Shown piece by piece: positions 1-25,832 of a stretch of DNA of 25,832 nt (positions within the stretch are counted from its first letter, which is position 1; each line of letters starts with the position of its first letter). The position numbers and the translations under genes were made by a program. The notes beneath the pieces are model-generated. The model had not been told where the DNA came from, searched no databases, and saw only the letters and a program-made list of their open reading frames with translations. This DNA is from a virus: positions 1-25,832 of IMG/VR virus record IMGVR_UViG_3300023281_000219; one strand, written 5' to 3'.

Positions 1-55
1 CTGCTAAATGCCAGTATTGCTGTACATGAGTTGTTGGTACGATGTATAAGTTCAT
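1..55 (-). CDS. 5' end of a tail-region gene, cut by the window edge
   Basis: Only 18 codons are visible, beginning MNLYIVPTTHVQQYWH on the minus strand; the rest lies outside the window. The ATG sits 5 nt after the stop of the 104-residue gene, whose last codons provide GGA as a weak ribosome binding site, so it belongs to the same late operon. The VPTTHVQ..W opening is reminiscent of conserved proteins found near tail genes of marine podoviruses, but too little is present to name a function. Confidence 0.6.
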   Translation of the reverse strand, partial: MNLYIVPTTHVQQYWHLA

Positions 56-60
56 GGTGT

Positions 61-375
61 TTATCCGACAATGATATAATCATATATTACATCAGTATGC
101 ACATGATTTCTATGCCCTATGATGACATTGCCTTTACCTTTAGTTTTAATCCATGTGTGTGGTATTTCATCTGCCGAATGTTCTGTTCTAGGCGACAGCA
201 ACACGACTGAATCGTAACCTAGTCGCTCATCATTAAGTGTTGTTTCTGTAGCTGATGTTGCAAGAGTAACTGTTCCTGTGTTATTGGTTTTACCATTCAT
301 ACTGTTATTAACAATCTCTGCAACAGCTCTTGGGTCACCACCTTGATAGGGCAGGGTTCTATACATTCTAGTCAT
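61..375 (-). CDS. Conserved phage tail-region protein, 104 aa
   Basis: This protein of unknown role carries the run GGDPRAVAEIVNNSMNGKTNN, split here as GGDPRAVAEIVN (about 12-23) and NSMNGKTNN (about 24-32), followed by a beta-rich GTVTLATSATETTLNDER segment. I recall this pattern from small proteins beside podovirus tail hub genes. It has no signal peptide or membrane segment. It starts one base inside the end of the upstream gene (TAATG overlap at 375), so it is translated with the gp10-like tail gene. Family membership is from memory; the function (virion or tail assembly) is inferred from position. Confidence 0.6.
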   Translation of the reverse strand: MTRMYRTLPYQGGDPRAVAEIVNNSMNGKTNNTGTVTLATSATETTLNDERLGYDSVVLLSPRTEHSADEIPHTWIKTKGKGNVIIGHRNHVHTDVIYDYIIVG

Positions 376-1805
376 TAACGGTTACCTTGCGGAATGAAGT
401 CAACGTCTACTGCCATACATGTAGTCCAGTTTCCAGTAGGATTTATCTGTATGCGATGATACCTGCCACCACTTCTTACATTTGCTCTACCGTCTTGTGT
501 TGTAGATACAGTAGGTCCAAATTCAATAGTATCGTCTAATTCTTTTCTTGATGCTATAGCTATGTCAGCTGATCCGTTATCAACAGCAGGTCGTATTAAA
601 TTTACCACGCTATTAAAGCCAACCTCTAAGTCAGACGTAATAATAAAGGGGGATATAGGCTCTCCAGTAAAAGTAACCATCTTTCTGTCTTTTGCCCCTG
701 CAAATAGAAACTTGCCACCAACCCACAAACGATCATCTAGTGATGCAGGCATAATATCTATATCTGTGTAACCTAAAGTATCGGTTAAACCTTCCAATGT
801 TGTTCCTACAGATGCTAAGTTACCTACGACTGTTGATACAGTTTCAGCTCTTGACCATTTATTAATTTGCCAGTTATAGATAAGAATAGACCTTGCACCA
901 CCTACGTTAGCGTAGTTCCATACCACTAACTTTTTAATAGGATCAACTGCGGTACTCATACTGTCTAGTTCGTTAAGGTTACAATCATTAAAAAACCAAC
1001 GATCAACCTTTTCCTGCCCTATGCCTACAACATTTTGTCCGTCACAAGTGTAGAAGCCGTCATCAGCTAAGAAGAACGATGTGCCACCGTATTGTGCAAT
1101 AGAGTTGCCTTCAAAACAACCTAGTCCACTAGAAATAGTGTCAAACTGAAAGAATAGTGGAGATCCAATATAAGAGGCACGAACTATGGCTTTTTCCAAG
1201 AAAACTAAACCAAACTCACCACCAGTCAATCCTGTAATGTTACCGCCATCAGGAAGAACTTGTGAGTCAGATTGTGATGTAGCACCAGGTGTCCAGTCGC
1301 TGTAATCGTTGATGTCGCTCCAGGCTATTTTGTTAGCATTAGAGCCACCGTCTAAGTGACCACACACAACAAAGTCCCTAACTGTAGTAATATATTTTGC
1401 TACAGGTGAGGTTGCTACGCTAGCAAATGCTGTTGAGCTACCAATAGTCCATGCCTGCACACTAGAACTATTGTTTACCGCCAATACGGCCTGACCGAAT
1501 TGAGAAAATTTGAAGTTACTTGTACCACCATAAACTGTAGAAGATACATCTGTTAATGCTAAGGTAGTATTGTTTAAATTATATAGTTTAGTTGCACTGC
1601 CAGCAAAGGCTTGTACGTCATCACTAAATTTTGCTACAAAAATACTGTTTAATGGTTCAGCAGCATCTCCGCTGTAATCTTCCGAGCTAGGAAATGGTTG
1701 ATAACCTACAGATACTGGAAAGACATTCTTAGCATCTATAATTGCACCTGAGTTAGCTGGCTGATCGGGTAACCATTCTGTAAATTGTACTCTTTTAGTT
1801 GCCAT
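375..1805 (-). CDS. P22 gp10-like tail hub / packaged-DNA stabilisation protein
   Basis: A 476-residue protein opening with RVQFTEWLPDQPANSGAIIDAKNVFPVSVGYQPFP. Podovirus tail hub or nozzle proteins of the P22 gp10 type begin like this, with a short N-terminal arm followed by repeated beta strands of a propeller-like body (for example ADDGFYTCDG and the VVWNY and ILIYNW strands). In P22 the protein closes the portal-tail channel and retains packaged DNA. The size matches gp10 (about 470 aa). It starts at the TAATG overlap with the glycine-rich adhesin gene. A T7 gp12-like nozzle is the alternative reading; both are structural tail-tube proteins. Confidence 0.65.
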   Translation of the reverse strand: MATKRVQFTEWLPDQPANSGAIIDAKNVFPVSVGYQPFPSSEDYSGDAAEPLNSIFVAKFSDDVQAFAGSATKLYNLNNTTLALTDVSSTVYGGTSNFKFSQFGQAVLAVNNSSSVQAWTIGSSTAFASVATSPVAKYITTVRDFVVCGHLDGGSNANKIAWSDINDYSDWTPGATSQSDSQVLPDGGNITGLTGGEFGLVFLEKAIVRASYIGSPLFFQFDTISSGLGCFEGNSIAQYGGTSFFLADDGFYTCDGQNVVGIGQEKVDRWFFNDCNLNELDSMSTAVDPIKKLVVWNYANVGGARSILIYNWQINKWSRAETVSTVVGNLASVGTTLEGLTDTLGYTDIDIMPASLDDRLWVGGKFLFAGAKDRKMVTFTGEPISPFIITSDLEVGFNSVVNLIRPAVDNGSADIAIASRKELDDTIEFGPTVSTTQDGRANVRSGGRYHRIQINPTGNWTTCMAVDVDFIPQGNR

Positions 1806-2653
1806 TAGTTTACCTCTGGGCCAAGAATTGTTCCTGCTGTTAATTTAGTTGTGTAGGATATACCGTCTATAGCATTTCCTGCAGCACCACCTAAGTTTGT
1901 ACCGTCATAGTCTGGGTTAGGCAATCCTCTTACACCTGGCTGACCTAAGTTACCACCATTGCCACCGACTGATCCATATTGTTGCTCACCAGATCCACCA
2001 TTAGAGCAATAAATTACGCCATTGCCACCAGTAGTTGCTGTGCCAGCAGGAGCTCCACCACATTGATCTAGTCCTGTTCCGCCTGCACCTGGATTTGTTC
2101 CTGCACCACCGCCACCTGCTCCAGTGTAATCATCATATGCTTGACCTCCACGATTAGTACGACCACCGCCACCTCCACCACCGCCACCACCTGCAATAGT
2201 GCCGTTGTTTTCAATGTAGAGTGTGGTTCGTGTGTAGATAGCTGTACCTCCAGGTAGACCTGGTTTTGATGCACCTTGACTTCCAGCACCTGAAACTCTA
2301 TTACCACCGTTACCACCCTTACCAACAATTGTACCGTTGTTAACCAAGTAAATTAGTGATCCAGAAGGAAAGCCAGTAATATTTAATGCGTATGAGGCAG
2401 ATGATCCACCTGATATAGTAACGCCACTATTAATTGTTACAACAGCCGTGACGGGGCTTGTAGGGCTTCCTAGAGCTGTGTATAAGTTAAGGTTAGATGA
2501 GCTGGCAGTAATAGCGTAAGTAGTAAACATAGGATACCAAAATCCACTGTTATTAATATACACATTATTAGCACTAGCCCAAGACCCACTATTTTTTACA
2601 TAAATAGCTTTAGGTGGAGTCCATGTAGAGCTATTCTTTACATACATTCCCAT
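1805..2653 (-). CDS. Glycine-rich receptor-binding adhesin-like protein
   Basis: The 282-residue protein has two parts. Residues about 4-45 hold three copies of a YVKNSGSW-type unit (YVKNSSTW, YVKNSGSW, YINNSGFW), which I recall from virion proteins that attach to fibres. From about residue 110 it is dominated by glycine clusters, including a run of ten Gly, interleaved with variable segments rich in Asn, Tyr and Asp. This is the architecture of the polyglycine-sandwich adhesins of T-even phages (gp38 of T2/S16), where glycine helices present hypervariable receptor-binding loops. It lies directly downstream of the 156-aa fibre-like gene. Structure class is inferred from composition, not from alignment. 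Confidence 0.6.
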   Translation of the reverse strand: MGMYVKNSSTWTPPKAIYVKNSGSWASANNVYINNSGFWYPMFTTYAITASSSNLNLYTALGSPTSPVTAVVTINSGVTISGGSSASYALNITGFPSGSLIYLVNNGTIVGKGGNGGNRVSGAGSQGASKPGLPGGTAIYTRTTLYIENNGTIAGGGGGGGGGGRTNRGGQAYDDYTGAGGGGAGTNPGAGGTGLDQCGGAPAGTATTGGNGVIYCSNGGSGEQQYGSVGGNGGNLGQPGVRGLPNPDYDGTNLGGAAGNAIDGISYTTKLTAGTILGPEVN

Positions 2654-2655
2654 GC

Positions 2656-3126
2656 TTAAATTTGATACCAGATGTCACCGTCAGATCCACCAGTAGGGGA
2701 TGAGGTTGACACTGTTTTAGTTCCTGAGGCGTTAGTACCTATAGTCACGCCACCTACCGTTACGCCTGCTAAAGTTCCGCCAGTAATAGCTACTGCGTTA
2801 GCGTTTTGTGTAGACATTGTGCCTAATGCGTTTGTCTTTGTTTGAACGTATGCTGTCGTTGCTACCCTTGTTGAGTTATCTGCTGGAAGCTGTGTAGGGG
2901 CTGTAACAATGCCTGTTAGGGTTGATGTTCCGTCTACGGTTAAGTTACCACCTACCGTAAAATTATCATTATCATACCCAGTTTGTTGATCCTTTACCTG
3001 GGCCATAATCTCTCTTAAAGCATTGTTGATGGTGCTGGGCGGGCAACCCTCATTTATGTTAATACCACCCACATCCGTATTCCCAGATGCCGTAGCATCC
3101 CATTCCGAGATTTTATTTTTAGCCAT
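2656..3126 (-). CDS. Tail fibre-like protein, 156 aa
   Basis: The N-terminus (ISEWDATASGNTDVGGININEGCPPSTINNALREIMAQVKD, in pieces) is the conserved start of many phage fibre proteins: W-D/S-A..N..vgG....eg..PS.iNNA.Re.Ma. The middle and C-terminus are low-complexity beta repeats (VDGTSTLTGIVTAPTQ, TTAYVQTK, GTLAGVTVGGVTIGTN), as in trimeric fibre shafts. It is short for a complete fibre and is followed 2 nt later by the glycine-rich adhesin, so the two may form one host-recognition device, with this protein as the connector. Confidence is good for a fibre-type virion protein and low for exact role. Confidence 0.7.
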   Translation of the reverse strand: MAKNKISEWDATASGNTDVGGININEGCPPSTINNALREIMAQVKDQQTGYDNDNFTVGGNLTVDGTSTLTGIVTAPTQLPADNSTRVATTAYVQTKTNALGTMSTQNANAVAITGGTLAGVTVGGVTIGTNASGTKTVSTSSPTGGSDGDIWYQI

Positions 3127-3726
3127 TTATCCTATCCTTTTCCATGAATTTGCTTCAACTGGAGTATCAGTCCAATTATTGCCTAAAATGTGACCATTTG
3201 CTGTTACCGTAAATGTTCCAGTGATTGATCCTGAATTGTCATATATAACACCGCCTCTTGCAGTAAATGTTCCTGTAGCAAGTACAGATCCTCCACCAGA
3301 TATTAAAGCTCCACCAAGTGCATTAAAGTCTACTGTGCCAACTATAGAAGCATCACCAAGTCTTACTCTAGTACAGTCAGCAGTAACCGTTGCTAAAGCA
3401 TCCCAACTAGCAGATCCTTGTATCAACTGACCATTGGTTACAACAAAGACAGTAGCGTTAGTTAATATAGATCCACTAGCAACTACCTCATAATTAGCTA
3501 TAGCTGATACTGTAGCATTACCAAATATAGATGCAGTGCCTAAGTCTTGTATTACAAAACCGTTGGCTGTTACTGTGCCTAATCCAGTAATAGAAGCATC
3601 AGCAAATATGTCTAGGCCACCTATTGCAATAAGCGTAGCAAAGCCGTCTATAGAAGCTACACCGTTATGTGTAACGGTACTTAATGTAGCATATGGTTCT
3701 TGTGAGTATGTTGAAAAACCAAACAT
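3127..3726 (-). CDS. Repetitive beta-helix-like structural protein, 199 aa
   Basis: About nine to ten imperfect copies of a short unit of the form A-S-I-x-G-x-[AG]-T-V-x-A-x-[GA] run from residue about 12 to 185 (for example ASITGLGTVTANG, ASIFGNATVSAIA, GSITGTFTVTANG). Such periodic alternation of small and hydrophobic residues is typical of beta-solenoid or fibre-shaft proteins. The C-terminus ends with a WTDTPVEANSWKRI cap. Its TAATG start overlaps the stop of the 31-codon gene just upstream. It lies between the metabolic island and the fibre genes, so a tail spike or fibre part is the natural reading. I do not recognise a named family. Confidence 0.55.
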   Translation of the reverse strand: MFGFSTYSQEPYATLSTVTHNGVASIDGFATLIAIGGLDIFADASITGLGTVTANGFVIQDLGTASIFGNATVSAIANYEVVASGSILTNATVFVVTNGQLIQGSASWDALATVTADCTRVRLGDASIVGTVDFNALGGALISGGGSVLATGTFTARGGVIYDNSGSITGTFTVTANGHILGNNWTDTPVEANSWKRIG

Positions 3727-3821
3727 TACGTTTCCTTTGTAGTTTTATGTTGATCTCTAAAGCTTTCAGTATCCTCTGTAGACAAGGCATCATCTATAAC
3801 TATTACTTTTCTTTTATTCAT
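3726..3821 (-). CDS. 31-codon ORF, N-terminal remnant of a 2OG-oxygenase-like gene
   Basis: This small frame fills the space between the first oxygenase and the 199-aa tail gene exactly. Its ATG lies 8 nt inside the end of the oxygenase gene and its TAA overlaps the next ATG (TAATG). The peptide begins MNKRKVIVIDDALSTED. That resembles the first beta strand of prolyl-4-hydroxylase-like proteins (iiviDdfLs.e) and the start of its neighbour (MNKK..REIIIFDDLFP). No catalytic residues follow. I read it as a truncated third oxygenase that may now serve mainly for translational coupling; the AAAGGAAAC before its stop is the ribosome binding site for the 199-aa gene. It may still be translated. Confidence 0.5.
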   Translation of the reverse strand: MNKRKVIVIDDALSTEDTESFRDQHKTTKET

Positions 3822-4365
3822 TATTTTTTTCAAAAAACATTGCTAGACTAAACCTATAATGCGGAGCAGTAATACTTTGAGTTCTTAACGTGTGGGGTAT
3901 TTCTCCATCAAATAGTATTCCTCTGTTAGGTTTGTATACAGAAGCAAACTCTATTTCATCACATTTGTCATTATAGAATAGTGTTTCTCCTGCCCACTCA
4001 GGCTTCCAATCTAAGTTTAAGTAATAGATAAATGACCAATTATTTAAATGTGTGTGAGGAAAATTAGTTTGAGTAGGAACTGATGTGTTAATAGTAGCCC
4101 TAGTAAGTTGCTTCTCTTTAATAAATTCGCCCATAGGTGTCTTATAAATTTGGTCAAACAATTTAGACTCTTCTAACTCTTCTACCCCGAAGTCAGCCGT
4201 ATAATATTTATGTGTTAGCCTTTCTATTGCATCAGTGTCTTGAAATCCAAGACCATAATTTCTTTTGTTTGAAGCAAAATTATAAAGGTATTCATGAAAT
4301 GCTTTAGGAAATAAATCATCAAATATTATTATCTCCCTTCCTAAGCTATCTATTTTTTTATTCAT
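3814..4365 (-). CDS. 2OG-Fe(II) oxygenase-like protein, HxH variant
   Basis: A 183-residue protein with the double-stranded beta-helix signature of iron/2-oxoglutarate oxygenases: NFPHTHLNNWSFIYYLNLDW (about 101-120, His104 and His106), WAGETLFYND, then the distal IPH (His158) and Arg171 in RFSLAMFF, placed for 2OG binding. The usual HxD is HTH here. Phage members of the 2OG-FeII_Oxy_5 type carry HxHxN at this place, so the variant may be normal for this subgroup; otherwise the metal site is altered. Substrate is unknown. It starts 8 nt inside the end of the second oxygenase gene. Such genes are frequent in marine phages. Confidence 0.7.
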   Translation of the reverse strand: MNKKIDSLGREIIIFDDLFPKAFHEYLYNFASNKRNYGLGFQDTDAIERLTHKYYTADFGVEELEESKLFDQIYKTPMGEFIKEKQLTRATINTSVPTQTNFPHTHLNNWSFIYYLNLDWKPEWAGETLFYNDKCDEIEFASVYKPNRGILFDGEIPHTLRTQSITAPHYRFSLAMFFEKNNE

Positions 4366-4885
4366 TATTTATTGATACTCCTGCATAAACAAACCAACTA
4401 ACTAAGACCTCTCTTGGTGTAGATGAAGGTGATACATAATGTCCAAATCCTCCATAAGGGGGAAATATTACTACTTTACCCTCTTCTGTTTTAATCTTTT
4501 TGTTCTGTTGTGGAAAGATAGTTTCTCCATCATTTGTGCTTAGATGTATTATAACTGAAGCATATCTAAGTAACCCATTTATTACTTCACCATCAGCGTG
4601 ATGTAAGCACTGTTCACCTTCATTATATCTATGGTACTCATACCCACTATCTGCTGAATCAAACTGAGGTTTATACCTTAGTTGCACCAACTCTTGTTGT
4701 ATGCTTTCCATCAAGCTATGTATTTTATTGTCTAGTTCTTTTAGCTCAGGTGTATTGGTAATGTCAACAGTGTTCCCTTCTCTGTTGTAACTTCCTACCT
4801 TGTTTAATTCAATATGTTTTCTACTTTGATTCTTTATTTCTTGAATCAATCCTAAGTCTACATAGTTAGGAAACTCATATATCAT
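4358..4885 (-). CDS. 2OG-Fe(II) oxygenase, prolyl-4-hydroxylase-like
   Basis: This 175-residue protein has the full facial triad: YEYHRYNEGEQCLHHADGE gives HxD (His96, Asp98), and FGHYVSP gives the distal His149 followed nine residues later by Arg158 for the 2OG carboxylate. The strand ASVIIHLSTNDGETIFPQ (about 109-126) is the typical core YLN...GGET-like strand. The length is that of a minimal P4Hc domain. It probably hydroxylates a protein side chain or a small molecule; the target cannot be read from sequence. It overlaps the cupin gene by 4 nt (ATGA-type junction) and the next oxygenase by 8 nt, so the three are coupled. Confidence 0.75.
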   Translation of the reverse strand: MIYEFPNYVDLGLIQEIKNQSRKHIELNKVGSYNREGNTVDITNTPELKELDNKIHSLMESIQQELVQLRYKPQFDSADSGYEYHRYNEGEQCLHHADGEVINGLLRYASVIIHLSTNDGETIFPQQNKKIKTEEGKVVIFPPYGGFGHYVSPSSTPREVLVSWFVYAGVSINNE

Positions 4886-5319
4886 AATAAATTTTTATAT
4901 GCTTGAACTAAGGCTTTCTTTTGTTCAATAGTTTTGCATTGGCCTAGCTGATACTGTAAGTCATTTACAATTTTTCCGTTAATTAAAAAAGTTGTGCTTT
5001 TTACTTTTGGTTTAGATGCAAAAAATAAGGTAATACATTTATCTTTAATTAACTCTAGCGAATGAAATTCAGAATGTTTATGTTTAATAATAGAGCCTAC
5101 ACCATAAGTTTTTGTCCCACTTAGAGTGGTTTCTTTATACCCTCCCCAAAGAACTATTGACATATAATCCCAAGGATGCGAGTGCATTTCCATATCGCTA
5201 CTTGATAAAACATTTACACTTACTCTGTTAGTAAACCATAAAAAGTACCTATCCATATAGCTTGAGTTAAAATTATCTTTAACTAGCTTTAATGTTTTTT
5301 TCTTAATAAGACCTAGCAT
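4882..5319 (-). CDS. Cupin-like metal-binding protein, 145 aa
   Basis: The motif EMHSHPWDYMSIVLWGGYKE (about 44-63, His46 and His48) followed by GVGSIIKHKHSEFHSLEL (about 73-90, His82 and His86) is the two-motif pattern of a single-domain cupin. I recall similar HxHPW.f.s.iL.GgY.E proteins in bacteria and phages. The N-terminal 40 residues are basic and may contact nucleic acid or membrane, but have no clear signal. It lies between the desaturase cassette and the oxygenases, which are also beta-barrel metal enzymes, so a role in the same chemical pathway is likely. Reaction unknown: isomerase, dioxygenase or sugar-binding are all possible. Confidence 0.65.
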   Translation of the reverse strand: MLGLIKKKTLKLVKDNFNSSYMDRYFLWFTNRVSVNVLSSSDMEMHSHPWDYMSIVLWGGYKETTLSGTKTYGVGSIIKHKHSEFHSLELIKDKCITLFFASKPKVKSTTFLINGKIVNDLQYQLGQCKTIEQKKALVQAYKNLL

Positions 5320-5336
5320 TATAAAAGTAAGTTAAT

Positions 5337-6149
5337 TTAATTAACTTTAACACTCCCTATTTCTTTCGTAGCAAACCACTTATTGATTATCCAAGCTGTT
5401 ACATCAAACTCGCCTTTTTTAATTGCTGCATCTATTTTCCAAGGTTCTGAATGATGATTGTGATGTAACCCATCTGGTATTCCTAACCATAGAACCCAAG
5501 TATAATTCCAAGTAGTATCATTAGAATCAAAGTTTCTATATCCTTTAGGTAGCAATGCAGTATGAGTGAAGTAATTAACAAAATACATATCTAATATATA
5601 GCCTATTCCTGGAGGAGCTAATACTAAAAATATTGCAATCTTCCAGTCAATAAGAAAACTTATTGCTATTAAACTATACCAAAAAACATAATACCATTTG
5701 GCAGTAAAAGCTACTGCTTTATCTTTATATAAATCAACAGTAGTAAGTTTCATTCCTAGTTCTTTTTTCCATTTTTCAGGGCACCCTAACATCCATGTTG
5801 CTCCATGCAACACACCATCTTTAGGTGAGTGTATATCAAGTTCTTGGTCAGAGTATTTGTGATGGTGTCTATGCACAGTCGCCCAACCAATAGGACTTCC
5901 CTGTGCTGCCATTGTCCCTAGAAAACACAACACCTTATGTTTAAAAGGCGTGGTTTTAAATTGGTGATGAGAAAAGTATCGGTGTAAGCTCATGCTCATG
6001 CCACCAATTACCCATACTCTAGAAATTAAAAATGATGCTAAAAGCCACCAACCATAACCATAAAATACAGCTAATCCTATAGCTGCAATAGCACCTAAGT
6101 GAACAAATGTCCATAAAATTCTAAGGTTTAAGACTGTAGACGAAGGCAT
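5337..6149 (-). CDS. Membrane fatty acid desaturase 1 (acyl-CoA/ACP delta-9 type)
   Basis: A 270-residue integral membrane di-iron desaturase. All three histidine boxes are present: HRYFSH (56-61), HRHHH (93-97) and HHNHH (229-233), with the spacing of the bacterial stearoyl-desaturase family. Two hydrophobic hairpins precede box 1 (about 15-52) and lie between boxes 2 and 3 (about 152-195). It would introduce a cis double bond into an acyl chain, using oxygen and electrons from host ferredoxin or a reductase. Its ATG lies 22 nt inside the end of the acyl carrier protein gene, so the two are translationally linked. That linkage suggests the substrate may be acyl-ACP rather than acyl-CoA, an inference only. 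Confidence 0.88.
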   Translation of the reverse strand: MPSSTVLNLRILWTFVHLGAIAAIGLAVFYGYGWWLLASFLISRVWVIGGMSMSLHRYFSHHQFKTTPFKHKVLCFLGTMAAQGSPIGWATVHRHHHKYSDQELDIHSPKDGVLHGATWMLGCPEKWKKELGMKLTTVDLYKDKAVAFTAKWYYVFWYSLIAISFLIDWKIAIFLVLAPPGIGYILDMYFVNYFTHTALLPKGYRNFDSNDTTWNYTWVLWLGIPDGLHHNHHSEPWKIDAAIKKGEFDVTAWIINKWFATKEIGSVKVN

Positions 6150-6358
6150 AAATCAATAATATCCTTAACTGTTTGTAAATCTCCAACACTATCATCTGGT
6201 ATAACGATACCTAACTCTTCCTCTATAAATACAACTATCTCTACTGTTGCTAAAGAGTCTAAGCCTAAGTCATGTATGTTTTTATTGATATCTATGTCTT
6301 TTACTGGGGTTTTAATTTCTGCGGATATTATATTTAATATCTGATTGTTTATACTCAT
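6128..6358 (-). CDS. acpP: Acyl carrier protein
   Basis: A 76-residue ACP of normal length. It has the phosphopantetheine attachment motif DLGLDSLATVEIV with Ser35, and acidic helix II (VEIVVFIEEELGI) which is the docking surface for fatty acid enzymes. It would be converted to the holo form by the host ACP synthase and carry acyl chains. The ribosome binding site AAAGG lies 6 nt before the ATG, and the ATG is 1 nt after the stop of desaturase 2. The gene lies precisely between two desaturases, so it is part of that cassette rather than a stray. A carrier for another specialised acyl pathway is the main alternative. The symbol follows the family and does not mean orthology with host acpP. Confidence 0.9.
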   Translation of the reverse strand: MSINNQILNIISAEIKTPVKDIDINKNIHDLGLDSLATVEIVVFIEEELGIVIPDDSVGDLQTVKDIIDLCLRLQS

Positions 6359-6359
6359 A

Positions 6360-7175
6360 CTAAACCTTTACAATTTTATCAAAAGACTTTGCAACAGCAT
6401 CACAGGGGACACCTATTAACTCTATAACTTTAGCAGAGTAATCAAACTCACTAGGCAATAATGCTAAGTTGTATAGCCTAGGATTACTATGATGAGTATT
6501 ATGATACCCCTCACCCCATAGAAGCCATGCAAAAAGTTGACTGTTATATGTAAAATCAGGTGAATCAAACAACCTGTAACCTTTGTAGGCCAACTTAGGT
6601 ATATGAGCTATCACAGTTATATAACTAATACCAAAAAATACATATAACATACTAACACAATAAAAATAAGCTGCTATCTTAATATCTATTAAAGCTAGTA
6701 ATCCAATCCATCCTAATACTATTTTATAGTAATGTCTGTGAAAAAACATATGGTCTTTGTCTGCAATTAAATCTTTTACTCGCATAGGATTTACTTGATA
6801 AGGAGCAAAGTAATAAAACCATATTTTTATTTTATTCCATAAAGAACCATTTGGTGGATGTGGGTCTTTATCTGTATCTGATGTGCCATGATGTAGCCTA
6901 TGCGTATCACACCAATATATTGTACTGCCCATACTTACTATAGTACCAAAGAATAATAACATGATTTTTATTATTCTATTTTTTGGTTTAAAAGACTGGT
7001 GAGCAGACATCTTGTGTAACGCCATACTAGAACCAAAGCCTGTAAGAAACCATCCCCAAAGTAAAGCTAATATTACTAAGGATGTGTTCCACCAAAAAAG
7101 TAGTGTTGCTATTGCTCCAATGTAAGCAAAAGCCTGTACTACTTTTATCTTAACATTATTACTTATATTAAATAT
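6360..7175 (-). CDS. Membrane fatty acid desaturase 2, no canonical start codon
   Basis: The frame contains all desaturase histidine boxes: HKMSAH, HRLHH and HNTHH. From the first ATG at 7025 the protein would be only 221 residues and would begin four residues before box 1, without the first transmembrane hairpin. The same frame stays open upstream to a stop at 7179-7181 and encodes the missing part (VQAFAYIGAIATLLFWW...LVILALLWGWFLTGFGSSMALHK), matching desaturase 1. No ATG, GTG or TTG occurs in it. The best start is ATA at 7175-7173, 7 nt after AGGGA, giving 271 residues against 270 for the paralogue. It would overlap the upstream gene by 8 nt. A sequencing error, a remote frameshift or a short inactive protein are alternatives. 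Confidence 0.75.
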   Translation of the reverse strand: MFNISNNVKIKVVQAFAYIGAIATLLFWWNTSLVILALLWGWFLTGFGSSMALHKMSAHQSFKPKNRIIKIMLLFFGTIVSMGSTIYWCDTHRLHHGTSDTDKDPHPPNGSLWNKIKIWFYYFAPYQVNPMRVKDLIADKDHMFFHRHYYKIVLGWIGLLALIDIKIAAYFYCVSMLYVFFGISYITVIAHIPKLAYKGYRLFDSPDFTYNSQLFAWLLWGEGYHNTHHSNPRLYNLALLPSEFDYSAKVIELIGVPCDAVAKSFDKIVKV

Positions 7176-8154
7176 TTCTTATTCCCTGAATAGTAGTTGC
7201 CGCTTGTATACCATCTTTTCTATTCCATGATGTCACATATACATCATTTACAAAAGTATTCATAGCAGTAGCAAAGTCTTTAATTGTTTCATTAGTTAGC
7301 ACTACATTATTATTATTTATATCACGCCATGTAAAATTAGCAGGTAAACTTATGTTGGCATCAACCATAGCTACATATCCTGCTAAGTTAGTCCTGCTTA
7401 GATTGTTAGCATCAAATATATTACCATTCCATGTAAATCCTGCATCTAAAGATGCTACTCTATCTAAGTTAATATCTTTGTCTGCTTTTTGTTTTTCTTT
7501 TTCAAGAGTCCATTCAGTATACATCAATGGATTTCCCTCATAAGTGTATTCAGTTTGTCCGCAATTATTAGAAAGGAAGGTTACAATATCTGCTGAAGTT
7601 TCTGGTGTATTTAGGTAAGAGAAACAAGGTATACCATATTTTGCACATTCATCAGTAAATTGTTTAATTTTAGTAAGAGCTGCTGTTCCAGAGCCTGCTA
7701 AATTAACACAAGCCAATCCTATAGGTTTAAATGCCTTAGTGTTTTGGACAGGAATAGAATATAAATAGCTCCCACTAACCACTTTAACTTCAAACTCTAA
7801 AGAATTTACTTTAACAATTACTGCTTCCGCATAGGCTTGTGTTACTGTTGGATATTGAGCCATAATAGCATCTAGTGCAGGGTCATCTTGTCCTGTTTCT
7901 AATGGTTCTTCTTCTTCTGGAACAACAGCATCTTCCGCAGTTTGCCATACCGCTTCAGCAGCAATTGCCCAAACAGGAAGTTCTGTTATCATCTCATTAG
8001 GAGTTGCTCCTGTATATTCAATATGACCTGAATCATTGTCCCATTGTAATGCCCAAACATTAGCAGGTATATTACAAGATGATAAATCTAAGCTTCCATG
8101 CCCTACATCATCTTTACTTATTGCATTATCTTCTGTTACTATTATAAGCTTCAT
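7168..8154 (-). CDS. DUF4376-containing tail-associated protein, 328 aa
   Basis: The C-terminal third (about 228-328) matches the DUF4376 pattern as I remember it: DAGFTWNGNIFDANNLSRTNLAGYVA, then LPANFTWRDINNNNVVLTNETIKDFATAMNTFV and a final K-D-G-I-Q-A-A helix. This domain is common in phage tail fibre and tail assembly proteins. The N-terminal part (IPANVWALQWDNDSGHIEY.G..PNE.I) also looks like a phage tail segment, followed by an acidic linker with EEEE near residue 80. Position between collar/fibre genes and the metabolic island fits a virion role. The AGGGA near its 3' end may serve as ribosome binding site for desaturase 2. Confidence 0.6.
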   Translation of the reverse strand: MKLIIVTEDNAISKDDVGHGSLDLSSCNIPANVWALQWDNDSGHIEYTGATPNEMITELPVWAIAAEAVWQTAEDAVVPEEEEPLETGQDDPALDAIMAQYPTVTQAYAEAVIVKVNSLEFEVKVVSGSYLYSIPVQNTKAFKPIGLACVNLAGSGTAALTKIKQFTDECAKYGIPCFSYLNTPETSADIVTFLSNNCGQTEYTYEGNPLMYTEWTLEKEKQKADKDINLDRVASLDAGFTWNGNIFDANNLSRTNLAGYVAMVDANISLPANFTWRDINNNNVVLTNETIKDFATAMNTFVNDVYVTSWNRKDGIQAATTIQGIRNI

Positions 8155-8155
8155 T

Positions 8156-8449
8156 TTATTTTTCCTCTAAAGATAGCTTTTGCTTTGCAGCTTGGATTAA
8201 AATTTTATGGCTTGTTTCATTAGACTTTACCATTTCATTTCTAAACGACTCAACTGCTGCTCCAGTTTGTCTTTGTTGTCCAGAGTTTTCTACAAGAAGC
8301 ATAGGAAGTAAGCTTACTGCACACTGCCAATCTTCTACATACTCCCCTGTATTTTTATCTGTACCTTGTATTTTTGAAAACCACATACATTTATTTGTAA
8401 TACATTTTTTATTTAATAAAGGACAATGTGTTCCTTGTGCTACTTTCAT
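8156..8449 (-). CDS. Small four-cysteine phage protein, 97 aa
   Basis: Residues 1-45 carry Cys9, Cys16, Cys21 and Cys43 in CPLLNKKCITNKCMWFSKI and DWQCAVSLLP, which could hold zinc or an iron-sulfur cluster. The C-terminal half (QRQTGAAVESFRNEMVKSNETSHKILIQ) is a predicted amphipathic helix. I recall similar Cys-containing proteins with the ending AAVESFRNEM in marine podoviruses close to tail genes, without known function. It sits 1 nt from the DUF4376 gene and 1 nt from the fibre gene, so it is an integral member of the late operon. Confidence 0.55.
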   Translation of the reverse strand: MKVAQGTHCPLLNKKCITNKCMWFSKIQGTDKNTGEYVEDWQCAVSLLPMLLVENSGQQRQTGAAVESFRNEMVKSNETSHKILIQAAKQKLSLEEK

Positions 8450-8450
8450 C

Positions 8451-9374
8451 TTAATCCTTAGTTGCTATAATAGTGTCAACATACTGTACTGCTAAGTCAA
8501 TCGCTGTACCACTAAATGTACCAGAGCCAGAACTAAAGGAAAAAGCGTGAGTATGAGAACCGCCACCACCTGCTGCTCCTGTAGCAACAGATTGTGGAGT
8601 AGGACTTGCAGGACCTGCTTTACCTTGGTTACCTGCACCAGCAGTGGTAGTCCTTTGATATGTGTGAGTATGGCTAGGTATCTGTGCTGTACTCAATGTG
8701 GTAGCACCTGCACTACCTGCAACGGCTGTAATAGTTACAGAACCTGCTGGAGTCTGGGAAGCAAAGGCTGTAGTAAAGGCTACACTACCTCCAGACCCTG
8801 CCGTACCACTAACCACCCTTAATGATTTATTATCGTGTGTAGTGTCTTTTGTCCATCCTGTTGGAGCTGCTGTTTGAACAAATAACATTTTAGTCCCTGA
8901 TGGAACTCCCCCCGCAGGAGGTGTCAACCAAGACATAGAGCCATCACCATCTGATACTAAATACTGGCCTGATGTACCATCACCAGTTACATTGATTTTT
9001 GCAGCATTAACAGCATCATCAACAATGTTTACTGTATCAACTACATTGGCATCATTAATAACAGTGCCATTTAACACAACAGATTTTTCAGCTGGGTAAG
9101 TACAGAACACCGTGCTTGTACCAGCCAAAGTAATTGCTGATCCACTATTGCTAGATTCTAATATTGTGTCACGAGATAAAGTTGTGCCTGATGCGGTGTA
9201 AGTTCCTAGGCCTACCTCCCAATCATTTCCACTAACAATAGCATAGTAGGTAGTATTGGTGTCTCCTACAGCACTAAAGGATTGAAATCCAGCAGCTGCA
9301 CCAGAAAGAGTAACCGTTCCAGTGCCAGTTGTAGTGGTAGTTTCCTTTATCCTATCCTTTACGATAAGAGCCAT
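8451..9374 (-). CDS. Tail fibre with collar-type C-terminus, 307 aa
   Basis: The N-terminus (LIVKDRIKETTTTTGTGTVTLSGAAAGFQSFSAVGDTNTTYYAI) is a conserved phage fibre opening. The C-terminal half has a tail-collar-like domain: APTGWTKDT..DNKSLRVVSG (about 170-190), then AQIPSHTHTY and GGGGSHTHAFSFSSG. The two HxH motifs are the histidines that coordinate iron along the needle of T4 gp37/gp12-type fibre tips, where trimers bind metal ions. The start ATG follows a ribosome binding site in the short gap after the 130-aa gene. It is probably a receptor-contacting short fibre. Confidence 0.75.
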   Translation of the reverse strand: MALIVKDRIKETTTTTGTGTVTLSGAAAGFQSFSAVGDTNTTYYAIVSGNDWEVGLGTYTASGTTLSRDTILESSNSGSAITLAGTSTVFCTYPAEKSVVLNGTVINDANVVDTVNIVDDAVNAAKINVTGDGTSGQYLVSDGDGSMSWLTPPAGGVPSGTKMLFVQTAAPTGWTKDTTHDNKSLRVVSGTAGSGGSVAFTTAFASQTPAGSVTITAVAGSAGATTLSTAQIPSHTHTYQRTTTAGAGNQGKAGPASPTPQSVATGAAGGGGSHTHAFSFSSGSGTFSGTAIDLAVQYVDTIIATKD

Positions 9375-9384
9375 GTGTTACTCC

Positions 9385-9777
9385 TTATGCTAATGTTACT
9401 GATAAATTGCCTATAGCAATCTTAAAGATGTCGCCTGTGTCAATAGTCTTAGCTGCATCCAAAGCTGTGTGATACATTAAGTTACCGCCAGAAGCAGCAT
9501 CATTGATACCAATCCAACCAACAGTACCCCAACCAGAAGTTGATGCAGGAAATTCTACAACAGCATCGTTGAGTACGTTGCCTGATGTGCCTACAGCTGT
9601 AGCAAAAGATACTGCAGTCCTAGCGTAACCGCCACCAGATACTTCAGTTCCTGACCCATCATCAGTAGGATCAGATGTCCATAGTGATACATAGACAGTA
9701 GTAGGAGCAGTGTACGTTGTAGCGTTCAATGTTCCGTTAAGTAGTGCATTTTCCAAATAGTTTGACATTTCAGCCAT
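9385..9777 (-). CDS. Conserved phage tail/fibre-associated protein, 130 aa
   Basis: A beta-rich protein with the pattern YLENALLNGTLNATTYTAPTTVYVSLWTSDPTDDG, GGGYARTAVSF, VVEFPASTSGWGTVGWIGINDAASGGNLMYH and GDIFKIAIGNLSVTL. I recognise this arrangement as a frequent small phage tail protein encoded between head-completion and fibre genes; its exact place in the virion is not known to me. It has no membrane segment and is of usual length. It sits 10 nt upstream of the collar fibre gene and 6 nt downstream of the adaptor gene in the late operon. Confidence 0.65.
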   Translation of the reverse strand: MAEMSNYLENALLNGTLNATTYTAPTTVYVSLWTSDPTDDGSGTEVSGGGYARTAVSFATAVGTSGNVLNDAVVEFPASTSGWGTVGWIGINDAASGGNLMYHTALDAAKTIDTGDIFKIAIGNLSVTLA

Positions 9778-9783
9778 AGTAAA

Positions 9784-10407
9784 TTACCTCTTAGATATTG
9801 TGATAGACATTGGCTGAGCAGGATACTCAGAATCATCATCACTTTTTGTTAACGAATTGACCCCACGATCATACATAGAAGCCCATACTTGCAATCTTTC
9901 ATCATTCATAAGATAGGGTTCAGCCTCACCTAGTGCTGCGTACAGCAATAAATCAGGTGTGTTAGCCAGCCATATGTTAGAAGGATTAGTGTCACTCAAA
10001 TAGTCTGGTTTATAAAAGTAGACCATTTGAAGTGTGTAGTTTGAGTCAGGGACAGGAGCGAATTGAAACTCTGAGCCTAACAGCGTGTAATAGTTAGGAG
10101 CACCCTTGTAAGATGTTCCTGCGTTTCTGTAAAAATTACTGGTTGATAAGAACTCTACTGTCTTTACAGGATTGCCTTGTATATGAATATCTTTCATAGC
10201 AAGGAAGTCAGACGGTATTTCAACTGTTGAGTCACCAGTAGTAAAGGTTGTTGTTGCCACTTTAATCATTTGCCTAATGCGTAGATCACGCCTCAGCCTT
10301 TCCTCACCTAACCTAATAAACTCAGGGATCTGTACAGTTAAGTCACTACGAGCTAAGTAATCAGCTATTGTGGCCTGTAAGGATGTGTAACTATCAAAGA
10401 ATGCCAT
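9784..10407 (-). CDS. Head-tail adaptor protein, P22 gp4 / SU10 adaptor type
   Basis: The 207-residue protein starts with SYTSLQATIADYLARSDLTVQIPEFIRLGEERLRRDLRIR, the helical N-terminus of the podovirus adaptor that binds below the portal. It continues with a beta domain (TTGDSTVEIPSDFLAMKDI..G.P, Y...G.PNYYTLLG.EFQFAPVPDSNYTLQMVYFYKP) and a helical C-terminus (PDLLLYAALGEAEPYLMNDERLQVW). This order is typical of the family that includes P22 gp4 and SU10-type adaptors. It extends the portal channel and receives the tail hub. It overlaps the upstream 107-aa gene by one base (TAATG). Confidence 0.8.
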   Translation of the reverse strand: MAFFDSYTSLQATIADYLARSDLTVQIPEFIRLGEERLRRDLRIRQMIKVATTTFTTGDSTVEIPSDFLAMKDIHIQGNPVKTVEFLSTSNFYRNAGTSYKGAPNYYTLLGSEFQFAPVPDSNYTLQMVYFYKPDYLSDTNPSNIWLANTPDLLLYAALGEAEPYLMNDERLQVWASMYDRGVNSLTKSDDDSEYPAQPMSITISKR

Positions 10408-10730
10408 TATACTGTGCCTTGTTTAGTTCTAAAGAACCTGTTATCAGGATTGTTCAACCATGCTTTAAATCGTTTAGAATCTACTACGTGAAAGCCACGC
10501 ATGATCTTCTGTTTGTTTAGTTCATCTATCACCGTAAAGGGTATAGAAGCTATCTTGTTAGAGAACACGTCACCGTCACCCCATGTCGTGGATGATGCGT
10601 TGTACTCTCTTTTATTCTGTTCAATGATCTCAGTTATGTCTTGCGTTGTAGCAATAACAATACCGTCATCTGTGTTGTGTGCTATTGACTGTCTTTTCTT
10701 AGCTTTATCTGTGCCTAATATTTTTGCCAT
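10407..10730 (-). CDS. Small conserved protein between capsid and adaptor genes, 107 aa
   Basis: A 107-residue protein with a basic N-terminus (KAKKRQSIAHNTDDG), a central TTQDITEIIEQNKREYNASS segment, VASIP-like ASIPFTVIDELNKQ and a C-terminus LNNPDNRFFRTKQGTV. I recall the combination TQD...NK...IP..v...l......LN.pdn..fRT..G from unnamed proteins that follow the capsid gene in many podoviruses. Head completion or capsid assembly is plausible from position only. Ribosome binding site GAGGA lies just before the ATG and downstream of the UUCG hairpin that follows the capsid gene. Confidence 0.55.
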   Translation of the reverse strand: MAKILGTDKAKKRQSIAHNTDDGIVIATTQDITEIIEQNKREYNASSTTWGDGDVFSNKIASIPFTVIDELNKQKIMRGFHVVDSKRFKAWLNNPDNRFFRTKQGTV

Positions 10731-10749
10731 AATGTCCTCGTAAGGAGAT

Positions 10750-10765
10750 GCCCTCCGAAGAGGGC
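10750..10765 (-). other. UUCG-tetraloop hairpin after the capsid gene
   Basis: On the minus strand GCCCTC-TTCG-GAGGGC forms a perfect 6-bp stem closed by C(UUCG)G, the most stable tetraloop known. It lies 15 nt after the capsid stop and before the ribosome binding site of the next gene. No T-tract follows, so it is not an ordinary intrinsic terminator. It may protect the 3' end of capsid mRNA, mark an RNase cut, or lower readthrough. Confidence 0.7.
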
Positions 10766-10780
10766 TACCCTTTACTTACT

Positions 10781-11737
10781 TTAGATAGATAGATCTGAAA
10801 CCAGTGCGTGTGCTGCTTCGTTCTTAACTTCTAATGTGTATTCAACTACAAGTTGAGTCTTCTCAGAGTCACCTGTTTTAGCTAGTTCATTAGTTTGGAA
10901 AGGACGTAAGAAAGCAGTAGCAGCGTACTCAGGATCAAGTACAAATGCTTGTTCGCCTTCGCCTGTTGTAGATTCATCATCAGCAGTAGTGAATCTGTTA
11001 GGAACAACAGATAGCGTACCGAAGTCTGATAGGTACACGTCAGCTGCACCAATGATAGTAGTTTGCTTATTAGCTGGAGCTGCATAGCGTTGCTCTGCAA
11101 TACCTGCAAAAGTAGAAACTACTTGTTTTTGTGTTGGAGAAACCATTAGTACGGTTGGGTTACCACCGTTTGTAAATGCTGATTTAACCGCAACTTTAAG
11201 TAATGGCTCAGTAAATGCACGATCTGTACCAGACACACGAGCTGTAGTACCTAGTGAACCAGCAGTACCTGTACCAACATAGTTAGTGTTTAACCATGCT
11301 TGTAGTGAACCAAGTGTACGTGCTGTTGTTGAGTCACCAGCTGTAGCAGCTTGGTTAGCCAACATGATTTTTTCCATATCACGTTTTAGTTCTGAAGATG
11401 CTTTAGCAAGTTGATAAGCTTTTTCTGACTTACGACCAGCTTTGTCAATTGTTTCTTCAGTACCAGCGATCTGGATAGTTTTTTGTGAGATCTGCGTTCT
11501 GTTACCAACTCTTGTTGTAGGAGCTAGTGTAGCAGATGTAGCATCAGCACCCTCAACCGCAGCGTTAGCGAGTGTAGCGTCTGAAAGACTATCTGTCTGC
11601 CATTCATGAAGAACGCCAGTAGCTTTAGTTTTGCCAATAGATGACATGAAAGGTGTTTCTGTAGGGGAGATATCATAGATCATATCTGTTAGATCTTCCC
11701 TGTTACCAATAGATTGGTAGGTTTGATAAGTTGCCAT
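10781..11737 (-). CDS. Major capsid protein, SU10 type (HK97 fold)
   Basis: A 318-residue protein opening TYQTYQSIGNREDLTDMIYDISPTETPFMSSIGK, then EWQTDSLSDA, RVGNRTQISQKTIQIAGTEETIDKAGR and EYTLEVKNEAAHALVSDL at the end. This is the conserved layout of the SU10-type capsid family (DUF5309), as I recall it. The length is usual for that family. It follows the scaffold gene by 13 bases, the classical scaffold-capsid order, and forms the head shell. It is followed by a stable UUCG hairpin. Confidence is high for capsid and fairly high for the subfamily. Confidence 0.9.
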   Translation of the reverse strand: MATYQTYQSIGNREDLTDMIYDISPTETPFMSSIGKTKATGVLHEWQTDSLSDATLANAAVEGADATSATLAPTTRVGNRTQISQKTIQIAGTEETIDKAGRKSEKAYQLAKASSELKRDMEKIMLANQAATAGDSTTARTLGSLQAWLNTNYVGTGTAGSLGTTARVSGTDRAFTEPLLKVAVKSAFTNGGNPTVLMVSPTQKQVVSTFAGIAEQRYAAPANKQTTIIGAADVYLSDFGTLSVVPNRFTTADDESTTGEGEQAFVLDPEYAATAFLRPFQTNELAKTGDSEKTQLVVEYTLEVKNEAAHALVSDLSI

Positions 11738-11750
11738 TGTTTAAATTTCC

Positions 11751-12758
11751 TTAAATAAAGTTTTCAAATAACTTAGCAGCATCACGCACTTTGCCTGAGC
11801 CTTTAAGTTGTTGTTTTTGTCGCCTTTGTATATCGTTGCTATTTTTGGTTTGCTTAGTACCACTCTTAATCATCTTAGGAGCGTTGGCCACTTTCTTCTG
11901 AACACCTGGTTTAGATTTCTGTAGCTTGTCGTACATGGCGGCCTTATGCAACACAAGGACGTGTCGTGAGTCATAGACCTGAGATAACTCTTCGTCTGTA
12001 AAACCCACTGCTTTGCCGTAGTTACGAATCTCACTGCGGAGTTGTTCGCCTTTGACCTTATCTGAAAACTCTGGTAGGACTGCTGCTAGTTTTGCTGATT
12101 CCTGAGCTATTTGCTTTTGCATGGCCTGAGACCTATCCGCTTGTTGCTGTTGTGCAATGCGTCCTTGCTCGGCTCTTATAGCTTGCAATTGCTCTTTCTT
12201 CTCGGTCATCTCTGCGACCTTAACTGCGTACCCTATCGGATCGTTTTCTTTCATACTTGCAATATCTTCTGGAGAATCGTTCATTGTTAGCAACTGTTCT
12301 ACCGCTTGCAAGCGTTGAGCGTATGTATCTCTAACTTGTCTAGCCTCAATAATAGCTTTGGCCTCAGACTCTACAGTCTTACGGTTTTCTGCTAGCTCTT
12401 GAGTCTTTTTAGTGTAGTCTGCTCCGAGTTGATAGCCAGATACTAATTCATCAAAGGTAACCTCTTTCTCTTCACCTGATGCTTTTACGGTGAATGTCTG
12501 GGGTGCTTCTTCTTCAGTCTCTTCTTCATCTTCGTCAGAATCTTCAGCTTCATAAGTTTCCTCTTCCAATTGCTCTTCGGATTCTGCTTCTTCTTCTGAT
12601 GCTTCTAAAGTTTCTTCTACAACTTCCTCTGATACGCTTTCTGAATTATCCTTTACAGGGTTCTCTTGGCTATCTAAGAAGCTTTCAAATCCACCTGCTG
12701 CTTCACGTACTGTTAGATTGCCACTTCCCTGTTCGGGAGTCATGGTTTCATCACTCAT
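11751..12758 (-). CDS. Capsid scaffolding protein
   Basis: A 335-residue protein with the composition of a phage scaffold. A long acidic region rich in Glu (about 40-85, mostly EE, DE and SE) is followed by a short beta segment (QTFTVKASGEEKEVTFDELVSGYQLGADYTKKTQEL, about 87-122). Then come long Gln- and Lys-rich coiled-coil helices (about 125-225) and a basic C-terminus (about 280-335) that would contact the capsid protein. It directly precedes the major capsid gene. The scaffold would guide procapsid assembly and then leave. The acidic N-terminus plus YTKKTQ motif is often seen in scaffolds of SU10-type capsid neighbours. Confidence 0.8.
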   Translation of the reverse strand: MSDETMTPEQGSGNLTVREAAGGFESFLDSQENPVKDNSESVSEEVVEETLEASEEEAESEEQLEEETYEAEDSDEDEEETEEEAPQTFTVKASGEEKEVTFDELVSGYQLGADYTKKTQELAENRKTVESEAKAIIEARQVRDTYAQRLQAVEQLLTMNDSPEDIASMKENDPIGYAVKVAEMTEKKEQLQAIRAEQGRIAQQQQADRSQAMQKQIAQESAKLAAVLPEFSDKVKGEQLRSEIRNYGKAVGFTDEELSQVYDSRHVLVLHKAAMYDKLQKSKPGVQKKVANAPKMIKSGTKQTKNSNDIQRRQKQQLKGSGKVRDAAKLFENFI

Positions 12759-12778
12759 TTTGTATTGCCTTTTTATAA

Positions 12779-12819
12779 TGATAGTTAGGTACTATCAACC
12801 AATTGAGCTATATGCTCAA
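12779..12819 (-). other. Tandem hairpins upstream of the scaffold gene
   Basis: The 65-nt gap between the 115-aa gene and the scaffold gene holds two hairpins on the minus strand. The first is TTGAGC-atata-GCTCAA (12803-12819). The second is TGATAGT-accta-ACTATCA (12779-12797). Both have 5-nt loops and neither has a T-tract. The joined sequence TAGCTCAATTGGTTGATAG resembles a tRNA D-arm, but no anticodon or T arm follows. It could be an RNA processing or stability element controlling scaffold and capsid output. Confidence 0.55.
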
Positions 12820-12823
12820 ATTC

Positions 12824-13171
12824 TTATATATTGTCTACAAAGTGTACGGTTACTATTGCTCTTCCCATGTCAGGTCCAGTAGCTGCCCGTAGCTTAAAGC
12901 TAAATGTAGTGTCACTTACTCCATTAGTATTAACTTCACAGCTCCATTTTTCACCTGTTTGCATAACTCCGCTTTCTTTGTGTTGGTTATCGCAACTACA
13001 ATCTAGCTCCATGTACCAACCTTTGTCTTCTGCTGGGTCAATCTTGTCGCCAAAGTCTACGTTAGTAACAGTGTAGTGAAGGTGTACTTTCTGACCTCCA
13101 GTACCTTTACGTTTTTCTTCTTTAACGTAACCGTCTTCATTCAATAATAAATCTGCTGTTTTATCTGACAT
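12824..13171 (-). CDS. Hypothetical protein, 115 aa, between portal and scaffold genes
   Basis: I do not recognise this protein. It starts MSDKTADLLLNEDGYVKEEKRKG. It has a beta-rich middle with paired cysteines (MELDCSCDNQHKESG and WSCEVNTNG) and ends with alternating hydrophobic strands (FSFKLRAA, RAIVTVHFVD), suggestive of an immunoglobulin-like or jelly-roll fold. Such small beta proteins near capsid genes are often head decoration or fibre proteins, but nothing here proves it. It precedes the tandem-hairpin gap and lies in the late operon, 9 nt downstream of the 76-aa gene. Confidence 0.55.
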   Translation of the reverse strand: MSDKTADLLLNEDGYVKEEKRKGTGGQKVHLHYTVTNVDFGDKIDPAEDKGWYMELDCSCDNQHKESGVMQTGEKWSCEVNTNGVSDTTFSFKLRAATGPDMGRAIVTVHFVDNI

Positions 13172-13180
13172 GATTAATCC

Positions 13181-13411
13181 TTATAGTATCTTCCATGCCT
13201 TATCTTTTATCTCGCCAGTCATTGCGATAGATTCAAGATTAGACATAATTTCGTTAATGGACCTTATGCGTTGGTATGCGTATTCTCTTAGCTCGGCTTC
13301 GTCATCACCTGAGTATTGGATCATCTGCAGCTGTGTGTCTTTCATTTCTTTCATGACTTCCTGGAACTCAGTGCTTCCCAGTATGTTTTGCATTGCTTCA
13401 GATAAAGTCAT
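13181..13411 (-). CDS. Small acidic helical protein after portal, 76 aa
   Basis: The 76-residue protein is almost all helix: LSEAMQNILGSTEFQEVMKEMKDTQLQMIQYSGDDEAELREYAYQRIRSINEIMSNLESIA in sequence pieces, with a short basic end. It overlaps the portal stop by one base (TAATG at 13411-13413). I recall unnamed proteins of this size and composition after the portal in related phages, but I cannot assign a role. Portal chaperone or assembly factor would be a guess from location. Confidence 0.55.
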   Translation of the reverse strand: MTLSEAMQNILGSTEFQEVMKEMKDTQLQMIQYSGDDEAELREYAYQRIRSINEIMSNLESIAMTGEIKDKAWKIL

Positions 13412-15570
13412 TACATTCCTCTTTGTGATATGTTGCTAATCTTATCTAAAGCATTGACTAACTCTTTAGTTTGGGTGGACCTGTTTTTGTCACTATCGTT
13501 TGAAGCTTTTTGTGCGAGTTCCATTTCTTTCATTGCCATCTCTTTTTCAAACTGCATTTGTTTTTGTTGCATTTCAAGCATTTCTTTTTGCACTCTCATT
13601 TCAAGAGTTTTTCTTTCAATCTCTACTTTGGCCATAGCAGTCTGTGCTTGTAATTCAGCTTTCTCTTTCTCTACCCTAGCAATAGCTTGAGCAGCTTGTA
13701 CGGTAGGATCTACTTGTGGCTGTTGAGAAGCTTGTTGTCCCATTTGTTGGGCCTGTTCCTCGGTAACTTCCATAAGGAACTGCGACTCATCTTTGAAGCC
13801 AGCCATGTTAACGAATCTGGCTAAGGTGTCTCGGTATTGCTTGAGGTTAACCAATGGATTGCCTAGGCCATAACCCTGGATGATTTGTTCTTGTTTGTCT
13901 AAGATCATTTGCATAGTAGCTAACTGCTCTTGCTTGCTACCAGTACCAAGACCTACGTTAACAGTGATGTTGTATTCAGTGTCCCATTCTCTAGGATCAA
14001 ACGGTACATACTTATTATTAACTCTGATGATTCTTTCTTTCTGTTGGTATTTACATACTAAATGTAATACCCCTTTAAATAATGATGCGACACCAGTGTC
14101 AGCAAAGATACGAGCTATGAGTTCTAACTTACCTCCAGCTTGGCTTGTCATGGCAGCTACGGCAGTTGCTGTTACGTTTTGTAGGATATCTGGATTAAGA
14201 CCTTGCTGAGCATCAGAAACGCCTGTTCGTTTTGCTTGAACACTGTCTAAGTATTCCAACATAGGGAATGACTGGTTAGCGTTGGATGTTACCTGCATAG
14301 GTACTAATGCATTTGGATTCTTAATTCTAATAACACCACCCGCTGTGGATGTCAGTAAGTCGTCCATATTGACCTGACCTTCTACTGCACCAACTCTATA
14401 GTTGTTGGTAAGGTATAGGTTATCCAACATCTGTCTTGTTATGGTTGATTTAATTAACTGGAGGTCCATAGTCCTGTCAGCTAATGACTGTCCAAAGAAC
14501 TTATGTGGGATCGGGATTGGACATACTGAATGGAATGGAACATAGTCGCATTCTTCTTCATGGAGTATCTCGTTGGAGGCGTAGCATACCCGTCTCATCT
14601 CAGCTATACCGTCACCATCTAAATCAGTCTTGATGTAGCACTCATAGTATTCAATTAGTTGCAGTGCAGGTTCTAATGATTGCATGTCAGTAGGAAGCTC
14701 ACCACGAGAGTATCGTGCAATCCTTTCTGGAGAGAAGTCCAGTGCATCACCAGTAGCTAGTGAGTAAACTATATCTTCGTCATAACCCATAGCAACCAAC
14801 TCGGACCGTGTCATCATCTTACGGTGTGCAGTAAACTCTGAGTCTGCTATTGTTCTAGCTCTCTTGGATATTAGGAACTCTTCAGGCGGTACGTTTTCAA
14901 TCTTAACCCTACCTTTATCTGCCGTTCTTGATAGCTTAACGTCATGAGTTCTAATAACAACAGGAGGCACTTCCATCATCATTGGCATACCCATCTCATC
15001 CATCATAGGTTGGCCAGTCATTGGATCTACAGCAGGTTGAGGCTCTTGCTCAACCGATGTTTCATTAGTCTTTTGTGATACGACTTCAACATCCTCATCG
15101 GATGCGACCATCGCTAGCTCGTCATCATCAAGGTCGTAATACTTTTCAACGGTTACGTCTTTAGAGTCATCCCAGTATGCTTTTACAACACCTACTTTTT
15201 GCATCAATGCATCTTTGAACCAGTCGTGCATGATCTCAAAGCCATTGTTGTCTTTATAGAATATATGATTAACGTAAGCGGTAGCTTGTTCTGCCTGCTC
15301 TTCTGTCCCTTCTTTAGTGGCCTCAAAGACCACGGCATCACCTGAAGATGTAAAAGTACGCATTATCTGAGGCATAGCACCATCAATTGCCTCTGCCACT
15401 TCTCCAGTAACTATCTGTGATCTTCCAGGGACCTCATTGCCGTAGTGCTCCCGCAAATAGTATTGAAGTGCTTCCTGGCGTTGGTCAGTTGTCTCTGTCT
15501 CTAGGTATCCTATAGAATCATTGATCTCATTCTCTAGGTACGACTTTAATTTGTTTTCATCTATTGCCAT
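13411..15570 (-). CDS. Portal protein, P22-like
   Basis: A 719-residue portal that forms the dodecameric DNA channel at one capsid vertex. Recognisable parts include YYLREHYGNEVPGRSQIVTGEVAEAIDGAMPQIMRTFTSSGDAVVF (about 31-77), YINHIFYKDN-like VNHIFYKDNNGF, ENVPPEEFLISKRARTIADSEFTAHR (about 225-250), PIPIPHKFFGQSLADRTMDLQLIKS, and a C-terminal barrel of Gln-, Lys- and Glu-rich coiled coil (about 620-690). The length fits P22-type portals. A Met/Pro-rich insertion (DPMTGQPMMDEMGMPMMMEVPP, in pieces) is typical of this portal subgroup. It starts one codon after the large terminase stop (TAAATG) in the normal terminase-portal-scaffold-capsid order. Confidence 0.9.
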   Translation of the reverse strand: MAIDENKLKSYLENEINDSIGYLETETTDQRQEALQYYLREHYGNEVPGRSQIVTGEVAEAIDGAMPQIMRTFTSSGDAVVFEATKEGTEEQAEQATAYVNHIFYKDNNGFEIMHDWFKDALMQKVGVVKAYWDDSKDVTVEKYYDLDDDELAMVASDEDVEVVSQKTNETSVEQEPQPAVDPMTGQPMMDEMGMPMMMEVPPVVIRTHDVKLSRTADKGRVKIENVPPEEFLISKRARTIADSEFTAHRKMMTRSELVAMGYDEDIVYSLATGDALDFSPERIARYSRGELPTDMQSLEPALQLIEYYECYIKTDLDGDGIAEMRRVCYASNEILHEEECDYVPFHSVCPIPIPHKFFGQSLADRTMDLQLIKSTITRQMLDNLYLTNNYRVGAVEGQVNMDDLLTSTAGGVIRIKNPNALVPMQVTSNANQSFPMLEYLDSVQAKRTGVSDAQQGLNPDILQNVTATAVAAMTSQAGGKLELIARIFADTGVASLFKGVLHLVCKYQQKERIIRVNNKYVPFDPREWDTEYNITVNVGLGTGSKQEQLATMQMILDKQEQIIQGYGLGNPLVNLKQYRDTLARFVNMAGFKDESQFLMEVTEEQAQQMGQQASQQPQVDPTVQAAQAIARVEKEKAELQAQTAMAKVEIERKTLEMRVQKEMLEMQQKQMQFEKEMAMKEMELAQKASNDSDKNRSTQTKELVNALDKISNISQRGM

Positions 15571-16827
15571 TTATACGATCCATTGGTTATTTTGTTTTAG
15601 AGGCTTATCCCATGAGGATGTCTCGTTAGACATGCCATCAACCACTGCACAGGCATAACGCCAAGCATCTGCACCATGACTATACTCATCATGAAGCGGA
15701 GCACCAGGCTCTTGTGTTGTTTGGTTAATAGCTCTTCTATAATTCTTTAAGCATTCAATCAGTCGTTTGCTTTTATCAGCATCAAAGTAAGCTCTGCTAA
15801 AGGTCATTCTTGCAAGCTTGATGCCTGTCTCTATATCAGATCTAGGTATAACTTCAGTGTTCCACCCTAGCTTCTGCATGATCTCTTCAGCACTTGTGCC
15901 GTACTTGAAGTCTTTGTTTCTAGCATCATGGGGTAAGTACATCGTTCCCCAGTTGTGGTTTAACTTTTTCAACTGATCAGAGTAGCTGTCTAGTGTCCTG
16001 TGATCGTCTTCTATGTAGTCAATCACTCGGATCTCCGATAGTGATCTCTGGCATAGGATAATAGACATAGAATCATTCCATCCTAGGTCCATAACAACGT
16101 GAGTCTTTAATAAAGCATCACTTGGTATGTTGGTTACCCGTCCTTCCTCTTGGGCCAATCGTATCTCATTGTGATAGATAGCACCGTCTGCTGCTGCTTT
16201 AGTATCACCTTCCCATATGTTTGCATAGTCTTCTTTGTTATGGGCCATGCACCTGGCACGTTCAATCTCTAATACTGTAGGGAACCAAGGGTTATCAGAG
16301 TAGTTAACCTTCTCTATGCGAGCGTTAGGAGGCTTGTTAATGACGAATCGTTTATACGTCTCATCAGTATCCATGTAAGGGTTAAACGTCACCCAGATCT
16401 CGCTGCCAGGCTTCCTGATCGTAGGTATTAATATGTCCCATGATCTCTTACTAACTGTCTGTGCTTCCTCTACCCAAACAACCTCAACACCCTCAAAAGA
16501 TTTTATACTTTCAACAGTGTTGGTTGCTAGGCCTGCAAAGCTAAATTCTGTACCGTTGATACCTCGTATGGAGGTCTCTATGACCTCGTAAAAGTCTCCG
16601 AGGCCTAAGTCCTGTATCTGATCTTTAAGCAGCGTATGGACCGATTGCTTGATACTCTTCTGTACTTCCCTGGCACATAGTATCCTCATCGGAGCTTCTG
16701 TACCCTTAATCAATAACGCTCTAGCAAAGTTCCATGACTTACCAGAACCTCTACCACCGTAAGCTACCTTAAAGCGATGTGGTTCAAATAGCCATTTAAG
16801 TTTACTCGGAAACTTTTGATTGGACAT
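15571..16827 (-). CDS. terL: Large terminase subunit (ATPase and nuclease)
   Basis: The packaging motor and DNA-cutting enzyme. Walker A is GGRGSGKS (about 24-31), Walker B with the catalytic glutamate is VEVVWVEEAQ (about 114-123), the coupling motif region is WVTFNPY (about 151-157), and the nuclease domain begins with HVVMDLGWNDS (about 237-247) with further acidic residues near HDEYSHGADAWRYA (about 385-398). This arrangement is that of the Terminase_3/PBSX-like family, usually about 420 residues. I chose the ATG at 16827 (418 aa); a TTG codon directly precedes it at 16830. It overlaps the small subunit by 26 nt. Confidence 0.92.
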   Translation of the reverse strand: MSNQKFPSKLKWLFEPHRFKVAYGGRGSGKSWNFARALLIKGTEAPMRILCAREVQKSIKQSVHTLLKDQIQDLGLGDFYEVIETSIRGINGTEFSFAGLATNTVESIKSFEGVEVVWVEEAQTVSKRSWDILIPTIRKPGSEIWVTFNPYMDTDETYKRFVINKPPNARIEKVNYSDNPWFPTVLEIERARCMAHNKEDYANIWEGDTKAAADGAIYHNEIRLAQEEGRVTNIPSDALLKTHVVMDLGWNDSMSIILCQRSLSEIRVIDYIEDDHRTLDSYSDQLKKLNHNWGTMYLPHDARNKDFKYGTSAEEIMQKLGWNTEVIPRSDIETGIKLARMTFSRAYFDADKSKRLIECLKNYRRAINQTTQEPGAPLHDEYSHGADAWRYACAVVDGMSNETSSWDKPLKQNNQWIV

Positions 16828-17125
16828 CAACGAACTCTACTTTAAGGTTGTTGCTTAGTGATCCATCGGAAGATGTTATATCTGTTTGGCTTTGGACCTT
16901 TCCTTCCATACGATCAAGAACCATATCAATGGCTTTTGTGTCGCCTTCCTCTGCTTTTCTTACTAAAGCTTCCATAACTCTTCTGGCTCTTAAAGCATCA
17001 TCTTGAGTAATAATTCTATTCAGCGTATCTTTTAATAACCTATTCTTTTTACTAGAATTTGTGTTCCCAAGATTTGCTGTCTTAGATTTCTCTTGAGCTA
17101 ATTTTAATTGTTCTTCTTTGGTCAT
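16802..17125 (-). CDS. terS: Probable small terminase subunit
   Basis: The 107-residue protein directly precedes and overlaps the large terminase. It has a Lys- and Asn-rich N-terminus (KSKTANLGNTNSSKKNRLLKDTLNRIITQDDALRARRVMEAL) and the element EEGDTKAIDMVLDRMEGKVQSQTDIT (about 65-90), which is widespread in phage proteins encoded immediately before terL. Small terminases recognise the packaging site and stimulate the motor. No classical helix-turn-helix is obvious, so the assignment rests on location and the GDTKAI..DR.EGK pattern. Confidence 0.65.
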   Translation of the reverse strand: MTKEEQLKLAQEKSKTANLGNTNSSKKNRLLKDTLNRIITQDDALRARRVMEALVRKAEEGDTKAIDMVLDRMEGKVQSQTDITSSDGSLSNNLKVEFVDVQSKVSE

Positions 17126-17131
17126 AATAGT

Positions 17132-17659
17132 CTAAAAATCTTTGCTCCAATTGAACATTAATCTTTTGTTGTAATCGTCTTTAGATGCTTCAGCATTTAA
17201 GTTACCACCCAGTATATTGTTTAGTAATGTTCTCATACTATATTCTGTATTGTTACCCGACTTTGTGACGTTTGCTCCAAAGTTATTAGTATTGTAGCCG
17301 AGGCTTTTAATAGAGTCCATTGGAGTCTTTGTGTATTCTGCATTTAGATTGCCGTACATACCTTTTAAGCTTTTGGCTTGTTCATCCATCATGGCTTTGA
17401 TAGTCAGGCCAATGTTATTCCCGTCTTGGTCTCTTTTACCATCGTTATAGTTAGCAAAGGCATAAGGATTAACCTTGTTCTCTTGCGTTGGCTGGTAAGT
17501 TGCTCCGCCACCTATGTTTAATAAGCCTCCACCATCCAAGAATGTTGTGTTCCCTACATTCCCTCCAACAACTGCTGCTTGTGGATTCATATATCCCTCA
17601 AACATACCCTCATTCTTTGGAGTGCCATACAATAATTCGTATATGTACTGATCTTCCAT
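17132..17659 (-). CDS. Hypothetical late protein, 175 aa
   Basis: I do not recognise this protein. It is Asn- and Gly-rich (for example NVGNTTFLDGGGLLNIGGG, about 34-52) with YQPTQENKVNPYAFANYNDGKRDQDGN in the middle and helices towards the end (LTIKAMMDEQAKSLKGMYGNLNAEY). The composition resembles virion or ejection-related proteins rather than enzymes. It lies between the terminase genes and another unknown gene with 1 nt separating them. A Tyr-rich acidic N-terminus (MEDQYIYELLYGTPKNEG) could be an interaction tail. Confidence 0.5.
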   Translation of the reverse strand: MEDQYIYELLYGTPKNEGMFEGYMNPQAAVVGGNVGNTTFLDGGGLLNIGGGATYQPTQENKVNPYAFANYNDGKRDQDGNNIGLTIKAMMDEQAKSLKGMYGNLNAEYTKTPMDSIKSLGYNTNNFGANVTKSGNNTEYSMRTLLNNILGGNLNAEASKDDYNKRLMFNWSKDF

Positions 17660-17660
17660 T

Positions 17661-18191
17661 TTACTGGTAGTCTTTTTGTTTCTTCATAATGTTTTCGTAC
17701 ATAAACTTTCTGATCATATCTCCTTGAGGTCCTCTTCCAAGAGGAGGAACAGTTCCGTCTTTCATATACATTTCTGCAGCTGGCCTTGCCATTTCTTTTG
17801 CCTCTAATAATGCACTGATAGGGTCTGCGTCCAAGCTACGTGAAGCTCTTTGAGGATTTAAAGCTCTCATATTTTCAAGCATTTTTATGTTGGCATTAAT
17901 GTTATTGATAGGAGTATTCCCTGAGTTTCGCATCTTTTGCTCTATTAGTTGTTCTAATGTATTTGACATCCCGTCATCGTCTCCAGAGGGAAATGAGCTT
18001 GGGTTAGGATTGTTAAGATATTCTAGCTCGCTGATGGCAGTTCCTTGAGGTGCTCTCATGGCATTAACAATATCCATCATACCACCGTCTGGATTATCTA
18101 CGTTTGCATAGGCCTGGTCTACGTTCCCTGGCTGTGCCATAGCGTTGCCACTTCCAGTGATCATTGCTATTAATTCCCTTAATCCCATCAT
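17661..18191 (-). CDS. Hypothetical late protein, 176 aa
   Basis: An unrecognised protein starting MMGLRELIAMITGSGNAMAQPGNVDQAYANVDNPDGGMMDIVNAMRAPQG in sequence pieces. Met-, Asn- and Gly-rich segments alternate with helices (TLEQLIEQKMRNSG about 81-94, SALLEAKEMARPAAEMYMKDGTVPP about 130-154). The repeated GNxAMAQP and NPxPSSFPSGDDDG elements suggest flexible linkers. Together with the following 175-aa protein it forms an unknown pair upstream of small terminase; such pairs may be packaged virion proteins. It begins 1 nt after the stop of the DUF1289-like gene. Confidence 0.5.
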   Translation of the reverse strand: MMGLRELIAMITGSGNAMAQPGNVDQAYANVDNPDGGMMDIVNAMRAPQGTAISELEYLNNPNPSSFPSGDDDGMSNTLEQLIEQKMRNSGNTPINNINANIKMLENMRALNPQRASRSLDADPISALLEAKEMARPAAEMYMKDGTVPPLGRGPQGDMIRKFMYENIMKKQKDYQ

Positions 18192-18192
18192 G

Positions 18193-18357
18193 TTATTTTT
18201 CTTCCTTTAGTTGTTGCATTCTAATGAGCCTTTGTTCCCTGGTCATATATAGCCAGTGCTCTAAGTCGTCAAAGTCTCTACCGCAAGATATGCATTTAGT
18301 CTCTTGCATCCTACATATTCCGTTACAAGGCGAGTCGTCTCTACCCTGGTCAGACAT
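18193..18357 (-). CDS. DUF1289-like four-cysteine micro-protein, 54 aa
   Basis: The peptide contains SPCNGICRMQETKCISCGRD (about 9-28) followed by DLEHWLYMTREQR. That is the DUF1289 pattern: C-x3-C-x6-C-x2-CGR then a helix with E-x-W-x-x-M-T/S. Bacterial members are small predicted metal- or Fe-S-binding proteins of unknown role. The start codon overlaps the stop of the 30-codon gene (TAATG), and the stop is 1 nt before the 176-aa gene, so it is embedded in the late operon. Recognition is by motif; its function in the phage is unknown. Confidence 0.75.
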   Translation of the reverse strand: MSDQGRDDSPCNGICRMQETKCISCGRDFDDLEHWLYMTREQRLIRMQQLKEEK

Positions 18358-18449
18358 TACACACAGTCTCCCACTGCTTCAAACCACCTTCTTAATTCTT
18401 CTAATGTATCCTCATAAGCTTTTGGCTCTGGTTCAGACGTATTCTCCAC
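18357..18449 (-). CDS. Micro-ORF with GTG start, 30 codons
   Basis: A small acidic frame starting with GTG at 18449, 5 nt after AAGGAT, encoding VENTSEPEPKAYEDTLEELR followed by RWFEAVGDCV. The first half is Pro/Glu-rich and the second half an amphipathic helix. It overlaps the end of the 49-aa frame by 17 nt and the start of the DUF1289-like gene by one base, so the position is what one expects of a real coupled gene. No family recognised. Confidence 0.5.
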   Translation of the reverse strand: MENTSEPEPKAYEDTLEELRRWFEAVGDCV

Positions 18450-18582
18450 GTTGTATCCTTATCGGTCCAATGTTAATTAAAAAGTATGTTACTGGCTTTA
18501 TATCTCCATCTTCGTATTCTATCTCTGCTTCGTAGAACTCAAAGCCTAGGTTTAGGCCCCAGTATATATAGCAGGACCACAT
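18433..18582 (-). CDS. Small protein, 49 aa, GFEFYEAE type
   Basis: The peptide starts MWSCYIYWGLNLGFEFYEAE and continues with acidic residues to YFLINIGPIRIQRGEYV. Alternating aromatic and hydrophobic residues suggest a compact beta protein, perhaps membrane-associated. I recall similar short phage proteins with W...GF.F.E and a final FRIQ segment near lysis or packaging genes, with no function. A strong AGAGGAAAG ribosome binding site lies before the ATG, and the ATG overlaps the stop of the 19-codon gene. Confidence 0.55.
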   Translation of the reverse strand: MWSCYIYWGLNLGFEFYEAEIEYEDGDIKPVTYFLINIGPIRIQRGEYV

Positions 18583-18641
18583 TACTTTCCTCTGCCTCTA
18601 CCGTAACCGTTTTTACCGTTTTTTTTTCCGCCACACTTCAT
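18582..18641 (-). CDS. First gene of the late operon: 19-residue Gly/Lys/Arg peptide
   Basis: A frame of 19 codons encoding MKCGGKKNGKNGYGRGRGK. GGAG lies 6 nt before the ATG, and the stop overlaps the next start (TAATG). It starts just 17 nt after the T-tract of the leader terminator, so it is the first translated element when that terminator is passed. The peptide is strongly basic with one Cys and could bind RNA or DNA. It may also be mainly a translational leader. Too small for family assignment. Confidence 0.5.
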   Translation of the reverse strand: MKCGGKKNGKNGYGRGRGK

Positions 18642-18657
18642 ATTAGTCTCCACAAAT

Positions 18658-18686
18658 AAAAAAAGACCCACCGTTTAAAGTGGGCC
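18658..18686 (-). terminator. Intrinsic terminator in the late leader (tR'-like)
   Basis: Minus strand: GGCCCAC (18680-18686), 8-nt loop, GTGGGTC (18665-18671), then seven T (18658-18664). This is a 7-bp stem with one G-T pair followed by a proper T-tract. It lies about 42 nt downstream of the predicted start of transcription and just 17 nt before the first late gene, so it would block late transcription unless bypassed. Confidence 0.8.
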
Positions 18687-18729
18687 TACAAAGGAGGAGA
18701 TACAATCTCTGGACGAGAGTATACCTACC
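18658..18729 (-). ncRNA. Predicted ~72-nt leader/small RNA with anti-Shine-Dalgarno segment
   Basis: Defined by the promoter at 18735-18763 (start near 18729) and the terminator ending at 18658. The RNA contains ATCTCCTCCTTTGTA (18687-18701), the exact complement of TACAAAGGAGGAGAT. It therefore pairs with the ACAAAGGAGA ribosome binding sites of the early genes. Two short hairpins that exclude each other (CTCT/AGAG with 18707-18710, and GAGAT/ATCTC at 18697-18709) could expose or hide that segment. Existence as a stable RNA is inferred from the signals. Confidence 0.5.
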
Positions 18730-18734
18730 CCCCG

Positions 18735-18763
18735 ATTTTACTACAGATTAGCTTATATTGCAA
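18735..18763 (-). promoter_or_regulatory. Late promoter, TTGCAA-17-TAAAAT
   Basis: On the minus strand TTGCAA (18758-18763) and TAAAAT (18735-18740) are separated by 17 nt, a good sigma70 arrangement. It follows directly on the terminator of the upstream gene and reads into the leader with its own terminator and then the late operon. The same -35 hexamer and spacing are used before the Cro-like gene at 22801-22829. Confidence 0.75.
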
Positions 18764-18765
18764 GC

Positions 18766-18796
18766 AAAAAAAAGGGAGAGTCCTCCAAGCTCTCCC
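18766..18796 (-). terminator. Intrinsic terminator of the early/middle leftward transcript
   Basis: Minus strand: GGGAGAG (18790-18796), 9-nt loop, CTCTCCC (18774-18780), then eight T (18766-18773). A perfect 7-bp stem with T-tract. It lies 25 nt after the stop of the 155-aa gene and ends the leftward early transcript just before the late promoter, isolating the two units. Confidence 0.85.
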
Positions 18797-18820
18797 CACT
18801 TACATAGCACCCTTAGTTTG

Positions 18821-19288
18821 CTATTTAGGATTAGGGTTTCCGTAATAAGCTTTTCCAGTGTCTTTTTCTCTTTTTAGGATCCATTCTCTGCTAACAGTTT
18901 TGCTGAGAAAGCTTTTTAACTCTTCAGGTTTTACGTTCATGTATCTAAATTTATATCCAGTATCGTAATAGCAATTTAGAGTTTCGCTGTTTATTATAAT
19001 ATCACCCTCACTAATACTAGCAAGACCTTGCTCTGGATTATCTATAACAATATTAATTTGTGGATGATTGTAACGATCAATGTCAGCGTTACCAAGATCT
19101 ACTACTTCAGCTAGGCTATCAGCTTCAATGTCTGCAACATGATCATAGTCATGTATTAAAATGTCTGGGACATATTCATACCTATCGTTTAAATGTCTAG
19201 CGTGTCTTGCAACAGCATTGTGACCTTCTTTGTTAATTAAATCTACTTCTGCATTTGTTAAGCTAATTTGTAAAATGTGGTATTTCAT
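18821..19288 (-). CDS. Hypothetical early/middle protein, 155 aa
   Basis: I do not recognise this protein. It starts MKYHILQISLTNAEVDLINKEGHNAVARHARHLNDRYEYVPDILIHDYDHVADIEADSL in sequence pieces and ends with helices (PEELKSFLSKTVSREWILKREKDTGKAYYGNPNPK). His and Asp are frequent in the first half. It has its own promoter (19327-19354), a strong ribosome binding site AAAGGAG 6 nt before the ATG, and a terminator right after it. The position immediately before the late promoter is where lambda places its Q antiterminator, so a regulatory role deserves a test, but no motif supports it directly. Confidence 0.6.
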   Translation of the reverse strand: MKYHILQISLTNAEVDLINKEGHNAVARHARHLNDRYEYVPDILIHDYDHVADIEADSLAEVVDLGNADIDRYNHPQINIVIDNPEQGLASISEGDIIINSETLNCYYDTGYKFRYMNVKPEELKSFLSKTVSREWILKREKDTGKAYYGNPNPK

Positions 19289-19326
19289 GTCTAACTCCTT
19301 TGTTGTTTATTTAACCTACAAATAAA

Positions 19327-19354
19327 ATAATACACCTTTGACAAAAAATGTAAA
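19327..19354 (-). promoter_or_regulatory. Promoter TTTACA-16-TATTAT with TTTGACAAA in the spacer
   Basis: Minus strand TTTACA (19349-19354) and TATTAT (19327-19332), 16 nt apart, directly upstream of the 155-aa gene. The semi-palindrome TTTGACAAA (19337-19345) fills the spacer. The same motif occurs twice at the promoter of the 241-aa gene, so a common operator is possible. Confidence 0.6.
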
Positions 19355-19381
19355 GTTTTTTAACATTTATTTTATAAAGAA

Positions 19382-20107
19382 TTAAGCCCATTTTTCTATG
19401 GGCTTAAGTGGTTTTACTTTCCATTCATTCATTAATTTGCAGTGCCATTCTATTAATCTAGCTAAGTGTCTTTTTGTGCTTTCATAATTCCACACCGCGA
19501 TTTCGTCTTTGCGGAGGTCGCCAGTTGTTTCTGGAACCTCTAAGCCTTCAAGATGATCATCTAGCTCAAGGATGTAAGTTTTTTTTACTTTTTTGTCTTG
19601 CTCAAATGGAAGGTGATGTGATCCCTGGCATTCACCATTAAAGCTATTCCAAGCAACAGTGTAACCATGCTTTGCTATTGTGCCGTCCTCCTTGCTAACT
19701 TTATGCATACAGCCACATATTTGGCAAGTTCCTAAATGAGTGGCCTGTCTTTCAGTAAATTTAATCTCAACTTTTTGTTTTTCTTTTTTTACAACTGGCA
19801 TAGATCTAATTTTGTCATCAAGACTTTTTAACTCGGCTACTTTTTCTACTGGCATTTTTAGTTGAGCTAAGATTTTGTAATGTTTTTCTTTTACAAACCT
19901 TAAGTCATGAGTTAATTCAAATTTTAACTCACGTATCTCTTCTTTACTTAATGGTAATGAGTTGTTGTATGGATTGCTTTGGCTTACCAAATCATAATAG
20001 AGACGTTGAGTATGTTCGGTCATTTCTTTTTTAGATGTTTTAGTATAGAACTCTCCAGCTTCTATGGCTTGGTTAACCTTGATGTATTTTTGTTCTGTTG
20101 TAAGCAT
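19382..20107 (-). CDS. Zinc-motif protein, 241 aa, unknown function
   Basis: The first half is helical and rich in Lys and Glu (about 55-115). The centre has GTCQICGCMHKVSKEDGTIAKHGY (Cys128, Cys131, Cys133, His135, later HGY) and FNGECQGSHHLPFE (about 156-169), a treble-clef-like set of Cys and His that probably binds zinc. The rest is helical (TGDLRKDEIAVWNYESTKRHLARLIEWH). I recall this C..CG......HGY......C.GS...PFE pattern in phage and plasmid proteins, without an established function. The ribosome binding site AAAGGGG stands 6 nt before the ATG. With a zinc motif and location near the late promoter, it is one candidate for a late regulator. Confidence 0.6.
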   Translation of the reverse strand: MLTTEQKYIKVNQAIEAGEFYTKTSKKEMTEHTQRLYYDLVSQSNPYNNSLPLSKEEIRELKFELTHDLRFVKEKHYKILAQLKMPVEKVAELKSLDDKIRSMPVVKKEKQKVEIKFTERQATHLGTCQICGCMHKVSKEDGTIAKHGYTVAWNSFNGECQGSHHLPFEQDKKVKKTYILELDDHLEGLEVPETTGDLRKDEIAVWNYESTKRHLARLIEWHCKLMNEWKVKPLKPIEKWA

Positions 20108-20135
20108 GTCGTACCCCTTTGTAGTTAGTGAGGTA

Positions 20136-20167
20136 ATTTTAATGCATTTTTGTCAAAATTTGTCAAA
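20136..20167 (-). promoter_or_regulatory. TTGACA-type promoter with two TTTGTCAAA repeats
   Basis: Minus strand: TTGACA (20161-20166) with ATTAAA (20138-20143) at 17 nt or TAAAAT (20136-20141) at 19 nt. Two identical TTTGTCAAA semi-palindromes (20149-20157 and 20159-20167) start exactly 10 bp apart, so they face the same side of the helix. They cover the -35 and spacer and could be an operator pair. The 128-nt gap 20108-20235 has no gene and no clear terminator. Confidence 0.55.
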
Positions 20168-20235
20168 TATATTACATTTTATTGATTTATTCTACTTATC
20201 ACGTTATATGGTCAAAACTCCACGTTTTCTGTAGG

Positions 20236-20574
20236 TTATGAAACGTCTACTATTTTGCTAGTCCATCGGTTCTTAGAGTTCTTATGCCATCCCTCTACCA
20301 GGATGACCCATCCAGCCTTTCTAAGATGCGATATAGCCTCCGAGTCTTTTATCTTATTGATACGTGCTCGCATGTTGCTGTAACTCGTTACCTGGACGGC
20401 TACAGTGGTCCCTACTTCGTCTATAGCTAAAATATCTATAATAGTAAAAAGGTCTTTTCTTATTCCCTGCCCACCACGGCCAAAAGGCGACCAGTGCTCA
20501 ACAACTTCAACTAGAGGGTAAACTCCCTCCGTCCTCATTCTTTTTAATGTCCGTTGTGTCGGTGATATTGCCAT
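20236..20574 (-). CDS. Possible PD-(D/E)xK-type nuclease, 112 aa
   Basis: The core GIRKDLFTIIDILAIDEVGTTVAVQVTSYSN (about 37-65) resembles small restriction-like nucleases: an acidic residue at the end of one strand (Asp47), then a second strand with VQVTS where E-x-K would normally stand (Gln61, Thr63). The rest (ARINKIKDSEAISHLRKAGWVILVEGWHK) fits the alpha-beta fold with a conserved W/H ending. Similar small proteins are found in phages near replication genes. The Q variant may be active or not. Its ATG has an AAAGGA site and lies 68 nt inside the preceding gene. Confidence 0.5.
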   Translation of the reverse strand: MAISPTQRTLKRMRTEGVYPLVEVVEHWSPFGRGGQGIRKDLFTIIDILAIDEVGTTVAVQVTSYSNMRARINKIKDSEAISHLRKAGWVILVEGWHKNSKNRWTSKIVDVS

Positions 20575-20692
20575 GATTATCCTTTTTAAATTGTTGATCG
20601 TTGGGTTTCTGACCGAAGATCCGATCCCAGTTGTCCTGTAGTTTTTTATCAGTTACTAATCCTGTTGGCCTACGGCCACTACCTTTTCCCAT
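20507..20692 (-). CDS. Small conserved phage protein MGKGSGRRP type, 61 aa
   Basis: The start MGKGSGRRPTGLVTDKKLQDNWDRIFGQK is a pattern I recall from many phages (MGKGS.RRP......f..NWDRIFG.K), always as a small protein in the replication or middle region, without known function. The C-terminal half is polar and low-complexity. A GAGAGGA ribosome binding site stands before the ATG. It overlaps the gene before it by 14 nt and the nuclease-like gene by 68 nt, an unusually long overlap that suggests its tail is not strongly constrained. Confidence 0.6.
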   Translation of the reverse strand: MGKGSGRRPTGLVTDKKLQDNWDRIFGQKPNDQQFKKDNHGNITDTTDIKKNEDGGSLPSS

Positions 20693-20918
20693 TGCAAGTC
20701 CTCTCTATTTTACAGTTGTTGTGAATGTTAATTGTGCGTTTCTTTATATCTTCTGGTAAGTAAATGTACTGCTCTAAAAGACATCGTGTTGCTTTTGCTT
20801 CTGGTATGTTTAACTCCACATACAAATGAGCCTGTTCGCAATTCATAAAATGACCTTTATATATCCAGTTGTCAATTGGGGAAGTGATGCTTACTACCAA
20901 TACAAATTCAGCTATCAT
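20679..20918 (-). CDS. Small protein with N-terminal hydrophobic segment, 79 aa
   Basis: Opens MIAEFVLVVSITSPIDNWIYKGHFMNCEQAHLYVEL, with four Cys in total (in MNCEQA, ATRCLLEQ, NNCKIERTC). A hydrophobic N-terminus followed by C..A..y....p.a..t.C..e.yi.lP resembles short exported or periplasmic proteins found in marine phages, which might form two disulfides. The predicted hydrophobic stretch is short, so it could be a signal peptide or simply a buried strand. Ribosome binding site AGGAG stands 6 nt before the ATG. Function unknown. Confidence 0.55.
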   Translation of the reverse strand: MIAEFVLVVSITSPIDNWIYKGHFMNCEQAHLYVELNIPEAKATRCLLEQYIYLPEDIKKRTINIHNNCKIERTCNGKR

Positions 20919-20927
20919 AATTTACTC

Positions 20928-21221
20928 CTATAAATTATCTAATACCCATTCCAGCATCTCTGATTCTTTGCCATACTTTTCTATCCAAGTCTTTGGGCTT
21001 GTATGGTATCCATCTTCACCTTGATGATGATAGTGGCAAAGAGGTATTACCATAAAGTCATTATTCTTTTGTCCCATCCCCATACCCTCTCTAATGTGAT
21101 GAAGATTGCATGGAGGTGGATCAGATACATCATGGTACTTACGACAAATGCAACAGCCAAACTCCGCCATTCTATTTAGCCATTGCTTTTCGTCTTTAGT
21201 CTTACTTTTCTTTTTACTCAT
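20928..21221 (-). CDS. Ref-like HNH nuclease (RecA-dependent type), 97 aa
   Basis: The protein has CCICRKYHDVSDPPPCNLHHIREGMGMGQKNNDFMVIPLCHYHHQGEDGYHTSP in pieces: CxxC, NLHHIREG, GMGQK, IPLCHYHH and GYH. This matches the zinc-bound HNH region of phage P1 Ref and related recombination-enhancing nucleases (RecA_dep_nuc), as I recall that family. Ref cuts DNA in RecA-formed displacement loops. I chose the ATG at 21221 (MSKKKSKTKDEKQWLNRM), which overlaps the NinB stop as ATGAGTAA; a longer frame upstream inside ninB is unlikely. It lies next to NinB, another recombination protein, as expected. Confidence 0.75.
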   Translation of the reverse strand: MSKKKSKTKDEKQWLNRMAEFGCCICRKYHDVSDPPPCNLHHIREGMGMGQKNNDFMVIPLCHYHHQGEDGYHTSPKTWIEKYGKESEMLEWVLDNL

Positions 21222-21576
21222 AGTCAAACCTAAAACCATAGTCAGCAGCCCAAGCTTTAACGTCCTCAATGTATTCCTTAAATTCTTTCTTAGTCATCTT
21301 GCTAGTAGATGCAATAGTAGTAATTTTTAAATTTTTTACCTGCTTTTCCTTTGACAAAAGTTTGTAAGCAAGTACCTCGTGCATCTCTTCCCTGCTATGT
21401 AGGCCAAAATAATTTGCCATCTCGGATATCATTTTCCAATAATACTCATTGTGATCCGTTGAACGCTTAGGTTCAAAAGGCGTAACCACTACCCTCCAAA
21501 TTTTATTGTTATCCAGCTGGCTTAATTTTTCTTTTAATGCACCCATGTTATGTTTACTCAAGTTAAAATCAATCAT
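21214..21576 (-). CDS. ninB: NinB-like recombination protein
   Basis: The 120-residue protein contains IWRVVVTPFEPKRSTDHNEYYWKMISEMANYFGLHSREEMHEVLAYKLL in pieces and ends with TSKMTKKEFKEYIEDVKAWAADYGFRF. This is the NinB/Orf pattern: basic WxVxV strand, RS..QN..YW core, and a C-terminal TS.Ms..EF..yie.v..wa helix. Lambda NinB (Orf) binds single-stranded DNA and helps phage recombination, replacing host RecFOR functions. The length is slightly shorter than lambda NinB (146 aa). It overlaps its two neighbours by 8 nt each, so it is part of a tightly coupled unit with the Ref-like nuclease. Confidence 0.75.
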   Translation of the reverse strand: MIDFNLSKHNMGALKEKLSQLDNNKIWRVVVTPFEPKRSTDHNEYYWKMISEMANYFGLHSREEMHEVLAYKLLSKEKQVKNLKITTIASTSKMTKKEFKEYIEDVKAWAADYGFRFDYE

Positions 21577-21889
21577 CGTTCCACCCCATTTTTTTTCTTA
21601 TTTCGTTTATCTTTTCCTTTACAGCTTCCTTATCAATCTTTGGCTTAGGTAATTGTGGAGCAAAAGGTATTGATTTAGATCTGCATAGTATCAATATATC
21701 ATAAGGTGTTGGCTTTGTGCTTGCTGCCTGCACCCAGGTATCAAAACTTGCTGCAACTGTCTTGAATGGATATTTTTCTAGCTTACTCCACCAGATCCTT
21801 AAGTTGTTTTTATCTGGTGACTGTTTTGAATAGATAGCCATAACAGACTCTAGCATTTCCTTAAAACTTTTTTTATCGTAATTATCCAT
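21569..21889 (-). CDS. Probable helicase loader-like replication protein, 106 aa
   Basis: A small helical protein: KSFKEMLESVMAIYSKQSPDKNNLRIWWSKLEKYPFKTVAASFDTWVQAASTKPTPYDIL, in pieces. The WW..L..Y....V..AF..w......KPTP.DIL pattern is typical of phage proteins of the G39P-like loader class or of short proteins that follow a DUF1376 initiator; they are thought to help load the host replicative helicase. I chose the ATG at 21889, whose A is the last base of the preceding stop codon (TAATG), with GGAGGT upstream. The assignment rests on pattern and context. Confidence 0.55.
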   Translation of the reverse strand: MDNYDKKSFKEMLESVMAIYSKQSPDKNNLRIWWSKLEKYPFKTVAASFDTWVQAASTKPTPYDILILCRSKSIPFAPQLPKPKIDKEAVKEKINEIRKKMGWNDD

Positions 21890-22578
21890 TAGAATGTTAC
21901 CTCCTCTGGTTGTTCGTCCTTCCATCTGTGCTGGTTTAGATAAGTTGCTGGATAAGGAACGTACTTGCCATTACTTTCAAACCAATCCTTACTAGTCTTT
22001 TGCCAAGACAAAGCATGCAACACTTCATCAAGCTTAGGTTTCTGCTTTATCCATGACTCTAAAGCTTTGGCCCTGCTGACTTTCTTTGGATACAAACTCC
22101 AGAACTGCTCAAAATCATCATTGGCGAGCACAAGCTTTTTAGATGGTTTATGGTTCTTGGTTTTTGGTTTATGGTTAATGGTTATTGGTTCTTGGTTCTT
22201 GGTTAGCATACCATGTGCATTGCATGTGGTATCCATGTGCATTGCAGGTGCATCTTCCTCCTTATTCCACCTAGCATTTGAGGCCTTTACTTTCTTTTCA
22301 ATCTGCGAATGGTACTCTGCAATCGCCACTTGGCAACGCTTATGCGTATACCCATCCTTAACTTCCATAAAGAAATCTTCCAGCACATTCTTGATAGCAT
22401 TTTTCTCTTCCTCTGTATGAACTGACATTAGCCTATAAAGTTTATCCAGATCTAATGGCAGTGGTTTTTCGTTTAAATAGTATTGGTCCATCAGTTGACG
22501 GTATACGCCATGCTCTAACAATGTTAGGTGTGCCGTGTCCCTTCGGTAGTCGCCAATGTTATGTTGGTAGTAGTGCAT
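21889..22578 (-). CDS. DUF1376-type replication initiator
   Basis: Residues 1-75 match DUF1376 (MHYYQHNIGDYRRDTAHLTLLEHGVYRQLMDQYYLNEKPLP, in pieces), a winged-helix-like domain of phage replication initiators. The C-terminus (about 157-225) has FWSLYPKKVSRAKALESWIKQKP and W....GKYVPYPATYLNQHRWKDE, as in lambda O / DnaT-type primosomal proteins. The two are joined by a linker of seven-residue repeats (KNQEPIT, INHKPKT, KNHKPSK), which is encoded by nine 7-bp iterons. So the protein probably binds an origin within its own gene, as lambda O does. The AAAGGAG ribosome binding site is strong. It is followed by the loader-like gene. Confidence 0.8.
   Translation of the reverse strand: MHYYQHNIGDYRRDTAHLTLLEHGVYRQLMDQYYLNEKPLPLDLDKLYRLMSVHTEEEKNAIKNVLEDFFMEVKDGYTHKRCQVAIAEYHSQIEKKVKASNARWNKEEDAPAMHMDTTCNAHGMLTKNQEPITINHKPKTKNHKPSKKLVLANDDFEQFWSLYPKKVSRAKALESWIKQKPKLDEVLHALSWQKTSKDWFESNGKYVPYPATYLNQHRWKDEQPEEVTF
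22144..22206. repeat. Nine 7-bp iterons (TGGTTNN), candidate replication origin
   Basis: Nine copies of TGGTT at exactly 7-bp steps (22144, 22151, 22158, 22165, 22172, 22179, 22186, 22193, 22200) lie inside the replication initiator gene. The fixed bases are unchanged in all nine and only the last two vary. Iterons inside the initiator gene are the arrangement of lambdoid origins. A pure protein repeat would not require the DNA period to be 7. Confidence 0.7.
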
Positions 22579-22592
22579 CTCTTCTCCTTTGT

Positions 22593-22760
22593 TTATGCCT
22601 GGTCCTTCATAATGTCTTCTATCTGAGCAGCCCTATATTTAGGCAACTCTTTGTCTGGACTCTTAGAATAGTAATACACATTTTGCCTCGTTACGCCCAA
22701 TGCTTTGGCCATCCGAGTGTTGTTATATCTAAATAACTTAATTGCTTCATTGTAAGTCAT
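22593..22760 (-). CDS. Cro-like DNA-binding regulator, 55 aa
   Basis: The 55-residue protein MTYNEAIKLFRYNNTRMAKA followed by LGVTRQNVYYYSKSPDKELPKYRAAQIEDI has the helix-turn-helix of P22 Cro / YdaS-type phage regulators: LF..N..rMAkALGVTRQ.VYyw....lP..RA.qIe. I chose the ATG at 22760, 7 nt after GAGG; a longer frame upstream would start inside the promoter. It is the first leftward gene after the divergent control region that carries palindromes, so it most likely represses its own and/or the rightward promoter. No CI-type repressor is visible in the window. Confidence 0.75.
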   Translation of the reverse strand: MTYNEAIKLFRYNNTRMAKALGVTRQNVYYYSKSPDKELPKYRAAQIEDIMKDQA

Positions 22761-22800
22761 AGTGTTTCCTCTATAGTTAAAATTGCAAGATTGCCAGCCG

Positions 22801-22829
22801 AGTATAAAGTTTTGTAAAACAAATTGCAA
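22801..22829 (-). promoter_or_regulatory. Leftward early promoter, TTGCAA-17-TATACT
   Basis: Minus strand TTGCAA (22824-22829) and TATACT (22801-22806) are 17 nt apart, directly upstream of the Cro-like gene. The -35 lies in a 10-bp palindrome AATTGCAATT (22822-22831), which suggests autoregulation by a bound dimer. Confidence 0.7.
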
Positions 22830-22854
22830 TTGATAAAGTAAAAATAATTAAAAT

Positions 22855-22897
22855 ATTTGTACAAATGACAAATAGTATGCTACAGTTACTTGTAACT
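22855..22897 (+). promoter_or_regulatory. Rightward early control region with two palindromes
   Basis: ATTTGTACAAAT (22855-22866) is a perfect 12-bp palindrome. AGTTAC-tt-GTAACT (22884-22897) is a perfect 6+6 inverted repeat. Between them, TTGTAC (22857-22862) and TACAGT (22881-22886) with an 18-nt spacer are a weak promoter for the plus-strand operon. The two palindromes are good operator candidates for the adjacent Cro-like protein. No gene lies in 22761-22919. Confidence 0.5.
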
Positions 22898-22919
22898 TAA
22901 AAAAACAAAGGAGATACAA

Positions 22920-23264
22920 ATGAAATTAACAGACACATTATCAGTAATCAAGGCTATGGACAGGCCTTCATTGGACGACTTAGCTTTTACCTGGATTACT
23001 GAATCACCTAAATCTTGGGACATCACTCAAGAAATTAAAGACCATTACTTTGAAATTACCGAAGAAAAATTTGGCCACATCCAGACACACGAGCTTGCTC
23101 AACAAATTGATTGGAAGGCAGTTGTTGATCTTCTTATAGATTGTGAGCAAGATAAAATTGACCAAGCAGAAGAAGAAAGACTAGACATTGAGCGTGGTTG
23201 GGAAAGTGGTAGATATTACACTGACCGAGAAACAGGGATGGTTGAAGAAAGAAATGTTTATTAA
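22920..23264 (+). CDS. Hypothetical early protein, 114 aa, first of rightward operon
   Basis: I do not recognise this acidic helical protein. It starts MKLTDTLSVIKAMDRPSLDDLAF, contains ITQEIKDHYFEITEEKFG.IQTHELAQQIDWKAVVDLLIDCEQDKIDQ and ends with charged, Tyr-rich residues (RGWESGRYYTDRETGMVEERNVY). It has the strong early ribosome binding site ACAAAGGAGATACAA directly before the ATG, and the next gene has the same site. Being the first gene downstream of the control region, it may be an immediate-early host takeover or regulatory protein. Confidence 0.6.
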   Translation: MKLTDTLSVIKAMDRPSLDDLAFTWITESPKSWDITQEIKDHYFEITEEKFGHIQTHELAQQIDWKAVVDLLIDCEQDKIDQAEEERLDIERGWESGRYYTDRETGMVEERNVY

Positions 23265-23280
23265 ACAAAGGAGAAACAAT

Positions 23281-23397
23281 ATGTTTACTGACTGGACAAA
23301 AGAATTAGAAGAACTTTATAAATATGTATTTGAGCAAGATCCAACAGAGATTGAAATGGAACTTAGATCTAAGGAGTATGAAAATGGACAGAGCTGA
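23281..23397 (+). CDS. Small early protein, 38 aa
   Basis: A short acidic peptide (MFTDWTKELEELYKYVFEQD, then PTEIEMELRSKEYENGQS). The start is set by ACAAAGGAGAAACAAT before the ATG at 23281, the same early ribosome binding site as the first gene. A frame upstream would lack such a site. It ends 14 nt inside the next gene. No family recognised. Confidence 0.6.
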   Translation: MFTDWTKELEELYKYVFEQDPTEIEMELRSKEYENGQS

Positions 23398-23509
23398 ATT
23401 TGACAGATTAATTAAAATCATTCAAGATTCGTCAAAAGATTTAAACGAATTATTAGATAAATTAGATGCAAGGGAGAAAGAAAATGAGCAAGAAACTAAA
23501 AACGGTTGA
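23384..23509 (+). CDS. Small early coiled-coil protein, 41 aa
   Basis: A charged helical peptide (MDRAEFDRLIKIIQDSSKDL then NELLDKLDAREKENEQETKNG). The start at 23384 is 7 nt after AAGGAG, while an ATG at 23378 would be too close. The end overlaps the next gene by 26 nt. The heptad pattern of Leu and Ile suggests a coiled coil, perhaps interacting with the annealing protein encoded next. Function unknown. Confidence 0.55.
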   Translation: MDRAEFDRLIKIIQDSSKDLNELLDKLDAREKENEQETKNG

Positions 23510-23993
23510 TATAAAAGGTAAGGCTTATGTCATGGTCCACGAACGTGTTGGTGCTTTCTGGGAAAAATATCCAGAGGGCACTCTTATTACTGAGTTGTTA
23601 TCCTCGGTAGATGGTGTCCATACATTTAAGGCCACCTGTATTGTAGATGGCAGGATTATTGGAACTGGTCACGCTAGTGAGAAAGATGGTTCTACTTTCA
23701 TTAACAAGACATCAGCATTAGAAAATGCAGAGACTTCGGCTTTGGGCCGTTGTTTGGCTGCTGCAAATTTTGGCTTAGATAATTCCTTTGCATCAGCAGA
23801 GGAGGTTGGTAACGCCATTGCACAACAAGAGGCTAAGCCAGCAAAAAAAACACCAAGCAATAATATTGATGAAATTAAAAAAGAAATGGTTAGGGCTTAC
23901 AAGGAAGGTGATTTAAAACAATATTTCTTTTCCTTAGATCCTGATACACAAGATGTGCTTAGGGAGTATGCAAATGACCTCCGCTCATCTTAA
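23484..23993 (+). CDS. Candidate single-strand annealing recombinase (Rad52/Sak-like)
   Basis: A 169-residue protein with HERVGAFWEKYPEGTLITELLSSVDGVHTFKATCIVDGRIIGTGHASE and INKTSALENAETSALGRCLAAANFG, in pieces. The NKTSALENAETSA.GR.LA motif and the preceding G.A.E strand are typical of a phage family usually annotated as single-stranded DNA annealing or Rad52-like; I know it from memory, not by search. It is followed directly by a YqaJ exonuclease, the usual partner of an annealing protein. The ATG at 23484 has GGGAG 8 nt upstream. The C-terminus is a flexible Ala/Lys-rich linker and a helical tail. Confidence 0.65.
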   Translation: MSKKLKTVDIKGKAYVMVHERVGAFWEKYPEGTLITELLSSVDGVHTFKATCIVDGRIIGTGHASEKDGSTFINKTSALENAETSALGRCLAAANFGLDNSFASAEEVGNAIAQQEAKPAKKTPSNNIDEIKKEMVRAYKEGDLKQYFFSLDPDTQDVLREYANDLRSS

Positions 23994-24534
23994 AGATAAC
24001 AGGAGGCATAAGGTCGTAACTGCTTCTAATGCTTGGAATGCTATTTATGATCGTAAGAAACTTTGGAGGGAGATGACGTTTAGAGCTGCTCCCTTCCAAG
24101 GCAATGAAATGACTCAGTGGGGAAATGACCATGAGCATGTTGCTATATCGCAATTTGAAAAATTTATTGACGACATCGTTGAGCCTGGAGATAAGTTAGT
24201 TGTGCATCCAGATCTACCGCTAGCTGGTACGTGTGATTTTATGTTGCATGGTGTATGCGGTGAGGTAAAGTGCCCGTTTACTCAAAGGATATATCCTGAG
24301 ATACCTGAGCGATACTACTTCCAGATGCAAGTACAGATGCTTGTTAATAACGCAATTGCATGCCACTTCGTTGTGTGGACTCCAAACGAGTTTCATACCG
24401 AGTTGGTGCAAAGAGATCAGGACTTTATTGACTGGTACATTCCTTTTGCAGAGGAATTTATTGGTTATGTAAACTCTGATAAAGAACCACCCAGGTGGAA
24501 TAAGAAGCCTGTTTATCAACCAAAGGAGAAGTAA
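23974..24534 (+). CDS. YqaJ-type 5'-3' exonuclease (RecE/lambda Exo fold)
   Basis: A PD-(D/E)xK exonuclease of 186 residues. Motifs: TASNAWNAIYDRKKLW (about 16-31), GNEMTQWGNDHEHVAISQFEKF (about 43-64, with the Glu after W-G), GTCDFMLHGVCGEVKCPF (about 85-102, catalytic D and E-V-K) and YYFQMQVQMLV (about 113-123, Q-x-Q). This is the lambda exonuclease / YqaJ series. It is slightly shorter than most YqaJ proteins. The ATG at 23974 stands 7 nt after AGGGAG inside the end of the annealing protein gene. The pair would resect DNA ends and anneal the strands for recombination or concatemer handling. Confidence 0.85.
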   Translation: MTSAHLKDNRRHKVVTASNAWNAIYDRKKLWREMTFRAAPFQGNEMTQWGNDHEHVAISQFEKFIDDIVEPGDKLVVHPDLPLAGTCDFMLHGVCGEVKCPFTQRIYPEIPERYYFQMQVQMLVNNAIACHFVVWTPNEFHTELVQRDQDFIDWYIPFAEEFIGYVNSDKEPPRWNKKPVYQPKEK

Positions 24535-24535
24535 A

Positions 24536-25258
24536 ATGAAACCAACTAATCAAGTCTTTAAGACCAATGATTATGATACCTTTAGTTACATCAAGGGTAA
24601 CCGTAGTATCAATAAGCTTAATTTAAAACGCATTACTAATTCTATGCGAGAAAATTATATTCCTGTGCCCATTATTGTTAATGAAAAAAATCAAATCATT
24701 GATGGCCAGCACAGATTTGAAGCAGCAAAATCTTTAAAAAAAGAAGTATATTGCATAAAGATTCCTAAGCTTGGATTAAAAGAAGTAACAACCTTAAACA
24801 CCAACACAGCAAACTGGAACAATGCTGCATGGTTAGAAAGTTATGTTGACTTGGGATTTGAGGCCTACGTTACGTTTAAAGAATTTCGTAAAAAAACTGG
24901 TTTTGGTTATAGTATTTGCAGTGCTTTATTGGCCAACCAAAGTCAAAGAACTGGAACTCTTAGCCGTGAATTTAAAGACGGAAAGCTTAAAATTAAAAGT
25001 TTAGCAACTGCGTATGCTAATGCTAAAAAATTAGACCAAATTGGTGAGTATTTTGAAAACTACAAGTCAGATTCTTTTTCTGGTTGTATGTTGCAATTAA
25101 TGCACCATGAGCAGTACGACCACGCAAGAATGTTACAAAAATTAAAATTACAAGCTCATACGTTACCAAAAAGTGCTAATGGTGATAGGTATAAAAGAGA
25201 CTTGATAGATATTTTTAATTATCATGTAGCAAAGAAAAACAAAGCAGCATTTTTTTAA
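24536..25258 (+). CDS. ParB/Srx-like domain protein, 240 aa
   Basis: The N-terminal region (about 15-85) has the ParB/sulfiredoxin-type core: DTFSYIKGNRSINKLNLKRITNSMRENYIPVPIIVNEKNQIIDGQHRFEAAKSL in pieces, with IDGQHRFEA being the signature G-x-H-R motif of ParB nuclease-like domains. The remainder is helical with no clear homologue (TFKEFRKKTGFGYSICSALLANQSQRTGTLSREFKDGKLKIK). Phage ParB-like proteins can be DNA-binding, CTPase or nuclease. AAAGGAG precedes the ATG, which lies 1 nt after the exonuclease stop. It lies between recombination genes, so a DNA-related role is likely. Confidence 0.7.
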   Translation: MKPTNQVFKTNDYDTFSYIKGNRSINKLNLKRITNSMRENYIPVPIIVNEKNQIIDGQHRFEAAKSLKKEVYCIKIPKLGLKEVTTLNTNTANWNNAAWLESYVDLGFEAYVTFKEFRKKTGFGYSICSALLANQSQRTGTLSREFKDGKLKIKSLATAYANAKKLDQIGEYFENYKSDSFSGCMLQLMHHEQYDHARMLQKLKLQAHTLPKSANGDRYKRDLIDIFNYHVAKKNKAAFF

Positions 25259-25271
25259 TAGGAGAAATAAC

Positions 25272-25568
25272 ATGGCAGTATTAGGCGTAAGTTTAAGAAT
25301 TGACGTAACAAAAATTGACAAAGAAAAGCTCTATAAAGGTGCTAAGGGTACTTACCTGGACGTAACTACTTTTATTGATACGGATACTCCAGACCAGTAT
25401 GGCAACAATGGTATGGTAACTCAGTCCACCACACAGGAAGAACGTGAGGCTGGCGTTAAGGGTGCTATCTTAGGTAACAATAAAGTGTTTATGAATAAAG
25501 GTGCTGAGAGATCAAGTGTACCTACAGCTGCACAAGATTTAGAACAGTTTGAGGATGTCCCTTTCTAG
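25272..25568 (+). CDS. Single-stranded DNA-binding-like protein, 98 aa
   Basis: The protein (LGVSLRIDVTKIDKEKLYKG, KGTYLDVTTFIDTDTPDQYGNNGMVTQSTTQEEREAGVKGAILGNNKVF) is beta-rich and ends with FEDVPF. This acidic tip resembles the DDDIPF tail by which SSB proteins recruit replication partners. I recall phage proteins with the same KIDK.K..KG.KG.YL...........D.YG.NG..TQ pattern annotated as ssDNA-binding. It is the last gene of the annealing-exonuclease operon, fitting such a function. No classical OB-fold alignment was done. Ribosome binding site AGGAGAAATAAC lies before the ATG. Confidence 0.65.
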   Translation: MAVLGVSLRIDVTKIDKEKLYKGAKGTYLDVTTFIDTDTPDQYGNNGMVTQSTTQEEREAGVKGAILGNNKVFMNKGAERSSVPTAAQDLEQFEDVPF

Positions 25569-25586
25569 GGACTAAGGGTTACATTG

Positions 25587-25642
25587 CCCTCAAGTAGTAA
25601 TGCTTAGAATGGGTCTAGGTATTACTGTATGGATCTTGAGGG
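25587..25642. other. Long 56-nt structured hairpin between ssb-like gene and pqqA
   Basis: A basal stem CCCTCAAG/CTTGAGGG (25587-25594 with 25635-25642), then an asymmetric bulge (T against GTATGGAT), then a continuous 13-bp stem AGTAATGC+TTAGA with TCTAG+GTATTACT (25596-25608 with 25614-25626) and a 5-nt loop. No T-tract follows on either strand. It lies between convergent genes and might be a bidirectional terminator or a structured RNA. Confidence 0.6.
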
Positions 25643-25646
25643 TTAA

Positions 25647-25664
25647 TGTATTACATGTATTACA
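25647..25664. repeat. Tandem TGTATTACA repeats
   Basis: Two perfect adjacent copies of the semi-palindrome TGTATTACA lie just downstream of the pqqA stop. They could be an operator or only an AT-rich repeat. Confidence 0.45.
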
Positions 25665-25677
25665 TTTTGAACATTAA

Positions 25678-25749
25678 TTACTTGTTCATTACATACATTG
25701 TAACTTCAAAGCCGAAACGCATTTCAGTAGCTGATGGTTTTGTCCACAT
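25678..25749 (-). CDS. pqqA: PqqA, precursor peptide of pyrroloquinoline quinone
   Basis: A complete 23-codon gene for a peptide beginning MWTKPSATEM and continuing RFGFEVTMYVMNK. This is the typical PqqA sequence: W-x-K-P near the start and the essential E-V-T-x-Y (Glu15, Tyr19). In bacteria PqqE, with the chaperone PqqD, joins Glu and Tyr of PqqA as the first step in making PQQ, the cofactor of methanol, alcohol and glucose dehydrogenases. AAGGA lies 8 nt before the ATG. No pqqB-E genes are in the window, so processing would depend on the host. The pattern is of the beta/gamma-proteobacterial type. The gene stands alone on the minus strand, convergent to the recombination operon, with its own TATAAT. 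Confidence 0.92.
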   Translation of the reverse strand: MWTKPSATEMRFGFEVTMYVMNK

Positions 25750-25781
25750 AGTAGTAGTCCTTATTGGTTAATCAAGGCTCT

Positions 25782-25787
25782 ATTATA
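25782..25787 (-). promoter_or_regulatory. TATAAT -10 element of pqqA
   Basis: A perfect TATAAT on the minus strand, with a predicted start about 25 nt before the pqqA ATG. No good -35 is found at 16-18 nt (TCAGTA at 17 nt), so it may be weak or need an activator. Confidence 0.5.
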
Positions 25788-25822
25788 CGCTTAATGAATA
25801 TTTGTACTGATGGTTATAACAT

Positions 25823-25832
25823 GACAAAGGAG
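25823..25832 (+). promoter_or_regulatory. Early-type ribosome binding site for a gene beyond the window
   Basis: The window ends with GACAAAGGAG. It is the same ACAAAGGAG site used by the rightward and leftward early genes, so a plus-strand gene very likely starts within 10 nt after the end. Confidence 0.6.

Follow-up and report, generated by a model that had tools for sequence, protein, structure and literature searches.

An in-frame stop codon in a gene overlap appears to deprive a phage desaturase gene of its canonical start

Introduction

How can a gene be translated when the conserved beginning of its reading frame carries no start codon? This question is raised by the second of two desaturase genes (desaturase 2) in the viral record IMGVR_UViG_3300023281_000219, of which the 25,832 nucleotides analyzed are referred to here as the window. 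The features needed to address it are as follows.

7168-8154, minus strand: tail-fibre-like gene (DUF4376; Pfam PF14301, PHROG tail fiber protein), upstream of and overlapping desaturase 2
7212-7214, minus strand: in-frame ATG near the ATG/GTG of relatives, opening an 11-codon mini-ORF (MVYKRQLLFRE) that ends at the TAA (sequence comparison)
7182-7188, minus strand: CAGGGAA, Shine-Dalgarno (SD)-like, 6 nt upstream of the ATA (anti-SD pairing)
7179-7181, minus strand: in-frame TAA between the upstream ATG and the desaturase (comparison with relatives)
7173-7175, minus strand: ATA, best remaining candidate start (sequence, alignment with relatives)
6360-7175, minus strand: desaturase 2 open frame, 271 codons from the ATA, stearoyl-CoA desaturase (SCD)-like membrane fatty acid desaturase (Pfam FA_desaturase, relatives, model)
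7026-7172, minus strand: conserved N-terminal codons 2-50, covering TM1 and most of TM2, without a canonical start (translation, conservation, pN/pS, helices)
7023-7025, minus strand: first canonical ATG beyond the TAA; initiation here would cost the protein TM1 and most of TM2 (translation, model)
6128-6358, minus strand: acyl carrier protein (ACP; Pfam PP-binding, with a TIGR00517 match below its cut-off)
5337-6149, minus strand: desaturase 1, intact, ATG start (Pfam FA_desaturase, ORF)
3814-4365 and 4358-4885: two 2OG-Fe(II) oxygenase-like genes, downstream of desaturase 1

Results

The desaturase 2 frame is open on the minus strand from its first codon, GAA (7178-7176), to the stop at 6362-6360, which amounts to 272 codons from stop to stop. 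Its 5′ end reads ...TTC AGG GAA TAA GAA ATA TTT AAT ATA AGT..., and translation of the window revealed no ATG, GTG, or TTG in this frame between the TAA at 7181-7179 and the ATG at 7025-7023, which encodes residue 51, three residues ahead of the first histidine box. The preliminary description of this DNA had reported an N-terminal hairpin lying in frame without any such start, and this is confirmed from 7178 to 7025. It had also matched the 50 extra codons to the paralogue. Indeed, the two desaturases align at 30% identity over residues 5-252 of desaturase 2 (E=6e-28), with the GAIA motif inside the alignment, and desaturase 2 counted from the ATA has 271 residues compared to 270 for desaturase 1.

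We then considered whether the N-terminal segment is coding. Residues 2-271 of desaturase 2 share 82 to 89% protein identity with seven IMG/VR contigs, which represent five distinct sequences (L003, L004, and L009 are alike; L005, L006, L007, and L008 are each distinct). Between the window and each relative, pN/pS ranged from 0.18 to 0.22 for codons 2-50 and from 0.11 to 0.16 for the remainder of the gene, resembling the values found among the intact relatives. Compared to the nearest N-terminus, that of L006, the window carries 5 synonymous and 4 non-synonymous differences, a modest departure from neutrality (binomial P of ~0.03). Conservation of the 50 codons across five distinct relatives puts their likeness to the paralogue beyond chance. 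A structural model based on 53 homologous sequences, which replaced an unusable six-sequence model at pLDDT 37, reached a mean pLDDT of 94.4 and places helices TM1 (residues 6-27) and TM2 (residues 31-58) ahead of the end of the first histidine box. The N-terminal segment is thus real coding sequence, as conservation in relatives, a pN/pS of about 0.2, and the modeled hairpin all attest. A canonical in-frame start above the hairpin was present in all 48 diverse phage homologues tabulated. One further divergent phage desaturase outside this table (L109:2850-3000) has a naturally shorter N-terminus that seems to be devoid of TM1, and its frame also begins within the upstream gene. As a separate observation, desaturase 2 (6360-7175) has a mosaic look. 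L006 is its closest match in the N-terminal codons (pS 0.16), whereas over the remaining codons L003 and L006 are about equally distant from it (pS 0.44-0.49), a pattern that suggests recombination within the gene.

The family assignment of the encoded protein is consistent across several features. Desaturase 2 scores 63.5 bits against Pfam FA_desaturase (PF00487; curated cut-off, 29.7), and the HX4H, HX2HH, and HX2HH histidine boxes are all present, with H54, H59, H92, H95, H96, H228, and H229 invariant and H225 nearly invariant in the 53 sequences. The model adopts the SCD fold with its N-terminal transmembrane hairpin, at TM-scores of 0.70 to 0.74 to the human and mouse stearoyl-CoA desaturases (0.74 to human SCD, 4zyo). 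Desaturase 2 is therefore a predicted SCD-like membrane fatty acid desaturase. It shares fold and histidine boxes with the SCD1/FA_desaturase family (4ymk, 4zyo) but differs in being a phage protein, only ~20% identical, encoded beside an ACP. This adjacency suggests that its substrate may be acyl-ACP.

Comparison with the relatives revealed where the start would be expected. In all seven contigs, the desaturase frame is open for 281 to 296 codons from stop to stop without interruption, and ATG or GTG starts precede the conserved segment by 1 to 12 codons, falling within the 3′ end of the DUF4376 gene. The corresponding leaders are MSVQLQLLMGYVQFNLSNN (L003), MFKQPQLLMRCAQFNISNN (L005), VYKLQQLLKKYVQFNISNN (L006, GTG start), MLQLLLKKYETFKLSNN (L007), and MQKQLKMFGRFNLSNN (L008), and that of the window reads MVYKRQLLFRE*EIFNISNN. 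These putative starts show that desaturase 2 normally begins at an ATG or GTG within the 3′ end of the tail gene. Of the nested start candidates in L003 and L005, the upstream ones carry the better SD sequences (-7.7 kcal/mol, 6 nt, and -5.6 kcal/mol, 5 nt, respectively); the SD of the window ATG at 7214-7212 is weaker (-3.3 kcal/mol). Where the window has TAA, sense codons for Tyr, Cys, or Phe stand in the relatives. Read in the DUF4376 frame, the bases of the TAA belong to ATA AGA (Ile-Arg), which in the relatives corresponds to Ile or Val and then Arg encoded by CGN; among the Arg codons of the window, AGA is used most often (118/272). A synonymous substitution in the tail gene (Arg, AGA) is therefore a stop in the desaturase 2 leader. 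About five further substitutions surround the TAA site and leave the tail frame undamaged. As read from these alignments, what happened in the overlap is the gain of a nonsense codon rather than the loss of a start: the conserved frame has no canonical start because an in-frame TAA interrupts its leader. The preliminary description was right that a start is missing but overlooked this context, namely, a same-frame ATG at 7214-7212 cut off by the TAA and the uninterrupted ATG or GTG of the relatives. The indel or frameshift that it suspected near 7150-7180 is absent, as the region aligns without gaps to all relatives. The tail gene is intact, and no disruption was seen in any other window gene that has a homologue in the relatives.

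If desaturase 2 is translated, the ATA at 7175 is the best candidate site, as the preliminary description had proposed on the strength of the AGGGA upstream. Predicted pairing of CAGGGAA with the anti-SD amounts to -5.1 kcal/mol at 6 nt, compared to mostly -3 to -9 kcal/mol for normal genes in the window and -1.4 to -4.0 kcal/mol at the same place in the relatives. Only 4% of the 1240 ATA triplets in the window have an SD as good, although with several in-frame candidates the chance of finding one is perhaps 10 to 15% by our estimate. Local structure at the site is weak (-1.3 kcal/mol). The ATA overlaps the tail-gene stop by 8 nt (ATATTTAA), a geometry shared by two other gene pairs in the window (ATGAATAA and ATGATTGA) and hence suited to coupled re-initiation.

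The ATA aligns, however, with CAA, CAA, CAA, ACA, or CGG in the five distinct relatives, and an AUA start was found in none of the seven contigs. The AUA is thus neither a conserved start nor the decayed form of a shared one, and an ancestral ATG at this position is ruled out, being absent from every relative. Among the hallmarks of AUA-started genes, the locus shows a conserved N-terminus without a canonical start and an SD at proper spacing, but not an AUA conserved in relatives, which have their ATG or GTG upstream. The suggestion that AUA initiation evolved to set the ratio of the two desaturases consequently finds no support; an ATG in relatives, which the preliminary description itself had named as evidence to the contrary, came to light when the locus was compared in related phages.

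We also searched for closer relatives sharing the TAA. A degenerate pattern that the window matches as well returned only the same seven contigs, and a second pattern had no match. No lesion-sharing relative was found in a protein scan of species genomes or among phage records, where matches reached only 25 to 27% identity. The TAA lesion was seen in one contig only; the stop may be very recent, and conservation cannot date it.

Desaturase 2, the ACP gene, and desaturase 1 are consecutive. Past desaturase 1, a 145-amino-acid ORF (4882-5319) has no Pfam match and resembles PHROG 4786 (cysteine dioxygenase) at 5e-17; this ORF occurs as two tandem copies in L027 (G003) and L029 (G005). The cassette at 3814-8154 runs from the DUF4376 tail gene through desaturase 2, ACP, and desaturase 1 to cupin/cysteine-dioxygenase-like and oxygenase-like ORFs, these last varying between contigs. 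Five distinct contigs carry this cassette behind their tail-fibre genes; their remaining genes show distant or no recognizable relatedness to the window. The cassette may represent a mobile module for lipid modification that travels behind the tail fibre.

Discussion

A silent Arg (AGA) change in the tail gene has put the in-frame TAA into the desaturase 2 leader. We propose that translation of the desaturase 2 frame probably continues, though at a reduced level. Ribosomes would initiate or re-initiate at the AUA (7175) adjoining the TAA, positioned there by CAGGGAA. They could come from the tail gene, which terminates 5 nt downstream (8-nt overlap), or from the 11-codon mini-ORF, which ends just upstream. 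Such use of the AUA would be a lineage-specific makeshift and not a conserved regulatory device. That weak AUA initiation or re-initiation yields desaturase 2 is plausible, if tentative, and the fuller scenario, in which the gene survived the loss of its leader through AUA initiation coupled to tail-gene termination and now provides a low-dose desaturase, is possible but more doubtful.

Known systems offer partial precedents. The preliminary description held AUA starts to be mainly a matter of infC-like or mitochondrial genes, which is out of date: in Staphylococcus aureus, AUA starts of infC, ccpN, and the lineage-specific citZ are in use, with reporter activities of ~10% of AUG at tested sites, rising to as much as 30% in rich medium for ccpN (PMC13009471). 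These starts resemble the window AUA in having a preceding SD at normal spacing, and citZ likewise in being limited to one lineage. They were mapped by ribosome profiling, and ccpN and citZ were tested with reporters, whereas the window AUA is known from sequence alone. In addition, that study stresses extended SDs, and here the relatives have a normal start upstream. In Escherichia coli, an SD near the stop enhances re-initiation, which becomes less efficient the farther the start lies from the stop (PMC2268962). Coupled overlapping phage genes of this kind similarly have start and stop within a few nucleotides, as in the 8-nt overlap pairs, but their start is AUG where the codon in the matching place here is AUA.

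The same stop could also be a real, recent nonsense allele that arose by drift while only the tail gene was under selection. Functional desaturase 2 would then no longer be made, and either the phage relies on desaturase 1 or the variant is on its way out. One base class, synonymous in the upstream gene and giving its commonest Arg codon, would account for the loss, an ancestral-type ATG still stands above the stop, and desaturase 1 and ACP are intact. Against this, desaturase 2 shows no second lesion and no clear sign of relaxed constraint; its 6 private substitutions (0 to 3 in the relatives) include 0 at residues invariant in the 53-sequence family alignment. We consider this reading somewhat unlikely. 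Less probable still is a consensus base error in the metagenomic contig, behind which the true phage leader would be intact. In its favor, the lesion is confined to a single contig and all 7 relative contigs are intact. Against it, the base yields a synonymous Arg codon of the type favored in the window, about five neighboring substitutions spare the tail frame, and the remaining window genes that have homologues in the relatives are undisrupted.

Recoding would give a full-length product if ribosomes starting at the upstream ATG read through the TAA or if those on the tail gene underwent a +1 frameshift, and both the ATG and the tail-gene stop are suitably placed. Yet TAA terminates 30 of the 37 window genes and no tRNA gene is present in the window, which together rule out a different genetic code or suppressor tRNA; no slippery site was recognized by eye, and the relatives do not need recoding. 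Recoding is thus highly improbable, and so is a functional 221-amino-acid protein beginning at the ATG at 7025. The latter is the sole canonical start left and retains all His boxes, but it would dispense with TM1 and most of TM2, its SD is weak (-1.9 kcal/mol) and its local structure stronger (-5.0 kcal/mol), and the 48 tabulated homologues uniformly start above the hairpin. Taken together, options beyond AUA initiation, a nonsense allele, and a base error are very unlikely.

Most likely, the lost start is one lineage's accident, whether broken, misread, or rescued by AUA, rather than a novel mode of gene regulation. The locus offers a clean example of how a synonymous change in one gene can put a stop into the leader of an overlapping gene. 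Should the AUA site prove functional, comparison with intact relatives would have uncovered a phage AUA start; otherwise, the locus stands as a warning against inferring regulation from the start codons of single metagenomic contigs.

Follow-up and report, generated by a model that had tools for sequence, protein, structure and literature searches.

In this work, we identify by computational analysis two phased DNA repeat arrays in the stretch of a DUF1376 gene that encodes the linker of its protein, and this linker DNA is probably a bipartite replication origin lying inside its own initiator gene. We take it as an origin because its layout matches those of ori-lambda and pSK41. The window, that is, the whole stretch of DNA analysed, is a 25,832-base IMG/VR virus record (IMGVR_UViG_3300023281_000219). 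The features of the window gene and of its surroundings are collected in Table 1.

Table 1. Features of the DUF1376 gene of the window, with its putative origin elements and the adjoining gene
Feature	Position	Strand	Basis or remark
DUF1376 replication initiator gene, 229 aa	21889..22578	-	PF07120, E 8.6e-31; PHROG families
Winged-helix-like N-terminal domain, aa 1-106	22261..22578	-	AlphaFold2, pLDDT 93-97 over most
Linker, aa 107-151, probably disordered; its coding DNA holds both repeat arrays	22126..22260	-	pLDDT about 42-50 over most
C-terminal helical domain, aa 152-229; varies between relatives	21892..22125	-	AlphaFold2; C-terminal PHROG families differ
11-bp/22-bp repeat array, coding strand TGCAATGCACA TGGATACCACA TGCAATGCACA ...	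22212..22253	-	proposed first element of the origin; candidate dsDNA iterons
Imperfect palindrome ATACCATGTGCATTGCATGTGGTAT, 25 bp, 10/12 pairs, overlapping the 11-bp array	22208..22232	.	direct sequence reading
7-bp array, nine units NNAACCA on the coding strand	22144..22206	-	proposed second element of the origin
Downstream neighbour gene, weakly helicase-loader-like	21569..21925	-	phrog_2289 helicase loader, E 8.9e-6

The earlier note on this DNA had reported nine perfectly phased 7-bp units, with a shift of the reading frame from one repeat to the next, and both statements were confirmed. Read directly, the units are TGGTTTA, TGGTTCT, TGGTTTT, TGGTTTA, TGGTTAA, TGGTTAT, TGGTTCT, TGGTTCT and TGGTTAG; the five fixed bases are invariant in all nine of them and only the two spacer bases vary. 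Under an order-2 Markov model of the window, the longest period-7 run of any 5-mer reached 2 in 186 and 3 in 14 of 200 simulations, compared to the 9 observed. The array was picked up by Tandem Repeats Finder too, and it is the single array of this kind in the whole record. Its A/C-rich strand is the coding strand, on which the units are read in all three frames in turn, so that 9 x 7 bp correspond to 3 x 7 amino acids (TKNQEPITINHKPKTKNHKP).

The protein encoded by the window gene matched DUF1376 above threshold, with 106.6 bits versus a Pfam cut-off of 30.1, and it also matched PHROG families of primosomal proteins (E 1.5e-50) and of replication initiation proteins. DUF1376 was the only match in the Pfam scan, in which neither the lambda O domain family nor RepA_N (PF06970) was found; no O-like PHROG matched the window protein, and such PHROGs match some of its relatives. 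In the AlphaFold2 model, which was built on a 107-sequence alignment, helices of the N-terminal domain are followed by a beta hairpin and then by a long helix. With VIA-align, this domain gave Z scores of 5.8 (4pql), 5.5 (5kbj, Rep-DNA) and 4.8 and 4.6 (DnaD), with a top Z of 6.3, and other winged helices scored alike. These middling matches to a common fold, the N-terminal domain of DnaD among them, support a winged-helix topology of the predicted domain, not kinship. A search of solved structures by sequence gave no relative of the window protein, and Foldseek alone returned nothing below E 1.

In the window, the weakly helicase-loader-like gene that follows the initiator gene is itself followed by a NinB gene. 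Among the 63 next genes examined in relatives, 24 match P-like and 12 DnaC-like helicase loaders, and the DUF1376 gene is most commonly followed by one for such a loader or for a DnaB-like helicase. The earlier note had described an initiator-type gene with a layout like that of lambda O. The PHROG families, the model and the downstream loaders bear out this description, which does not hold for the lambda O sequence family, since the Pfam match is to DUF1376 only. On the other side of the gene, positions 22829-22920 are intergenic and separate a Cro-like gene (22593-22829, minus strand) from a divergent, rightward operon, which contains genes for a YqaJ exonuclease and a ParB-like protein. Elsewhere in the window, on the minus strand at 5337-7025, two fatty acid desaturase genes (PF00487) flank an acyl carrier protein gene (PF00550, 6128-6358); judged by these matches, the cassette would be lipid-modifying, which is unusual for a phage. 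Two adjacent genes beside it (3814-4885, minus strand) are weakly 2OG-Fe(II) oxygenase-like (PF13640).

When viral contigs were searched by DNA pattern alone, using five phased TGGTT, at least 120 viral stretches matched. Among the matches listed, the array lay inside an ORF on the AACCA strand in 120 out of 120 cases, and each of the 16 records holding a match had one array locus. The array-bearing DUF1376-like proteins carry many C-terminal families (O-like, DnaD-like and Phg_2220_C). It is very unlikely that the array is an ordinary heptanucleotide microsatellite produced by replication slippage. Runs with the same core exist as TGGTTAA, TGGTTCG and TGGTTGT in bacterial chromosomes and as noncoding ACCAATG-type runs in phages, but microsatellite runs are made mostly of identical units, whereas neighbouring spacers of the DUF1376 arrays agree at only 0.33-0.48 around a constant core. 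Moreover, 119 of the 121 proteins scanned (those of the matches listed plus that of the window) were DUF1376-like, unlike a microsatellite without a link to a gene family. In one bacterial class the pattern was found in 10 of 274 genomes, mostly with uniform units, and the one array with four different spacers (genome G142) lies in a DUF1376 gene. Mostly uniform TGGTTAA, TGGTTCG, TGGTTAC and TGGTTGT microsatellites, with several matches per genome, were seen in four genomes (G070, G104, G107 and G256). The reversed pattern, TTGGTNN x5, is an unclean control because arrays with an A after the core (AACCAA) match it too; its other matches were microsatellites of mostly identical units.

A set of 127 nonredundant DUF1376 genes was assembled by a search with the N-terminal domain only and from relatives selected by protein, the array not being used in choosing them. 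At least three exact 7-bp units were present in 90 of these genes, with the core AACCA in 67, CACCA in 17, ACCCA in 3, AAACA in 2 and ACACA in 1, and the coding strand of every core class is A/C-only. Of the repeat number and phase, whose lack of conservation in relatives the earlier note named as a possible refutation, the 7-bp phase is kept even in very diverged relatives, while the number is not, with 3 to 9 units per array. In the other 37 members (about 29%), fewer than three exact units of the tested cores were present, and E. coli YdaU is devoid of them; the 7-bp array is therefore not obligatory for the family. None of the members lacking an in-gene array had it displaced outside the gene in the flanks examined. 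The 7-bp array has 85% A+C on one strand, and its AT content lies 9-14% above the gene mean, an excess that is confined to the array (mean of 74 relatives). Most prophage hosts were Beta- or Gammaproteobacteria; single genomes or bins of Nitrospirota, Verrucomicrobiota and Planctomycetota were also among them. With the changed cores AAACA, ACCCA and ACACA the peptide differs and the 7-bp period persists, as in the linkers of L444 and L468 and in L066, L043, L470 and L471; members with such heptad cores form a natural test set for finding out what recognizes the array.

The claim that selection acts on the DNA itself, also made in the earlier note, was upheld by synonymous shuffling, by the choice of wobble codons and by the comparison of close relatives. 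Synonymous codons were shuffled within each gene, preserving the protein and its codon usage, with 12 shuffles per gene. Period 7 exceeded all 12 shuffles in 99 of the 127 DUF1376 genes and period 11 in 79 of them, counts that are not fully independent since the genes are related by descent. The harmonics 14, 22 and 21 did so in 87, 60 and 38 of the 127 genes, respectively, and any further period in 3-21. As controls, 159 other genes from these loci were put through the test; period 7 was obtained in 10 of them and period 11 in 7, which is the chance level. With lambda O as a positive control, the shuffle test returned periods of 20, 23, 24 and 44 at the annotated iterons. In the window gene alone, the observed value of period 7 was reached by 2 of 200 shuffles, a modest result, since part of the signal comes from the peptide repeat as such; the gene's periods 11 and 22 were above all 200 shuffles.

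At the motif N[HQ]xP, which was chosen by protein, Asn is encoded by AAC in 179 of 182 cases (52% elsewhere in the same genes), Pro by CCA in 115 of 118 (27% elsewhere) and Thr by ACC in 143 of 149 (32% elsewhere), with p below 1e-40 for this codon bias. Such fixation of the motif codons (CCA 97%, ACC 96%, AAC 98%) indicates that selection acts on the DNA. AACCA falls in the three reading frames 201, 152 and 138 times, so all three are used. Between close relatives, core positions showed 0 differences in 3600 comparisons (pairs not independent), compared to 5.7% at first and second codon positions of the spacers and 10.2% at third positions outside, with the array defined in one sequence only. 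Two differences separate the array of the window from that of its nearest relative (L010), both of them at spacer bases.

These data bear on the possibility that selection acts on the protein, through a conserved NHKPxTx linker peptide repeat, and make it hardly credible. The peptide repeat NQEPITNNHKP is itself widespread, but synonymous positions are fixed, period 7 is lost under synonymous shuffling and the linker is predicted to be disordered (AlphaFold2). Furthermore, other members have the same 7-bp period with other peptides (HQTPDTKHQTP, NNPIPNNPI and KQETINNK). Its view of the linker peptide repeat as a by-product of the DNA array appears to be right.

The 11-bp array, which is absent from the earlier note, lies directly upstream of the 7-bp array within the window gene. 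Across the family, in 35 of the 63 genes with a clear 11-bp signal, the consensus has at least four of five dyad pairs (about 11% expected), and it is typically TGCGAACGCA or AACGGACGTT. These dyads are mostly located 0-17 bp upstream of the 7-bp array, which they nearly always precede. The result was replicated in 93 further genes, in which only the 120 bases before the 7-bp array were scanned: period 11 was found in 29 of them and period 22 in 26, while other periods were found in 1-6. A step of 11 bp puts successive dyads on almost one face of the double helix, an arrangement to be expected of sites at which a protein binds duplex DNA. On the DUF1376 tree, the 7-bp motif class changes 8 times versus at least 15 times in 300 label shuffles, and the 11-bp motif class 17 times versus at least 28. 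Since both motif classes follow this tree, both elements travel with the N-terminal domain. In three members (L321, L380 and L448), an 11-bp repeat (GAACAGGTGTT) also occurs at about nt 175 of the DUF1376 gene, in the part encoding the conserved N-terminal domain, and dyads may thus be present at two places within one gene. The 11-bp dyads beside the 7-bp array are at least as good a candidate for initiator sites as the 7-bp units.

From the layout of the locus we infer protein binding, strand opening, helicase loading and use as an origin, and propose the following course of events. The initiator would bind DNA with its winged-helix domain and end in a helical C-terminal domain; the disordered linker between the two would be encoded by the origin DNA. 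First, the winged-helix domain, as an oligomer, would occupy the dyad-symmetric 11-bp repeats. Next, contact would be made with the adjoining 7-bp array, which is AT-enriched and strongly strand-asymmetric, with A/C on the coding and G/T on the other strand. At this step there is about an even chance that the array is melted and one of its strands held in 7-base steps; the chances that additional copies of the initiator instead bind it as duplex, with one copy on each heptad, are somewhat below even. Finally, DnaB would be recruited by the C-terminal domain together with the putative helicase loader encoded just downstream, and replication would start.

The version that follows the earlier note takes the 7-bp units as duplex iterons, bound cooperatively by one initiator copy per heptad, with the 11-bp repeats being accessory. 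We regard it as possible, if rather doubtful. Cooperative duplex binding of contiguous heptads is known for omega2 on pSM19035 parS, where 7-10 heptads are bound by about one dimer each (PMC4498918), and the 7-bp motif class tracks the DUF1376 tree. However, the AACCA core is found in 67 of the 90 classified genes even though their N-terminal domains are mostly 35-55% identical to that of the window, and it is the 11-bp repeats that vary more (17 versus 8 class changes), as initiator binding sites would. The fixed polarity, the A/C-only strand and the AT enrichment of the 7-bp array also suit an unwinding element better. The more frequent class changes of the dyads on the tree lead us to a narrow preference for the reading in which the 11-bp dyads would be the duplex sites of the initiator and the 7-bp array the element that is opened and held single-stranded.

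The arrays might also be cis elements of the initiator gene other than an origin, namely an autoregulatory or partition-like (centromere-like) site. Heptad arrays bound by omega2 act as centromeres and operators (PMC4498918), and a ParB-like gene is present at 24536-25258 of the window. This explanation is nevertheless improbable, as the arrays are located mid-gene rather than at promoters, they are tied to a replication initiator in phages of many kinds with helicase loaders downstream, and the origins of lambda O and RepA_N sit at exactly this position in the gene.

If the linker DNA is an origin, the sequence signature described here shows where replication is likely to start in many uncultivated phages and prophages. 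In the open-access literature we found no account of what DUF1376 does and none of 7-bp arrays in phage initiators, and terms for repeats or origins are absent from a paper on the replication region of Stx phages (PMC8044961). DUF1376, which is named once each in just five papers of that literature, now gets a testable function. The gene would carry two overlapping codes, a DNA signal of 7 and 11 bp being kept in register within a protein gene, with the protein sequence following. As the N-terminal domain and the arrays stay together and are combined with varying C-terminal domains, the family is a ready-made collection of module swaps in which to study how helicase loading is specified. In its broadest form, our proposal is that DUF1376 proteins are a large class of phage replication initiators with a family-wide in-gene bipartite origin, in which the 11-bp iterons diverge with the protein and the near-constant, polar, A/C-only 7-bp array serves as a single-strand loading platform in 7-base steps; we put this forward tentatively, as an idea with a little less than an even prospect of being right.

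Several known systems share parts of this organization. The Rac prophage of E. coli encodes YdaU, a DUF1376 protein, next to YdaV, a putative ATP-binding protein, and has an active origin, oriJ (PMC3945230). In the K-12 Rac locus (L473, 6120-7730, ydaU-ydaV), the YdaU linker contains AACAGGTGTT and AACAGATGTT dyads and no heptads. Our guess is that these dyads are a candidate site of oriJ; we found no source mapping oriJ to ydaU.

The contiguous 7-bp units resemble those of pSM19035 parS, which has 7-10 of them; unlike the DUF1376 arrays, parS is bound by a ribbon-helix-helix protein, omega2, has a partition and operator role and is located in promoters (PMC4498918). Plasmid Rep holds strand-specific DUE 13-mers as ssDNA (PMC4081077). 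By analogy, the DUF1376 arrays are short AT-enriched repeats beside candidate iterons, possibly held single-stranded by a winged-helix initiator, but their unit is 7 instead of 13 and they are in-gene.

In pSK41, the N-terminal winged helix of the RepA_N protein binds boxes that lie centrally in the rep gene, and the protein can do without the linker encoded by the origin (PMC5703833). DUF1376 initiators would share with these pSK41-type RepA_N proteins of staphylococci a winged-helix N-terminus, which in DUF1376 is predicted, the central linker with repeat DNA and DnaD-like parts (PMC5703833). In contrast, they have no RepA_N sequence match, and pSK41 is described with four Rep boxes and without a 7-bp array (PMC5703833). 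The hosts differ as well, being Firmicutes for RepA_N, while DUF1376 arrays are mainly found in phages of Proteobacteria.

Ori-lambda consists of iterons and an AT-rich tract in the middle of O, and the O protein binds A/T-rich single strands too (PMC7466680). As in lambda O and also in Stx phages, the DUF1376 genes have repeats in mid-gene with an AT-enriched tract beside them, and a helicase-loader gene usually comes next, as P follows O in lambda. By sequence, however, DUF1376 is a different protein family, and where lambda has four 18-bp iterons at a spacing of 20-24 bp, the DUF1376 genes have 11-bp dyads followed by 3-9 contiguous 7-bp units.

Follow-up and report, generated by a model that had tools for sequence, protein, structure and literature searches.

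A stand-alone pqqA gene of 23 codons in a phage record and in phages of Methylophilaceae

Identity and position of the pqqA gene

The window, i.e., the whole stretch of DNA that was analysed (25,832 nucleotides), is a 25.8-kb IMG/VR record that is classed as linear and is therefore probably a fragment. On its minus strand, at positions 25678-25749, it carries a gene of 23 codons for the PQQ precursor peptide PqqA; the open reading frame (25749-25678) is translated as MWTKPSATEMRFGFEVTMYVMNK and then ends in a stop codon. A sequence-only reading of the window had given exactly this position, with no strand, and had recognised the hallmarks of PqqA in the short frame, which the family tests bear out. 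The peptide scored 43.3 bits against PF08042 (cut-off 21.1), with model positions 1-19 of 19 aligned, and 40.0 bits against TIGR02107, the NCBIfam PqqA equivalog (cut-off 20). As both curated models are exceeded by ~20 bits, the frame is a genuine member of the PqqA family, an assignment to which the identical peptide of phage Venkman and the synonymous-only changes among its copies (see below) also contribute. The match to PF08042 is the single one in the whole record (E 8.5e-12); 14 control genomes contained none, and 100 Markov-simulated windows of the same composition yielded no motif matches or comparable peptides. The predicted cross-linked pair, Glu15 and Tyr19, has the four-residue spacing of PqqA. 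The gene is monocistronic, and pqqBCDE are not adjacent to it.

Flanking elements of pqqA

Reading the strand directly, a Shine-Dalgarno sequence, AAGGA (25758-25762, minus strand), lies 8 nt 5' of the ATG, and a putative -10 box, TATAAT (25782-25787, minus strand), lies ~33 nt 5' of it. A ribosome binding site-like string occurs within 20 nt 5' of the ATG in 121 of the 127 viral pqqA copies among the matches listed, and the TATAAT is retained in seven of eight close relatives, the window counted among them. Both elements had been named in the sequence-only reading and are present; a sigma-70 two-hexamer scan upstream of the window gene found no acceptable -35 hexamer, so that the putative promoter consists of the -10 box alone.

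Among the matches listed, TATAAT was found upstream of viral pqqA in 40 of 120 distinct sequences, against 17.7 expected and a maximum of 28 in 500 simulations of these regions, while the upstream regions of host pqqA contained it in 1/127 cases against 9.0 expected, i.e., it was depleted there; the sequences are related to one another, and the test is hence indicative. This distribution suggests that strong promoters of the ordinary type, independent of host control, may drive the viral pqqA copies. As a separate observation, the scarcity of TATAAT upstream of pqqA in the Methylophilaceae hosts (loci L139-L258) hints at non-standard regulation.

Between the -10 box and the Shine-Dalgarno sequence lies a lineage-conserved leader element, TTGATTAAC (25767-25775, minus strand), which is common to the window, its close relatives, Venkman and MEP301 and occurs in 10/127 viral upstream regions among the matches listed vs 1/127 host ones. 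Another string, CAATGATCTGGTTTATG, was considered as a shared host-type upstream motif, which would mean borrowed host regulation, and was set aside: a few host copies of the OM43 type and a single viral copy contain it, which was insufficient. On the 3' side of pqqA, between the convergent genes, there is a stem-loop with the arms CCCTCAAG and CTTGAGGG (25587-25642, minus strand), whose fold in the window has a z of -2.8; the arms are kept in eight relatives, and the loop varies in length. A terminator scan of the window 3' of pqqA found nothing, and the stem-loop has no U-tract; it is a possible terminator or processing site.

Phage context and most likely host

The genes next to pqqA are those of a phage. 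Its convergent neighbour (25272-25568, plus strand) encodes a 98-aa phage protein (phrog_24909, E 2e-10) that is also present in the related contig L122, and beyond it lies the gene of a ParB-like protein (24536-25258, plus strand; phrog_12305) that is 96% identical in L122, itself a pqqA carrier. Strong PHROG matches in the window include the portal, the large terminase, the major head protein and other virion genes. The portal protein (13411-15570, minus strand; phrog_1216, E 3e-156) identifies the record as phage, close to Venkman: of the portals in 50,697 phage records, the nearest were those of OM43 phage Venkman EXVC282S (69.5% identity) and uncultured ctXG6705 (60.8%), and identity to Pelagibacter phage HTVC106P was 40.6%. 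Both nearest portal relatives carry pqqA; HTVC106P was not among the pqqA matches when the phage collection was searched with the peptide by tblastn. Thus, the window pqqA is a host-type metabolic gene within a genuine phage genome, as auxiliary genes are.

In Venkman, the open reading frame is unannotated, and its PqqA is identical to that of the window. The two phages also share the TTGATTAAC leader; they differ in that the Venkman leader lacks TATAAT and has TTAAAATAA and in that the flanking DNA has diverged. Because the portal is nearest to that of Venkman and the PqqA peptides are identical, the host of the window phage is most likely an OM43-type methylotroph, of the marine OM43 clade of Methylophilaceae, judging from these comparisons, and the link to PQQ-using methylotrophs that had been proposed from the letters of the window gains support from the nearest portal.

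Distribution of pqqA among phages

These data raise a key question: is pqqA a peculiarity of the window and its nearest relatives, or is it carried by phages of methylotrophs more widely? A tblastn search of the phage collection with the peptide returned 12 matching records, nine of which are phages of Methylophilales/Methylophilaceae, namely Venkman, P19250A, MEP301, MEP401, MEP402 and four Melnitz strains. HIM624-A (a partial genome that covers just the structural module), MEP431-434, Venkman EXVC038S and further named phages of Methylophilales were not among the matches and may not be part of the collection. The nine isolate records span at least four lineages (Venkman, P19250A, MEP301, MEP401/402, Melnitz), the carriers include both siphovirus-size and T4-like genomes, and the Pfam profile was positive in 7/7 phage records searched. 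In the six records inspected, the gene is either unannotated (Venkman, P19250A, MEP301, MEP402 and MEP401) or covered by a spurious annotated antisense ORF (Melnitz). The remaining records were ctXG6705 and two labelled Acinetobacter phage MD-2021a; the latter two were discounted, as the one inspected (CAKLQF020000010.1) holds a complete bacterial pqq operon. With ppk and the whole of pqqABCDE, it resembles a bacterial chromosome filed as phage.

Additional carriers in IMG/VR were sought by a degenerate DNA pattern for GFEVTMY and via neighbouring proteins. The pattern was found in at least 120 contigs, with an in-frame PqqA ORF in every contig listed, and by shared proteins the carriers listed form ~21 groups, a rough figure as many contigs are short. 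Contigs with a less typical PqqA include portal-, terminase- or DNA-polymerase-bearing ones. Five of the loci (L004, L013, L018, L024 and L028) have a PqqA core of the IRLGFEVTMYFKN or LRLGFEVTMYFK type, unlike that of Methylophilaceae, and are probably from phages of other PQQ-making bacteria, as their cores would suggest; L024 and L028 carry phage structural genes.

To avoid selecting on pqqA itself, relatives were also chosen by the portal only, and the 14 longest were taken. Nine of these possess pqqA, including 5/5 at ≥25 kb; the five in which none was found are each shorter than 25 kb and probably incomplete. Thus, the gene is conserved in related phages, a point on which the sequence-only reading had made its proposal depend.

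Selection on viral pqqA

Another important question is whether the viral copies are maintained as coding genes. The exact peptide of the window is found in eight copies (the window, L012, L050, L055, L058, L063, L122 and Venkman), which vary at five codons, and every change is synonymous. For the 108 distinct 23-codon viral genes among the matches listed, pN/pS was 0.17, or 0.25 with the seven search-motif codons masked, and Trp2, Pro5 and Arg11, all at positions outside the search motif, are invariant in 108/108 of the viral genes listed. When 5 kb of Venkman and ctXG6705 were compared, the sole megablast match was the 85-bp pqqA. The synonymous-only changes, the low pN/pS, the constancy of the three residues and the lone megablast match argue for a coding function and not for hitch-hiking, and this sequence pattern indicates that pqqA, like an auxiliary gene, is maintained by selection in phages.

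Absence of other pqq genes and a carrier with a PQQ dehydrogenase

Searches for the rest of the pathway were made in the pqqA-bearing phage records. Neither PqqE (TIGR02109) nor PqqC (TIGR02111) was found in 51 such records, the window and the isolates included, where the profiles gave one weak generic radical-SAM match; PqqD was absent from 34 pqqA-bearing phage records, and tblastn with host PqqB (partial query), PqqC, PqqD and PqqE found none of them in the viral loci. The host controls of these searches were positive. The phage gene is thus not accompanied by other pqq genes in its own genome, the window itself being a fragment, and its position outside a pqq operon, as had been read from the window, is confirmed in the phage records tested.

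A PQQ dehydrogenase was detected in one of the 51 pqqA-bearing records, the 72-kb contig G019 (IMG/VR 3300025120_009955). Within 9 kb (locus L269, G019:33500-42500), this contig encodes a methanol-dehydrogenase-family protein, FdhA (formate dehydrogenase alpha subunit), pqqA and a quinoprotein-associated SoxYZ-like carrier. The dehydrogenase, at 6 kb from pqqA, bears a DYD motif (read from the sequence), which we take to be typical of lanthanide-type XoxF, and ribonucleotide reductase, GroEL and an endonuclease with phage-family matches are encoded on the same contig. The gene set has the appearance of a methanol-oxidation cassette on a phage-like contig. In an OM43 host, a tandem pqqA pair adjoins the same SoxYZ-like carrier family, and the two arrangements together link phage pqqA with PQQ enzymes. 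For the window phage, a connection with XoxF may be presumed from this contig, the only related one that pairs pqqA with an XoxF-like gene.

pqqA in Methylophilaceae genomes

The PQQ pathway is present in the relatives of the presumed host, and pqqA was found in 149/150 Methylophilaceae genomes, in 1-12 copies per genome. Six host genomes that were inspected contain at most one strong pqqE each, and in OM43 strain LSUCC0665 each of three pqqA copies is >100 kb from pqqE. Several pqqA copies beside a single pqqBCDE are documented (PMC4109929). A stand-alone, multi-copy pqqA is therefore already the host's own arrangement, a point absent from the sequence-only reading, and since hosts multiply pqqA, the phage copy continues a host habit of adding the consumable component.

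The window PqqA resembles that of Methylophilaceae hosts in length, in the WTxP start, in the ATEMRFGFEVTMY core and in the C-terminal MNK, and the pair of peptides most frequent in the phages is also the most frequent pair in the hosts. As in the phage, stand-alone pqqA distant from pqqE occurs in the hosts. The differences are that the window copy is in a phage, amid phage neighbours, that the TATAAT boxes of viral copies are missing in host copies, and that the window peptide is a Ser6 variant whose combination of Ser6 and Lys4 was not among the sampled host peptides.

Possible role in infection and alternative explanations

In coastal seas, OM43 and similar methylotrophs are abundant, and their energy supply depends on PQQ enzymes. 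PqqA is consumed, one molecule per PQQ, and PqqB-E are catalysts. We consider it likely that, in infected cells, phage pqqA supplies the consumable substrate of host PQQ synthesis and thereby serves methanol dehydrogenase. The phage gene would be a functional monocistronic copy, transcribed from its own promoter in infection and translated to PqqA; host PqqD/PqqE would cross-link Glu15 and Tyr19, and a protease, PqqB and PqqC would complete PQQ. In a cell in which the phage halts host transcription, PqqA would be depleted first, and because only PqqA is consumed, the peptide alone would be the cheapest route to steady PQQ after the host has been shut down or outcompeted. Methanol dehydrogenase (XoxF/MxaF) would thus continue to receive PQQ and would provide energy and carbon for virions. 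Several points stand against this supply: the client dehydrogenase is phage-encoded in only one of 51 carriers, so that a need for extra PQQ is presumed; hosts have several pqqA copies, to which one more would add little dosage unless the host copies fall silent; enzyme-bound PQQ lasts long, and a benefit within one lytic cycle is hence not obvious; and the window has no -35 hexamer and five of the 14 portal-chosen relatives (each <25 kb and probably incomplete) showed no pqqA.

Could the phage peptide replace what infection removes instead of adding to it? Phage PqqA may offset host shut-off or the degradation of short host pqqA messages, with PQQ not rising above the uninfected level. The enrichment of TATAAT in viral copies (among the matches listed) and its near absence from host ones is as for a gene uncoupled from host regulation, and the several host copies also favour replacement, which is, however, a variant of the supply explanation; we regard it as a real possibility, short of probable. 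A very improbable alternative is that the peptide is a decoy or inhibitor: by occupying PqqD/PqqE it would lower PQQ, for example to slow the host or to alter a PQQ-sensitive surface receptor. Small inhibitory peptides are frequent in phages, and PQQ acts on adsorption of E. coli phages via PqqU (PMC12124388), which is not a Methylophilaceae system. However, in a decoy the reactive residues would be expected to be lost or changed, yet both residues of the cross-link, and the entire recognition region with them, are intact and as in host PqqA, the commonest viral and host peptides coincide, and one contig (G019) pairs pqqA with a PQQ dehydrogenase. Even less credible is a neutral passenger picked up by recombination from the host, with no role in infection: the many dispersed host copies would make capture easy, but the gene is under purifying selection, is kept in at least four isolated lineages of both siphovirus-size and T4-like phages, and is retained where the flanking DNA has wholly diverged. 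Host contamination or a chimeric join can be rejected as having next to no probability, although pqqA is 83 bp from the contig end and the MD-2021a matches, which include a chromosomal pqq operon, are a precedent, as isolated phages carry pqqA and the same gene lies in the same setting inside the independent contigs L012, L122 and L063.

Returning to the supply of the substrate, we lean, with moderate confidence, towards a broader view, in which stand-alone pqqA is near-universal in Methylophilaceae phages, has been kept or gained by unrelated lineages and was missed at 23 codons. Such phages would control a host cofactor pathway via its consumable peptide substrate alone, using phage-type promoters freed from host regulation.

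How does this compare with what is known? The remark, in the sequence-only reading, that pqqA had been discussed in phages of methylotrophs was correct: Coutinho et al. 2020 described PqqA, which they classed as an auxiliary metabolic gene, together with methanol dehydrogenase in the phage population VP_266 of Lake Baikal (PMC7678222). Like the window, VP_266 has pqqA in a phage predicted to infect Methylophilaceae (PMC7678222); it is T4-like and encodes methanol dehydrogenase, whereas the phage of the window is small, of the portal/terminase type, and has no client enzyme. The same authors stated that the isolate P19250A encodes none of their AMGs (PMC7678222), contrary to which its sequence contains an unannotated pqqA. 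Viral pqqA, pqqE and pqqD are listed in a 2026 reservoir study, and phage pqqA is unmentioned in the papers on MEP301, on MEP401/402 and on Venkman/Melnitz. Stand-alone pqqA across phage lineages appears to be unreported within the open-licence literature searched, and an earlier mention elsewhere is possible.

As an auxiliary gene, pqqA is of a known sort, and the interest lies in its unnoticed carriage by isolated methylotroph phages. Cyanophage psbA is a single-subunit auxiliary metabolic gene by which the phage supplies a host component that is quickly consumed or turned over. Phage pqqA resembles genes of the psbA type in that only the fast-consumed or fast-turned-over component is supplied; it differs in encoding the substrate peptide of a cofactor pathway, whereas psbA encodes a protein subunit. 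If phages of methylotrophs generally carry the PQQ substrate peptide, infection would be tied directly to methanol oxidation, and the 23-codon gene would be a sequence marker for such phages in metagenomes. Even in well-studied isolates, metabolic genes of very small size are hidden by gene callers. As pairs of host and phage have been isolated, the idea is testable at once.

Additional genes of the window

Two other gene groups of the window attracted attention. At positions 5337-7025 (minus strand), an acyl-carrier protein is flanked by two fatty-acid desaturases, a possible lipid-modifying cassette; the sole match of the first desaturase in the phage collection was Pelagibacter phage Mosig (28.8%). 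At positions 3814-4885 (minus strand), there are two neighbouring 2OG-Fe(II) oxygenase-like proteins, with weak Pfam scores.
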